Source: a virus
Reading direction: 5' to 3' (one strand)
IMG/VR virus record: IMGVR_UViG_3300025325_000035
Location: 1 to 51,564 of that record
Length of the DNA stretch: 51,564 nucleotides
Shown here: in pieces, positions 1 to 51,564 of the stretch
Layout of the letters: every line of letters starts with the position of its first letter
Numbering within the stretch: the first letter of the stretch is position 1
Notes under the pieces: generated by a model
What the model was told of the DNA's origin: nothing
Seen by the model: only the letters and a program-made list of their open reading frames with translations
Databases searched by the model: none
Position numbers and translations under genes: made by a program

Positions 1-1947
1 GGTGAACTGCGCATTCAGCGTCCCGGAGTCAATGCTTAGTGCCAACGTATTAGCTGCGCGGATCGCTACTCCACCGTCAGAATCAATATTTAACTGCAAC
101 CCGCTCGGCAACAATTGCTCCAGTTCGATGAACGCACGCTCCGTCCCGGCCTGCAACAACTGGATTTTTGCCTCGCCATCGTTGGCCTCATCTACCGCTA
201 GATTTCTCATCACCGTCAACGGCCCAGTCGGGCCAGTATGCTCAGATATCAGGAGCGTATCTAACCCAGAGGTCGGCGTGTCGAAGACACGTATATTCGG
301 GTTAGTCTGCGTGGCGTCAAACACGAACGCAGAATTGGCTGCATAAATGCGGTTAGAGATGTAATCCGCCGCAATACCAGAAGTGCTCGCGGCCGTGCCC
401 CAATCGAAAGCGTAGACAACCCCTGCACCCACCGTGCCGTAAAAACTATTGCCGATGAAACTCAGATCATCCGTGAATGTTGCCGTGCCAGCCGTCTCGC
501 CGTTGCCGGTAATATAAAACCCAGCTAGCGTCGATGGTGCGTTCAGTATCGTCATCACATTTCCAACGAAACTTAGCCGATGTCCAAAACCGATTCGTAC
601 CAGTACCCCGCCGAACGAGCCGGAGGTGGCAGCATCCTGAAAAAACACATTGCCGTTGAAAGCCACCCCATAACAGATATTGTTTACATCCGGCGCGTCG
701 TGCCCGATGGTCACCGGCGGATAGCCATGTGCGTTACGAAAGGTATTTCCGCTCGCCGTGATCGTGTGGCATGCAGCCCCGCTATCCGTGGCGATCTCCA
801 GTGCGCCGTCGTAGGGATTGATGAAGACGTTGTTTGATACGGTGTGATTGCTGCCGCGCACGATGATCATGGCACCGCGCTGTGTCCCGTCGGTCACGGT
901 CTGGCGATGGTTCCGGCTGATGTTCCCGGTCACTGAGCAGCCAACGCTACCGGTCACGTAGATATCGTGGCGCTGACCCAGATTGATATCGTTCCCATTT
1001 ACAACGCAGCCCGTATTGTTGGACACCACAATCCCGTAACCCTGTCCGCTCAATGTGCCGACGATGGTATCCAGGCTATTCCGCTCGATCCGGGTCCCGA
1101 TAATCGAGCCAGTGAAATGCTCGATGTAAATCCCCCGTATCACCGACTCGATACGGTTGCCGATGATTTGCGCATTGCTGAGTGTGATGACCGCAGAAGT
1201 GTCTGTGCCGATTCCGGTCTGCCCATCGCCTACCGAGCCAGTCCCGACAATCTTCAGGTCCTCGACACGCACATCATCCAGCGTCGCCTCCTCTAGCCGT
1301 ACCCCGAACGTGCATACCGGATTTAGCGTGATCTGGTTGCCCGGCGTCCCGCGCACATAGACACTGGAGGCATTGATGTTAAACGCAGGCCCGGTAGCCG
1401 CGCAGGTGATTTGAGTCGAGCGAATGTCTAGCAACCCCGGAGAGTTCAACTCCACCGTGGCGTAAAGCGTAGCCGCACCCGCCGCTGTTTCCACCACTCC
1501 GCCCGCGGCCGGCAGGTCGCTCCACGCCTCCTGGATGCCCGCCGTGGCGCTCTGAATCGACCATGCCCCGCTATGCGAGTTGGCCGGCGTAAACTGGATG
1601 GTGCCCGTCGCGCCGTTCCCGGCACACGTTCCGCCGGTAATCAGAACCGCCTCCGCGCCGCCGGTGCCGCCGGAGATGTAGAGATAGTGATTCGCGTCGG
1701 TGCCGCTGACTCCCAGCGGGCAGCCGCCCATCGACGCAGTGAAAGTAATTGTCGCTGGTACTGCCGTTGTCAGTGTCCCGCCGGGGAATTTCCGTGGGAA
1801 ATTAAATGTCGCCGCTTGCCGCACTCCATTGTCCCGATAGGCTGCCAGATTCTGAAACGTCGCCGATGTCTGCCCCCAGCCGGCCGTAGCAACTAACAGA
1901 ATTGCCAGCAGCGCTATAAAACGACTGGCTGATGTATGGGTCGCCAT
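1..1947 (-). CDS. Beta-helix tailspike-like protein, 3' end beyond window
   Basis: The frame is open from ATG 1947 to the window edge (649 codons, no stop). A GGAGG site lies just upstream, and the first 34 bases overlap the end of the tail hub gene. Residues 8-25 form a hydrophobic stretch followed by AGWGQ, which looks like a cleavable signal peptide. From about residue 190 the sequence has short repeating N- and G-rich rungs (IIGNRIES, ITGNISRN, TVSNNVFINP, FVGNVMT), as in right-handed parallel beta-helix (pectate-lyase-like) proteins. Position after the hub gene suggests a receptor-binding or polysaccharide-degrading tailspike. No catalytic residues can be named. A secreted beta-helix protein is the alternative because of the signal-like N-terminus. 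Confidence 0.75.
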   Translation of the reverse strand, partial: MATHTSASRFIALLAILLVATAGWGQTSATFQNLAAYRDNGVRQAATFNFPRKFPGGTLTTAVPATITFTASMGGCPLGVSGTDANHYLYISGGTGGAEAVLITGGTCAGNGATGTIQFTPANSHSGAWSIQSATAGIQEAWSDLPAAGGVVETAAGAATLYATVELNSPGLLDIRSTQITCAATGPAFNINASSVYVRGTPGNQITLNPVCTFGVRLEEATLDDVRVEDLKIVGTGSVGDGQTGIGTDTSAVITLSNAQIIGNRIESVIRGIYIEHFTGSIIGTRIERNSLDTIVGTLSGQGYGIVVSNNTGCVVNGNDINLGQRHDIYVTGSVGCSVTGNISRNHRQTVTDGTQRGAMIIVRGSNHTVSNNVFINPYDGALEIATDSGAACHTITASGNTFRNAHGYPPVTIGHDAPDVNNICYGVAFNGNVFFQDAATSGSFGGVLVRIGFGHRLSFVGNVMTILNAPSTLAGFYITGNGETAGTATFTDDLSFIGNSFYGTVGAGVVYAFDWGTAASTSGIAADYISNRIYAANSAFVFDATQTNPNIRVFDTPTSGLDTLLISEHTGPTGPLTVMRNLAVDEANDGEAKIQLLQAGTERAFIELEQLLPSGLQLNIDSDGGVAIRAANTLALSIDSGTLNAQFT

Positions 1948-4900
1948 TCTCCCCCCCTCCATTTGAGTAAAACACCAGTTACTGCGCCGGGATCAAGGCC
2001 GATGGGTTGCGTGCCTAATCCGCGAATCGTTGGCGGCCAGTTGAATAGCCAGCCGCCGGTTCCATCCTGTTTAATTTGCAAAGAAATGGTTTCCCCGTCA
2101 GTGATCGCTCCAGAGCTTTTTACTATGGATGAACTCTCGACATTCCCGGTAAGAACCACCTCGAAATCATTTCCGTCATCTAATTCAAATTCAATCGTGG
2201 TTGAGAATGGAACGTCAAATGACGTGAATTGCAACGCTCCACCGACGCCGCCGGTCTCCAGGTCCACCAGGTTGCCGCCCGGCTGAACGACGGAGAGATG
2301 ATTATTCGCCGGGTCCCGAGCTAGATAGCTCAGTGGCTCATCGTCTTCCACCTGCGTTCCATATAGATAAATCTCACGGTAGGGATTGTCGGACAGTTCG
2401 ATCGGCTCGGCGCCACCCATGCTGATCGTGTATGCCTCTACGAGCCATTGTTCACCGGCGAGGTTTGCGGCGTTGATCCGCATGAACATGAATGAGCCTG
2501 GGAATACCACGGCAAATTCTTCTGTGATCGATTCCAGCACATGAAACGACTCGTGAACGATAAAGATTGATGTGGTATCAAACGGATTATCGTCTCCCTC
2601 CAGGTAAATCCTGTTGCTCGCAATAAGATTCCCGATAATCAATCGCCTCTCGCCCTTGCCTGTGCCGGAGATGCCGCGCACCACCAGCCCCTTGAGCGAA
2701 TCATCGCCTCCCTCACCGAGCCCCTGGCCACCTTCCCCGGAGGCGGAATCCTCCAGGTAGTGCCCCGTGGCATCCACTCCCACGGCAGTCGCTTTGGCGC
2801 GGATCACCACAACGGTCCCCAATCCGATAGGGGGAAATGTACTGCCAGGGTCGATCTGTCCCACAGCCAGTGTCAGCGTGTCGCCGTCATTCGAGTCGAT
2901 TAAGAAATCAGCAATCGGCATCGACTCGCCGTCTTCATCCAACTCCAGCCCGGTATCCCGCATTCCGATTACGCTGACATACCGGCCGGCAAGAACATTC
3001 GTCGTAAATGGCGGATCAACTGCCAGCGTGATGCTTGTTGATGTGGTCGATACAACCTCTCCGCCCCATATCCCGGCATGAATTAACCGCTTCAGTCGAA
3101 CCGCAATCTTGCGCACCCATTGATCGGGCCCGCCGGTGTATCTCTCGAAATAGCCAGATGGAAATCCCGCCGGAAAATCTATCCCCAGGAACGTAATTGT
3201 GTCCGGGCGGGCAGACGTTCCGGTCACCGTTACTGCCGTTCCGAGCGTTCCCAGGTACTGCGCCCCCGTTTGATAGGTCAATACATCCGGCGATTCCCCA
3301 AACAGCAGGATCCAGCCCGGCGTTGTCGGATCCCAATTTAATCCGGCAAGCGTGACTGTGTTGGTATTTGTGCCCGCCGGCACATCAACCGTGGCGATAT
3401 CCGATCCGAGCGTATGCCGGCCGGCAATCACGCCGCCCGTGATATCGTCAATCGCCACAGCCCGGAGATAGTATCTTTTCCCGCCAGCCAGAAACCCTCC
3501 GGTGCTGGCCGTTGTCGCAACGATTGAAGCTCGCGGCCTCCGAATGAGCGTGGAAATCTGATTGACGGGCAATGCGCCGCCTACCATGACTTGCACCACC
3601 GAAGTACCTTCTGCGGCTCGCTGCTCCGTCTGTGCGATTCCAAAGGTATATTCAGCCGGTGGAATCATCCGGGCCGCGCTGGACGAAAACCCGTGAGCCA
3701 TCGCGGGACACCACGGCAGGGGCCGTGTCTTGGTATCAATCTCAACCGGCACCTTATCCGGCAGAACGTCCTCGGGCTTCGGCGCAATCACGTAGTCGTA
3801 CATCGAATCCGTGGTTGTTCGCCCGGTAATGTCAATCGAATAATCCGGATTGAGACGCCATCCGGTGACGCGAAACTCGCCGGCCCCGCCCGGCATGTCC
3901 GGGTGCGTCATCGAGCAGACCATGCCCGGCTCTACCCCGACACCCAAAACCGTGGTCTTGAATTGCACCTCGCGCGCCGCGAGTTGCTCGGTCAGATCGG
4001 CGCCGCCCAACTCCTCGCGCAGCCGCGTAATCAGGAACCGGTGCGCGTGCGATTTCCGGTAGCACCCCAGCAAGTGCATCTCGTTGTGATGGTAAATCGG
4101 CTCCAAGCCGCCGGAAATCAGAAGCGCGTTGTCTTCGCCATAGAATGTTGCGGCATCTTCCTGGAAGCCGTCTTGGGCGCCGGGCTGCGTCTCCCCCTTT
4201 TCTTCATTCGAGTAACTTACCGTCAGATGATTGAACGCAGGCTGCGGCAGGTTCAGATCCAGGCTGTTCCAGACGATATTTCCCTCGGTAAACGCCTCCG
4301 CGACAGACGAGTTGCTGCGGATGCCCAGGCGCAACTTGCCGAACGCGAAACTGTAATACCCCAAACTCGGCGTCAGTATTTCCTGTAGCCAACTGCGCAG
4401 CGGCTTCTGTTCTGCGATGTATCCACGGAACTTGAATTGCGTCTCAGTGCCGGACCCCACCAGCTTATCGACCGTGTCGTCGGCAATGGCGGCCGCAGCC
4501 ACCGCCGCGGCCACATCAAAATACTGTTCCGCCGTCGCCGCCGAAGCGAATTGCATTCCCTTCGCCCGCAGGAATGCATTCACCGCAATCCACACCGGAT
4601 TCGTCAGCGTCTGCTGACTTCTTGATCCGGCGCCTGTCCACACCCAGCCCTGCAAGCCGCCGGAAACTATCGCCACCAGTTCGTGCTGTTCTGGCCGCGA
4701 AAGTTGGATGCCCTTTTCGTCTTTCCGTAGCAGTTCAATGAACGCAACCCCGGCGGCGAAATTGCGCTTGTACCATAGATTCCCGGCGGTATCCTGCTCC
4801 TGCCGCCAAGCCGGCAGATCATTGAACATCCCGGCCTGGCCCATCGATAGAAAATCTTTGGCGGCCGCCGGATCGGCCCCGGCAACTTCCCGCAGCCCAA

Positions 4901-6263
4901 TGGTGGGATGTGGCCAGCCGTGCTGGAACTGCCCATCCAGCGTATGTCCACGTCCGTAAGTCAGCGGCCCGCGCCCCACAATTCCCAAGCCGCGCAGGAA
5001 TTCCCCCTCCTCGCGGATGGCCGCCACAAGCGCGTTTACCTGCATTGCCGAATCAGTATAAATTTCCGGCAACGCTCGATTCACAATCGACTCATCTTTG
5101 ATCGAGGTCGACGTAATCCGAATATCATTTACACGGTCTTTCACCCGCACGCCTTGCGATTCGATGATCTGTGCGCCGAAAAACCGGTCCATGGTATGCG
5201 CCAGGCAGCCGTTGTCCGTCGCATACCCCTTGTCGCAACTTCCGAAGTCCGCGCTCGGGAAGTGCGTCAGATCCAGGGTGTTGGCAGTATGCCCGCCGCC
5301 GGTAATTCCAAATGGGCACCCCCCCGATGTTTGACCGTCGTTAAATTTCTTCCAGCAAGTCTGTCCCAGGTTCTGCGTCGGATACGGCAACGCCAGTTCG
5401 TAAATGCCATCCGATGCCGATAGCGTGAATTGCGGCCCGGCATCCGATTTCCACTTCGTTACCTCGCCCTTCCACAAATCTAGTTTGATCCCGCTGGTGC
5501 CCGTCGCCGGATCCACCCAAAACAGGCTGAACTCCACTCCGGCCATCCGTAAGTTGGTGTCGTTCGCCAGGGCGCGCATCACCCGATCGGCGTTTCCGAA
5601 GATGAATTCCGCGCCGTCCGCGCCTCCTCCGTGCGAGGAGATATATTGCTGAATGCCGCTCCACGACAGCAGTCGTGCCTGGTAGAGTTGCCCGCCCACC
5701 GTGCATCTCCGGTCGGAAACGTACACCGCCGGATAGCCGCTTGCCCGAGGCTGCAATTTAACGAGCGGAATCACGGTCTGCGTCTGCGACAGCAGTCCCG
5801 CTTCGAGTGTGGCGTTCGGGAACCGCTCCAGTGTTGCACTTACGGTGTAACTCGGCCCGGTGGTCGGCACCTCGACCAGATTGACCCCAACCGTCGAGAT
5901 GGCGTCAGAAAGATGCTGCCAACTCAGCGGCTCGTTCTCGAAGCGGACCGTGAACGCAGTGGTGCCCTGCCCGTTATCGTTCGGGGCGTTGTACGTGAAT
6001 GAGCCGTATCCGCCCTGGCGTCCCTCCCAGAAGTCTCGCAGATCCTCGCGGTCAGTCTCATTCAGCGCCGCGCGAATCACGCGGAACACCCGCCGCCCCG
6101 TTCCCAGATAAAACCGCTGCTCGATCTTGGCGTTGGCCGAGCCGAACGGATGCACCGCGACTTCCGGCGCCTCGATCCTCGAGTGCCCGTAATCCGACAC
6201 AATGGGGAAGACGCCCGAAGGCGTGATTTCGGGAACCTGGATGTTGCCTATGAAATCTGGCAT
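1914..6263 (-). CDS. Tail hub / tip protein (DUF2460-, DUF2163- and phage-tail_3-like parts)
   Basis: This is a 1449-residue protein. Residues 1-130 resemble DUF2460-type tail proteins (RRVFRVIRAALNETDREDL, then FWEGRQGGYGSF). Residues 165-360 resemble the DUF2163/BR0599 family, with a conserved Cys set (TCWKKF, GCPFG, FGSCDKG, GCLAH). In gene transfer agents and many siphophages these occur as separate adjacent proteins, so this may be a natural fusion. The middle (to about 830) is like host-specificity/hub proteins, and the C-terminal part is beta-rich with a final domain that may hold the tailspike. It follows the adaptor gene and overlaps the tailspike start. Expected at the tail tip; the assignment to hub is strong, the domain limits are approximate. 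Confidence 0.8.
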   Translation of the reverse strand: MPDFIGNIQVPEITPSGVFPIVSDYGHSRIEAPEVAVHPFGSANAKIEQRFYLGTGRRVFRVIRAALNETDREDLRDFWEGRQGGYGSFTYNAPNDNGQGTTAFTVRFENEPLSWQHLSDAISTVGVNLVEVPTTGPSYTVSATLERFPNATLEAGLLSQTQTVIPLVKLQPRASGYPAVYVSDRRCTVGGQLYQARLLSWSGIQQYISSHGGGADGAEFIFGNADRVMRALANDTNLRMAGVEFSLFWVDPATGTSGIKLDLWKGEVTKWKSDAGPQFTLSASDGIYELALPYPTQNLGQTCWKKFNDGQTSGGCPFGITGGGHTANTLDLTHFPSADFGSCDKGYATDNGCLAHTMDRFFGAQIIESQGVRVKDRVNDIRITSTSIKDESIVNRALPEIYTDSAMQVNALVAAIREEGEFLRGLGIVGRGPLTYGRGHTLDGQFQHGWPHPTIGLREVAGADPAAAKDFLSMGQAGMFNDLPAWRQEQDTAGNLWYKRNFAAGVAFIELLRKDEKGIQLSRPEQHELVAIVSGGLQGWVWTGAGSRSQQTLTNPVWIAVNAFLRAKGMQFASAATAEQYFDVAAAVAAAAIADDTVDKLVGSGTETQFKFRGYIAEQKPLRSWLQEILTPSLGYYSFAFGKLRLGIRSNSSVAEAFTEGNIVWNSLDLNLPQPAFNHLTVSYSNEEKGETQPGAQDGFQEDAATFYGEDNALLISGGLEPIYHHNEMHLLGCYRKSHAHRFLITRLREELGGADLTEQLAAREVQFKTTVLGVGVEPGMVCSMTHPDMPGGAGEFRVTGWRLNPDYSIDITGRTTTDSMYDYVIAPKPEDVLPDKVPVEIDTKTRPLPWCPAMAHGFSSSAARMIPPAEYTFGIAQTEQRAAEGTSVVQVMVGGALPVNQISTLIRRPRASIVATTASTGGFLAGGKRYYLRAVAIDDITGGVIAGRHTLGSDIATVDVPAGTNTNTVTLAGLNWDPTTPGWILLFGESPDVLTYQTGAQYLGTLGTAVTVTGTSARPDTITFLGIDFPAGFPSGYFERYTGGPDQWVRKIAVRLKRLIHAGIWGGEVVSTTSTSITLAVDPPFTTNVLAGRYVSVIGMRDTGLELDEDGESMPIADFLIDSNDGDTLTLAVGQIDPGSTFPPIGLGTVVVIRAKATAVGVDATGHYLEDSASGEGGQGLGEGGDDSLKGLVVRGISGTGKGERRLIIGNLIASNRIYLEGDDNPFDTTSIFIVHESFHVLESITEEFAVVFPGSFMFMRINAANLAGEQWLVEAYTISMGGAEPIELSDNPYREIYLYGTQVEDDEPLSYLARDPANNHLSVVQPGGNLVDLETGGVGGALQFTSFDVPFSTTIEFELDDGNDFEVVLTGNVESSSIVKSSGAITDGETISLQIKQDGTGGWLFNWPPTIRGLGTQPIGLDPGAVTGVLLKWRGGEWRPIHQPVVL

Positions 6264-6383
6264 AAACTCACTTCTTCATGGAGTGCCGGAATTCGCAGCG
6301 GTCGGGATGGCACCCGAAAATCAGCGGATGCAGGACGTAATGCGTGAAGGCATGCAGCAGGCGGAAACACGGCAGGCGGCGGA

Positions 6384-6944
6384 TTATTGAGCCACCACGG
6401 GCACTGCGACGGCGCAGTACAGTTCCTGCCCGGCCGATGTTGTGATGTAGTTCAGGCATGTGTAGGTGGTTCCCAGTGTTCCGCCGCGGATGCGCGCCAC
6501 GGTCTTGGCCGCGGTGAAGAGTTCCGTCACGAGCGTCAGTCCCGTGGGAATCGTCCACTCGCTGGCGGTGATCGTCTCACCGGAGGCGAACTGCTGCGCG
6601 CGATTCCAAAAAACCGTCAGGTCTTTGTCGGTGTCGGGGTCCTTCTCCCGCGTGATCGATAATTCCCTCACGACCACATGGATCGTGAAGTCGCGCGTTT
6701 GGCCGTCGCTGCGCGTAACATGGTTCGTAACCGTGTACCACTGGCCCAGCGTGCCGCCGCTCAACCGCACGGATGTGGTCGTGCCGGTAAAGCCATTCCC
6801 GGCCGCCGTCAATCCAGCCGACGCCGCCCATGAGCTGGCCGTGATCGTTACCCCGGCCGGCAACTCCCCACTTGCCGCCCAGTCGAAATCGAAGTCCTGC
6901 ACCGAGGCTGCGAAATACTTTTTACGGATGATCTGTTCGGCCAA
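6384..6944 (-). CDS. Fibre-tail adaptor-like protein with two beta repeats
   Basis: I place the start at TTG 6944 (186 residues) because GGAGG lies 6 bases upstream. An in-frame ATG at 7004 would overlap the preceding gene by 59 bases and has no ribosome site. Two homologous blocks of about 70 residues carry the pattern GxTITASxW, GLT, FT, SGGTLG and YTVTN..T..GQ, typical of small proteins often annotated as phage fibre-tail adaptors. The protein lies between the repeat-rich fibre and the hub, which fits a linking role. About 120 bases between this gene and the hub hold no convincing gene. Confidence 0.75.
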   Translation of the reverse strand: MAEQIIRKKYFAASVQDFDFDWAASGELPAGVTITASSWAASAGLTAAGNGFTGTTTSVRLSGGTLGQWYTVTNHVTRSDGQTRDFTIHVVVRELSITREKDPDTDKDLTVFWNRAQQFASGETITASEWTIPTGLTLVTELFTAAKTVARIRGGTLGTTYTCLNYITTSAGQELYCAVAVPVVAQ

Positions 6945-6945
6945 A

Positions 6946-9900
6946 TTAATCCTCCGTGCCGACTTCCACTTCGCGGCCCAGCGGCGGCAGCACCATGTCC
7001 CCATCCAGCCGCGGCACCTGGATGTGGCGCCCCAGCGGCGGCAGAATAATCGCTCGATAGGGATTTGCTGTGAAGATGTGAAACACCGCGCTCTGCCCGC
7101 TCATCGTGAACGTGCCACTCTCGGCAATCATCGGATAGCCGTGGATCAATCCGACATCCTGACCGGTAAATAGGAATGCGCCCAATTCCGCATCCAGAAC
7201 ATTAGCTCCAGCCGGGGTGTAAATCAGTCCGGCATCCTGGCCGGTGAAAACATACACACCACCGGCGGCGGCGATCAGCCGCGCGATCCGTAGCCCCGCA
7301 TCCTCGCCGGTAAACAGGAACGCGCCAATTTCGGCAGCCAACCTTCGGAGCGCAATCAACCCGGCATCTTGTCCCGAGAAGCTGAATGAGCCCGGATCGG
7401 CGGCCATTTTCCTGGAGGCCGCCAATCCGGCATCTTGGCCAACAAACGAAAACACTCCAGAAGATGCCGGAATAATCAAACCGGAGCGCAATGTTGCCGC
7501 TTGTCCTGAAAACGAGAAGCTACCAGCATCGGCGGAGATCCTTCGTAACGCAATGAGTGCTGCATCCTGCCCTGAAAAGATAAATGTGCCCGCAGCCGCC
7601 GCCATCTTCCGAGCCGCCGTCAGCCCGGCCTCCTGGCCCGTGAAAATATAGCTTCCCTGCTCGGCTGAAAGGATGCGTGCGGCCAGCAGCTCGGCGGCCT
7701 GGCCAGACAGTGCAAACGAACCGCTGGCCGCCGGAATCCGCCAGGAGTGTTGCAATCCCGCGTCCTGTCCCGTGAACGTGAATGCGCCGAGGTTCGCGGC
7801 CATGATTCTCGCGGCCCGCAAACTAGCCGCGCTTCCCGTAAACACGAATGCCCCGGACTCCGCCGACATGGTCGGATTGCCGGCGCCGACCAACAAGTCA
7901 ACGTCCTGCCCGGTAAAGATGAATGCTCCCAAGCCCGCTGCGAGCACCCGGGTATGGAACAGCCCGGCGGTCTGTCCGGTATATAGAAAAGTTCCGGTGG
8001 CGGCCGCAAGTTTCCGGGCGGCTCGCAATCCGGCGGCTTGGCCGGTGAACGTAAAGGCGCCCGCATCGGACGCCAGAATCAATCCACGCTTCAATCCAGC
8101 GGCTTGACCGGTGAGCAGATACGCTGCGGCCTCGGCGGCCAGAATTCGCGCCGCACGCAACTCCGCTGCCTGTCCGGTGAATACGAATGCACCGGCACCG
8201 GCAGCCAGCGAACGTCCGTAAATCAGTGCGGCAGTCTGTCCGGAGAACAGGAATGTCCCGGACTCCGCCGTGAGTGGCACATCGCGCAACAGGCTTGCCG
8301 CCTGGCCGGTGAATGTGTAGACGCCGGAGTCGACGGAAATAATCTGATCGTGGACCAGTCCGGCAGCCTGCCCTGAAAACACAATCGCTCCAGGGTCAGC
8401 CGCTAAACTGTATCCACGAAGCAGATTCGAGTCCTGGCCGGTAAAAACATACTCGCCGCCATTGGCCGACACATTGCGGTCTGCCTTCAGCCCCGCCGCT
8501 TGACCCGTGAAGGTGAACCCGCCGCTTTCGGAAGACAGTTTTCGGTCGGCCAGAAGCGAGGCTGCTTGGCCTGAGAATGCAAACGTCCCGGATTCGGATG
8601 CCAGCAGGCGGTCGTGCGCCAGCGTGGCCGCCTGCCCGGAGAACGTGAATGCCCCCGAGTTGGCCACCACCTTGCGGTCGGCTGGAAGGGCCGCGGCTTG
8701 ACCAGTAAACGCAAAACTGCCGGAATCCGCCGGCATCGGCACATTGCGAATCAGCGCGGCAGTCTGTCCAGTGAAGGCAAAACCACCGCTTTCGGCCGCG
8801 ACATTTCTGTCCGCTGCCAATGTCGCAGCTTGACCCGTGAACGTGAACGCCCCCGTTGCCGCCGGAACCTTCCAGGATTTCAAAACCCCTGCGGCTTGGC
8901 CCGTGAATGTGAACCCGCCCGAGAGTGCGGCCACATTGCGGTCTGCCTTTAGGCCCGCTGCAATACCGCTAAACGCGAATGCCCCGCTGGCTGCATCGAT
9001 GGTTTCATTCCCGCCGACGCCAACCAGGAACGTGCGGGCCGTTGTCCAATCGCTCCAGGTTGCACCGCCGTTCGGGTCGAGTGCTCGCGCCCGCCAGTAC
9101 CAGGTGCCGTCGCCTAGTTCATCCCCGGCCTGCACCGTGAACGATGCCAAGTCGCCGGAATCGAATGGGTCGGTGTCGCCGCCATCGGTGGTGTTGGCGA
9201 AGCCGGAGTCGGTGCCGGATAGCTTGTTCAAGAGTGGACGATCTACCTCAATGTAAAAAATCTGATCGGTAGCTATAGCGTTACTCCAAACGCCTGCAAA
9301 ATTTTTTCTTGAACTCACCCCTCCATGTGAAGGACTGGAATTATCTGCGCCCACTTGCACATTTGTAGCCCCGGAAACGGCGGCCTCAATCGTAACCACA
9401 TAGTTCTCATAAGGTACGAGTGAAATTTGATCCACCCCAGAGAAAGTAAAAGTGATAAGCTGAAACGATCCAGTCAATGTGGAAACGTTAAAGCCAGCAG
9501 ATGTTGCAAGTGCCAATCCGGTTGGAAGGCTAGTAGACCCATACGTTCCGCTATGGGCATAGATTTTCGCAAACGCTGTTCCTGTTGGGCTACCACTTTT
9601 CAATAAGTACCATTTGACACTTTTGAGCTTTCCGCCCCCAGAAGTAAAAGATTGCCCCTGCCCAGAATTGCCGCCGTCTGCTATGGTATCGAAAGTGCTA
9701 TGGTTCGCCTCAACATAACTGTCATCTACTACCGTCCCGCCGGAGTCGAACGTTGCCACCGTGTCAACCTGCACGTTGTACCGCACGTCATCGGCGTTGC
9801 CATCCGTCCCGGTGAACTCCAGAGTGGGCGTCGTATCGCTGCCGAAGTCAGTCGCGTCGGCGGTGTTCAGCGCGATGGTGGGTGTAAGGTCATTCCACCA

Positions 9901-10563
9901 GACCATCGTGAACGATACGCCCGCCGCCGCGCCGCTCAGATCGAACGATGCATCCGCCGTCGCTGCTGGAGTCGCTTGCAGCCGGTAGGCGAACGACGCC
10001 ATTTGGTCGCTGCCGATGGTGTTGCGGTACTGGTTCGTGCTGGTCAGCACCCAGCCGGTCCCGGAGATGCCAGCAACCGTGGGCGCACTGCTAACGAATA
10101 TCGCCGCCAGACTCACATTGTCGCGATGGGTGGGAGTAGTGTCCGCAACTACAATGGGATCGGCAGACGCAACGGAGGCAGCCTGGAAGTCTACATCAAC
10201 GCGCCAGGTCCCTACCTCGCTCGGAGTGAAAACATGCAGCGTCGCCGATACGGGTATGTTACCGCCCACAGAGCCGAAGTCCATCGACGGGTCTGCGCTC
10301 CACGTCCCGTTAAACTGCGCCCACCACATCTTCCGGGCCTGATTATTTGCAGCCTGAGCGAAGTATGGTCCGTTCCATGTCTGCCCGCCAGTGGCGTTAA
10401 GAGTAATCAGGCTAGCATCCGCCGTTCGTATCTGCCCCACCATCACCACCAGCATCCCGGAGGTCATGCTGGCAGGCGGAGTCAGTGCAAGAGTAGTCGG
10501 CTCTTGCGCCGTCCCGTTGTCAGCGGGGTTCGAGGCGGACCCGAAATAGGTTGGTGCTGCCAT
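6946..10563 (-). CDS. Long tail fibre-like protein with about 29 tandem 22-residue repeats
   Basis: This is a 1205-residue protein. Residues 1-210 are beta-rich (WNGPYFAQAANNQARKMWW and similar). Residues 215-500 look like a fibronectin-III-type domain (YNVQVD, WYWRARALD, WSDWT) interrupted by a separate beta domain. Residues 520-1165 are about 29 near-perfect 22-residue units with core F.FTGQAA.L...R.LAA.SG. The end carries twin ILPPLGR / VLPPLGR motifs. The repeats probably form a stacked beta shaft. It is expected to be a fibre or tail-decoration protein, from its place between tape measure and hub. No adhesin or enzyme domain is recognised. Confidence 0.75.
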   Translation of the reverse strand: MAAPTYFGSASNPADNGTAQEPTTLALTPPASMTSGMLVVMVGQIRTADASLITLNATGGQTWNGPYFAQAANNQARKMWWAQFNGTWSADPSMDFGSVGGNIPVSATLHVFTPSEVGTWRVDVDFQAASVASADPIVVADTTPTHRDNVSLAAIFVSSAPTVAGISGTGWVLTSTNQYRNTIGSDQMASFAYRLQATPAATADASFDLSGAAAGVSFTMVWWNDLTPTIALNTADATDFGSDTTPTLEFTGTDGNADDVRYNVQVDTVATFDSGGTVVDDSYVEANHSTFDTIADGGNSGQGQSFTSGGGKLKSVKWYLLKSGSPTGTAFAKIYAHSGTYGSTSLPTGLALATSAGFNVSTLTGSFQLITFTFSGVDQISLVPYENYVVTIEAAVSGATNVQVGADNSSPSHGGVSSRKNFAGVWSNAIATDQIFYIEVDRPLLNKLSGTDSGFANTTDGGDTDPFDSGDLASFTVQAGDELGDGTWYWRARALDPNGGATWSDWTTARTFLVGVGGNETIDAASGAFAFSGIAAGLKADRNVAALSGGFTFTGQAAGVLKSWKVPAATGAFTFTGQAATLAADRNVAAESGGFAFTGQTAALIRNVPMPADSGSFAFTGQAAALPADRKVVANSGAFTFSGQAATLAHDRLLASESGTFAFSGQAASLLADRKLSSESGGFTFTGQAAGLKADRNVSANGGEYVFTGQDSNLLRGYSLAADPGAIVFSGQAAGLVHDQIISVDSGVYTFTGQAASLLRDVPLTAESGTFLFSGQTAALIYGRSLAAGAGAFVFTGQAAELRAARILAAEAAAYLLTGQAAGLKRGLILASDAGAFTFTGQAAGLRAARKLAAATGTFLYTGQTAGLFHTRVLAAGLGAFIFTGQDVDLLVGAGNPTMSAESGAFVFTGSAASLRAARIMAANLGAFTFTGQDAGLQHSWRIPAASGSFALSGQAAELLAARILSAEQGSYIFTGQEAGLTAARKMAAAAGTFIFSGQDAALIALRRISADAGSFSFSGQAATLRSGLIIPASSGVFSFVGQDAGLAASRKMAADPGSFSFSGQDAGLIALRRLAAEIGAFLFTGEDAGLRIARLIAAAGGVYVFTGQDAGLIYTPAGANVLDAELGAFLFTGQDVGLIHGYPMIAESGTFTMSGQSAVFHIFTANPYRAIILPPLGRHIQVPRLDGDMVLPPLGREVEVGTED
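7070..8995 (-). repeat. About 29 tandem 66-bp coding repeats
   Basis: On the minus strand the unit encodes F-x-F-[ST]-G-Q-[AD]-A-x-L followed by a variable R-x-[LV]-[AS]-A-x-x-G segment. Units 17 and 27 carry extra residues (GNPT and PAGAN inserts). DNA divergence between units is high while the FTGQ core is kept, so the array is old and under protein-level selection rather than a recent slippage product. Confidence 0.9.
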
Positions 10564-10566
10564 AAA

Positions 10567-10887
10567 TCAATCCCGCTCAAACTCCAGCATGTGCTGGCAA
10601 ATCACCACCTGGGCGCCGCGCGATGGCAATTCGTGGAACCGCTCCCACTCGCCCCATGCCACCGTCCACCACGGCCCCTCGCACCATCCGCCCGGAATAT
10701 GAAACTCCGGTGGCGCCGTAGAGAACGATTCCTTGATGATCTTTACCCGCTCGCCGCGCAGATTCTTCCACAGCAGCGGGTCGACCCCGCGAATACAGCC
10801 CAGGGCATCTGCCGGCAAGTCTCGGAACCGCGCCCAAGCCATCGTGATCGTGCGGTCCCGCGGCTCCGTGAGAACTATTCCGCCCAT
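10567..10887 (-). CDS. Unknown 106-residue tail-region protein
   Basis: It is not recognised. The product is 106 residues, rich in Trp and Arg (WARFRDLP, GGWCEGPWW, WGEWERFHELP), with no membrane segment or signal. It ends 3 bases before the fibre gene and begins 5 bases after the coiled-coil gene, so it is part of the tail operon. A minor tail or assembly role is inferred only from position. Confidence 0.7.
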   Translation of the reverse strand: MGGIVLTEPRDRTITMAWARFRDLPADALGCIRGVDPLLWKNLRGERVKIIKESFSTAPPEFHIPGGWCEGPWWTVAWGEWERFHELPSRGAQVVICQHMLEFERD

Positions 10888-10892
10888 TTCGC

Positions 10893-11153
10893 TTACCCCT
10901 CATTCGTGAGGCTTTGTCCGCCAGTAGACTTCGCGATGGCCCCCAACTGCTTGTCAATCTCCACCATCCGCGGCAACTCAATTGCCTTGATCTCCCGCGC
11001 CAGTTCGCGCGCCCGAGCCTCGAATGGTGCCGTCTGCGCTACGATTCGGTCGCGCTCCTCGCGCAGCGGCCCGGAACGCGATTGGATCTCCGCCTTCTCG
11101 GCTTGTAGTTTCTTGAATACCTCGAACAATTCTGGAAACTCCTTTAATGCCAT
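10893..11153 (-). CDS. Small coiled-coil protein
   Basis: The 86-residue frame starts at ATG 11153, 6 bases after AGGAGA. Almost the whole chain is charged and heptad-like (FKKLQAEKAEIQ, LREERDRIV, RELAREIKAI), predicting one long coiled coil. A longer in-frame start exists at 11357 but has no ribosome site and would cross the palindrome and the end of the next gene. Function is unknown; it is a possible fibre chaperone or trimerisation factor. Confidence 0.7.
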   Translation of the reverse strand: MALKEFPELFEVFKKLQAEKAEIQSRSGPLREERDRIVAQTAPFEARARELAREIKAIELPRMVEIDKQLGAIAKSTGGQSLTNEG

Positions 11154-11249
11154 GCCGTATCTCCTGTCTGTTAAACGTGAATTGCCGTCAAGACGCGCCA
11201 GCGCCGGCTCCCGGAAGAAGCCGGCATGAGCGCCGCGAAGTCGCCGCCA

Positions 11250-11271
11250 TTCGCGATTCGCGAATCGCGAA
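11250..11271 (-). terminator. Perfect 22-bp palindrome after a tail gene
   Basis: The 22 bases are identical to their own reverse complement (centre TTCGCGAA). The palindrome lies 1 base past the stop of the 152-residue gene and has no T run after it, so an mRNA 3' hairpin or processing site is more likely than an intrinsic terminator. Confidence 0.4.
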
Positions 11272-11272
11272 C

Positions 11273-11731
11273 TTACGCCAACGTCAGAATGCTGGCCCCG
11301 AAGTCCACCGTAAACGTCTCGGTGTCGGCCAGGTCCACGGCCGTTGCCTTGTCCCACCAGCCCAGCAGCGGCCGGGTTGCCGCCGCCCCGCCGGTGGCGT
11401 TGTAAAAGAACACATACCGGAACTGAGCAAAGGCCCCGGTGGACGTGAATACCGAATCGTTGCCCACCAGCGAATACGTCCCGCCGGATTGCGATGAGCC
11501 GGTAATCGTTACCGTGTTTCCACCAGCCGTGTAGCCATTGCCGGCCGCAATCTCCGCTGCGTTGGATGTGGATTCAATCACCGCCGGCGGCCCCACCACG
11601 GTGTCGAAATGTGTGTCGGCCGCGTTCGGCGAGGTGTTCGTCAGGGCAACCTTCAGCGTGTCGCTGCCCAGGTTATGAACCTTTTCCGCTAATTCCTCCA
11701 CCGTTACATCGAACTTTAAGTACGTCGCCAT
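11273..11731 (-). CDS. Phage tail protein, MATxxKF family
   Basis: This is a 152-residue protein starting at ATG 11731 behind GGAGG (7-base spacer). It has the pattern of a common small siphophage protein: KFDVTVEELAEKVHNLGSDT, then KVALTN, AAGNGYTAGG, FRYVFFYN and a C-terminal LTL strand. Such proteins sit between tape measure and fibre genes and are usually annotated as hypothetical or minor tail proteins. A beta-rich virion component is likely. Confidence 0.75.
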   Translation of the reverse strand: MATYLKFDVTVEELAEKVHNLGSDTLKVALTNTSPNAADTHFDTVVGPPAVIESTSNAAEIAAGNGYTAGGNTVTITGSSQSGGTYSLVGNDSVFTSTGAFAQFRYVFFYNATGGAAATRPLLGWWDKATAVDLADTETFTVDFGASILTLA

Positions 11732-11840
11732 CTGTATCCTCCCCTTTTCCCTTGACCGCATCTGCCCGGGGAGGCCATAATTGCCACGTTGAAAATGAGG
11801 CGCATGGCTTCAAACCCCGTGCCGTTCTCAAAAACGTCCT

Positions 11841-11866
11841 GCGGGGCGGTTCCTACCCGCCCCACG
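11841..11866 (-). terminator. GC-rich hairpin, possible terminator
   Basis: On the minus strand a GGGGCGG / CCGCCCC stem of at least 7 bp is followed within about 6 bases by a short T run (ACGTTTTTG). It lies directly downstream of the 133-residue minor tail gene, so it could attenuate transcription into the distal tail genes. Confidence 0.4.
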
Positions 11867-11870
11867 GGAA

Positions 11871-12272
11871 TCAACTTAATTCCACCATTGCCATCCGGAA
11901 CAGCACGCGCGCGATCCCGGCTTGCTGCTCCCAGAAACCGTCCATCCGAACCGTGTACCGCCCGGTTGTCGCCACTCCCGTCGGATCGTGCGAGAATTTC
12001 GGGCTTGTCTCCGGGCCGTAGTAAAAATAAAACGGCTCATGCGTCCCTTTGCGGTCCTGGAAAAACGTCCGCACCGTGGCAGCGCCAGAAGGCGCCAGCA
12101 GCGCCTCGAATTCAAACCGCTTGCGGCTGGTGGATGCCAGCAGACTCCGCTGCGATTCCCCGTTGCGGTATTCGTTCACCAGAGCCGGATACGCGCGGGC
12201 GTGCTGCATAGCCCGGTACAGGATCTCCGGGAATACTTCCACCGGACTCGCATTCGGCACGCTCCCCGGCAT
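11871..12272 (-). CDS. Minor tail protein, DUF2460-like
   Basis: This 133-residue protein overlaps the tape measure stop by one base (TAATG), as expected for coupled tail genes. The motif set RNGESQRSL, KRFEFEALL, ATVRTFFQDRKG and FYFYYGPE resembles the N-terminal module of the tail hub in this window and small DUF2460-type minor tail proteins. It probably joins the distal end of the tail tube to the hub. Confidence 0.75.
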   Translation of the reverse strand: MPGSVPNASPVEVFPEILYRAMQHARAYPALVNEYRNGESQRSLLASTSRKRFEFEALLAPSGAATVRTFFQDRKGTHEPFYFYYGPETSPKFSHDPTGVATTGRYTVRMDGFWEQQAGIARVLFRMAMVELS

Positions 12273-15200
12273 TAGCTCACCGCCAGCATTGGCCGCAACT
12301 GTGTTGCCGCCGTCTTGAGCCTCACCGCGTCTGACTTCTGGCCTTGCTCGACCGAGATTGCCAGTTCCCGACCGTGCTTGCTGACCACCGTCAGCGTCCG
12401 GCGGTCCAGCACCTCGCCTTCCAGCGTCAGCACAATCGGCACGCTGGCCGTCGTCGTTGGCGACTCCAGCGAGGCCCCGCGGGAGAAAACCTGATCGAGT
12501 GATGCAGTCGAATTCGATGTCAGCCCGCCAGTCGGCACCCGGAACACGTTCCCGCCGGAACCGAACAGCACGCTCGGCTGTACCGCCGCCGGAAAGTTCC
12601 CGCGCTGCGCCGTCGTCATGGCGTACAGTTGGATCAATTCGCGGATCTGCGGCTGCGCTATCGCGAGACTCAGATTCCCCCCATACGACTGCTTCGCTAT
12701 CTCGACAATCGTTTGCAGCAGCTTCTTGTCCGGGATGTCCACTCCGTAAGTCGACCGGATCAACTCCCGCAACTTATCTTCTGATTTCTTCCGGAACAGC
12801 CCGAACAGGCCCACCGCAGCGCCGATCCCGGCCCCAATCGCTGCGCCCATCGGCCCGCCGAATTGGAAGCCAATCAGCGCGCCGCCGGCAGTCGTTTGCG
12901 CGAGCCCTCCCCAGCCGCCTTGCTTGATTCCGTTCAAAGCCAGCAACCCGCCTGCCAGCCCCGCCGCAGGAGAACCTAAAATTGAACTAAGCGACGTTGC
13001 GCCCTGCCCCTGTAGGAATGGGCCGATCAGGCCCTCCGGGCGAGCGTTACCAATACCAAGAAAGCCCTTCAGCCCCGGTAGCATCCCGGCCAATCCAGCC
13101 GCCTGCCCCACTCCACCGGCGCCACCGGCTGATGCCGCGCTCGCCGTGGGCGAGGTTACCTCTCCGCCAAACCCGACCGTGCCCCCCGGCGCACCCGGAA
13201 AACCTATCCCGCCCGCACCTAAGAAGGGTACGACCGATCCCAAAGCGGTTGCGGTACCCAACCCGCCGCCGGCGGTTGATGCGCCGCGCCCGCCCAACAG
13301 TCCCGACAGCAGTTTCGCCCAGTACGACGTCACCACGTCCTTGATCGCCGTCAGCATCCCGGTCTTGAACGAGTTCGCAATCGCATCCCACACCGATTCC
13401 GACTTCGTTACCAGCGCGTCAAACACCCCTTCCGCCTGCCGCTTAAACGAGTCGAACACCTTCTGGTTATGCGACTGGATGATCTCCGCCTGCCGGATCG
13501 CCGCATTCTCCTGCGTCGCCAGAATCGCCGCATTGGTTTCATTGTCCAGTTGTCCGCGCAGCAATTCGCGCTGTTTGGATAACTCCGCAATCTGCCGCGT
13601 GATGCCGTCGACATTCGCTCCGGCTGCCGCAAGAATCTCTTTCTGGAGTTCCGCCTGGGCCACTAATTGCCCAGTCTCCAGGTCAAGCATCGCCATCTTT
13701 ACGCGATGCACTTGCTCGATGAACTGGATTTCGATATCGGCTCGGCGACGCTCAATGTCCAGCCGCACGACCAACTCCTGCTGCGCGTTCAATCCCACCG
13801 GAATCCGCGCCGCCTCTAAATCCAGGGCTCGCATCCGCGCGTCTCGCTCGCGCGCCAGAGCTTCGGTCTGGAATTGCAGCCGCTCCACCAGCATCCCGCG
13901 AATCTGCTGATCGAGTTCGTTCTCGAATCCCAGGCGCCTGTCGCGAAGTTGCGTGTCATACGCCAGGCGCGTCTCAAATTGCTCGCGGACAACATCGTTG
14001 AATTTCTCGAATGATTCCAGCTGCGCCTCCCGGATCTTCAGTTGCAACGCCTTTTCCAGCGACAACCTGGCCTCGGCTTGCAATGCAAACCGATGCGTTA
14101 CCCCAGAATCGTCCGTTGGCGTGCTGAGTTTCTCGATCTCTTTCATTACCTCTAGCAACGCCTTGGCGGCACCGGTAGCCGCCTGTGTCTGTGTTGCCAG
14201 CAGGAACTCGCGAGCCTTCTGGTTGGCCTGTTCCTGCGCCTTGGCAATCTTCTGCTGCAACTCCAATTGCTCCGCGGTCAACTTATTAGCCAGTGCCTGC
14301 TGTGCCGTGTCGGGAACTACCGGGATATCGACTTTCGATTCGGATAGCTTTTTTATCAGTACCGTTAATGCAGACAGCCGGTCCTCGGACGCCTCCAGGT
14401 TCTCGTTCATTTTCACAAGCGTTTCGTCGCTGAAGATGCCGAATGTGTTTCCGATTCTGACGATATTCAACGCCGCCGCGTTGAGCGTTATCATCAGTGC
14501 CTGCCATGCCTTCGAGATCTCCAGTAACATCATCAGCATCGTGCCCATGACCCTGATCGCCAGTTCGATAGGCGTGATTAGGTATTGCACGAATAGCCCG
14601 CCGTTGTCCTTGATCCATGTTGCCAGTGTGGCAATGGCCGCTATGACCCCTTTCAGCGCCGGCTGGAATCCCTCGCCAATCGTTTGCTTTGCCTCCTTGA
14701 ACAGGCGGTCCAGAGATGTCATCTGCTTGCCAGCGGTCCCCATGGAACGCTCGTATGTCCCCAGTAGCCTCGTTCCGAATTCCAGGACCTGGTTCTCGGC
14801 AATCTGCTTCTTCTCCAGTTCCGTCAATGCCTTCCCGGTTTCGCGCTGCCGTTCCAGAAATGCCTGCTGGAAGTCCACCATGATCCCGTAGGTGCGTAGC
14901 ACCCGCACCTGCTGGGTCACAATGCCGTTCACGATGCCCTCGAATGCCTCCGAGGAGTTGATTCCGGCAATTACCGCAGCGTTCTGTGCCACTCGTGCCA
15001 GGTCGGCCGCCTTGGAGAGATCGAGTTCGGCCGCGATCATCCGGGCAACGCTCCCCCGGGCCTCCTCTAATGCGATGCCACGGGCCCGCACCGCCTCCAC
15101 TGCCGCGCGTGCTGTGCGAACCTCTATCCCATTTACGCGCGCAAGCGAATCGACGACAACCGCCAGTGTCTCGGTGCGGGCCGCATATAGCGCCGATTCC

Positions 15201-15436
15201 ACGGTAAGTTGCCGGATTACCTCAACCACACTCTGGAACGCTGCCCGCACGGCATGGGCAATCAGGATGCCTTTGGCCATCCCGAGCACCAGCCCGTCGA
15301 AGCCTTGGCTACCCTTCTTGGAGCTGCGCTCCAGGTTGTCGCCCACCCCGCCTACCACGCGGTTGAATTGCTCAACCTTGGCTATTCCGTCCCGGGTGTC
15401 CACCCGGATGACTAACTCAAGATTCTCATTGGCCAT
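12272..15436 (-). CDS. Tail tape measure protein
   Basis: The product is 1054 residues, the usual size class. It begins with a conserved start region (ELVIRVDTRDGIAKVEQFNR), then has Ala-rich helical stretches, hydrophobic segments near residues 270-320, a long charged coiled coil (about 385-650), and Gly/Pro-rich then hydrophobic Gly-rich segments near 750-900. It follows the G/GT chaperone genes. If the usual 1.5 angstrom per residue rule holds, the tail would be near 160 nm. It sets tail length and is ejected with the DNA. No lysozyme or peptidase domain was recognised. Confidence 0.9.
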   Translation of the reverse strand: MANENLELVIRVDTRDGIAKVEQFNRVVGGVGDNLERSSKKGSQGFDGLVLGMAKGILIAHAVRAAFQSVVEVIRQLTVESALYAARTETLAVVVDSLARVNGIEVRTARAAVEAVRARGIALEEARGSVARMIAAELDLSKAADLARVAQNAAVIAGINSSEAFEGIVNGIVTQQVRVLRTYGIMVDFQQAFLERQRETGKALTELEKKQIAENQVLEFGTRLLGTYERSMGTAGKQMTSLDRLFKEAKQTIGEGFQPALKGVIAAIATLATWIKDNGGLFVQYLITPIELAIRVMGTMLMMLLEISKAWQALMITLNAAALNIVRIGNTFGIFSDETLVKMNENLEASEDRLSALTVLIKKLSESKVDIPVVPDTAQQALANKLTAEQLELQQKIAKAQEQANQKAREFLLATQTQAATGAAKALLEVMKEIEKLSTPTDDSGVTHRFALQAEARLSLEKALQLKIREAQLESFEKFNDVVREQFETRLAYDTQLRDRRLGFENELDQQIRGMLVERLQFQTEALARERDARMRALDLEAARIPVGLNAQQELVVRLDIERRRADIEIQFIEQVHRVKMAMLDLETGQLVAQAELQKEILAAAGANVDGITRQIAELSKQRELLRGQLDNETNAAILATQENAAIRQAEIIQSHNQKVFDSFKRQAEGVFDALVTKSESVWDAIANSFKTGMLTAIKDVVTSYWAKLLSGLLGGRGASTAGGGLGTATALGSVVPFLGAGGIGFPGAPGGTVGFGGEVTSPTASAASAGGAGGVGQAAGLAGMLPGLKGFLGIGNARPEGLIGPFLQGQGATSLSSILGSPAAGLAGGLLALNGIKQGGWGGLAQTTAGGALIGFQFGGPMGAAIGAGIGAAVGLFGLFRKKSEDKLRELIRSTYGVDIPDKKLLQTIVEIAKQSYGGNLSLAIAQPQIRELIQLYAMTTAQRGNFPAAVQPSVLFGSGGNVFRVPTGGLTSNSTASLDQVFSRGASLESPTTTASVPIVLTLEGEVLDRRTLTVVSKHGRELAISVEQGQKSDAVRLKTAATQLRPMLAVS

Positions 15437-15442
15437 TGGGAT

Positions 15443-15775
15443 TTACTTCTGCGACGGCTCGTTTTCTTTGTCGAGCCGATCGCGGTGCTGCTCGATCAGT
15501 AGCAGCACGTCCAACTCATCCGGGGAGACATCATCCATCGTGATCGTCACCCCGGCATTCATCATCCGCCGCAAATCCACCGCCCGCATTAGCAGCCGCC
15601 CCTCGGGACTGGATTCGCAGGCGTTTTCTAGTTTCGTCAGGATGCACGCAGCGCAGCGTTGCTCGTTGTCCGGGGCCGCATCGCACATGCGCGGCCCTTC
15701 GCATAGCTTCTCCCGGCGCAGCCCCCAGTAAATCAGGTAATCTACCGTTGGGCGTTCAGGCCACGCCGGCTTTAA
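15443..15775 (-). CDS. Tail assembly chaperone T-like extension, expressed by -1 frameshift
   Basis: This frame has no ATG, GTG or TTG before codon 30 but is open from the stop of the preceding chaperone gene. If the ribosome on TTT slips back one base at GAT-TTT-TAA, it continues with TTA AAG and reads 29 codons (KPAWPERPTVDYLIYWGLRR) before the internal ATG at 15688, then 81 more. The 320-residue fusion would be the analogue of lambda gpGT. Independent initiation at ATG 15688 is possible, but only a weak AAGG lies upstream. Confidence 0.65.
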   Translation of the reverse strand, partial: LKPAWPERPTVDYLIYWGLRREKLCEGPRMCDAAPDNEQRCAACILTKLENACESSPEGRLLMRAVDLRRMMNAGVTITMDDVSPDELDVLLLIEQHRDRLDKENEPSQK

Positions 15776-16404
15776 AAATCAGATTCTGTCCCGGACTGCA
15801 CTGCCCGCACCGACTTCAGGATGACTTCGGAAACCGCGGTGGCTTTATGCACCACCGGAACCGATCCGGCGTATCCCTTCGGATATCCCGGCTGGATCAG
15901 CTTGTCGTAGAGCGCCCCGGCCGCGGAAATATTGATCCGTGTCTCTGTCCGGCCATGCTCGAATTGCAGCGTGTCGCCGGCATTCCGCGAGTAGTCCCGC
16001 TCCTCGCGCTTGGTGGGCATCCGCAGCAGGTGCTCGGTTCTCGCCCGCGGTACGTCCATCACCACCAGATAACCACCCCCGGAACGCTCCACGTCCACAA
16101 TCGCCGCCCGGCCCAAACGGGAAACAATATGTCCCGCCTCGGCGCCGTCCAGTTCCGGTAATGGGTAGTCCGCACTGGCAATCTTCTTTACGAATTGAAT
16201 GTCCAGCTCGTCTGTCTCTGTAGCGCGCGTTTGCACCCCCCCGCCGACCGGGCGCGACACCACGCGGATGGCGTTCTGATGCGCCATCCACTCCTCGTCC
16301 GTGGGATACCTGACATGCACTTCCCTGTTTCCGCTCTCGGATTCAAAGACAACCCTGATCCCACCGCTGACATCAAACAGCGGAGGCTTACTTTCTTCGC
16401 TCAT
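15772..16404 (-). CDS. Tail assembly chaperone, G-like
   Basis: The 210-residue frame starts at ATG 16404 behind GAGGTG. The other in-frame ATG (16434) lies inside the tRNA-Thr gene and is rejected. Place (between tube protein and tape measure), size and the overlap with a downstream -1 frame all match the G gene of siphophages. The sequence itself is not strongly diagnostic. It ends GTESDF just before TAA. Confidence 0.7.
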   Translation of the reverse strand: MSEESKPPLFDVSGGIRVVFESESGNREVHVRYPTDEEWMAHQNAIRVVSRPVGGGVQTRATETDELDIQFVKKIASADYPLPELDGAEAGHIVSRLGRAAIVDVERSGGGYLVVMDVPRARTEHLLRMPTKREERDYSRNAGDTLQFEHGRTETRINISAAGALYDKLIQPGYPKGYAGSVPVVHKATAVSEVILKSVRAVQSGTESDF

Positions 16405-16423
16405 TTTCACCTCATGGATTTTT

Positions 16424-16499
16424 TGGAGCCGCACCAGGGAATCGAACCCCGAACCTGGGCTTTACAAAAGCCCCGCTCTGCCGTTTGAGCTAGTGCGGC
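16424..16499 (-). tRNA. tRNA-Thr (anticodon TGT), CCA encoded
   Basis: The 76-nt cloverleaf has acceptor GCCGCAC/GTGCGGC, D stem GCTC/GAGC, anticodon stem GGGCT/AGCCC with loop TTTGTAA, T arm with TTCGATT, discriminator U and a genomic CCA end. All stems pair. It lies between the tail tube gene and the chaperone gene on the same strand, so it is probably excised from the late transcript. Confidence 0.93.
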
Positions 16500-16512
16500 G
16501 CCGGATTTGATT

Positions 16513-16629
16513 GGTCCCGCTGGCCGCGGCTTACGAATCGCGCGGAACGCCCCGGCGGCGGGCACCCCGGAGAATCAACAACGCAGCGGGACCTGGGCGG
16601 CGCATATGTTCTTTGGCAGGACGCCGCCC
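16513..16629 (-). other. Structured intercistronic region upstream of tRNA-Thr
   Basis: The 179 bases between the tube gene and tRNA-Thr hold no gene but contain two strong inverted repeats. GGTCCCGCTG at 16513-16522 pairs with CAGCGGGACC at 16584-16593, and GGGCGGCG at 16595-16602 pairs with CGCCGCCC at 16622-16629. They could be terminator-like, processing signals for the tRNA, or a small structured RNA. Confidence 0.4.
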
Positions 16630-16678
16630 AAATTGATTAAAAATCATCGGCCCACGCATCCGAAATTTGCGACATCAA

Positions 16679-17713
16679 TTACGGCTCGACAGTGCCAATA
16701 TTATCCGTGTTGCACTTCGCAACCGCTTCCAGTAAGCCGTTTGTGGAGTGGTACAGGCAATTAGCGTCCACGTTTACCGTCAGCAGACCGTCCACATCGC
16801 TGAACTCTGCGGCTCCAAATACGATCCGATGAAACGTCAGCGCCAGGCTGTTGTTGGCATCGTATGTCAGCGTCAAAACGGCCGTTCCCTCGGTCTGGTT
16901 CGTTACTTTCGTGAGTTCCGTTGAACCGTTCTCGAAGCGAGCAGTAAACTTCAGGCCCAACGTCCTGTTGCCAACCTCCAGCCGCCCGCGAATGGCGGCA
17001 CCATCTTGGGTTCCAGAACCTGGATAGAATCCCTGGTCGAGCAGCAGATTGTTCTGGAAACTTGCCTCCAGGGAGACAATGTTCTTTGCGGTAACGTAAT
17101 CCACGCCGTTAATCGTACATGCCAGCGAGGCAGAGGACAGCAGTTTTTCCGCTGTCGCCGCCGGCATCGCGATTGCCGATGGCTCCGTGAATTTTCCGCT
17201 GCCTACAATGTCGCAGGTCAGTTTGCTGCTGGCCCGCCCCGGACCGCTCGCAACATTCAGCGTCCATCCAGAAATCACGTTCCCGATGGTCACGTAATCG
17301 AATACGTCAGAAGCCCCTGGGCGCATTTGCTCGATGTAGCTGAAATACGGCAGCTCGATGCCGTCCGTCTCCGGGTCCAGCGGCGTGCAGGTGTAAGTCA
17401 GGTTTGGCGGCGTTCCGCTCTTTGCATACGCCCCCAGCCCGAATACCATCCCCCAAGCGCCAAAATCAGACGACAGGTACTTATCGATCTGTCCGGAAAA
17501 GTCCCAGTGCGACTTGAATACCTGGGTGGGGAATTCGTGCCCCTTGCCAAGTTCCGGTGCGTCGTTCTCGGTCATTAACTTCGGTCGGTGTAGGGTTGTG
17601 TTCAGCTTCCCGAGACGCCAACTGCCGGCGGCGACATTCGCCACGCCAATGGCGTTTTGCTTCTTGAATCCCCATCCAATGAGTGCTTCCTGTAACCTAG
17701 CGGGCATCGTCAT
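16679..17713 (-). CDS. Major tail (tube) protein
   Basis: This 344-residue, beta-rich protein has the features of siphophage tube proteins (FSGQIDKYLSSDFGAWGMV, SGWTLNVASGPGRASSKLTC, YDANNSLALTFHRIVFG). GGAGG lies 3 bases before ATG 17713 and 9 bases before an in-frame ATG at 17707; the second spacing is more usual, so the protein may start MPARLQ. It lies after the tail terminator-like gene and before the tRNA and chaperone, the standard location. Confidence 0.85.
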   Translation of the reverse strand: MTMPARLQEALIGWGFKKQNAIGVANVAAGSWRLGKLNTTLHRPKLMTENDAPELGKGHEFPTQVFKSHWDFSGQIDKYLSSDFGAWGMVFGLGAYAKSGTPPNLTYTCTPLDPETDGIELPYFSYIEQMRPGASDVFDYVTIGNVISGWTLNVASGPGRASSKLTCDIVGSGKFTEPSAIAMPAATAEKLLSSASLACTINGVDYVTAKNIVSLEASFQNNLLLDQGFYPGSGTQDGAAIRGRLEVGNRTLGLKFTARFENGSTELTKVTNQTEGTAVLTLTYDANNSLALTFHRIVFGAAEFSDVDGLLTVNVDANCLYHSTNGLLEAVAKCNTDNIGTVEP

Positions 17714-17852
17714 TCACCTCCCAGTGCGTTTCTTTCTCCGGAGCGGGACACTGCCGCCATTTCTGGACCATCATCAGGTACAGGATCTCCGGGATTGCTT
17801 CCACCTCCCGCGTTTCTCCCGTGGAGGCTTTCTTCATCCATATTTTTTCCAT
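17697..17852 (-). CDS. Small protein between tail terminator and tube genes
   Basis: The 51-residue frame (MEKIWMKKASTGETREVEAI...) starts at ATG 17852, immediately after the TAG of the preceding gene, and its last 17 bases overlap the tube gene start and contain that gene's ribosome site. The tight fit suggests translational coupling. It is not recognised; composition is mixed charged with no Cys pairs. Confidence 0.6.
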   Translation of the reverse strand: MEKIWMKKASTGETREVEAIPEILYLMMVQKWRQCPAPEKETHWEVNDDAR

Positions 17853-18326
17853 CTAGTCGTCTCCAATCTCGCTGAATGTGATCTGCACCTCGAAATGGTC
17901 CATCCCGGCATCGTCAATGCGCCGCTGGATGGAGGGCAAATCCGTCAGGCAGGAAGGATGCACGTAGGAGCCGGTAATCGGCTGCGCGCTCACCGTGGCC
18001 GGCACGCCCTTGACGATCAGGCGAAACAATTTCCCGTATCCCGCCGGCGGCTCGTTGTCCTGTAGTTCACGGCAAATCAGATACAGCGCGAACTGATGTT
18101 TCCATACCTCGCTGCTGTTTAATTGCCCCGGAAACGTCCCCTGCCACGCAATCAGAATCCCCGGTGCATCCATCTCCGCCAGCGCCTTCGATAAACTGGC
18201 GTTTTTCAGGTAGCCGTCGTGGTAGACTTCGATCCGGTCGGCGTTCCCGCCCAACTCCGCCACCAGATCCGGTATGTCGCGCAGGAAATCGCGTAGACTA
18301 ACCGCAATCTCCGATGGCTCGATCAT
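17853..18326 (-). CDS. Tail terminator / completion-like protein
   Basis: The 157-residue frame starts at ATG 18326 with an ATGA overlap on the previous gene. It opens with EPSEIAVSLRDFLRDIPDLV and has a middle WQGTFPG segment, similar in layout to small neck or terminator proteins (DUF1834/gp37-like). Position between the gp10-like neck protein and the tube protein supports a role in capping the tail tube. Confidence 0.6.
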   Translation of the reverse strand: MIEPSEIAVSLRDFLRDIPDLVAELGGNADRIEVYHDGYLKNASLSKALAEMDAPGILIAWQGTFPGQLNSSEVWKHQFALYLICRELQDNEPPAGYGKLFRLIVKGVPATVSAQPITGSYVHPSCLTDLPSIQRRIDDAGMDHFEVQITFSEIGDD

Positions 18327-18841
18327 GCCGCCCTCCGCACCACTACCCTCACCATCTGCTTCACCGCCGCGCTCCATGCCCGCCCGATTACCGGCTGTAG
18401 CGCCATAATGTTGCGCGTCGAAAGGATCATCCACGGCTCGCGCAGTTGGTTCCTGACAGCCTTGACGCGCGCTGCAAACGGACCCATGCCCAGCCGAACC
18501 TCATTGTCCCTAACGGTGCGTGGCGTAAAGGCGTCCATCATGTGCCCGATAAACCGCTTTCCGGTTTTCTTACGCTTCTTCGCCCGAGTCAGTTGATTTC
18601 CGAAAGCGAGCCCGTGTCCGCGGAGGTCACGAATCGGTTTTAATCGCATGTTCCGCTTGATGGCCGCCCATTTCTTCGACAGCGGCTTCGCGGGACCGTC
18701 CGTCGGACCAATCCCAGCCGCCGTCCGGGCATTGATCTCGCGCACTGCGGCAAACCCGATTACCGCCATCGACTTCTGCGGTATCGTCAGCCGCCCCAGC
18801 TCCACCTTCTTTTTCCAGTAGATGCTGACCGCTCTTGCCAT
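18323..18841 (-). CDS. Neck / virion morphogenesis protein (HK97 gp10-like position)
   Basis: The 172-residue product is strongly basic (KKWAAIKRNMRLKP, RAKKRKKTGKRF). The pattern of an N-terminal helix, a flexible basic middle and a C-terminal helical part fits gp10-type tail-completion or virion-morphogenesis proteins. It is followed by an ATGA-coupled tail terminator gene. The family call rests more on place than on sequence. Confidence 0.6.
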   Translation of the reverse strand: MARAVSIYWKKKVELGRLTIPQKSMAVIGFAAVREINARTAAGIGPTDGPAKPLSKKWAAIKRNMRLKPIRDLRGHGLAFGNQLTRAKKRKKTGKRFIGHMMDAFTPRTVRDNEVRLGMGPFAARVKAVRNQLREPWMILSTRNIMALQPVIGRAWSAAVKQMVRVVVRRAA

Positions 18842-18905
18842 CTAAGTACCATTCCGTCAAGCGATGTCATTCCGAACGCAGTGAGGAATCTGCTTCTTCC
18901 TGATT

Positions 18906-18980
18906 TGGTGGCAGGGGCTAGAATCGAACTAGTTACCTCCGGGGTATGGGCCCGGCATGCAACCACTACACTTCCCTGCG
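18906..18980 (-). tRNA. tRNA-Met (anticodon CAT), initiator-like
   Basis: The 75-nt gene has CGCAGGG / CCCTGCC acceptor strands with an unpaired C1:C72, D stem GTGT/GCAT (with wobble pairs), anticodon stem CCGGG/CCCGG, loop CCCATAC, T loop TTCGATT, then A73 and encoded CCA. An unpaired 1:72 end and three G:C pairs in the anticodon stem are marks of bacterial initiator tRNA. Position 33 is C rather than the near-universal U. It sits between the head-closure and neck genes on the same strand. Confidence 0.85.
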
Positions 18981-19069
18981 ATGAATTTGCTGGATTCCGG
19001 TCCTGAATTGGAGTATTCCGTGCCAGCCGCCCCACGGCCGGAATCCGTTGACTGGAAACTGTCTAGGAT

Positions 19070-19381
19070 TTATTCCCGGCGGATCCCCAGCAGCACCCCG
19101 CCGGCGCGGTCTACTTCCACCTGCCATACCCGGTAGGTATCCGCTCCGATGGTCACCGTGTCGCGCTCCTGCGGCGTCTCGTTCATATCGGAGAGTTGCA
19201 AAAACAGCACCATCGCGGTGGAATTCGCTTCCCGCGTCTCCGGTCCGGCTGGCTCCGCAATTCCCTTGACGGTCTGCGGCTCTGCCCCGGGGTTCCTCGA
19301 TTGATACACCACGTCCCTGCCGAGCACGCCAACGACGCTCTCGTTCATCGTGCTCGACAGGGCATCCCAATCAGCCATCAA
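19070..19381 (-). CDS. Head-closure / head-tail joining protein
   Basis: This is a 103-residue beta-rich protein (GVLGRDVVYQSRN, MNETPQERDTVTIGADTYRV, GGVLLGIRRE). The pattern of a short barrel with D.V.I....YRV is typical of head-tail adaptor/stopper proteins. It lies 15 bases after the cement gene and before the neck genes. An alternative start one codon in (MADWD) is equally possible. Confidence 0.7.
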   Translation of the reverse strand: MMADWDALSSTMNESVVGVLGRDVVYQSRNPGAEPQTVKGIAEPAGPETREANSTAMVLFLQLSDMNETPQERDTVTIGADTYRVWQVEVDRAGGVLLGIRRE

Positions 19382-19395
19382 TCACTCCCAATGGC

Positions 19396-20349
19396 TTATT
19401 TCCGTGCGTATTCGATCCAGGCGCCGTACACGTAAACATCGTTGGAACCGGTGGCGTGTGCTCCCGGGGTCAGTGTGATCGCCAGTGTCGTCGGATACGG
19501 CCCGACTCCGCCAGCCGCGAGTGTAACCGTCAGGTCCTGCAGTGTCGTACTGAGTGCCCCAGTGTTACCGCCGAAGTTGGTGTCCCCGGTTCCTTCGAAA
19601 GCGCCAACGGCGATTACAGGCGTGTCCACTGATGCGGCCTTCATTTTGGCCAGCACGTGAACCTCAATAGCTGCGGTGTCATCCAGGTCCGGCGGATAGC
19701 AGATGCTCGGCAACTGGACCTCAAGCACCGACGCGGAAGCCCACGAAAGCCGCAATTGCTTGTCTGTGGCTGCATTGCCGCGTTCCAGGATCGGATCCGT
19801 GTCCTTGGCGACCTGTGCCGTGCCGACAGTCGCGATGTCGTTCGTGGCGATAATTAGCGCGTCGGAAATCGGCAACTGGATGCATCCGGTTGCCAGGGTC
19901 GTGCCCAGCTTCGCGGCCGTTACTGCGCCGGCTGCCAGGTTCGTGGTCCCAACCGTGCCGCTCCCTAGCGTGCCGCTGCCTGGGCTGGAAATATGCCGCA
20001 CCTCGATGGTCGCGGTTGCCCCGGAAGTGATCGTCGCCATCGCGATGCCGAAGAAATAGCCGCTGGACTTCTTCGACAGTTTCGGCGTGTCCGCATCCAC
20101 GTAGAAGATCGAATCTCCCACGGAAACCGCGCTGCCTGCGCTGTCATCAATGCCCTTCACGGATAGTTTGTAGACACCGCCGTCAAACTTCACCATCGTT
20201 TCCGTCGAGGCCGAAACTCCACCTTCACCCTCCGCTGACAGGGCCACCCCCGTCATCGTCCCGAATCGCACCGGATCGCCGGACGCCGGAGTAGCCGGAT
20301 CCGAGCAGACAACGGGAAGATGTTTGCCGTCTTGTACAAAATTGTTCAT
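19396..20349 (-). CDS. Capsid cement / decoration protein, DUF2190-like N-terminus
   Basis: The product is 317 residues. Residues 1-115 match the DUF2190 pattern (SGDPVRFGTMTGVAL, VKFDGGVYKLSVKG, VSVGDSIFYVDADTPKLSKKSSG, FFGIAMATI). The C-terminal 200 residues are a second beta-rich region, probably an exposed domain not found in the short cement proteins. It directly follows the capsid gene after a strong hairpin. Confidence 0.8.
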   Translation of the reverse strand: MNNFVQDGKHLPVVCSDPATPASGDPVRFGTMTGVALSAEGEGGVSASTETMVKFDGGVYKLSVKGIDDSAGSAVSVGDSIFYVDADTPKLSKKSSGYFFGIAMATITSGATATIEVRHISSPGSGTLGSGTVGTTNLAAGAVTAAKLGTTLATGCIQLPISDALIIATNDIATVGTAQVAKDTDPILERGNAATDKQLRLSWASASVLEVQLPSICYPPDLDDTAAIEVHVLAKMKAASVDTPVIAVGAFEGTGDTNFGGNTGALSTTLQDLTVTLAAGGVGPYPTTLAITLTPGAHATGSNDVYVYGAWIEYARK

Positions 20350-20383
20350 TTCTTCTCTCCTTGATTTTCAAAAAACTGTTCTC

Positions 20384-20408
20384 ACGGGGCGCCTGCCTGG
20401 CGCCCCGT
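20384..20408 (-). terminator. Perfect 10-bp stem-loop between capsid and cement genes
   Basis: ACGGGGCGCC and GGCGCCCCGT pair perfectly around an AGGCA loop on the minus strand. A TTTTTT run follows about 9 bases later. It may lower read-through or stabilise the upstream capsid mRNA so that capsid and cement are made in different amounts. Confidence 0.45.
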
Positions 20409-20431
20409 TTCCCAATGCCGCATCAGATGGA

Positions 20432-22507
20432 TTAAGCGCCGTCGTTCAGGTACGCCCCGCGGAAATCAATCACGCCGCACCCGAAATCATGGCGGATCTT
20501 GACCTCAACCCCGTCCACATCGAAACCATTCCTGGTCTCCGTGTAGGGGCCCTCCTGGCCTTCCAGATATCCGTAAACCACCACCGGAGCAATTGCCGGA
20601 TCGGCGAATAGATACCAGCCCGTGGTGCTGGTTCCATCGAGCCGCGGCTCGGTAATCGGCGTCAGCATTCCGCCAAATACCGTCTGGTTCGTCGCCTGCG
20701 CCGGAACGAAGTTAAGTGACGTGTACTGCAGCGCCAACTGCTCCTTGGTCGCCGGGGCTACAAGGAACTTCGGCGCTACCCCGATCACCTTTCCGCCGGG
20801 ACTCGTCTGAATCCGCATGGTCTTCCGTCCCACGCCAATCGAGGTGTCGGAAATGGCCGTGCCGCTCGCCGTGTAATTGGCATGGTCCGACGAGAACAAC
20901 GCGAAGGTGTCCACCATCGTCGGGTTGGCTGTGATCTTCGCCCACACCAGGTCGGCTTCCTTCTGGGCCACTTCAAGACCCATTAGCATGGGAACCTGCG
21001 TGAAAGCCGCCAGGTCGTCGTTGATGATCGTGCGCCGCGTGATGGCCACCACTTCACCGTAAGTCGCCAGGCTCCAGGTCTCTTTCCCTTCCACCAGCGT
21101 TCCGTGGGGATATTCCCCGCTCTCCGGGATAAGTCCCAGGCGGGTGCTGTTGTCCAACCGGAGTTCTGTCTTGGTCTTGAAGTCGGGAGCCGTGCGCCGG
21201 GCCGCAATCTCACGCCAGCGCGATTGCTCCATTCCGTACCCGGCCAGCATGGATTTCCCGGCCGAATCCGCCAGAATGAATGGGAAATCGCTGGTTGTCT
21301 GGAACGCCAACTCAGCAATCCGCGAGCGGTCCAGCCCCCGCCAGCTCTTGCCGGCAGCCTCCAGGCATTCCTTGGCCGCATCCATCAGCGTCATGCCGAC
21401 GTAGGGCCTCGCAATTTCCTTCGCCTCGAACCGCTTCGGGTCGTTGCGATGCAGCATTGCCGCCACCATCCCGGCGCGCCGCGTGTCCGCCGCATCCCGT
21501 ACCATCTCCGTGGTTGAGGTGCGCACTATCGGCTCAGCCTCCGATTTCTTGGCCTTGGCCTCAATGGCCAGCTTCCGGAAATCATCCAGGCTCGTGCCGG
21601 CATCAATGTGCTGCTCGGAGAACTTCGCATCGAGACCCTGTATTTCAGTGATCGCGCGAATCTCTTTGCAGCGCTGCCGCTCCTCGGCCTTGGCCGAAGC
21701 GGCTACTGCAGCGGAATCAACCGACAGAGGAAGCAACGGCGCAACTGCCGACACCCCCTGCACATACTCCGTCCGGGCCTCTGCGCCCGTCTTCTCGTCT
21801 TTGTTCATCTCTTGCTCTCCTTGGGCTGAAGCCCTCAATCCACATTGATCGTCTCCGCCTGATTCAGCCGGACTAACCGGCTCAATCTCGGCTTCCGTAA
21901 AAACCATTTCCCCGTCGCCGCGGAATCCCGCTTCCGGGTCCGCGCCAATCGGCACCAGCGATATCTCCTGCGGCTCCCAGTCAATGGCCAGATACGACTT
22001 CTTGTCGTCGTCTTCCTTGGTTATGTCCTTGAGCTTGTGAATAGCCGCGCCCACGCTGGCGTTCCTGATGATTCCGTCCTTCACGTCCTCCCAGATCGGA
22101 GTAACCTCCTCGCGATTACTGAACCGCAAGTCCGCCTTCCCCTTGCCCTTCTCGATCCAGGCTTTCTCCACTACGCCCACAACGCCGGATAGCCGGTGGT
22201 CGTTATGGCTGTCCAGCACCGGGGCCCCGCCGTTCAACCGGTCCAGCCGCACGTGCTCCGGCTTCATGCTCAGCGTCAGGTTGTACTCGCCATCCTCCCA
22301 ACCCCAGCGCCGTACCGTCGCGCCCGTGTACCACGTGACCGGAATCTTCCGCTGCGCGGCGCCCGCATCCCCACCATCGGCCAGCAGCGCTTCCGATGGC
22401 TGGCCGAATTCCACCGCGAAATGCTCAATCGGCATCTTGATCTTGCCGCCGTCCAGAAGTTCTGCCCGCGCGGCGGGCTTCTTAAGTGGCGGACGTAAAA
22501 CAGCCAT
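20432..22507 (-). CDS. Prohead protease / major capsid protein fusion
   Basis: The 691-residue protein starts at MAVLRPPLKK (ATG 22507) just after the portal stop. Residues 55-195 resemble S78-type prohead protease, with PVLDSHND (His 101), RNASVGAAI (Ser 151) and EISLVPIGADPEA. A charged linker (200-330) would act as the scaffold or delta domain. Residues 400-691 have HK97-fold capsid features (DFPFILADSAGKSML, KTELRLDNSTRLGLIPESG, LVAPATKEQLA). Fused protease-capsid genes are known in several siphophage groups. Cleavage after the linker is expected during head maturation. Confidence 0.88.
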   Translation of the reverse strand: MAVLRPPLKKPAARAELLDGGKIKMPIEHFAVEFGQPSEALLADGGDAGAAQRKIPVTWYTGATVRRWGWEDGEYNLTLSMKPEHVRLDRLNGGAPVLDSHNDHRLSGVVGVVEKAWIEKGKGKADLRFSNREEVTPIWEDVKDGIIRNASVGAAIHKLKDITKEDDDKKSYLAIDWEPQEISLVPIGADPEAGFRGDGEMVFTEAEIEPVSPAESGGDDQCGLRASAQGEQEMNKDEKTGAEARTEYVQGVSAVAPLLPLSVDSAAVAASAKAEERQRCKEIRAITEIQGLDAKFSEQHIDAGTSLDDFRKLAIEAKAKKSEAEPIVRTSTTEMVRDAADTRRAGMVAAMLHRNDPKRFEAKEIARPYVGMTLMDAAKECLEAAGKSWRGLDRSRIAELAFQTTSDFPFILADSAGKSMLAGYGMEQSRWREIAARRTAPDFKTKTELRLDNSTRLGLIPESGEYPHGTLVEGKETWSLATYGEVVAITRRTIINDDLAAFTQVPMLMGLEVAQKEADLVWAKITANPTMVDTFALFSSDHANYTASGTAISDTSIGVGRKTMRIQTSPGGKVIGVAPKFLVAPATKEQLALQYTSLNFVPAQATNQTVFGGMLTPITEPRLDGTSTTGWYLFADPAIAPVVVYGYLEGQEGPYTETRNGFDVDGVEVKIRHDFGCGVIDFRGAYLNDGA

Positions 22508-22511
22508 GGCT

Positions 22512-24014
22512 TCATTCCCCCTTCTGCGGCACGGCCGCAACTTCAGACGCTTGCTCCACGCCGGTTTTGCTGACTCTGCGCGGATCGCAATCTAAAGTAA
22601 TTTTCAAATCATCGAATTTCTTGTTCCGGGCGGCGATTTCGTACATTACCTCGTCGGGATCCTCTCCCTGCTCGGAAATCATCCCGTCCCAGCTCTGCGC
22701 CCCTTGGCGCACATTGACCAGATTCGCCTGCGCGTCCTTGAGTGGATCAGCACTCTCATAGGGCGGAGGCGCCCACTTCACTTCGTAATCCGCAGCCGGT
22801 ATTTCACCGGCAACCCATGCGGCATTAGCAAACCATCGGCGCGCCGGCTCGCAAAACATCGGAATCAGGCATAGCCAGCGGAACTCATCAATCCGCTTTC
22901 GGAATCCGATCATCCCGGCCTTATGCCCGCTGTAATTCACCCCGGAATGGTCTCCGGTCAGCAATTCATACGGCATGCCGACCCCGGATGCGATGCGCGT
23001 CTCGGCATTCCTTATAAAATCGCCTTCCCCGGGCGTCCCTCCTGGCAATTCAGGAAATACAATGCCCTCTCCCGGCAGGATTCGGTTGAACTGTCCCGGG
23101 CGAAACGTCTCCAGCCGGTGGCCGGTGCCGCTCTCCGTGGAAGCCGCCCCCATAGCCGTGCTTGTATCCGGGCTGGTAATTACTCCGGTCAGGCAGCTCT
23201 GCAGCTTCTTGGCAACTATCTTGGCGTCTAAATATTCGTCCAGGTCGCGCAAAACCATCAACAGCGGAGTCATCCACGGCACTCCGCGGACCTGCCCGGC
23301 GCGGCGCTTCTGGTAGATATGCAGCACCGAATCAGCCGGAACCCGGTGCGACTCGAAGTTCTTGAACGTCAGCAGCGAGGTGGACTCTCCGGGATGCTCG
23401 GAAAATAGCCAGTAGAAAATTCTCCGCTCCGTCAGGTCAAACTCAACCCCGTGGATGATGTACCCGGTGTCGGTCGCGCCGGTCTTGTTCAGGTCCAGGT
23501 AATCCGGCTCGATAACCTGCAACTGGACCGGAATCCGAAGACCGTCCGATGGCCGGCGGTCTCGGCGCCTGACTAGGCACTCGCCGGACTCCACAACGGT
23601 TCTGGCCACCATATTCTGCAGGCCGTAAAAATCCAGTTGCCGCGCGGCATCACACTCATCAACCCAACGCTCCCATGCCGGCTCGATCTTTTCTTTCAGA
23701 TTTCGTGGATCCACCTTTACCTTGGCGCTGATTCCGTACCCGACCGCATACGACGTGATGACGTTCACAACCTGGGCAGCGTAGGTGTTGTCCCGCACCA
23801 TTTGCCTGGACCGCTTGCGCAGCGTGGATAGCGATGATCCGATCTCTGTGTTCGGTCCGCTATCCGATGCTACCCAGCCCTGCGTCCGGCGATCCGTTCT
23901 CGCAGCCTCATACGCCAGCCTGAGAATTCCAGCGGCGGCTCGCGCCCGCATCCGGCGCAATCCGCGCTCCGGATCCATCCACCCGATGAATTCGTCTAGC
24001 CAGGAGTGGCGCAT
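22512..24014 (-). CDS. Portal protein, lambda gpB type
   Basis: The 500-residue product has lambda-type portal family features: RRMRARAAAGI and TQGWVASDSGPNTEI near the start, RQMVRDNTYAAQVVNVI, then SFRKRIDEFRW-like and CEPARRWFANAAW stretches. It lies between the gpW-like connector and the protease-capsid gene, the usual order. It forms the dodecameric DNA channel at the capsid vertex. Confidence 0.9.
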   Translation of the reverse strand: MRHSWLDEFIGWMDPERGLRRMRARAAAGILRLAYEAARTDRRTQGWVASDSGPNTEIGSSLSTLRKRSRQMVRDNTYAAQVVNVITSYAVGYGISAKVKVDPRNLKEKIEPAWERWVDECDAARQLDFYGLQNMVARTVVESGECLVRRRDRRPSDGLRIPVQLQVIEPDYLDLNKTGATDTGYIIHGVEFDLTERRIFYWLFSEHPGESTSLLTFKNFESHRVPADSVLHIYQKRRAGQVRGVPWMTPLLMVLRDLDEYLDAKIVAKKLQSCLTGVITSPDTSTAMGAASTESGTGHRLETFRPGQFNRILPGEGIVFPELPGGTPGEGDFIRNAETRIASGVGMPYELLTGDHSGVNYSGHKAGMIGFRKRIDEFRWLCLIPMFCEPARRWFANAAWVAGEIPAADYEVKWAPPPYESADPLKDAQANLVNVRQGAQSWDGMISEQGEDPDEVMYEIAARNKKFDDLKITLDCDPRRVSKTGVEQASEVAAVPQKGE

Positions 24015-24220
24015 TATTTCTCGAAAACCCCGTAGGAAAATCTGTCGGCGGACGTGCCGGCGGCTGCGCCAACCTCATCCCGCATCACGGAGCGTAGTTG
24101 CAGCATCTCGGCCATGGAGTGATAGCGCACCAGGCGATCTCCGTATCGCACCTCCAGTACGCCGGTTTTGATCGATGCCTCCAGGGCATCTAGATCTGTC
24201 TGTGTCCAGGAAGTGCTCAT
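24014..24220 (-). CDS. Head-tail joining protein, gpW-like
   Basis: This is a 68-residue protein with the gpW pattern: TQTDLDALEASIKTGVLEVRYGDR, V-YHSMAEML, and a short polar tail. Its stop overlaps the portal start by one base. In lambda the equivalent gene lies between terminase and portal, as here. Confidence 0.85.
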   Translation of the reverse strand: MSTSWTQTDLDALEASIKTGVLEVRYGDRLVRYHSMAEMLQLRSVMRDEVGAAAGTSADRFSYGVFEK

Positions 24221-24436
24221 TTATGTCCCAAACTTGCGGCGCTTGAAGTAGAAAACTGCTTGGTCCGCCGGCGAAGGAATCACCCCGATTAGCTCCCAGC
24301 CCTCTGAGCCGAATTGCGCTAAATCCATGTCCCGGTCGCCTACTTTGGAGCGGTATTCCCAGCGGAATGCCCGCTGCGTTGATGGCCCCTCGCTGCGCGG
24401 GCGCATTTGGTCTGATCCGCCGGAATAAACTTTCAC
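24221..24436 (-). CDS. Small protein, DUF4177-like
   Basis: The motif set FRWEYRSKV, EGWELIGVIPS and AVFYFKRRK matches small DUF4177-type proteins. Two GTG starts are possible. GTG 24436 lies 11 bases after AAGGAG; GTG 24448 abuts that site and overlaps the terminase stop. I prefer 24436 (71 residues). The gene sits between terminase and gpW. Its function is not known. Confidence 0.7.
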   Translation of the reverse strand: MKVYSGGSDQMRPRSEGPSTQRAFRWEYRSKVGDRDMDLAQFGSEGWELIGVIPSPADQAVFYFKRRKFGT

Positions 24437-24438
24437 AG

Positions 24439-26448
24439 CTAGAACCACTCCTTGGTGCGAGTCTCGTACCAGTCATCCGAGCGGCCTTCGTCCCGCCATT
24501 GCCGCTGCGTCCCGCCCGCATGCACCGGATTCTCTGTTTTTTCATCCCGAGGCGATTCCGGCACGACGGAAACTACCGGCATCCCGAGGGCGTCTTCCAT
24601 CGCTTTCCATTGCCGCTCGTTGAATATGTCAATCCCGCAGATGGTTGCCGCCGCGCGCCCGTAAACCTTCAAATCCAGCGGCTCATTCCGCACATTCGGC
24701 AGCTTCTGCCACTTAATCTTCCCGTTCGCCTTGACAACTCTGCGTTCGGAGCATAGCCCGTCAAAATAACTCCGATCGTACATTGGGAAGTGGTAGCAGG
24801 CTGGCGAGGCGGCGCCGTCTCCGCGCGGCCGCACGTAGCGCAGCATGTCGTAAATCTCACCCTTCACCCGGTGCGTTCCCACGCCATAGATCCGCACATT
24901 CTGCCGCTTCCTGGCGGCATCTTCCTTAGATACCGAGCAGATGACTCGCTCCGGGTCGTCGCGCCCCTTCACGGCCACTACGCTGCGCGGCGTGAATACC
25001 CTAGTTCCAGCCGGCCCGTGCGATGGTTGCGGATGTTTCTTTACGAATTCATAGACCGTGGCGGCCTTGCTGCCGGTGTCAATCGCCATCAGCATGATCG
25101 GCATTAGATGCCCGCTGGCATGTCGGTACTCGCGCTGCAGAACCTCGGCGTTTAGCTTTTCCCATAACGATGGCGACGTAACCGGAAGCGGCTGACCATT
25201 CTCGGCAATGTCCTGAATAATCCGATAATCCACCGACCAGTTCTCGCGGTCCCGCCCCCACGCCACCACTTCGGCCTCCAGGCGGGGAGGGTTGTCCTGT
25301 ACGTCCACCTGGGCCGTGAGGAAAAGGCCCCGCTGCGGAACCACTGCGTCATCGCCAAATGGGTAATTCTCGCGCCGCGCAAATAGCAACTCCGATTCCG
25401 GGGTTTCACCGTCATCTTCCCAGAGCTCCGCGAGGTCCGTCGTAACAAATGCCTTGAGCTGCTGCGGATCGTCCTTGGCTTTCAAAAACTTGTCTACCAA
25501 GTCGGATAACTTCTCCCACGGCGAGTACAGGTGTGAAATCCAGAAGCCAGCCGTCCCGGCGAATGGCTTCCCGGATCGCCACTCCGCCTTTTCGCATGCC
25601 GCCCAGCGCTGTGCGTCATTCCATCGCCCCTTGCAGTGCTGGCATTGGTAATACGCAGATTCCGCCTGCTTCTCTGGCGGCAGGGTTTTATCCCACTTGA
25701 CGCCATCGAAAAACCGCAGTACCTGAAACTCACCGCACTCAGGATGCGGACAGGCAACCCATGGCTTGCGCTCGTCGCTCGCCGCATACGCCTTGCCGAT
25801 GCGGCTTCTCCCGGCAATCGTCGGAGAACATGCCAGAATGATCTTCCTGCGGCTGCCGAACGTAACCGTGCGCTGCCGCGCTAGGTAGATTGGGTCGCCC
25901 TCGCTGCCGGCGCTGGCGGGATATTTGTCCGGTTCGTCGCAAAACAAATACCGGATTGATCGGCGCGCCAGGTTTCCGGGGGAGATCGATCCAACCAGGG
26001 CCACCGAGCCACCCGGAAACTCTTTCTCCAGGATGGTGTTCGATGAATCGCGGCTGCGCGAGTCCGCCACTAGGCCGTGCAGCACGGGACAGTCCCGCAC
26101 CATCGGCGCCAGCCGCTCGACCGAAAACGCTTTGGCATCCTTCTCCGCAGGCTGTACGATCAGCACCGGTCCGGGCTGCTCGGAGATGACGAATGCCAGC
26201 GCCGCCTGAATGAAAATAGTTTTGGTCAGTTGGGTTCCGCACATCAGAACTGTCGTTTCAACCCTGGGATCTGTGAATGAATCGAAGATTTCACGCTGCC
26301 ATCCGTGTAAGCGAATGGGCCCCGTCCTGCTCGAATAGCGCGATGACAGGACGAAGTGTTGCTCTGCCCATTCTGATAGCTGCTGAGTCTCCTGCGGCTT
26401 CCACAACTCCAACCATGGCGCGAAAATCTCCGGCTCCGGACTCATCAT
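24439..26448 (-). CDS. Terminase large subunit, GpA family
   Basis: This is a 669-residue protein starting at ATG 26448, overlapping the small subunit stop. It has a lambda gpA-like ATPase with a deviant Walker A (MCGTQLTKT, residues 69-77), a LIVQPAEKDAKAF segment and Walker B RYLFCDEPDKYP. The nuclease half has AQVDVQDNPPRLEAEVVAWG and MAIDTGSKAATVYEFV with the expected acidic residues. A Cys set (CPHPEC, CQHC) forms a zinc-binding insert. It packages DNA, and GpA types usually cut at cos sites, so cohesive ends are likely. Confidence 0.93.
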   Translation of the reverse strand: MMSPEPEIFAPWLELWKPQETQQLSEWAEQHFVLSSRYSSRTGPIRLHGWQREIFDSFTDPRVETTVLMCGTQLTKTIFIQAALAFVISEQPGPVLIVQPAEKDAKAFSVERLAPMVRDCPVLHGLVADSRSRDSSNTILEKEFPGGSVALVGSISPGNLARRSIRYLFCDEPDKYPASAGSEGDPIYLARQRTVTFGSRRKIILACSPTIAGRSRIGKAYAASDERKPWVACPHPECGEFQVLRFFDGVKWDKTLPPEKQAESAYYQCQHCKGRWNDAQRWAACEKAEWRSGKPFAGTAGFWISHLYSPWEKLSDLVDKFLKAKDDPQQLKAFVTTDLAELWEDDGETPESELLFARRENYPFGDDAVVPQRGLFLTAQVDVQDNPPRLEAEVVAWGRDRENWSVDYRIIQDIAENGQPLPVTSPSLWEKLNAEVLQREYRHASGHLMPIMLMAIDTGSKAATVYEFVKKHPQPSHGPAGTRVFTPRSVVAVKGRDDPERVICSVSKEDAARKRQNVRIYGVGTHRVKGEIYDMLRYVRPRGDGAASPACYHFPMYDRSYFDGLCSERRVVKANGKIKWQKLPNVRNEPLDLKVYGRAAATICGIDIFNERQWKAMEDALGMPVVSVVPESPRDEKTENPVHAGGTQRQWRDEGRSDDWYETRTKEWF

Positions 26449-26990
26449 GCATTGGCTTTGTATTCCGACATTTGGAAAAGCCCGCGGCGAACCTCGGCGC
26501 CGATCAGCTCCCGGCATCGGATGGGATCCGACTCATTTGCCAGGCGGTCTCCGAGCTCATCGCCAATCCGGCCGAAAATGTCCTTTGCCCGCAGAATCAT
26601 TCCAGCCACCCAGGCGTTGACTTTGCCGATATCCACCAGTTCCCCCTGCTTGGCCCGTAACTCCAACCCTCGCAACCCAGCTAGGGCCGCTTCCTTCCGG
26701 GCCCGCTCCCGGCGAAAGTCCGGGTCGGCAGCGTCATCGCTGTCACCGTGGCCCGTTCGGTCCCCGCCGGCCACCGGGTCCAGTAACTGCGTCCGTCGCA
26801 GGTCGGCCTCGTTGGGATCAATCCGGCGCTGCTTCCCGTGTACCGGAATCAGCCCCTCGGTGATCTGCCGCACAATGATCTGGCGCGATAAACCGCACCG
26901 CCGGGCGTACTCCGCCTGGCTCACCAACTCCGGTTTTCTTGATTTCTTGACTGAACTTGCCATTCGGTACGCAGGGATGACGTGGCGCAC
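26445..26990 (-). CDS. Terminase small subunit, Nu1-like
   Basis: It has 181 residues from GTG 26990 (GGAG 10 bases upstream) or 172 from ATG 26963, which lacks a clear site. An N-terminal winged-helix motif is visible (VSQAEYARRCGLSRQIIVRQITEGLIP), followed by an ERARKEAALAGLRGLELRAKQGELVD helix like that of small terminases. It binds packaging sites and recruits the large subunit, with which it overlaps. Confidence 0.85.
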   Translation of the reverse strand: MRHVIPAYRMASSVKKSRKPELVSQAEYARRCGLSRQIIVRQITEGLIPVHGKQRRIDPNEADLRRTQLLDPVAGGDRTGHGDSDDAADPDFRRERARKEAALAGLRGLELRAKQGELVDIGKVNAWVAGMILRAKDIFGRIGDELGDRLANESDPIRCRELIGAEVRRGLFQMSEYKANA

Positions 26991-27035
26991 ACTAACACCA
27001 CTCCCTATTTTTAGCTTGGCATGTTTCGCGGTATT

Positions 27036-27284
27036 TTATGCGGAGAAGCGTCCCGTTAGGAACGAAACGGCGGAATCATATATCCTGCTTACCGTTGATT
27101 GGTAAATCCCTAGCTTTTCACCGATCTCTGCCTGCGTGTAGCCGGCCAGGGCCAACTCGACAACGCGCCGTTTCCTGCGCGGCAGCGCATCCAACATCTT
27201 TTCAATCAGAATCTTTTTCTCAACCGCCTCGATGCCGCCGTCCGTTTTCGGCTCGGCCCCATCCAGCGGTACATCTCGGAACAC
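27036..27284 (-). CDS. Small sigma-region-4-like regulator
   Basis: I place the start at GTG 27284, 5 bases after AAAGGAG, giving 82 residues. The longer ATG frame to 27392 has no ribosome site. Residues 30-82 hold a region-4-type helix-turn-helix (PRRKRRVVELALAGYTQAEI, then GEKLGIYQSTVSRIYDSAV). It is the first gene before the terminase on the same strand, so it is probably a late-gene activator or a terminase-linked regulator. Confidence 0.75.
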   Translation of the reverse strand: MFRDVPLDGAEPKTDGGIEAVEKKILIEKMLDALPRRKRRVVELALAGYTQAEIGEKLGIYQSTVSRIYDSAVSFLTGRFSA

Positions 27285-27663
27285 GGTATCTCCTTTCGGT
27301 GTTCCGATCAGAACATGCCCTCCACCACCTGCCGAAAAACACGACAACGCCAGCGTGTGCCGCGGCCTGCCCGACAACCAGCCAACCGACAACCAAGTTT
27401 CAACTGCCGCCGCTAGCCCTTTTGTGTAACCATCCCACCCGCTCTGGTGTGCCCCTAGGAAGGACCCACACTAATGAACGCGGATGCTATTGGCGCCGCA
27501 CCACTGGCGGCCGGATATGCGCCACGGTTGCCGGCGCCAATTGCGAGGTGGTCCTACTGGTACTATATCTAACATGGCGAACGTAAGGCGAAACGTCCCT
27601 TTGTCGACCTGTAATAGTCGTTGTATGAACGGTTTACAGGCGCATCAGGCCATGTTTTCAAAT

Positions 27664-27730
27664 CATTGCAATAGTGCAGATAGACTGCAAACTGTTGCAT
27701 TACAATGGTTTACATAGTACTATTGCAATG
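27664..27730. repeat. 12-bp inverted repeat pair, candidate operator
   Basis: CATTGCAATAGT (27664-27675) and its exact reverse complement ACTATTGCAATG (27719-27730) lie 43 bases apart. A degenerate copy, GCATTACAATGG, lies between them near 27697. The right copy covers the -35 box, which fits repressor control. Confidence 0.55.
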
Positions 27731-27751
27731 CTAAGCGGCTTGGCATAATAT
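27723..27751 (+). promoter_or_regulatory. Sigma-70-like promoter for the plus-strand genes
   Basis: TTGCAA (27723-27728) and TAATAT (27746-27751) are separated by 17 bases. Transcription would begin near 27758 and read into the small gene at 27804 and the rightward operon. The -35 overlaps the right operator-like box. Confidence 0.55.
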
Positions 27752-27803
27752 GATCCTGACGCGCAGAGCTCGCGTCATAACTCAACAGCAAGTGGGGTAG
27801 AAA

Positions 27804-27953
27804 ATGAAGATCAACGAAGCATTCGCAAAGGTGGCAGAGCAGACCGAGAAGGCAGCAGAGCTTGCCAGGAACAAGGGCCTTTATGAAACTGCCGAAAAGC
27901 TACAGAAGCAAGCCGACAATTTTTGGGGCTTATATACTTCACTCCAGTACTAG
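27804..27953 (+). pseudogene. Small helical protein gene, 3' end replaced by IS insertion
   Basis: The frame reads MKINEAFAKVAEQTEKAAEL and on to the IS. The 8-bp target duplication CAATTTTT (27917-27924 and 29577-29584) shows the break point. Joining the flanks gives a 48-residue protein ending FWTAARCGA with its stop at 29610. In the present DNA the frame instead runs 25 bases into the element and stops at 27953 (49 residues, last residues changed), so a nearly normal product may still be made. It is the first gene after the promoter; function unknown. Confidence 0.7.
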
Positions 27954-28060
27954 TCTCTGGTCCTACCGCAAAATGTGACCAATGGTACTGCCGAATGTAG
28001 TTGACTCCAGCCCTGGAGTTGTGTATTATATAGGTGTAATAGAGGAATAGGGGAGACAAA

Positions 28061-28264
28061 ATGATTCGTGAACAGTTTGACAGTCAGCGAGAGGCGACCG
28101 AGGCGGCGAAAAATATTTGCGCTCAATCCGGCTGCAAAACATTCGTTTATTGGTTTCCCCGCGCCATTCCGCGCCGGGGCGTAGTTGTAGATGCTGAGGG
28201 GGCAGTACAGTATCAGGGGCAGGAATGGGCGCAACTCATATTGGTATGCAACGTCAACGCGTAG
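28061..28264 (+). CDS. IS passenger protein, 67 residues
   Basis: The start ATG has GGGGAGA 6 bases upstream. The product is not recognised (FDSQREATEAAKNIC, CKTFVYWFPRAIPRRGVVVD). It lies between the left end of the IS and the second passenger gene, so it moves with the element. Its role is unknown. Confidence 0.65.
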   Translation: MIREQFDSQREATEAAKNICAQSGCKTFVYWFPRAIPRRGVVVDAEGAVQYQGQEWAQLILVCNVNA

Positions 28265-28273
28265 GAGGATTAA

Positions 28274-28492
28274 ATGGGAAAACTGAGAACGTGGATTGTG
28301 AAATGTCAGAATGGGTCCGAGAGGATTTATTTGCTGGAGCCAGAACTGTTCAAAACGGCTGACGAGGTTATCGAAAAACTTAACCGTACGTGGGGATTGT
28401 CGGCAGTTTTCGCAACCTGCCAAGTCGGGGATCGCCGGGAGGAAATCAAGGGAGCGGTTGATCGTATGTGCATGGCCCTGAACACGGAGTAA
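28274..28492 (+). CDS. IS passenger protein, 72 residues
   Basis: It has a strong AGGAGG site before the ATG and ends 3 bases before the transposase start. The sequence is mixed alpha/beta (WIVKCQNGSERIYLLEPELF, ADEVIEKLNRTWG) and not recognised. Tight spacing suggests co-translation with the transposase. Confidence 0.7.
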   Translation: MGKLRTWIVKCQNGSERIYLLEPELFKTADEVIEKLNRTWGLSAVFATCQVGDRREEIKGAVDRMCMALNTE

Positions 28493-28495
28493 TCT

Positions 28496-29434
28496 ATGAG
28501 CAAATCCACAATCAGCACATTCGAACTGTTCGACATCTTCCCCGATGAGGAAACGGCGAGGCAGTACTTGGAGCTTCGCCTGTGGGCCGATGGCCCGATC
28601 TGCCCGGAGTGCAAGAGCGGCGCACGTATCACTTCGCGGAAAGTCGAACGCAAAGGGTACTACCTCTGCAACGCCTGTAAAGTGGAGTTCACTGTCCGAA
28701 CCGCCACGATCTTTGAGCGGTCCCATGTTCAGCTCCATAAGTGGCTCTATGCCATGTACCTTGTTGTTACGGCTCGAAAGGGCATCTCTTCGATGCAACT
28801 GTCGAAGGAGATAGGCGTTACTCAAAAGACGGCTTGGTTCATGCTGGGCCGCCTGCGCGAAGCGTGCGGCAAAGACATGGACAAGCTGCGCGGACTGGTA
28901 GAAATTGATGAGACTTTCATCGGCGGTTTGGAGAGCAACAAGCATGAGTCCAAAAAGCTGAACATGGGACGCGGCTCCGTTGGCAAGACTGCTGTGCTCG
29001 GAATGCGTGAGCGAGGCGGTCGCACGAAGGCCATGCCGATCAAGAGCACGAGCATTGAAGAGATTCAATCTGCTATCCATGCCAATGTGGAGATCGGCTC
29101 TCACCTTTTTACCGATGAGCACGCGGCCTACAACGATTTGGACGGCCTGTTCTTTCGCGCCGACCGTGTGAACCATTCCGCGAATCAATACGTCAACGGG
29201 ATGGCCAGCACGAACGGAATTGAGAGCGTGTGGGCGGTCCTGAAACGCGGGCTGAACGGCGTCTACCACCAAGTCAGCAAGAAACACCTTGGCCGCTACG
29301 TTGACGAATTCGCCTTTCGGCTGAATGCTGGCAAAGTCTCTCGGCACACGCTGGAGCGGCTGGACAGCTTTGTGGCCGCGATAGTCGGCAAGCGGATCAC
29401 GTACAAAGAACTGACGGCGGAGGTCGGCCAATGA
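28496..29434 (+). CDS. IS1595 (ISXO2-like) transposase
   Basis: The 312-residue product has an N-terminal zinc ribbon (CPECKSG, CNACK at about 36-62) followed by the DDE domain: LVEIDETFIGG, HLFTDEHAAYNDL, TNGIESVWAVLKRGLNG and YHQVSKKHLGRYVDEFAFR. The catalytic set is intact and there are no frameshifts, so the element is probably active. Its stop overlaps the next small gene by ATGA. Confidence 0.95.
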   Translation: MSKSTISTFELFDIFPDEETARQYLELRLWADGPICPECKSGARITSRKVERKGYYLCNACKVEFTVRTATIFERSHVQLHKWLYAMYLVVTARKGISSMQLSKEIGVTQKTAWFMLGRLREACGKDMDKLRGLVEIDETFIGGLESNKHESKKLNMGRGSVGKTAVLGMRERGGRTKAMPIKSTSIEEIQSAIHANVEIGSHLFTDEHAAYNDLDGLFFRADRVNHSANQYVNGMASTNGIESVWAVLKRGLNGVYHQVSKKHLGRYVDEFAFRLNAGKVSRHTLERLDSFVAAIVGKRITYKELTAEVGQ

Positions 29435-29553
29435 AGCGATTCCCGGAACTAGATCGAATCGTTGACAAGGTTTTGGCCTACCATCCGAAGCCGAAAACCA
29501 AGGCCGCGAAACGCCGCAATCGGAGAAAGGCTCGTGCTGCAAAGAAAGGTTAG
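29431..29553 (+). CDS. Small basic IS accessory protein
   Basis: The 40-residue frame starts inside the transposase stop (ATGA). The C-terminal half is almost all Lys, Arg and Ala (KPKTKAAKRRNRRKARAAKK). A similar small basic gene lies in the other IS1595 element in this window, so it may help transposase or DNA end binding; this is inferred. Confidence 0.6.
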   Translation: MKRFPELDRIVDKVLAYHPKPKTKAAKRRNRRKARAAKKG

Positions 29554-29701
29554 TTGGAGTCATCTATATAAGTCCCCAATTTTTGGACTGCGGCACGATG
29601 CGGGGCCTAACCATTGCGCCTAGGGTCCGCCTATGCGGGCCACTAGCGGAGCGGTTCAGACCGTATCCATAACTCAACTAACCCATGAGAGGAAAAGACC
29701 A

Positions 29702-30484
29702 ATGCTGAACAAACACAATCTAGACATCGCGCAGTTTGCCACGAAGGAGGCACGCTACACCATGCAGGCCATTCTGGTTGCCCCGCATGAGACCATCGTC
29801 ACCGACGGCCATCGTCTGGTGCGGGTCTCGACTCCCGACATTCCGGCCGCGCAGTTCCCCAAGCCGGATGACACCTTCGCCGCATCCGACTCATTCAAAC
29901 CTTTCTTACTCCCTGCCGAAACCGCGAAGGCTATCGCCAAGGCAGTCCCGCGAAAGACCATCATCGAAGCGTTGTCTTGCATCGCGGTCGATGGCGCCCG
30001 GACAGATGCAAACGGGACAGCGCACCTCGCGGTAACGGACCTGGAAACGTTCAACCCGTTCACAGTTCGCAAGCCGGATGGCCAATTCCCGAATTACATC
30101 GCCGTCGTTCCAGACCCAGCTAAGGCCGAGCTCACTATCTCGGTAAATGCGTCATACCTGGCCGAGCTCGCCAGGGCGGCCGCCAGTTTCCAGAAAGACG
30201 GGCGCCGTGACCCCGTTCTAACCATGCGGTTTTACGGGGTAGACAAAGCATTGCGCATGGATTGCGAAAAAGACGGGCAGCAATGGTCCGCTGTGCTCAT
30301 GCCAATCCGCCATGAATCCGACCCGGAAAAGGTATGGGATCCGAATCGCAAGGCGCCGGATGCGGCTTCATTGGCTAACCAGGAACGGGAGAGGCAATTC
30401 CTGGCAGATGGTAGTATCGGCCACGTTACCCTTGATCCCGCGCGACTCGCCCGAACGGATGCGCCCGCGGCAATCGCCGCCTAA
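29702..30484 (+). CDS. Two-domain sliding-clamp-like protein
   Basis: The 260-residue frame starts at ATG 29702 behind GAGGAAAAG. It carries hallmarks of bacterial beta clamp: EARYTMQAILV with TDGHRL (34-39, domain II), GQFPNY (127-132) and a final VLMPIR (198-203), equivalent to the MPMR peptide-binding end of DnaN. The full clamp at 46358-47488 has the same words (EASRYTMNAALL, ATDGHRL, GQFPAY, VVMPMR). Domain I is absent, and a polar 57-residue tail follows. Two domains per chain could make a three-subunit ring as in PCNA, or the protein could bind clamp partners without forming a ring. Confidence 0.75.
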   Translation: MLNKHNLDIAQFATKEARYTMQAILVAPHETIVTDGHRLVRVSTPDIPAAQFPKPDDTFAASDSFKPFLLPAETAKAIAKAVPRKTIIEALSCIAVDGARTDANGTAHLAVTDLETFNPFTVRKPDGQFPNYIAVVPDPAKAELTISVNASYLAELARAAASFQKDGRRDPVLTMRFYGVDKALRMDCEKDGQQWSAVLMPIRHESDPEKVWDPNRKAPDAASLANQERERQFLADGSIGHVTLDPARLARTDAPAAIAA

Positions 30485-30583
30485 GCCGAAACGGGCCAGC
30501 ATTCCGGGCCCGTCGCGTCGTAATGCGGCGCCTGATGATGGCTTTATCAGACAAACCGAATTCACCACTCGGAGGGGAAGACA

Positions 30584-30757
30584 ATGTATCTCACAATCGA
30601 AGAAACAAAAGAGTTAATTGAATCCCGAAACCACGTTCGGGAAACCGTGCTCGCTCTGGAACTGTGCTTCCTGTGCGAGCGAGTCGCGGAATGCACCATC
30701 GGCACCTATGACGGCGGATCCGCCTGGCTGTGCTCCACTTGCGAAGGGAGGGCATAA
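30584..30757 (+). CDS. Small zinc-ribbon protein
   Basis: The 57-residue frame has a GGAGGGGAAG site. It contains two CxxC pairs (CFLC about residue 29, CSTC near the end), so it probably binds one zinc. It is coupled to the next gene by TAATG. Function unknown. Confidence 0.65.
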   Translation: MYLTIEETKELIESRNHVRETVLALELCFLCERVAECTIGTYDGGSAWLCSTCEGRA

Positions 30758-31143
30758 TGGCAAAGATCAGCAGAGATCAAGCAATCGCTCAATTGAATCG
30801 ATCCAGCAAGCAAAACACGCTCCTGGCATTCGCTTGGCAATGCGAACGGGATCGTGAATGGGCACCCGTGCATTACTGGCAGGAATCGGCAGAATCCAGT
30901 TATGGGTTCTATGCTGCGCGCCTAGACTCCGCTCATGGCGGATTGCTCTCCGTCCGATTCCATCACGATGGCCAGAAAGACAACTCCGCGGTTTACTACC
31001 TCGACGACATCGCGTCATTGTTTCCCGTGTACGATGTCGACGGATTCGCTTATCACATTCGGGTGGCGGCCGAAACTGCCCAGCGGGCCCGCTATCGGGA
31101 ATCCCTGGCCGAGTACCAGCAAACGGAGGTCGCCCATGTCTAA
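30757..31143 (+). CDS. Unknown 128-residue phage protein
   Basis: The start at ATG 30757 overlaps the previous stop. The product has a helical N-terminus (ISRDQAIAQLNRSSKQN) and an aromatic-rich middle (WAPVHYWQESAESSYGFYA, AVYYLDDI). It is not recognised and has no membrane or Cys motif. It is part of a run of four coupled small genes. Confidence 0.65.
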   Translation: MAKISRDQAIAQLNRSSKQNTLLAFAWQCERDREWAPVHYWQESAESSYGFYAARLDSAHGGLLSVRFHHDGQKDNSAVYYLDDIASLFPVYDVDGFAYHIRVAAETAQRARYRESLAEYQQTEVAHV

Positions 31144-31456
31144 CCTAGAACGTCTTGAGCGTCTCAAGAACTATCGGACCAGGTACGAGCTGGCGGCCAT
31201 CCGGGGCGATCAGAAAATCCTCATCTCCTACACGAGTAGGCCGAATCGCCGCGGGATCTGGGATTCCCTATACGCTCGGGCGGCCGCCGTCGTTGCCTTG
31301 ACTGGTGTCGATATCGCGAAACCTGCTGGTAAGTCATCCAAAGGGCTAATCATGGGCGATTGGTCTATCCGTTTCACTGGCCGAACCCAGCGAGAAGCGA
31401 TCATCGGCGGCGAGCTGCCCTATGTCGGCACAATTCAGCAAGCGGAGGTGTTTTAG
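31136..31456 (+). CDS. Unknown 106-residue phage protein
   Basis: The ATG at 31136 follows GGAGG at 31126 and overlaps the previous gene by 8 bases. The product begins SNLERLERLKNYRTRYE and has a basic middle (SYTSRPNRRGIWD). It is not recognised. Confidence 0.65.
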   Translation: MSNLERLERLKNYRTRYELAAIRGDQKILISYTSRPNRRGIWDSLYARAAAVVALTGVDIAKPAGKSSKGLIMGDWSIRFTGRTQREAIIGGELPYVGTIQQAEVF

Positions 31457-31458
31457 CC

Positions 31459-31671
31459 ATGCATAGCAGACTAATCCGAACCGATCAGCACTATAGTGCT
31501 TTGATGTTTTTCAAATGGCACAAGCAAGTCTATGGAGCACGGCGCGCCTATTGGTACACGGTCCAGGAGTACGGATGGCCGGAATATCGGCGGCCAATTA
31601 GTTACTACCTCAGCATGTCGGATGCGCGCATCCGTTCGGTTCGACTTGTGCCGTTCTATCGACCAGCCTAG
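31459..31671 (+). CDS. Unknown 70-residue phage protein
   Basis: The ATG at 31459 lies 2 bases after the previous stop, with GCGGAGG 9 bases further upstream. The product is rich in Tyr, Trp and Arg (YGARRAYWYTVQEYGWPEY). It is not recognised. It ends the coupled run before a structured intergenic stretch. Confidence 0.6.
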   Translation: MHSRLIRTDQHYSALMFFKWHKQVYGARRAYWYTVQEYGWPEYRRPISYYLSMSDARIRSVRLVPFYRPA

Positions 31672-31935
31672 GTCGAAACGGGAAGCACTGCCTTAGCTTC
31701 CCGTCTGCTGGTCATGCCAGCACTGAAGAGACCGAAACAACGGAGGTACCCAGGAAGGCACTTAACATGTGCCTGACGTACCTCTGCGGGCACCTATGGG
31801 CTGATGGCCTTTGTGCTCCGCTCTACAGTGGAGGACCGCAAATCCCCTGGAATTTTTCAGGGATGGCTCTGGCGAAACCAGCAACAGTGGAGGCTCTGAA
31901 AACCTCAGCGATTTTCAAACGAGAGGAGAAAAACG
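31672..31935 (+). other. Structured intergenic stretch
   Basis: There is no convincing gene here. A perfect stem ACGGGAAGC / GCTTCCCGT lies near 31679-31705, followed by TGCTGG / CCAGCA. Two copies of the ACAGTGGAG repeat follow. The first hairpin could end transcription of the upstream cluster. Confidence 0.45.
31825..31914 (+). repeat. Two copies of a dispersed repeat of about 33 bp
   Basis: Copies begin ACAGTGGAG at 31825 and 31884. The first continues with AAATCCCCTGGAATTTTTCA after 6 variable bases, the second with AAAACCTCAGCGATTTTCA. Related copies lie at 35014 and 35776. Confidence 0.5.
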
Positions 31936-32184
31936 ATGTCACCAGCAGATTTAGGGATCGCGGCCGCCAAGCTCGATAACCTCCGCGAAAAACGGTTTAT
32001 TGAGTGCGATGCGGAGTTAATTGCCGATGCTCTGGGGGATTTGCAAATCCAGATTTCCGAAGCATTCAACCATGCCCGCGCCGAGCAGCCGCCGGAGTCT
32101 ATCTTAGGAGCAATTTCCGGCGCTGCTGAAAAGCTCAACCGTTTAACCGTGCTGCTCGTGATCCTGCGAGACAAGCGCATCTGA
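31936..32184 (+). CDS. Unknown 82-residue helical protein
   Basis: The ATG follows GAGAGGAG. The product is fully helical and mildly acidic (IAAAKLDNLREKRFIE, ADALGDLQIQISEAFNHARA). It is not recognised. A GGGCGG / CCGCCC hairpin follows it. Confidence 0.65.
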   Translation: MSPADLGIAAAKLDNLREKRFIECDAELIADALGDLQIQISEAFNHARAEQPPESILGAISGAAEKLNRLTVLLVILRDKRI

Positions 32185-32278
32185 GAATGTTTCCGCGAAC
32201 CGCTGACAAGCGGTAAGCGCATTTCGGGCGGTATGCCCGCCCAAGCCGCCAACCAGCGGCAGGAAAGGACAGAATACA

Positions 32279-33217
32279 ATGTTTGGAACCAGAACACTCA
32301 ATCGCCGGTGGAAACTCCGCTTCATCCCGAAAGATTCCACCGAGATCCAACACCCAGACGGCCTGGGCGTCGTCTACATCTGGACCGATCCGAAAACGCG
32401 CGCCTGTGGGATCGCCTACCGCGGCCGGGCGAATAAGCCGGATTGGAATTACACCTTCCGTGATTCCGCCCGCCGATCCGCTCACATCAATGAATGGTTT
32501 GACGGCCTGGAATCGCGCAAGCTCCAGGTCGCGGAGTGGAAAGCCAAACGCGCCGCCGACCGCGGCCGCCTCGACAAGGATTATTTCTCCGCCGCCGAAA
32601 CCGCCGTTTTCGTTCGCAAAGCTCTGAAGGCTGCGTTTCCGGCCGTCAAGTTCTCGGTTACTTCCGACACCTATTCCGGCGGCGCCTCCGTGGATGTCCG
32701 CTGGACCGATGGTCCGCTCACGGAGGATGTCGACGCCATCTGCAATCTTTTCGAGGGCGCCGGGTTTGACGGCATGATTGACCTGAAGTACAGCAATAGC
32801 CATTGGCTGCTACCGAACGGGACAATTTATTTCGCGGCAACTCAGGGAACACAGGGAAGCCGCGGAACGGTCCCGGCTTGCAAAACGGAAAAGCCGCATC
32901 CCGACGCGCGATTGGTTCATCTGGGCGCCGACTTCGTACAGGCACAGCGGCATGAGTCCTGCGAGCTCATCCTAGCAGCCGCGCGGTACGTGGCCGAAAA
33001 GTGCCAACTGCCGGAGCTCCCCATTGACGAGCATGGTTGTCCTAGTGGAGCCGATGCGCAGATGCGAGTCCCTTATCGGTTGTATGTTCTGCCTGGTGCT
33101 CCACTTTCGGAGCGTGAAATAGTTGGCACTGACGAGGGGGAATGGTTCGGTCACCTGGTCTGCCAAGTTGCGCGGTGTCTGCCGGTGGACATCCTAACCG
33201 GAAAGGCGGTGGCCTAA
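32279..33217 (+). CDS. LPD29-domain phage protein
   Basis: The 312-residue product matches, at residues 110-175, the large polyvalent-protein-associated domain LPD29: VRKALKAAFPAVKFSV, SDTYSGGASVDVRWTDGP, then NLFEGAGFDGMIDL. LPD29 occurs in phage and plasmid proteins of poorly known function, often beside other small accessory genes. The C-terminal part (CPSGADAQMRVPYRLYVLPG) is unassigned. Its stop overlaps the next start by one base. Confidence 0.75.
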   Translation: MFGTRTLNRRWKLRFIPKDSTEIQHPDGLGVVYIWTDPKTRACGIAYRGRANKPDWNYTFRDSARRSAHINEWFDGLESRKLQVAEWKAKRAADRGRLDKDYFSAAETAVFVRKALKAAFPAVKFSVTSDTYSGGASVDVRWTDGPLTEDVDAICNLFEGAGFDGMIDLKYSNSHWLLPNGTIYFAATQGTQGSRGTVPACKTEKPHPDARLVHLGADFVQAQRHESCELILAAARYVAEKCQLPELPIDEHGCPSGADAQMRVPYRLYVLPGAPLSEREIVGTDEGEWFGHLVCQVARCLPVDILTGKAVA

Positions 33218-33351
33218 TGGAGCCAAACATCCGAAAACTGAACAAGTCCGACTCGAAGCGTATCCAGTGCGGAGATTCCTACAACACGGAGCTGCGGCGG
33301 AGGGAGCCGCTGGCGGCGCTCCAGGCGATGCACAAGCATTTTATCACTTAG
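33217..33351 (+). CDS. Unknown 44-residue protein
   Basis: The start overlaps the LPD29 gene stop (TAATG). The product is short and basic (PNIRKLNKSDSKRIQCGD). It is not recognised; coupling supports expression. The 100 bases after it hold a CCCGCGC / GCGCGGG hairpin. Confidence 0.55.
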   Translation: MEPNIRKLNKSDSKRIQCGDSYNTELRRREPLAALQAMHKHFIT

Positions 33352-33479
33352 AGCTTTGCCAATATGGGCGGAGAAGCGGAGCGCATTGAGAAGTTGTCAA
33401 TAACTGCTATCGCCCGCGCCAGGGCGCGGGGCGCATTATCACAAGGATTGTTATGACGTTAGTGATGGGGAGGAGTGCC

Positions 33480-33986
33480 ATGACTGAACCAAAGCTGAAT
33501 ATCACGGTTGAGGAGTTGGCGCGATTTATCTTGCAACGCGCCTTTCACGGCTCTTTGTCGCTCGTTCCTGCAGTCCTGCGGCCACATCAAGCTAAGTCCA
33601 ATTGGGCGGAGGCTCTCCGCATCGCCCGCCGGATGCTGGCGTCGGATGCGCTGTACGAGGCGCTGACGAATACTAGGACCATCGTGCAGGCTCTAAAAGA
33701 TTCCTACGAGGAGACTTTGGGGGAATCATATCCTTCTGAGGTGTTGGGGCAAACAGACGAAGCCCTGGCCCTGGCCGACGGGCGAGAGGGCGGCGGAATG
33801 ACCATCACGCAGGACAAGAGCACGGCGCGACCGATGCCAGACGGCCCGAAGGTCCAGTGCGACAACTGCGGCCGGACATACCCGGAAGGGACTCTGACAA
33901 GACGCGACTCGGCCACGAGCGGGCCCGCTTGGGACTGTCCGCATTGCGGCGAGCTCTGCTTCCCGGTGGAAAGGGTTGCGGAATGA
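33480..33986 (+). CDS. Zinc-ribbon protein
   Basis: The start at ATG 33480 follows GGGGAGGAG; an in-frame ATG at 33453 with AAGGA is also possible. The product is 168 residues with a helical N-terminal part and a C-terminal zinc ribbon (CDNCGRTYPEG, CPHCGELCFPVE). It overlaps the DNA ligase start by ATGA. It may be a partner of the ligase; this is inferred from coupling only. Confidence 0.65.
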   Translation: MTEPKLNITVEELARFILQRAFHGSLSLVPAVLRPHQAKSNWAEALRIARRMLASDALYEALTNTRTIVQALKDSYEETLGESYPSEVLGQTDEALALADGREGGGMTITQDKSTARPMPDGPKVQCDNCGRTYPEGTLTRRDSATSGPAWDCPHCGELCFPVERVAE

Positions 33987-35026
33987 AAACCCAAACACTA
34001 TATTTCAAAGAAGGCGGTTCCGACAAAATCTACACCGCCAAAGTGGAGGATGATGGGACCGTGCTCACGTCCTGGGGACGCCGCGGCGGTCCGCAACAAT
34101 CGCAATCCTTCGGCCCTCTGCCGATCCCGGAGGCCGAAAAGCTGTATGACAAAAAGGTCAAGGAGAAGCTGTCAAAAGGATATCAGCCTGGAGAGGCTGG
34201 CCTGGAGCTGGTCCGCAACGGAACCACCGCGCCAGTCAACGTACCGCGACCCATGCTGCTCAATGAGATCGACCGCGATGAAGTGGAGCGGCTCATCCGG
34301 GATCCGGCCTGGTGGATGCAGGAAAAGTTCGACGGGTGCCGGATTCTCCTGGAACGTAATGGCGACGCCGTTACCGCATGGAGCCGGACCGGGAAGCCGT
34401 GCGCCGCCCTTCCGGGCGCGATAGTGGAGGCGGCGCTGACCATTCCTGCCGAGCGATTTCTGATCGACGGCGAGATCATCGGCGATACGGTTTGGGCCTT
34501 CGACCTAATTCCTGGAGCAACCAATATCCCGGACTGGGCATACGAGCTTCGCTGGATTCGATTGTCCGGACTCCTGCTGCGCTCCCCTGAATTTCCCGCA
34601 ATACGGCTGGTGCCTACCGCCCGGACGGAAAAAGAAAAGGCTGCGATGTTGGAACGAATCCAATCCAACGGCGACGAGGGCGTGGTCCTGAAAGATTCCA
34701 GCGCCCCGTATACTCCCGACCGTCCCAGCTCCGGCGGTCCCGCTCTCAAGTTCAAGTTCTTCAAAACCGCTTCCGTCATAGTGGAGGCGGCCAATACCCA
34801 GCGGAGCGTCAACGTCAAGGCCGTCTGCGGAACGCCGCTGGGCAGAGTAACCATACCGCCGAACTATCCCGTGCCAGCCGTTGGCGCGGTCTGTGAAGTT
34901 CGGTATCTGGCCATCCATCGCGGCGGCTCGCTCATCCAGCCCGTCTACCTTGGAGAAAGGAGCGACATACCGGCGGAGGAATGTACCATCGACCAGTTGC
35001 AATTCAGGTTCACAGTGGAGGCGTGA
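33983..35026 (+). CDS. ATP-dependent DNA ligase with N-terminal WGR domain
   Basis: The product is 347 residues. Residues 1-68 form a WGR domain (TLYFKEGGSDKIYTAKV, SWGRRGG). Residues 85-265 are an adenylation domain: motif I EKFDGCR with Lys 115, FLIDGEIIGDTVWAFDL, NGDEGVVLKD and LKFKFFK. The rest is a short OB-like region ending QLQFRFTVEA. It seals nicks after forming a ligase-AMP intermediate. WGR domains bind DNA in PARP-type and MolR proteins; the pairing with a ligase is unusual. Confidence 0.85.
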   Translation: MKTQTLYFKEGGSDKIYTAKVEDDGTVLTSWGRRGGPQQSQSFGPLPIPEAEKLYDKKVKEKLSKGYQPGEAGLELVRNGTTAPVNVPRPMLLNEIDRDEVERLIRDPAWWMQEKFDGCRILLERNGDAVTAWSRTGKPCAALPGAIVEAALTIPAERFLIDGEIIGDTVWAFDLIPGATNIPDWAYELRWIRLSGLLLRSPEFPAIRLVPTARTEKEKAAMLERIQSNGDEGVVLKDSSAPYTPDRPSSGGPALKFKFFKTASVIVEAANTQRSVNVKAVCGTPLGRVTIPPNYPVPAVGAVCEVRYLAIHRGGSLIQPVYLGERSDIPAEECTIDQLQFRFTVEA

Positions 35027-35046
35027 AAAACCTCCGGAAATTGTTT
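35014..35046 (+). repeat. Dispersed repeat copy at ligase gene end
   Basis: ACAGTGGAG followed by AAAACCTCCGGAAATT, beginning in the last ligase codons. It has the same orientation as copies at 31825, 31884 and 35776. Confidence 0.45.
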
Positions 35047-35214
35047 GGCTTTGCTCGCTCTGCCACAGGGCGAGGCATCCGGTTCCCCGCAGGGTTATCT
35101 TTTCCTAGCCCTGGGGAAGGTCCAGTTGGTCACTGGTGGCCGCTACCCAACGCGGCCATGAGACAAGGCCCGGTGCGTCAATCCGGGCCACGCGGGAGGT
35201 GTCAGGAGCCTTGA
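35023..35214 (+). CDS. Possible small protein coupled to the ligase gene
   Basis: A 63-residue frame starts at GTG 35023 inside the ligase stop (GTGA) with GGAGG close upstream, and its stop overlaps the next start (TTGA). The sequence (KNLRKLFGFARSATGRGIRF, GHWWPLPN) is not recognised. The tight overlaps on both sides are the main support. Confidence 0.4.
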   Translation: MKNLRKLFGFARSATGRGIRFPAGLSFPSPGEGPVGHWWPLPNAAMRQGPVRQSGPRGRCQEP

Positions 35215-35754
35215 ACGAAGCTGTCCGAGAATACTTTCGCCGGATCGGGTGCAAAGGCGGTAAATCTCGCGCCCGCAAGCAGACTCGCGCCCAGCGCAGG
35301 AACCTCGCACTCGCCGGCGGGCGAGCTTCGCGGTCTCGGTTTTGTGGCATGGCAGGCAAAGCGTTCGGAGGTTTGAATGTTTGATTGGGTCGCCGCCTTC
35401 GATGATCGGAACGATATGATCGCACTCGAACGCATCCCGCGATTCAGTGGTTTGTTTCGGCCAGAGGCTCTACCCAGCACGCCCGTGAACTTTCGGCGCC
35501 CTGCGGCGATGCCCGGTCGCGACCAGATCCGCACCGCAAATCTGGCAGCGCCCGCTATCCCGCTCGAACACGTCGCGGCGAATCAGTTCCCAGCGCGCCG
35601 CCCGTTGCGCCGCCCACATACAAGATTCGCTGCACCAACTCGACCGCCTGGGTGACAGCGGCTCACGGCAGCTCCGGCAAACCTTGTGTCCCAGCCGGTC
35701 AAACACTACCGGCCAGACTTCTAGGAACTTCGGGAACCTCTTGGTATCAGCCAT
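35143..35754 (-). pseudogene. HNH endonuclease interrupted by an in-frame TAG
   Basis: The start at 35754 gives CRSCREPL, WCSESC, a RRDVFERDSGRCQICGADL segment and then VHGRAG before TAG (35472-35470). The same frame continues with FECDHIVPIIEGGD, HSNLRTLCLPCHKTETAKL, which is the HNH catalytic core. A single amber codon therefore separates the zinc half from the active site. Either the gene is inactivated or the stop is read through. The tail of the open frame overlaps the plus-strand gene at 35211 in antisense. Confidence 0.8.
35211..35384 (+). CDS. Small basic GGK-type protein
   Basis: The start is TTG 35211 with AGGAG 3 bases upstream. The 57-residue product contains VREYFRRIGCKGGKSRARKQ, the pattern of a common small phage and plasmid protein with a YF..iG.KGGk motif. 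Function unknown, possibly nucleic-acid binding. It runs convergently into, and overlaps in antisense, the HNH gene. Confidence 0.55.
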   Translation: MNEAVREYFRRIGCKGGKSRARKQTRAQRRNLALAGGRASRSRFCGMAGKAFGGLNV

Positions 35755-35775
35755 AGTGGAGCCGCGCGATACTTC

Positions 35776-35808
35776 AACAGTGGAGCTCGCTAAATCCCCC
35801 GGAAAATT
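35776..35808 (+). repeat. Dispersed repeat copy between RNA ligase and HNH genes
   Basis: ACAGTGGAG, six variable bases, then AAATCCCCCGGAAAATTTCA. This is the copy closest to the one at 31825. With the copy at 35014 it brackets the HNH / GGK gene block as direct repeats about 760 bases apart. Confidence 0.5.
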
Positions 35809-36744
35809 TCATGCTGTTTCTGCGTTGGCCACGGCCTCCGGCTGTTCCTGAATTCCAGCCAATCTGCGCTTGTACCACTCCGGAAACCCCCGCGTTGCCT
35901 GCCGCTCGATGTGCGGCCATGCCCACCGGAACAGCAACGCCCGGATCTCGGCGCCGCACTCTTCCTGGATATCCCTTTTAATCTCGGCGATCAGTGGGCC
36001 GATGTCCTGTGGTGCCATCTGTAACTGCCCCGCATCCCGGCGATGCTGCACCGCTTTGGCCCAACGCCCCTCGGAGGAATACCGCTCGCCCAGTTGCTGT
36101 AGAATGTCTCCGCTCGCCGGGTTCGATCTCTTCCACTCCTTGCCGTGAACCTCCTTAAATCGCTCCGAGACGAATTTCGCCATGAGTAACTTCTTGTCAG
36201 GTCCGAACAGGTTCCCGGCCAGCGGCTTGATGACCACGCCCTCGATCTTAGTTCCACCGAGAACGCTTTCCCGCTCCAGCCAGCCGTCCAGCATCGATGC
36301 GTCTGCCATCCCGCGAAACAGCTCTGGCACCACATCCATGCCCAGCCGCTCGGCTTCTTCCAGAATAGATTCACGGCTGGCATATTCCTCGTGCCCAGTG
36401 TTCACGTCGAACAGAATTACGTGACGCCGAGGGACGCCGCCGTAAGCCAGCGTGTTATGCTTCGGGGTTCGCAGGTACTCCCCGCGATACGTCCAACCAG
36501 GCACCAGGATGTCCTTGATCTGTTTCACCTGCTCGACCGCAGCGGAGAACATTTTCACTGTGGCGTCAGGGTCCAGCTCCTGTCCCTTGCTGCGCAACAG
36601 CAGCGTCCCGTCCCACGAAACCCCGAACGAGAACTGGCTGCCATCCACCTTCTCCTCGACCCGCACCGGATGCTCCAGCAGGCCGGCAACGGCTCGATGT
36701 CCAAGAGCGTAAATCGACGGGTAACTGTGCCAGCTATCCATCAT
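35809..36744 (-). CDS. RNA ligase (Rnl2-like nucleotidyltransferase)
   Basis: The 311-residue frame starts at ATG 36744 behind GGGAGGA. Nucleotidyltransferase motifs are intact: motif I EKVDGSQ with Lys 32, YRGEYL, VILFDVNTG, EGVVIKP and LLMAKFVSERF. The short motif set and the C-terminal helical domain fit the RNA ligase family rather than DNA ligase. Such phage enzymes often repair tRNAs cut by host defence nucleases. It overlaps the preceding small gene by ATGA. Confidence 0.82.
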   Translation of the reverse strand: MMDSWHSYPSIYALGHRAVAGLLEHPVRVEEKVDGSQFSFGVSWDGTLLLRSKGQELDPDATVKMFSAAVEQVKQIKDILVPGWTYRGEYLRTPKHNTLAYGGVPRRHVILFDVNTGHEEYASRESILEEAERLGMDVVPELFRGMADASMLDGWLERESVLGGTKIEGVVIKPLAGNLFGPDKKLLMAKFVSERFKEVHGKEWKRSNPASGDILQQLGERYSSEGRWAKAVQHRRDAGQLQMAPQDIGPLIAEIKRDIQEECGAEIRALLFRWAWPHIERQATRGFPEWYKRRLAGIQEQPEAVANAETA

Positions 36745-36992
36745 GTAGATTCCTCCCGAACCAGCAGCCCGAATTCTACATTGGCCTTGCCGGTGATGTT
36801 GAACCTGCCGATGCACCTCAGATGTATTACTGAGTACATCCCATCGGCATCATTGGCAGTCTCGATTCTGAATCCCAGGACGCATCCCTTCAGGTCGATC
36901 TCGGAGCCATCTTCGCGTTGTAGAAATATCCTGGCTGCGCGAAGGCTCGGCTCATTGCATTCGATTCGAACTATCGGGTAAGTTTTTGTCAT
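36741..36992 (-). CDS. Unknown 83-residue beta-rich protein
   Basis: The product begins TKTYPIVRIECNEPSLRAAR and alternates short strands (DLKGCVLGFRIET, YSVIHLRCIGRFNI). It is not recognised. It is coupled by ATGA overlaps to the hydrolase gene before it and the RNA ligase gene after it. Confidence 0.65.
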   Translation of the reverse strand: MTKTYPIVRIECNEPSLRAARIFLQREDGSEIDLKGCVLGFRIETANDADGMYSVIHLRCIGRFNITGKANVEFGLLVREEST

Positions 36993-37609
36993 GCCGCCAT
37001 CCTCCCGGCTAACAGTAATTTCGCTCGATATATTTCCACGCGCCGCTGCATCTCGTCCCCCAGGATCGGCCAGATCTGCGGATCAAATACGTCATTGTGC
37101 CCCTTGGAGCTTACCGGCATGTGTTCCTGCTTATTATAGTTAATAATGATCTGCCCGTCCGCCTCTCGGCTCGGGCCGGTGTAGCCCCGCGCGCCCATGT
37201 CGCCCCAGGGATGTAGCGGCAGCCACCGCGCCACCCGCACCGCCAAGTCGGACGGCGAGTGCCACACGTGGATGACTTTGACGTCGAGCGGGAATTTGGC
37301 GTCGGAATCCAGCGCCGGGTTGATGAGCACCAGTTGCGCGAACCGCGCCCCCTTCCAGCAGGCTTTCCGCAGCACGTTGCAGCCGTCCGAATGCCCCCAG
37401 CCCACCGCTCCCGGAGGCGTCAGCGCCGCAATCGCTTCCGCGATGTTGCCGTCGCATAGCCGCACTCGCACGAAATACCGCCGCGCAGTCGCCGCCAAGT
37501 ACGTGGCCCAGCCGCGCGATTCCAGCAGCGGCATTACCTGCTCGGTCCATGGCCGCGCCGCGGTCGCAAAACCCGGTACGCAAATGGCCGTCCGGCGCCG
37601 CTCAATCAT
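36989..37609 (-). CDS. Alpha/beta hydrolase-like protein
   Basis: The 206-residue frame starts at ATG 37609 inside the end of the preceding gene. It has CVPGFATAARPW near the N-terminus, a nucleophile elbow GHSDG with Ser 74, LINPALDSD, a strand with VIHVWHSPSD, and SSKGHNDVF with a candidate catalytic His. This is a small lipase/esterase-type fold without a signal peptide. The substrate is unknown. Confidence 0.75.
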   Translation of the reverse strand: MIERRRTAICVPGFATAARPWTEQVMPLLESRGWATYLAATARRYFVRVRLCDGNIAEAIAALTPPGAVGWGHSDGCNVLRKACWKGARFAQLVLINPALDSDAKFPLDVKVIHVWHSPSDLAVRVARWLPLHPWGDMGARGYTGPSREADGQIIINYNKQEHMPVSSKGHNDVFDPQIWPILGDEMQRRVEIYRAKLLLAGRMAA

Positions 37610-38042
37610 AGACGGGCGAACAGCCCTTGTTGACCGTGACATTAGCCTCCGCACCGGTCACCGTAAATATGCCTATTTTCGCCTTCGCCAGTTCCCGCTG
37701 CAGTTCCGCGACATTAGCCTCCAGGTCCCGCACCTTCAACTCTGCCGGCCGGATCACGTGTTCCTCCAGGAAATTTAATCGGAGATGATATCCGCACTGG
37801 CCTCTGGCTTCCTGGCATAGCGGACAAACCGCCGCGCCGTCCGTGCGATAATTCCACGCTATGGCTCTCGCAAGAAGTGCTGCGCCTTTCTGGCGTTCTT
37901 CCAGCAGGCGGCCCAAGCGCCGCACCTCAGCCTCCGCATCGTTCCGCGCGGCCACCGCCCGGGCATATACGTCCGCCGGGATCGTGAACATCTTCAGGCC
38001 GTCAAGCACACCCGGCTTCCGACGCCCGGAAAAGATTCCCAT
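37602..38042 (-). CDS. Zinc-binding coiled-coil protein
   Basis: The 146-residue frame starts at ATG 38042 behind GGGAGAA. It has a helical region (ARNDAEAEVRRLGRLLEERQ), a Cys/His group (CPLCQEARGQCGYH) and a second helix (LKVRDLEANVAELQRELAKA). It is not recognised. It overlaps the hydrolase gene. Confidence 0.6.
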   Translation of the reverse strand: MGIFSGRRKPGVLDGLKMFTIPADVYARAVAARNDAEAEVRRLGRLLEERQKGAALLARAIAWNYRTDGAAVCPLCQEARGQCGYHLRLNFLEEHVIRPAELKVRDLEANVAELQRELAKAKIGIFTVTGAEANVTVNKGCSPVYD

Positions 38043-38056
38043 GCTATTTTCTCCCT

Positions 38057-38314
38057 TCACTTCTGCGAAACATTCCCGCACCGGTGCGCCAGCGCCCGCA
38101 GCGCTAGCTCTGTCTCGATACCGAGCAACTCGCAGCAACGGTCCGGAGTCAGACCAGTTCCGGTTGCGGCCGGCTCGTTGAACAGCCATTCCCTCGCCGC
38201 CCGGCTGAACGACGCCTGCGGATCTCCGGCATCGTCCACCGCCTGCAGGAGCATCGCCAGCGGCAGACTCACCGCCGCACCGGCTCGCCACTTGTGGATT
38301 ACCGCTCGCTGCAT
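38057..38314 (-). CDS. Small phage protein with ARxWLF...LGIE pattern
   Basis: The product is 85 residues. SRAAREWLFNEPA followed by CCELLGIETELALRAL resembles a widespread small phage protein that has a helix-turn-helix-like C-terminal half, often placed near regulators. The start has no strong ribosome site. A DNA-binding role is inferred. Confidence 0.6.
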   Translation of the reverse strand: MQRAVIHKWRAGAAVSLPLAMLLQAVDDAGDPQASFSRAAREWLFNEPAATGTGLTPDRCCELLGIETELALRALAHRCGNVSQK

Positions 38315-38623
38315 GACGACGATTCTGCAACGATAGGGGAGCAGCCGACAAAAACGCGACAGGGCATTTAATCACCGTTCTTGTTTCCGGCTAGAACTGC
38401 GTATCTGGAGTCTCTCGCACGCCAGCCCAAGCTTCAACGGAGGTAGAAATTCCAGCTTCTATATATGTTAAGACATAGGACCGCCCGGATGCATCCGGGA
38501 TCTCCACTTTGGCCTTAGTGTCCAAACATAATCCCCGTGCTAAATCCACCGCGTTTGGGATATTGTCCCCTGGATCAAGCTGGATAATTTTGGGACCTAT
38601 ATACTTAACTCCCAACGAGACCT

Positions 38624-38914
38624 CTAGCCTTTTTGGAGTTCGGCTACTCCGTGGAGCAAATAAAAAAACCGATACGTATGGCAGACAAGACACTCTACCC
38701 AGTAGCCGGATCGCGGAAATTGGGAACGTGGCCGATCTTCGAAGGCGCGCACCATAGCGCACGTCTCGCACACTGCGAGACGCAAGATTTGTCCGTCGTA
38801 GACATGCAGCGCCGGATGGCACTGATGAGGGGACGGATGTACAGCAGCCGATCCAATGTGGGGCGGCGTTGGGTTTTTAGGTACACGCCCCCTAGGTTGA
38901 TAGCCTCGTCTCAT
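38624..38914 (-). CDS. Cargo protein with zinc ribbon
   Basis: The start at ATG 38914 follows a perfect AGGAGG (6-base spacer). The 96-residue product has a polar N-terminal half (GYQPRGRVPKNPTPPHIGS) and two CxxC pairs (CETC, CLVC). It is not recognised. It lies wholly inside the transposase-less element. Confidence 0.65.
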   Translation of the reverse strand: MRRGYQPRGRVPKNPTPPHIGSAAVHPSPHQCHPALHVYDGQILRLAVCETCAMVRAFEDRPRSQFPRSGYWVECLVCHTYRFFYLLHGVAELQKG

Positions 38915-38930
38915 TTCAGCCTCCTGTGGA

Positions 38931-39194
38931 CTAAAGCGCCAGTTCCCCATAGATCGGGGCGAGCGAAATTGAGAGCGTTCCGTAGGTCTTCTTGCCATCA
39001 GTGAAGCTGGCGTGGCCAGCCCCGTCCAATTTCACAAGCACACCCTCCCCAAGAAACTGAGACACGAGAGATTGCAGGTGTGGTTTCGCATCGTCAAACT
39101 CTGCCTTGGATTGCCCTTCCATTTTTTGGCTGTATTCCTCTAGCTTTTCGTTGATCTTCTCAGGCTTGCCGATCAGTGTGATGCTCCAACTCAT
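38931..39194 (-). CDS. Cargo protein, 87 residues
   Basis: The product begins SWSITLIGKPEKINEKLEEY and contains QSLVSQFLGEGVLVKLDGAG and HASFTDGKKTYGTL. This compact alpha/beta protein is not recognised by name but looks fully coding. It is the first cargo gene after the right end of the element. Confidence 0.7.
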   Translation of the reverse strand: MSWSITLIGKPEKINEKLEEYSQKMEGQSKAEFDDAKPHLQSLVSQFLGEGVLVKLDGAGHASFTDGKKTYGTLSISLAPIYGELAL

Positions 39195-39249
39195 GTTTGT
39201 ATCCTTTCATTTCTTCCCACGGGAGTTAAGTATATAAGTCCCTAATTTT

Positions 39250-39471
39250 TCATGGCTTCCTCTCCCACGTTTCCGGCCTTTGGTTCGGGTCGTAAACTAC
39301 GATTGGACGGATATTCTCCATCTCGTGCATCGTAGCGGCTAGAAGTGCCGCTGCCCGTATGTCTGACGGTGTAATGTTCTCGCCTCCATCAGATTTGAGC
39401 AACGCACGGAACTGATCGGTGAGTGCGTGGAAAAATGGGTCCTGTAGGTATCGTTGATGCGCTGTCATCAT
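39250..39471 (-). CDS. Unknown 73-residue phage protein
   Basis: The product reads DPFFHALTDQFRALL, GENITPSDIRAAALLAATMH and VVYDPNQRP. It overlaps the HTH gene before it and the split gene after it by ATGA. Similar short proteins are common in phage early operons without known function. Confidence 0.65.
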   Translation of the reverse strand: MMTAHQRYLQDPFFHALTDQFRALLKSDGGENITPSDIRAAALLAATMHEMENIRPIVVYDPNQRPETWERKP

Positions 39472-39677
39472 GGCTTCCTCGTCTTCTCCTTCTTCTCGAA
39501 CAAGCCCGCCTGGCGCCGCAACAGGTCCGGCCAGAAATACCGGATCCAGCCGCCCAGCGGCCGTACCGAGCGCACCTGGCCGGCGCGGGCCTTGCGCTCC
39601 AGCGTCCTCACCGAGCAGCCCGCCAGCCGCGCCGCAGCTCCAGCCCGCATGTAATCACCGAGATTGTTTTCGCTCAT
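39468..39677 (-). CDS. Small HTH (MerR/excisionase-type) protein
   Basis: ATG 39677 follows AAGGAGG with a 9-base spacer. The 69-residue product has a winged-helix motif of the HTH_17 type: GAAARLAGCSVRTLERKARA, then GWIRYFWPDLL. It could be an excisionase or an early regulator. No integrase is visible in the window. Confidence 0.7.
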   Translation of the reverse strand: MSENNLGDYMRAGAAARLAGCSVRTLERKARAGQVRSVRPLGGWIRYFWPDLLRRQAGLFEKKEKTRKP

Positions 39678-39759
39678 CAATTCGGCCCTCCTTCAAGGCT
39701 CGTTCGACAGCAGCCTTGGCTGCTTTCTTGTTCCGGCGCTCCAAGTCCACGAACGCCAT
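39655..39759 (-). CDS. Possible 34-residue basic helical peptide
   Basis: A frame from ATG 39759 reads FVDLERRNKKAAKAAVERAL and overlaps the HTH gene start by 23 bases. It has no good ribosome site. The coding-like sequence and overlap are the only support. Confidence 0.3.
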   Translation of the reverse strand: MAFVDLERRNKKAAKAAVERALKEGRIDERKQSR

Positions 39760-39776
39760 ACAGGTTGGCTTGCACG

Positions 39777-39959
39777 CTATTCCTCCTTGGCCGCGTCGGT
39801 GGCTGGGGCATCTCCCATCGCAAGATCAATCGCCGCCCTGCCCTGTTTTCCTAGAGCGATCGCACCAAACAATTTCACGGTTTTAGCGTCGGTTTTGGTA
39901 TCATCGCCAAGTGACAGAATATCCATCACCCAATCAAGTCGCTCAGTATCATTTAGCAT
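39777..39959 (-). CDS. Unknown 60-residue protein
   Basis: ATG 39959 follows AAGGAG with a 7-base spacer. The product (NDTERLDWVMDILSLGDDTK, KTVKLFGAIALGKQGRAAID) resembles small phage proteins with a TERLDWL start. Function unknown. Confidence 0.6.
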   Translation of the reverse strand: MLNDTERLDWVMDILSLGDDTKTDAKTVKLFGAIALGKQGRAAIDLAMGDAPATDAAKEE

Positions 39960-40545
39960 CGTGCGTCTCCTTCCCTTGCACGGCTGGGCTGGCGGGTTGC
40001 TCCGCTTCACGCTTAGCCCGCTCTCGTTTCCACGGAATTAACGGGAGAGGGCGCATTGAACAGTTACCACGCACGCAGCCCTTCTCAATTGAATCCTGAA
40101 GAGGCCAGCCGCACCATGCACACCTTGTCTCGTCATCGTCTTCTATTTTCGCAGGCGCAGCCGGGGCGGGACGCTGGAGGGCGCGAATATTTACTGCGGC
40201 GCACATTCCGCGATACCGTCGCGTTCCATCTCCCTCGGTTATGTAGTGGCGAAGACCTTGCCCCTCTAACATCGTTGCGAAGTCTCCACGGCGACACGCT
40301 GGACATACCTCCTTCGCCGCCGCCTCCACCCCCTCGTTGAACGTCCCCACCGCCTCCAGTTCCGCGACCCGTGCCTGGGCGGAGCCTGCCCGCTCATGAC
40401 ACTTATTCAAGGCGTCCAAAAAGGTTTCTGAAAGAGTGATAGCGTTGTCCTTCGAGAGGGCATAGTCGCGCCATGCCTCTGCCCATTCTACTGTTGAAAC
40501 ATCGTCAGGGGTCATCCATCGCTCAATCGGTGGCCGCTCGCTCAT
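39949..40545 (-). CDS. Unknown 198-residue protein with Cys pairs
   Basis: The product has a helical first half (TLSETFLDALNKCHERAGSA) and two Cys pairs (CPACRRGDF near 82, CAWCGWP near 143), then a CVRGNC. Probably zinc-binding. It is not recognised. It overlaps the genes on both sides by a few bases. Confidence 0.6.
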   Translation of the reverse strand: MSERPPIERWMTPDDVSTVEWAEAWRDYALSKDNAITLSETFLDALNKCHERAGSAQARVAELEAVGTFNEGVEAAAKEVCPACRRGDFATMLEGQGLRHYITEGDGTRRYRGMCAAVNIRALQRPAPAAPAKIEDDDETRCAWCGWPLQDSIEKGCVRGNCSMRPLPLIPWKRERAKREAEQPASPAVQGKETHDAK

Positions 40546-40805
40546 CCCCGATCTCCTCCCTCGACGCCCAGGGCGCGCAGGGCCATCTGTAATCCTAGCG
40601 CCACTCCTGGCTTCAGATAGGGGTTCTTCAACTTCTTCTGTATCGCGGCGATGGCCGCTGGCAGACGGCAGGTGGAAGCGTTGCAGATATATCCGATACC
40701 TTCGCAGTGGCCGCAGGAACTCACGCCCCTAGAAGTTGAGTAGCTTCCCGCCCCGTCGCAGTTCGGACACATCGTTCTGCCGCACCCGCACGTTTCATTC
40801 GCCAT
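40542..40805 (-). CDS. DnaJ-type zinc-finger-like small protein
   Basis: ATG 40805 follows GAGGA. Of 87 residues, 5-45 hold CGCG, CPNCDGAG, CGHCEGIG and CNAST, like the Cys-rich CxxCxGxG repeats of DnaJ. It has no J domain. It could bind zinc and unfolded protein or nucleic acid; not known. Confidence 0.65.
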   Translation of the reverse strand: MANETCGCGRTMCPNCDGAGSYSTSRGVSSCGHCEGIGYICNASTCRLPAAIAAIQKKLKNPYLKPGVALGLQMALRALGVEGGDRG

Positions 40806-41085
40806 CGCTATCCTCACTCTCAAGATCGTTCACCAATGCGTCCCACTTGGCTTTGCCACAAGTGCATATTTCTGGCCGAGAGAAGTCCAAGCGGCCTTCG
40901 CAGTCGGCATTGTGGTACTGAAAGTGGGCCTGCCCCGCCTTCACCATGGCGCGGTAGGCTGCGATTAGGTGATGAACGTCTTTAGCGAAGCTCTCGATTC
41001 CAGGGGCACCGCCGCCGATGATTGAAGTGGCGTGATGCTGCATGTGATCCAGTTTCTTCTCGCTGATCCGCTCAGTCTTTGTCAT
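40795..41085 (-). CDS. Unknown 96-residue protein
   Basis: ATG 41085 follows a run of 11 G ending in GAG, which acts as the ribosome site. The product has a helical region (KLDHMQHHATSIIGGGAPG) and a C-terminal CTCGKAKW. It is not recognised. Length change in the G run could alter its translation. Confidence 0.6.
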   Translation of the reverse strand: MTKTERISEKKLDHMQHHATSIIGGGAPGIESFAKDVHHLIAAYRAMVKAGQAHFQYHNADCEGRLDFSRPEICTCGKAKWDALVNDLESEDSDGE

Positions 41086-41099
41086 GCGCTCCCCCCCCC

Positions 41100-41408
41100 C
41101 TAACGTATCCGCGTTACCTTCCACTGCACTTGATGGTAGCCAATCTTGACCATCCGAATCCGGTTCCACTTCAACCGTTCGATTCCCTCTGCTAACTCCG
41201 AGCCAAACGTGGCTATGTAAGGATCGATGCACTCCTGATCCCTCTCTACGCCAGTCGAACCGGAGTATCGCAAACCATCCAGTGCCTTGTACTCTGAGCG
41301 CGTCAGCCTTCCGAGGATCACGGAATCACGGCCCTGCACAAAGTCTCTGGCATCTCGTCCGACTTCGGCATGGCTACCTTTCTTGCGTGAGATGTAGATG
41401 ACCGTCAT
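41100..41408 (-). CDS. Unknown 102-residue protein
   Basis: The start at ATG 41408 overlaps the rebuilt stop of the gene split by the IS (ATGA). The product begins TVIYISRKKGSHAEVGRDAR and ends VKIGYHQVQWKVTRIR. It is not recognised. The IS end lies about 60 bases upstream, so its translation may no longer be coupled. Confidence 0.6.
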   Translation of the reverse strand: MTVIYISRKKGSHAEVGRDARDFVQGRDSVILGRLTRSEYKALDGLRYSGSTGVERDQECIDPYIATFGSELAEGIERLKWNRIRMVKIGYHQVQWKVTRIR

Positions 41409-41518
41409 TGATTTCTCTTCCCCCATCTCTGACGCCGCAATCTGCGCCGCAACACTTGGGACCACGCGCGATATTCTACTTGACGCACGGTAATAATCAT
41501 GGCATACTATCTGTATGG

Positions 41519-41668
41519 TTAATGTTTCTTTCTCTTCTTTGCTTTCGGCTTCTCGCGGTTTAGCTCCGCAAGCACCTGTTTCAAGGCCTTCCGTACAGGT
41601 GTCGGAAATAACTTCCGAACTAATTCCTTGTCCGTCATCTCTGACACTGGTTTTTTTCGTCTAGGCAT
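41519..41668 (-). CDS. Small basic IS accessory protein
   Basis: This 49-residue frame starts head-to-head with the transposase (its ATG overlaps the first possible transposase ATG). It is very basic at both ends (PRRKKPVSEMTDKELVRKLF, NREKPKAKKRKKH). It is similar in kind to the 40-residue gene of the first IS1595 element, though the sequence is not clearly related. Confidence 0.55.
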   Translation of the reverse strand: MPRRKKPVSEMTDKELVRKLFPTPVRKALKQVLAELNREKPKAKKRKKH

Positions 41669-41681
41669 GGAGAACAATCCT

Positions 41682-42575
41682 ATGGTTTCTAAACAAATGA
41701 CTTTGCCGATCCTGATGGAAGCGTTTGATACGGATGAAGAGTGCCGTGCCGCGCTGGAAGGTTTGAGATGGCCCGATGGCGTGCGGTGCCTGCGGTGCGA
41801 CTCCGACAAAATCTCGCGCATTGCTACGCGCAAGCAGTTCGATTGCGACTCTTGCCGCTACCGCTTCTCTGTTACGACTGCCACGATCTTTCACGATTCT
41901 CACTTGCCTCTGCCGAAGTGGTTTATGGCGATTCTCCTGATGTGCGAAGCGAAGAAAGGAATTTCCGCGAATCAGATGAAGCGCACACTTGGCGTGGCGA
42001 TGAAAACAGCGTGGTATCTCTGCCATCGCATCCGCGAATCCATGAACGAAATGAATCCAACGCCACTTGAGGGAACGATAGAAGTTGACGAGACATACAT
42101 TGGCGGCAAGGCGCATGGAGTTGGGCGCGGTAATTATCGCGATAGCAAAGCAATGGTCCTTGCGGCACTCCAGCGCAAAGGTGATCTCCGGATTACGACT
42201 GGCCAGAGAAATGATCGTGAAACCCTGCACGGCTTCATCCGCAAGAATGCCCCGAACCCATCCCGCATAATGACGGATGAGTGGCAAGCCTACAGAGGAA
42301 TTGCGGATCACGATACGACGCATGAAACCGTCCAGCACAGCGCGAAAGAATACGTTCGTGGAGACGTGCATACTAACAGCGTCGAAGGCGCATTCGGCTT
42401 GTTCAAGCGTTCGATTGTTGGCTCTTTCCATCAAGTGTCCCACAAGCACCTTGACCGCTACTTAGATGAATTTGAATTCCGCTATAACAACCGGAGGAAT
42501 CCTTACCTCTTCCGCGATACCCTGATGAAGTTGGTTTCAGCACCAAAAATGGAATACAAGGAACTAATCGCGTAA
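41682..42575 (+). CDS. IS1595-family transposase
   Basis: I prefer ATG 41682 (297 residues), about 9 bases after GGAG; ATG 41667 is also in frame. It has a zinc ribbon (CLRCDSD, CDSCRYRF), then DDE motifs: GTIEVDETYIGGKAHG, IMTDEWQAYRGI, TNSVEGAFGLFKRSIVG and FHQVSHKHLDRYLDEFEFRY. It is intact. It converges with the passenger gene, with a 12-base overlap of ends. Confidence 0.94.
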   Translation: MVSKQMTLPILMEAFDTDEECRAALEGLRWPDGVRCLRCDSDKISRIATRKQFDCDSCRYRFSVTTATIFHDSHLPLPKWFMAILLMCEAKKGISANQMKRTLGVAMKTAWYLCHRIRESMNEMNPTPLEGTIEVDETYIGGKAHGVGRGNYRDSKAMVLAALQRKGDLRITTGQRNDRETLHGFIRKNAPNPSRIMTDEWQAYRGIADHDTTHETVQHSAKEYVRGDVHTNSVEGAFGLFKRSIVGSFHQVSHKHLDRYLDEFEFRYNNRRNPYLFRDTLMKLVSAPKMEYKELIA

Positions 42576-43220
42576 TACATGGAACTCTCCTAGTTGACAA
42601 TTAACTATTCCGCTCAATTCTTGGCGCGTAAGCGTAAAGTCTTGTATGAATCTTCGTATTCCGCCAATTTCACCAAAATATAGAAATACTGGAACGATTT
42701 TCCCGGGGAGTACAAAGTCTCGCACTGCACAAACAATTTGGGCGCGCTCATTTTTCATTTCTGCAATCCACACTCGCCTTTCAGCGGTTTGCTGTGCTGC
42801 AAGAATTGCGATGGACTCCGGATGAAATGAAAGAAGAAAGCGTGGTATTCCCAGCTCTAGCCGCACATCCTTTGCCGCCCTATTCCCGACATTCACAAAT
42901 CTAATGTATTCAATCACCCCAAAAGTTATTTCAAATACTACCCGTGGACAATCAGTTAGGGACTCGGCGGCAAGTTCGTTCGCGAGCAACGAGCCGTCCG
43001 TGAAACCCAAAGCTCCAGACGGTTGCGAAGAAATAGATTTACCTAAATCTAAAGCCGTAACTTCCTCACGTGGCCTGCTGATGATGCCATAAATGGCGAC
43101 TGCCCCCGCCAACGCCCAGAACACGAGAACCAAGGGCGTGATGCGGAAGCCCTGCCCAGCGGTTAGGCCAAATCCAATCAAAGCTAAGACCACCGTAACA
43201 ATCCACTCTGCCTTCGACAT
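42564..43220 (-). CDS. IS passenger membrane protein
   Basis: The 218-residue product has two N-terminal membrane helices (WIVTVVLALIGFGL, LVLVFWALAGAVAIYGI), then a soluble domain of about 165 residues rich in strands (VVFEITFGVIEYIRFVNVG, AKDVRLELGI). It lies inside the second IS1595 element opposite the transposase. It is not recognised; it could be a passenger that benefits host or phage. Confidence 0.7.
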   Translation of the reverse strand: MSKAEWIVTVVLALIGFGLTAGQGFRITPLVLVFWALAGAVAIYGIISRPREEVTALDLGKSISSQPSGALGFTDGSLLANELAAESLTDCPRVVFEITFGVIEYIRFVNVGNRAAKDVRLELGIPRFLLSFHPESIAILAAQQTAERRVWIAEMKNERAQIVCAVRDFVLPGKIVPVFLYFGEIGGIRRFIQDFTLTRQELSGIVNCQLGEFHVLRD

Positions 43221-43398
43221 GACGCAAGTCTACGCTTTTTTGACCGTGCGTCAAGTAGACTAACGCGGGACCACGAAGCGAAGCAGATCACACCCAACAA
43301 TACTATTAGACAGATCGCCCCGCCGACGAACGCGCCAAGAACCGCGTCTCCATCTGACCAGAAGGCGGCGTGCCAACGGAGGTAGAACTTTCCTGACC

Positions 43399-43674
43399 TC
43401 ATGGCTTCGGCCTCCGCGCAAGCGCATCCCTTCCAGCGGGCGTAATGTTGTAACGTGAGGTTGGGAACTCATACTTCCCGTCGATGAGTTTTCTATCCCA
43501 CAAAGCGTAGAACGTATTCAAGGATAACTTGGCGGTTTCTCCGCCGTGTCCCGCGCCGCCCTTTTGAAGCCATGACCCATTGTTATTCATTAAGATCGAC
43601 TTCCCGATCTCCCAGCCATTGGCCAGCTTCATAAGTACATCGCGCTGTGTGGTGGATAGTTTCGTAGACTTCAT
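43399..43674 (-). CDS. Winged-helix-like protein
   Basis: ATG 43674 follows GGGGAAG. The 91-residue product has the pattern of a small MarR-like winged helix: LSTTQRDVLMKLANGWEIG, SLNTFYALWDRKLIDGKYEF, YNITPAGRDAL. It probably binds DNA or is a structural relative of such proteins. It is coupled to its neighbours by ATGA overlaps. Confidence 0.65.
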   Translation of the reverse strand: MKSTKLSTTQRDVLMKLANGWEIGKSILMNNNGSWLQKGGAGHGGETAKLSLNTFYALWDRKLIDGKYEFPTSRYNITPAGRDALARRPKP

Positions 43675-43949
43675 GGCTTCCCCTTCATCGCGGCCTGGAA
43701 CTCGCGGGCCAGCTTTACGATCCCATGCCAGCTTGATCCAAGCCGCTTGTTGTCTCCCGTTTCGATGGAACGGGCCAGCACCGCCTCGGCCAGCCGTTGC
43801 TGGCGAACTATTGGCTCCGCGCACGCTTGCCCTGTATATCGGATGCCCGACGTTGCTAGACGCCTCGCGTAGTCGTTTCTAGCGAACCCGGTCGCTTGCG
43901 TGCTATCCACAAAGTCTAGGGACGTAGGAGCCAATCCTTTCTGCCCCAC
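43671..43949 (-). CDS. Unknown protein downstream of helicase
   Basis: The frame from GTG 43949 gives 92 residues; a GTG at 43910 would give 79. Contents (RRLATSGIRYTGQACAEPIV, RLAEAVLARSIETGDNKRLG) are not recognised. The stop overlaps the winged-helix gene start. The exact start is uncertain. Confidence 0.5.
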   Translation of the reverse strand: MGQKGLAPTSLDFVDSTQATGFARNDYARRLATSGIRYTGQACAEPIVRQQRLAEAVLARSIETGDNKRLGSSWHGIVKLAREFQAAMKGKP

Positions 43950-44007
43950 AGGGCAATCTTTCGGGCGGTGGCCCCTCGCGCAGGCAGGTCATGATTTGCT
44001 CGCTCAT
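43903..44007 (-). CDS. Possible 34-residue peptide after dnaB
   Basis: The frame starts within the helicase stop (ATGA) and reads SEQIMTCLREGPPPERLPCG. It overlaps the next gene start by about 47 bases. Support is the coupling only. Confidence 0.35.
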   Translation of the reverse strand: MSEQIMTCLREGPPPERLPCGAERIGSYVPRLCG

Positions 44008-45327
44008 CGCCGTTCCTCATCCTCTGAATCTTCGCCCATGTTACGGAACGAGCTGTACTTGTCCAGCCAAGCCAGTTCCACCACCCCGCGCGGACCATTG
44101 CGCTGCTTCTCGACAATCACCTCGGCGCGTCCGCGATTCTCCTCCGTAGGTTTCACCATCTCCTCCCGAAAGAGCAAAATCACGACATCGGCGTCCTGCT
44201 CGATCTGGCCGCTTTCACGCAGATCCGAGAGCCGCGGCCGCCCGCCACGCTCCTCCGGGGCCCGGTTCAACTGCGAGATGGCTATCACCCCGAGAAATGT
44301 TGGAGATTTCCTGCTGCCGGTTTTCCTCTCGCGCGCCGCGGCCAGCGGTTCTCGATGTCCCCCCGCCGGACATCAACTGCATGTAATCCACAATCACCAA
44401 TCCCAACCCTTTTTCCGCCTGTAACCGCCTTGATCTGGCGCGAATCTCCAGCACCGTCGGGTCCGAGGAGTCGTCTAAATACAGCGGCGCTTCCGCAAAC
44501 CGGCCCAATGACGCCGCCAGCCGCGCCCAATCCTCCCGCGATGCGAACCCAGAGCGCAGCCGGTGCGCATCCACGTCCGCCTCTGCGCATAGCATCCGCA
44601 CCAGCACCGACCGCCGCGACATCTCCAGCGAGAAGATCGCCACCGTCGCGCCGCCGCGCAGCGCCGCGTGCCGGGCAATGTCCATCGCAAGCGCCGACTT
44701 CCCGACGCTGGGACGCGCCGCAATCACAATCAGATCGGACGGTTGCAGCCCCTGCGTCATGCTGTCCAAATGCCGGAATCCGGTCGACAGCCCCGCCACA
44801 TCGCCGCCGCTCCCGGCAATCGCCTCGATGGTCTCGAAGTCAGTCTTGAAAATCTCCGCCAGATGCAGCAGTCGGCCACGCTCGCGCGCCTGGCCAATGC
44901 CCAGAATCGCGGCTTGGGCCGCATCCAGCACCGCTGCGGCATCGGCTTCCGGGTCCAGGGCTCGCTCGGCAATGGTATTCGCCGCATGGATGGTTCTCCG
45001 CAACAGCGCTTTGTCCTTCACGATCTTGGTGTAGTGCTCGATGTTGGCGAATCGCGGCATCCCGTCCGTGAGCGAGGCAACGTAACTAGCGCCGCCCACC
45101 TGTTGGATCTGCTCGCCCGCCATGAGCGCCTCAGACAGCGTCACCAGGTCTGCCGGCGTGTTGGCCTCCGCGAGTGTTAGAATCGCGTGATAGATTTTAC
45201 GATTGGAGTCCAGATAGAAGTCGTCGACGGCCAGCGCCTCGGCCGCCTGCGGGAGCACCGCGTTATCCAGTAACACCGCTCCCAGCACTGCCCGTTCCGC
45301 CTCCACGCTGGCCGGCATGGATCTCAT
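44004..45327 (-). pseudogene. dnaB: Replicative DNA helicase DnaB with a frameshifting deletion
   Basis: The first frame (45327 down) has the DnaB N-domain (SVEAERAVLGAVLLD), linker, Walker A ARPSVGKSA (about 204-212), and VIVDYMQLMSG, up to ENRQQEISNISRG near 44290. The second frame (44288 down) resumes at VIAISQLNRAPEERGG and runs to the end (RESGQIEQDADVV). The roughly 11 residues that normally join these, the LKALAKEL helix, are missing, and the frame changes. As read here no full helicase is made. Assembly error should be excluded. Confidence 0.85.
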
Positions 45328-45346
45328 CTTGGGAACTCCCTCACCC

Positions 45347-46000
45347 TCAAATCCTCCGAAACTCGATTGCCCACACCCAGGGATTACTTGCCCATCCGTG
45401 GCCGCGCTTCAAGTTCAGTGAGTCCCAAAGATGCGAGAATGATGCCTTCGCGGTTGAAAACACATCCGAGTAATCGTGCCTCCAGCCGTGGTGATTGATT
45501 GGCCTGCCATCAAAGAACATGGCACCTTCTGCAATCGCATCCTCCCCCGTGATCTCCGACAACCGTTCGACGCGCACCGCTGTTATCTCCAGTGTGATGC
45601 GACTCGCCCAGCGCGGCATGAATATGGACGGCCGTCGTTTCCATCCCCACTCTTTCAGGTATTGCTCTTGCGGGTCGTTGTCAGCGGAGTACCAGTATTT
45701 CGGCCACGTATCCGCGCCGTCGCGCAGTCTCTTGTCTGTCAGCGTCGGTGGCTCCCATCCTGTCTCACGCACCCAAAGCCGGTCTCCTGGGTTACCCAAT
45801 CGACATCTAATCATCTTTCCGTGATACGGGTTATGCTCGGTCAACACAACCCACTTCGGTTCGCCACCCACCGGCGTTTTAATCACATCCAGCGGCTGTG
45901 GCTTCAGTGCCCGCCGGGTTTGCGTCTTGCGCCCTTCGAGGATGGCCCGCACCATCGAACCACTGAATAAAATTGGCCGTTCCTTCACTCCTCCTGCCAT
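45347..46000 (-). CDS. ASCH/PUA-like phage protein
   Basis: ATG 46000 follows GGAGGGCAA. The 217-residue product starts KERPILFSGSMVRAILEGRK, TQTRR, then GDRLWVRETGW, and RWASRITLEITAVRVERLSE with ITGEDAIAEGA. This is a widespread phage protein with an ASCH/PUA-like fold (RNA-binding type). Role unknown. It follows the clamp genes in the replication operon. Confidence 0.75.
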   Translation of the reverse strand: MAGGVKERPILFSGSMVRAILEGRKTQTRRALKPQPLDVIKTPVGGEPKWVVLTEHNPYHGKMIRCRLGNPGDRLWVRETGWEPPTLTDKRLRDGADTWPKYWYSADNDPQEQYLKEWGWKRRPSIFMPRWASRITLEITAVRVERLSEITGEDAIAEGAMFFDGRPINHHGWRHDYSDVFSTAKASFSHLWDSLNLKRGHGWASNPWVWAIEFRRI

Positions 46001-46141
46001 TTGCCCTCCACGGCACTGATTCCCATTTCCATGCCCGATTCCCCTTCCCGACCGCCGGGAAGCGCGTAACCCGCTTTCCAGGCCGCAAGAAGCTAGTATC
46101 CACGCGGCTCCATTGACTATTCCCAGGCGGAAAATACACCC

Positions 46142-46348
46142 TCACGGATCCCAGGGTTCGATTCCTCCTCCTTTTTCGATTTGCTCCCGCACCCAGATAC
46201 CAACTGTCTCTTGAAATACCATGCCGCCTTGTGCCGCGAAGGTGTCCATCGCCAGGTAGGCATGGCGTCCGCCTTCGGTCTGAAGATGAAGCGATTGCAG
46301 GCCGTTTTCGACCAGCAATTCGATGTTATCCAGCTTGGTGATTAGCAC
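46142..46348 (-). CDS. Unknown 68-residue protein
   Basis: The start is GTG 46348, placed 4 bases after AGGAGG at the dnaN stop. The product (KLDNIELLVENGLQSLHLQT, AAQGGMVFQETVGIWVREQI) is not recognised. About 140 bases between it and the ASCH-like gene hold no convincing frame. Confidence 0.6.
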   Translation of the reverse strand: MLITKLDNIELLVENGLQSLHLQTEGGRHAYLAMDTFAAQGGMVFQETVGIWVREQIEKGGGIEPWDP

Positions 46349-46357
46349 GTTCCCTCC

Positions 46358-47488
46358 TCACACCCGCATCGGCATCACGACATACCGCCCGGAATCGTCC
46401 CCGGCAATGCGGAACTCCGCCGCCGACTGCTCGTCCTTGATCCGCACTTCCACGCGCTGCTCTGGAACGCCGTCCCGTCCGGCATTCGGATTGTGGTTGG
46501 CTTCCAGAAAGTCGCTGACGTATTTCCAGTTGAATCCAATCTCGGCGGGCTTGCCGGAGTATTCGGCTTCCAGCGGCACGGTAGCCTCGAATGCCTCGCC
46601 ATGCGCATGGATCGTCAACTCGCCCGTCGCGACAGAAAACTTCACCGCGCAACTCCGCTCGTTGGAAAACATCCCCGCAAGGCGCAGCCCGGAGCGCAGC
46701 GCCTCCAGCGGCGTCGTGGCTACCAGCCCATTCGACTTCGGTAGCACCGCTTCATACGCCGGAAACTGCCCGGGCAGTTTGCGCGACAGCAACTCCCGAT
46801 GCCCGATCGAGAAGCCCAGATGATTCTCATCGGAGCCGAAGCGGAGTTTCTCGTCTGGATCCGTGTTATCGCCCAGGATCGCGAGCAGCCTCGCCGCCGC
46901 CCTGGCCGGCAGCAGCGCGCGCAGCTCCGCACCTTCGTAAGCCGCGCGGGCCCAGCTCAGGCGGTGGCCGTCGGTGGCCACCATCACGAGCCCGGATTGA
47001 TCCACCGTCAGCAACGCCGCGTTCATGGTGTATCGAGAGGCTTCCGTAGAAATGGCAAACACCACCCGCCCGATCAGCCCGGCAAATACGTCTGGACTGA
47101 ACTCATGCGTGGCCGGCGGCATCTCCGGCGGTTTAGGAAATTGCTCGCAGTCGAGCCCGCTGAGACGCACGCGATCTTTGTCGGCAGAAAGATTGAACTG
47201 CCGCCCATCGCCTTTCTGTGATTTGACGTGGATGAGGTCGCCGGAAACCGTCGCGACGTACTGCGCCAGTTTCTTGCCCGGCAGGCAGCAGCTCCCCTCC
47301 GCGCGCACCTCCGCGGGACACGTCGCTCGCAGCGCAATCTCCAGGTCCGTGGCGCGCAACTCGATCTTGCCTTTGGCGGCGTTGATGAAAATATTGCCCA
47401 GCGCCGGGATGGTGGTTTTGTTTTCCAGCACCCCAGAGAGCAGTTTCAACTCGCGTAACAGGTCGTCTCGCTTGACTGTGAATTCCAT
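46358..47488 (-). CDS. dnaN: DNA polymerase III beta subunit (sliding clamp)
   Basis: ATG 47488 follows AAGGAG (8-base spacer), giving 376 residues, the full three-domain length. Landmarks are FTVKRDDLLRELKLLSGVLE, LRATDLEIALRA, EASRYTMNAALL with ATDGHRL, GQFPAYEAVLPK and the C-terminal VVMPMR. It encircles DNA and tethers the polymerase. No phage polymerase is seen here, so it presumably serves host Pol III on phage DNA, or replaces the host clamp. Confidence 0.93.
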   Translation of the reverse strand: MEFTVKRDDLLRELKLLSGVLENKTTIPALGNIFINAAKGKIELRATDLEIALRATCPAEVRAEGSCCLPGKKLAQYVATVSGDLIHVKSQKGDGRQFNLSADKDRVRLSGLDCEQFPKPPEMPPATHEFSPDVFAGLIGRVVFAISTEASRYTMNAALLTVDQSGLVMVATDGHRLSWARAAYEGAELRALLPARAAARLLAILGDNTDPDEKLRFGSDENHLGFSIGHRELLSRKLPGQFPAYEAVLPKSNGLVATTPLEALRSGLRLAGMFSNERSCAVKFSVATGELTIHAHGEAFEATVPLEAEYSGKPAEIGFNWKYVSDFLEANHNPNAGRDGVPEQRVEVRIKDEQSAAEFRIAGDDSGRYVVMPMRV

Positions 47489-47631
47489 TCCAATAACTCC
47501 TTTTGAACTTGCGATGTTCGCTTCTTTGCCAAATCGTGATACTCCGGCTTCAGGTCCATGCACACCATCTGGACGCTTTCAGATGCAAGCGGGATTTGCC
47601 TTGCATCAGCCCGGATGAGTAAACCGCTCAC
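47446..47631 (-). pseudogene. DNA methyltransferase remnant (N- and C-terminal ends fused)
   Basis: The 61-residue frame starts at GTG 47631 in the previous stop (GTGA). It begins SGLLIRADARQIPLASESVQ, the start typical of phage DNA methylases (GDAR.IPL...SV), and jumps straight to MDLKPEYHDLAKKRT, the usual C-terminal end (VG.DL.PEY..LA..R). The catalytic (D/S)PPY region and the rest are gone. Likely an in-frame internal deletion scar. Confidence 0.6.
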
Positions 47632-47951
47632 CGTACCGATTCTCCTCTCTCGATGAATGATCCATGCCCGCAATCTCCACGAGCGGAAGTGATGTCTGCT
47701 CCACAACATTTGCAGTACCGCCGAACGATAAACCCAGATCCTTCCAACATCGCCCAGACTCGGCGAGCAATGAAACACGGCAAGCCGGGATGAAGCGGAT
47801 AATCACAATGAAAACAGGAGCGCAGCGGGGCGGCATTGATTCCGGCAAGCCAACCTTCGACCGGGCGCCCGGTCGACTTGTATTCCGACGACGGCCATGA
47901 CAGCTCTGATTTACCGGAGGAAAGAGACTGGCCTATTATGATTTTCAGCAC
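47628..47951 (-). CDS. Zinc-binding small protein
   Basis: The start GTG 47951 follows GGGAGG and overlaps the preceding gene stop. The 107-residue product has CFHCDYPLHPGLPC, YCKCCGADITS and CGH, enough Cys/His for two zinc sites. It is not recognised. It is coupled to the methyltransferase remnant. Confidence 0.6.
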   Translation of the reverse strand: MLKIIIGQSLSSGKSELSWPSSEYKSTGRPVEGWLAGINAAPLRSCFHCDYPLHPGLPCFIARRVWAMLEGSGFIVRRYCKCCGADITSARGDCGHGSFIERGESVR

Positions 47952-48133
47952 AGTGGCGCGCCTCCCGTATTCCCGCTCGGGATATACCCGTCGCCGGCAA
48001 AAACCGGCGGCAACGATTCCGGCGTCTCGCACAGCTCGCACAACCGCTCCCGATCCGAGAGCACCCGCACAACGCATTCCCGTCCGCAATTCGTGCAATT
48101 GCCGTACACCCATCGCATCGTATTTGCCGGCAT
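47945..48133 (-). CDS. Small zinc-ribbon protein
   Basis: The 62-residue product starts at ATG 48133 inside the stop of the VRR-NUC gene. CTNCGRECVVRVLSDRERLC followed by ELC makes a zinc ribbon. Such very small ribbons recur through this operon. Function unknown. Confidence 0.6.
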   Translation of the reverse strand: MPANTMRWVYGNCTNCGRECVVRVLSDRERLCELCETPESLPPVFAGDGYIPSGNTGGAPLC

Positions 48134-48621
48134 CAACTTGCCCTCCGCATCGCTTGGTTTAATTTCCGGTCCAGCCGCTCGACCACATCGTCCACCGAAG
48201 TCGCGAACAGCGCCACGCCGCCGTTGCGCTCGATCATTTCCAGGAACCCGCGCTGCCGCTCGATATGCTCCCAGGCGGGATTGATCCGGCCCTTGTTTTT
48301 ACCGCGCGTCAGCAACTGCGGCGGACGCAGCGCGCCCGGCCGCTTGACTTCAATCTCCAGGCGGCGCCCGTCCGGCAGGATCCCGGTAATATCCGCCTGC
48401 CCGGTGATCCCAAACTTCGTGAAATAGTTCTTGCCTTTGTAGGACGATTGCATCGCACCGGCATTCTGCCGCCAGGCGGAGATGCCGCGCGCCTTCAGGT
48501 ATTCCTCGATCGCCTTCTGGATATCGTGCTCGCTGGATTCCGGCGGCTTCAACGCGAACCCACGCCTCGGCGCCACCTTGCGGCACTGCCGCACCACCCG
48601 CAATCTGACTTGCGCTCTCAT
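48133..48621 (-). CDS. VRR-NUC domain nuclease
   Basis: The product is 162 residues. From residue 31: EHDIQKAIEEYLKARGISAW, then FGITGQADITGILPDGR and EIEVKRPG, giving the PD-(D/E)xK set with Asp 77, Glu 91 and Lys 93. The end FLEMIERNGGVALFATSVDD is typical. VRR-NUC proteins cut branched DNA (Holliday junction or flap), so this could resolve phage DNA junctions. It overlaps both neighbours. Confidence 0.85.
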   Translation of the reverse strand: MRAQVRLRVVRQCRKVAPRRGFALKPPESSEHDIQKAIEEYLKARGISAWRQNAGAMQSSYKGKNYFTKFGITGQADITGILPDGRRLEIEVKRPGALRPPQLLTRGKNKGRINPAWEHIERQRGFLEMIERNGGVALFATSVDDVVERLDRKLNQAMRRAS

Positions 48622-49181
48622 GTGGCACGATCCTTCAGGAATATTTTCATTTCCGCGCGCAGGGCGTCCAGTGTGCGCGGCTTCAAACTGTACGGCAGAT
48701 ACAGTGGATGCAGCGGCTCCGGCTCGTCCGCATTCTGAGAAACCGCCAGAGCATGGAGTTCCACGGGCAGCTTGTGCAACAGCCGCTCGACAGCCTCGCC
48801 GCGGTTGCGATGCGCCCGAGCGCTGCCCCAGGCGCAGACAATCAAGTCGGCTTCCAGCGCCGCCTGTTCTATGGCGGCGTCATTGCCGGGACCAATCGGA
48901 TCGGAGTCTATCCCGAGCACTCCCGGATCGGTTGACCGCAAGGCATACAGATTCGTAACAATCAGTTTCCCGTAACCACAATCGTCTGCCCGGCGCTGGC
49001 ATCGCTCGACAGTGGGATCGTTCTTCTCGGCATCGGCCGTCGACGGATTCAGCATGATGAAATTACAGATCGGGCCTTCGCGCCAGCGGCGAAACAGGCT
49101 GTAGCGGTATTTGCCATCATGCCCGAACACCGCTCCGCTGGAGGTGCCGTCCAGGTTGAGTTTTACAATCTCGTCGGTCAT
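48618..49181 (-). CDS. DUF1643 family protein
   Basis: ATG 49181 gives 187 residues with the DUF1643 pattern: YSLFRRWREGPICNFIMLNP, STADAEKNDPTVERC, GYGKLIVTNLYALRSTDP, VCAWGS and LHPLYLPY. These proteins are common in phages and bacteria; the activity is not established. It is coupled by ATGA to the gene before it. Confidence 0.85.
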   Translation of the reverse strand: MTDEIVKLNLDGTSSGAVFGHDGKYRYSLFRRWREGPICNFIMLNPSTADAEKNDPTVERCQRRADDCGYGKLIVTNLYALRSTDPGVLGIDSDPIGPGNDAAIEQAALEADLIVCAWGSARAHRNRGEAVERLLHKLPVELHALAVSQNADEPEPLHPLYLPYSLKPRTLDALRAEMKIFLKDRAT

Positions 49182-49384
49182 GTGTTCAGCCTTAGAAATT
49201 CCAGCGCCGATTCGTAATTGTCCAGGAACGTGCCACGCTCGCGGCGAAACATTTGCTGCTGCTTGTGCTCCGGGAGCGAACTCAGGCAGAACCGGCAGAA
49301 CGGCTCCCCGGAAACCTTCCTGCCGCGGCAGGAAGGACACCGCTTCGACTGCAATCGCTCTGCCGGCGATAACCTTGCCGGCAT
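49178..49384 (-). CDS. Small zinc-binding protein
   Basis: The 68-residue frame from ATG 49384 has CPSCRGRKVSGEPFCRFC (one zinc site) and a helical tail (FLDNYESALEFLRL). It resembles small phage proteins with a CPxC...FCxxC start. Function unknown. Confidence 0.6.
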   Translation of the reverse strand: MPARLSPAERLQSKRCPSCRGRKVSGEPFCRFCLSSLPEHKQQQMFRRERGTFLDNYESALEFLRLNT

Positions 49385-49385
49385 C

Positions 49386-49565
49386 TCACGCCGCCTTTCC
49401 GGCGAGTTCCGCGCGGCCCTGTCCCGGCGCCAGCAGCCGGTCAATCAGACGGCCGATGAACAGGATGGCCGCGCTCTGGCACGATCCGCAGCGGCCATGC
49501 TCGTCGAAGGGCCCGACGCGGTTGCAATCCTCGCAAAACGCCACTTTCATGTAATGCGCTCCCAT
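49386..49565 (-). CDS. Small zinc-ribbon protein
   Basis: GGAGG lies 8 bases before ATG 49565 (59 residues) and 2 bases before ATG 49571; I prefer the first. CEDCNRVGPFDEHGRCGSC is a zinc ribbon, followed by a short hydrophobic stretch (SAAILFIGRLIDRLL). It lies next to the helicase loader gene. Confidence 0.6.
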   Translation of the reverse strand: MGAHYMKVAFCEDCNRVGPFDEHGRCGSCQSAAILFIGRLIDRLLAPGQGRAELAGKAA

Positions 49566-49567
49566 TT

Positions 49568-50281
49568 TCATTTCCTCCGTTTCAATTCTATTGGCTGGCA
49601 CATCTCGCCCAGCCGCCGCCCAATGCGGTCTTCCACCTGCCGCTCCAATTGCGCTGGACTCAAGTTAGACGAGACCAGCGTGCGGCATCCGGGATTCGCA
49701 TACCTCTGATCGATGACGACGTACAGCTCCCGCAGAATCCAGTCGCGGTTGGAGTCCGTCATGCGCTCCGCGCCGAGGTCGTCTATGAACGCCACATCGG
49801 CGTTGCGCAATCCGTCGAGCATCACCAGTCCGAGCTCGCCGTGGCCGTCGAAATCACGCTTCAGTTGCGCCAACACCGCCGGCCAGGAATACGCCGCCAT
49901 GGTCAGCAACAACCCCTGCTTCAGCCAGGACTGCATGAGGCCGTAGCATTCGTGCGTTTTGCCGACTCCGGGCGCGCCGTAAAAGTAATAACTCCCGATG
50001 GTGCGGGATCTCTGCGGCAGCACGCGACGATATCGCGGCGGGACGCGAAAATGCGTGTCGTTGAACGTGCTTACCTGCCAACTCAATTTCCGACACTCCA
50101 GACAACGCCTCAGGCCCACCGGGCAGTCATTCCCGCACGAGCACTTCGGTTGTTGCAGGGAACCATTTACCTCCGGCGACTTCCGGCCGATCAGCCGCTC
50201 CAACCGTTCCATCCACGTCTCCGGGCGAGACTCGATGGCCCGGTCCCCGAACTCCACCTTCCCGACGATTTGCTCCATCAC
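49568..50281 (-). CDS. DnaC-like helicase loader (AAA+)
   Basis: The 237-residue product has a Cys group (CSCGNDC, CLEC, 47-63), then Walker A GAPGVGKT (102-109), Walker B VAFIDDLGAE, and an arginine-rich C-terminal part (RQVEDRIGRRLGEM). This fits DnaC/IstB-type loaders that place DnaB on DNA. It directly follows the O-like replication gene. The first 155 bases overlap that gene, so a later start (for example ATG 50212) cannot be ruled out. Confidence 0.85.
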   Translation of the reverse strand: MMEQIVGKVEFGDRAIESRPETWMERLERLIGRKSPEVNGSLQQPKCSCGNDCPVGLRRCLECRKLSWQVSTFNDTHFRVPPRYRRVLPQRSRTIGSYYFYGAPGVGKTHECYGLMQSWLKQGLLLTMAAYSWPAVLAQLKRDFDGHGELGLVMLDGLRNADVAFIDDLGAERMTDSNRDWILRELYVVIDQRYANPGCRTLVSSNLSPAQLERQVEDRIGRRLGEMCQPIELKRRK

Positions 50282-50957
50282 TCACCTCGTCCTCCCACCC
50301 ACTGGCATTCAGCCAGGTTGCTGGGTATGGTATTTTATCCAGCGGCCGTGTAGCCCATTCCGGCTGTAGTCGCTTCAAAGCATCAAGTATCATGGCCAGG
50401 GTTGCTCCGCCGGCAATTGCCTTCGCGAAGGCCCGCTCCGCTGTCGCTTTGGACTTTTTCCGTGGATAGGCTTCGTAGAACCGCTCAAACTCCTGTGTGT
50501 TATCCGACTCCGACTCCGACTCCGTAATACGACTCCGACTCCGACTTCGACTTCGACTAGTGCTGGCATCTTGTAGACAATCTGTCTGCAAGTTGTCGAC
50601 AGATTGTCGACAACTTGTCTGCAAATTGCCAACATGCTCTGGAAACTTAGACTTGGAGCGAATCTTCTGTCCAAATTCTGTGATCTCCAGGAAGCGGCAG
50701 CCGTCCACCTCGTAAAGTTGTATCAACGGCCGCAGACCGGCAGCGCATTCCTTCAGCCATTGGCCCACTTCCGACTCCCGAACCTTCTCCGGAGCCGTCG
50801 GCCAGCAGGCCCCGCGAATCGCCGCCGGAGAACCGTAAAACCGTCCGTAATCGTCTGCCACTGACATCAGCCTCCGGTATAGGATCTCCGCCCCGGTGGA
50901 CAATGAGTTAATCCTGCTGGAGCTATTGATCCCATCGCGCAGTATCCTGGTCGGCAT
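50127..50957 (-). CDS. O-like replication initiation protein
   Basis: The 276-residue protein has an N-terminal helix-turn-helix region (MPTRILRDGINSSSRINSLS, LYRRLMSVADDYGRF) and a C-terminal segment EFERFYEAYPRKKSKATAER followed by PATWLNASGWEDE, typical of phage replication proteins. Between them lie an Arg-Ser/Glu-Ser repeat and a Cys/Gln stretch encoded by the iteron array. It probably binds the iterons and recruits the DnaC-like loader. Confidence 0.8.
   Translation of the reverse strand: MPTRILRDGINSSSRINSLSTGAEILYRRLMSVADDYGRFYGSPAAIRGACWPTAPEKVRESEVGQWLKECAAGLRPLIQLYEVDGCRFLEITEFGQKIRSKSKFPEHVGNLQTSCRQSVDNLQTDCLQDASTSRSRSRSRSRITESESESDNTQEFERFYEAYPRKKSKATAERAFAKAIAGGATLAMILDALKRLQPEWATRPLDKIPYPATWLNASGWEDEVSDGANRREGGVRGPGHRVSPGDVDGTVGAADRPEVAGGKWFPATTEVLVRE
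50506..50560 (-). repeat. GACTCC hexanucleotide repeat in the replication gene
   Basis: Copies of GACTCC and GACTTC, broken once by TAATAC, encode SRSRSRSR and ESESESD. It directly adjoins the iteron array. Slippage could change the linker length between the two protein domains without a frameshift. Confidence 0.7.
50572..50637. other. Candidate replication origin: 11-bp iterons inside the replication gene
   Basis: Five contiguous 11-bp units (TGTAGACAATC, TGTCTGCAAGT, TGTCGACAGAT, TGTCGACAACT, TGTCTGCAAAT) are followed by a degenerate sixth. The palindromic core is TGTCGACA. The spacing of one helix turn puts all sites on one face. In lambda the origin iterons also lie in the middle of gene O. 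Confidence 0.65.
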
Positions 50958-51019
50958 TCCACCCCGTCCCGATCCACAACCAATCCGCCAGCGTACACTT
51001 CCCCGCCATCCAACTGCCG

Positions 51020-51181
51020 CTACTCCTGGAACATCGCATCCATGGTGCCGTCGCGGATGCGCCGCAGTATCGCCTCATCGATCAGCCGCTCCGCCGTCTC
51101 TTCGAGCGAGTTGCCGAACAGCCCGGAATCTTTCAGCCGCGCCAGATACCGCTTCTGCTCCACACTCAATTCAATCACCAT
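51020..51181 (-). CDS. Small helical protein
   Basis: The 53-residue frame starts at ATG 51181 behind GGAGGTGAG. VIELSVEQKRYLARLKDSGL, then GNSLEETAERLIDEAILRRI resembles a ribbon-helix-helix or short DNA-binding protein. It lies just upstream of the replication gene and could regulate it. Confidence 0.65.
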   Translation of the reverse strand: MVIELSVEQKRYLARLKDSGLFGNSLEETAERLIDEAILRRIRDGTMDAMFQE

Positions 51182-51564
51182 CTCTCACCTCCACGGGCGG
51201 GATACCGCCCGAAATGTCAATGTACGAACTTATGAACGCTTGCGCGACTGGCGCAACAATGGCGTTGCCGTAGCCGCGCAATCGTCCCACTCTTTTGGTA
51301 GCCCCATGAGCCAGCGGGAATGTGCCGGATTCAACTGGCCGCCACTTCCCGTCTCGGCACCAGAGCCACTCGGCATCTCGCCAGAAGCCGTTAGTAAAGC
51401 CTGTGCCTGATTCCAGAGCCGCTGCACCGATGTCGGCAATTCGGCGCCCGTCTGCAAATGGTCTTCCCATTTCTGCATCGCCTTCGGGCCGTCGGTTTTC
51501 ACGTCCTCGCCGGTCGGCGTGTTCCATGTAGCTAGCGTAGCCTCCGCCGAGAGCGGCTTGCCCC
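51171..51564 (-). CDS. Overlapping frame with C5-methyltransferase motif X, 5' end beyond window
   Basis: This frame is open to the window edge and contains GFWRDAEWLWCRDGKWRPVE, then SGTFPLAHG and RVGRLRGYGNAIVAPVAQAF, which matches the C-terminal end of phage cytosine-C5 methyltransferases, including the GNAIV motif X. It covers the same DNA as the frame ending at 51230, and only one is likely to be the true product. Its stop overlaps the next gene start, which favours it. Confidence 0.5.
   Translation of the reverse strand, partial: GQAALGGGYASYMEHADRRGRENRRPEGDAEMGRPFADGRRIADIGAAALESGTGFTNGFWRDAEWLWCRDGKWRPVESGTFPLAHGATKRVGRLRGYGNAIVAPVAQAFISSYIDISGGIPPVEVRDGD
51230..51564 (-). CDS. Alternative frame: methylase-associated protein end, 5' end beyond window
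   Basis: This frame is also open to the edge. It reads TWNTPTGEDVKTDGPKAMQK, then LTASGEMPSGSGAETGSGGQ and LNPAHSRWLMGLPKEWDDCA. This pattern (TPT..D, SGS.A, LNP..S.WLMG.P..W) is found at the ends of phage DNA methylase-type proteins. The stop lies 48 bases before the next gene. See the overlapping frame. Confidence 0.5.
   Translation of the reverse strand, partial: GKPLSAEATLATWNTPTGEDVKTDGPKAMQKWEDHLQTGAELPTSVQRLWNQAQALLTASGEMPSGSGAETGSGGQLNPAHSRWLMGLPKEWDDCAATATPLLRQSRKRS

Follow-up and report, generated by a model that had tools for sequence, protein, structure and literature searches.

A short clamp-like protein of three half-domain modules, encoded together with a full DnaN in one phage contig, keeps the peptide pocket and lacks the dimer-interface segments of the sliding clamp

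Introduction

The UV-inducible beta* of Escherichia coli is a shorter product of dnaN without domain I. The short clamp-like protein described herein resembles beta* as a clamp form without domain I, while in beta* both other domains (II and III) are intact and the protein does not come from a phage gene of its own. PCNA and T4 gp45 share with it the fold of the sliding clamp superfamily, but are trimeric rings built from chains of two complete domains. The DnaN chain consists of three domains, each made of two half-domain modules, which we name M1 to M6 in this report. The dimer interface of the beta clamp includes I78, R103 and F106 of domain I and I272, L273, E298 and E304 of the N-terminal half of domain III, and the E. 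coli clamp variant I272A/L273A is monomeric (PMC11139829). Among phage proteins acting on the clamp network, the inhibitor Gp168 of phage Twort binds the clamp and blocks its DNA channel (PMC11139829); in contrast to Gp168, the protein described herein copies the clamp's own pocket. A 209-aa protein of phage AH2, gp20, has been published as a beta subunit (PMC3483164).

The short clamps of the PHROGs family phrog_3007, mostly 180-225 aa in length, carry M3 and M6 without M5 or domain I, and their peptide pocket is largely conserved. The protein analyzed in this study shares M3 and M6, the lack of M5 and the conserved pocket with them, but differs in that its middle module is M1-like and includes a helix, its N-terminus starts with MLNKHNL and its tail is long; furthermore, its phage also has a full DnaN, and its group falls among the full DnaNs on the tree, although a single clade of both short groups was not rejected. 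Its modules are homologous to those of DnaN, both E. coli beta and that of the same phage, and the peptide pocket is the same as theirs, whereas it carries three modules instead of six, lacks the dimer-interface segments and is left blank by Pfam. In the literature on truncated, monomeric or decoy clamps, we found nothing on the family of short clamps. New in this study are the description of the module structure, the divergent subfamily starting with MLNKHNL and, among the sampled records, the occurrence of a short clamp together with a full one.

The gene and its start site

The window, i.e., the whole stretch of DNA analyzed (IMGVR_UViG_3300025325_000035, 51,564 nucleotides), carries the following features of the two clamp genes.

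29687-29693 (+): RBS-like GAGAGGA, 8 bases before the ATG (read from the sequence)
29702-30484 (+): gene of the short clamp-like protein, 260 codons and a stop codon (intact ORF by translation, homologue with the same start, DnaN profile match, phrog_3007)
29702-29842 (+): module A, residues 1-47, corresponding to M3, first half of domain II (hhalign)
29897-30079 (+): middle module B, residues 66-126, with the M1-like sequence TIxxAL...TDLE (hhalign, shuffles)
30074-30115 (+): PDGQFPNYIAVVPD motif, residues 125-138, corresponding to the end of DnaN domain II (M4 match)
30128-30313 (+): module C, residues 143-204, corresponding to M6, last half of domain III, with MPIR at its end (hhalign)
30314-30481 (+): C-terminal tail, 56 residues (56-57 after MPIR), unconserved among relatives by alignment
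46358-47488 (-): full-length phage DnaN with domains I, II and III (Pfam, phrog_947)

The coding part for the 260 aa covers 29702-30481 (+). The nearest relative, a protein of another viral contig (L001), has the same MLNKHNL start and shares 49% identity over residues 1-203, and contigs L003, L004 and L005 yielded two more distinct relatives, both with the MLNKHNL start. Since this start is common to the relatives, we placed the start at 29702, and the upstream ATG at 29633 was ruled out for the same reason. The RBS-like GAGAGGA further supports the start at 29702. Two IS1595-type (ISXO2-like) transposase genes of about 36% mutual identity are present in the contig, one at 28496-29434 (+), directly upstream of the short clamp gene, and the other at 41628-42575 (+). 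The possibility that the gene was cut down by the upstream IS1595 element was ruled out, because the L001 homologue begins identically.

On the downstream side is a gene for a protein with an LPD29 large-polyvalent-protein domain (32279-33217, +). A gene with the N-terminus KLNITVEELAR, located at 33480-33986 (+) herein and at 6998-7468 in L001 (36% identity), is the only other neighbour that we found to be shared between the two contigs. The replication genes of the contig comprise those for a DnaB-like helicase, a helicase loader, an initiator and its own DnaN. Two ligases are also encoded in the same phage, an ATP-dependent DNA ligase carrying a WGR domain at its N-terminus (33965-35026, +; PF05406 and PF01068) and an RNA ligase (35809-36762, -; PF09414 and phrog_548).

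Derivation from a DnaN-type clamp

The short clamp-like protein is derived from a DnaN-type clamp. Against a profile of 42 DnaNs, it gave a profile-profile probability of 99.6 with E 3.3e-24, far above chance, and it carries the DnaN landmarks TDGHRL, DGxFPxY and MPIR. In the PHROGs search, it matched phrog_3007 over essentially the whole length (E 1.2e-16, positions 18-187 of the 190-position profile) and also the clamp family phrog_947 (E 1.5e-7). The Pfam search returned no family at E <= 10, PCNA and gp45 included, and the L001 relative reached 12.4 bits against PF02767, under the curated cut-off of 27. Sequence matches to solved structures were weak (best E 0.007), all of them beta clamps. 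A pattern search with TDGHRLVRV detected, beyond L001, full clamps only. The identity of phrog_3007 as a RusA resolvase, as labeled in the database, was rejected: Pfam detected no RusA domain in the short clamp-like protein, and the label is wrong because the phrog_3007 profile repeatedly picks up DnaN, with high significance, in one host genome after another. The separate DnaN of the same phage matched all three Pfam domains of the clamp (PF00712, 8.7e-21; PF02767, 4e-14; PF02768, 8e-12) as well as phrog_947 (5.8e-63).

AlphaFold prediction with an alignment of 4 sequences reached pLDDT 33.5, and that with an alignment of 35 sequences, including viral DnaN fragments, reached pLDDT 71 and pTM 0.61. 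In the latter model, modules A (H4-12, E22-26, E30-35 and E39-43) and C (pLDDT about 90) were the better predicted, while the middle module was poor, with low confidence. The top Foldseek matches of this model were all beta clamps (E 4.6e-4 to 8.7e-4), followed at lower rank by PCNA chains. The model supports the clamp fold, although this support is not independent of the sequence evidence, given the DnaN fragments in the alignment.

Module composition

The modules were assigned by module-wise profile comparison with hhalign between the short clamp-like protein and the DnaN modules. Module A (residues 1-50 compared) matched M3 with a probability of 98.3, against at most 1.3 for the other modules. 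The body of module B matched M1 (90.4) rather than M4 (11.6), and its score against M1 (33.0) was above the maximum of 15.5 obtained over 120 column shuffles; the M1 hallmark TIPAL...TDLE is present in the L001 relative and partly in the short clamp-like protein. When module B was extended to residue 140, thus including the M4 end (DGxFPNY), the match to M4 rose to 96.8. Whole-length alignments did not distinguish between M5 and M6 as the origin of module C, but the module-wise comparison (residues 138-206) pointed to M6 (94.8) and not to M5 (0.9). M2 and M5 had no match, leaving three modules versus six in DnaN. For phrog_3007, the main short family, the probabilities were 99.1 for M3, 94.0 for M4 and 98.5 for M6, and M5 was absent. 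Compared with this M3-M4-M6 order, the short clamp-like protein has M3 and M6, and between them an M1-like body with an M4 end. As judged from these profiles, the two kinds of short clamp both lack M5 and M2, and each corresponds to 1.5 domains.

The original prediction, made from the sequence of this locus, described a clamp relative next to a full DnaN, as a two-domain chain that lacks domain I, keeps the landmarks of domains II and III and ends with MPIR. Both the relationship to clamps, with no unrelated family assigned and a predicted fold matching beta clamps, and the presence of the full DnaN held true, while the two full domains turned out to be three half-domain modules. As to the landmarks, all three are present, but the N-terminal half of domain III is missing; MPIR is also present (residues 200-203), but 57 residues follow it; and most of domain I is indeed missing, except that the middle module is M1-like.

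Peptide pocket and dimer interface

All the interface positions listed above fall, after alignment, in the segments missing from the short clamp-like protein. In contrast, the pocket for clamp-binding motifs is built from M3, the end of M4 and M6, i.e., the modules that are kept. On the basis of the pocket residue list in a review (PMC11139829), the pocket residues are R18, M21, T34, G36, H37, R38 and L39 in module A, P130, A134 and V135 in the PDGQFPNYIAVVPD motif, and N149, Y152, V198, M200, P201, I202 and R203 in module C. A total of 14 of the 17 are identical to E. coli, compared with 14 of the 50 other positions in the same blocks (Fisher p 1.3e-4), and 16 of the 17 are identical to the DnaN of the same phage, which is the sole DnaN among 42 that shares both M155 and A246 with the short protein. 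This likeness may indicate shared ligands, shared descent or both. Among 32 short proteins, R152, G174, P242 and M362 were invariant, and T172 and Y323 were kept in 31. The retention of the pocket partly reflects general conservation, since pocket residues rank with the most conserved positions of DnaNs in general.

Possible modes of action

We propose, with about an even chance of being correct, that the short protein is a ring-less clamp derivative that binds proteins carrying clamp-binding motifs off DNA. In this proposal, the three half-domain modules would keep the pocket for clamp-binding motifs of the QLxLF type, while the surfaces for ring closure, both the head (domain I) and the tail (N-terminal half of domain III), would have been lost, and the protein would most likely be a monomer or a non-ring oligomer. 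Its targets would be host proteins of replication and repair that carry clamp-binding motifs, captured off DNA in competition with both the clamp of the host and the DnaN of the phage, or redistributed between the two. The ligands are probably host proteins, because the window yielded neither an A-family polymerase nor a Pol III alpha and the phage proteins examined gave no strong match to the canonical clamp-binding motif. As partners, the DNA ligase, which has no canonical motif, and the other phage proteins examined were rejected, with two loose matches against 2.4 expected. Competition for clamp-binding proteins, one of the roles envisaged in the original prediction, gains support from the sequence comparison in that the peptide pocket is what is conserved. 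A simple decoy against the host is disfavoured, since a pocket matched to that of the phage DnaN would compete with the phage's own clamp too; this suggests partitioning or timing of partners instead.

The short protein could also touch DNA as a monomer or in an alternative assembly. It might be a non-encircling processivity factor that, in the way of herpesvirus UL42, would bind DNA directly as a monomer or small oligomer and tether a polymerase. The related protein of BcepC6B is encoded between the genes for a DNA polymerase and an endonuclease, and phage AH2 encodes the 209-aa beta-like protein together with a polymerase (PMC3483164), but the window includes a full DnaN already and neither of the above polymerases, and the core has no net positive charge (24 K+R and 25 D+E), so we consider this role unlikely. 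Because the number of modules is odd, module C, which is confidently predicted, has no M5 to pair with as it normally would; two chains might thus bring their unpaired M6 modules together to complete a domain III-like unit in a symmetric non-ring dimer, or in an assembly with the phage's DnaN. We regard such pairing as quite unlikely.

A trimeric ring like PCNA, the other role originally envisaged, has in its favour the core of about 205 aa, near the length of T4 gp45, and the PCNA chains detected by Foldseek below the beta clamps. Such a ring needs two complete domains per chain, that is four modules, whereas the short protein has three modules or 1.5 domains, both interface faces of beta are missing and Pfam gave no match to PCNA or gp45; the trimer is therefore very improbable. 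No more probable is a decaying, functionless fragment of a clamp gene: half of the clamp is missing and some relatives (L003 and BcepC6B) lack MPxR, but the ORF is intact, the start is conserved, most relatives keep the same architecture and pocket at 29-49% identity, and the related family is present in hundreds of viral contigs.

Distribution and origin of short clamps

Short clamps built in this way are common, and databases already include them. Scanning identified at least 353 relatives of the main short family, and all 80 of these that were examined have ORFs of 178-230 aa. A direct tblastn search of isolate phages with the short clamp-like protein gave no match, and the isolate-phage members were reached only through phrog_3007 matches in host genomes; the first genome scan for relatives and a scan for relatives of P0002 also found none. 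Members of the family in isolate phages include QAY18001.1 of Pseudoalteromonas phage C7, S141_43 of Shewanella phage 1/41 and the "DNA clamp protein" of Vibrio phage R19R. The labels given in isolate phages are DNA polymerase III beta subunit, DNA clamp protein, RusA-like resolvase and hypothetical protein, and the annotation of Bcep781 gp15 reads as a beta subunit fragment.

No domain-I clamp scored over the cut-off in the 50 viral contigs that carry a short clamp of the main family, many of which may be fragments, in 9 isolate phages or in 4 contigs of close relatives. The combination of a short clamp and a full clamp was thus found only in IMGVR_UViG_3300025325_000035, and in 0 of the 63 other records checked, many of them possibly fragments. 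On a tree of 115 columns, the main short family formed one clade (99/99), while the MLNKHNL group (100/100) was placed among the full DnaNs. This tree weakly favours an independent origin of the MLNKHNL subfamily, but a single common clade for both short groups was not rejected (p-AU 0.24).

It is possible, though doubtful, that a ring-less pocket protein arose, perhaps in two independent events (phrog_3007 and MLNKHNL), to capture partners off DNA, and that when paired with a full clamp of matched pocket it partitions the replication proteins. If this is true, a widespread phage family, mislabelled as a resolvase or an ordinary clamp subunit, would represent a natural, genetically encoded mimic of the sliding clamp pocket, in which partner binding is separated from DNA encirclement. 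Such a mimic would be a new means by which phages take over host replication, and drugs against the clamp pocket could be modelled on it as a natural example.

The label of RusA-like Holliday junction resolvase is wrongly carried by phrog_3007 members in RefSeq phage records, for example NC_004333, NC_070824 and NC_025458, and was met in the records L166, L169, L171 and L173. In Salmonella phage Fels-1 (L174), the short clamp at 2211-2845 appears to be divided between two annotated genes that overlap, possibly because of a frameshift.
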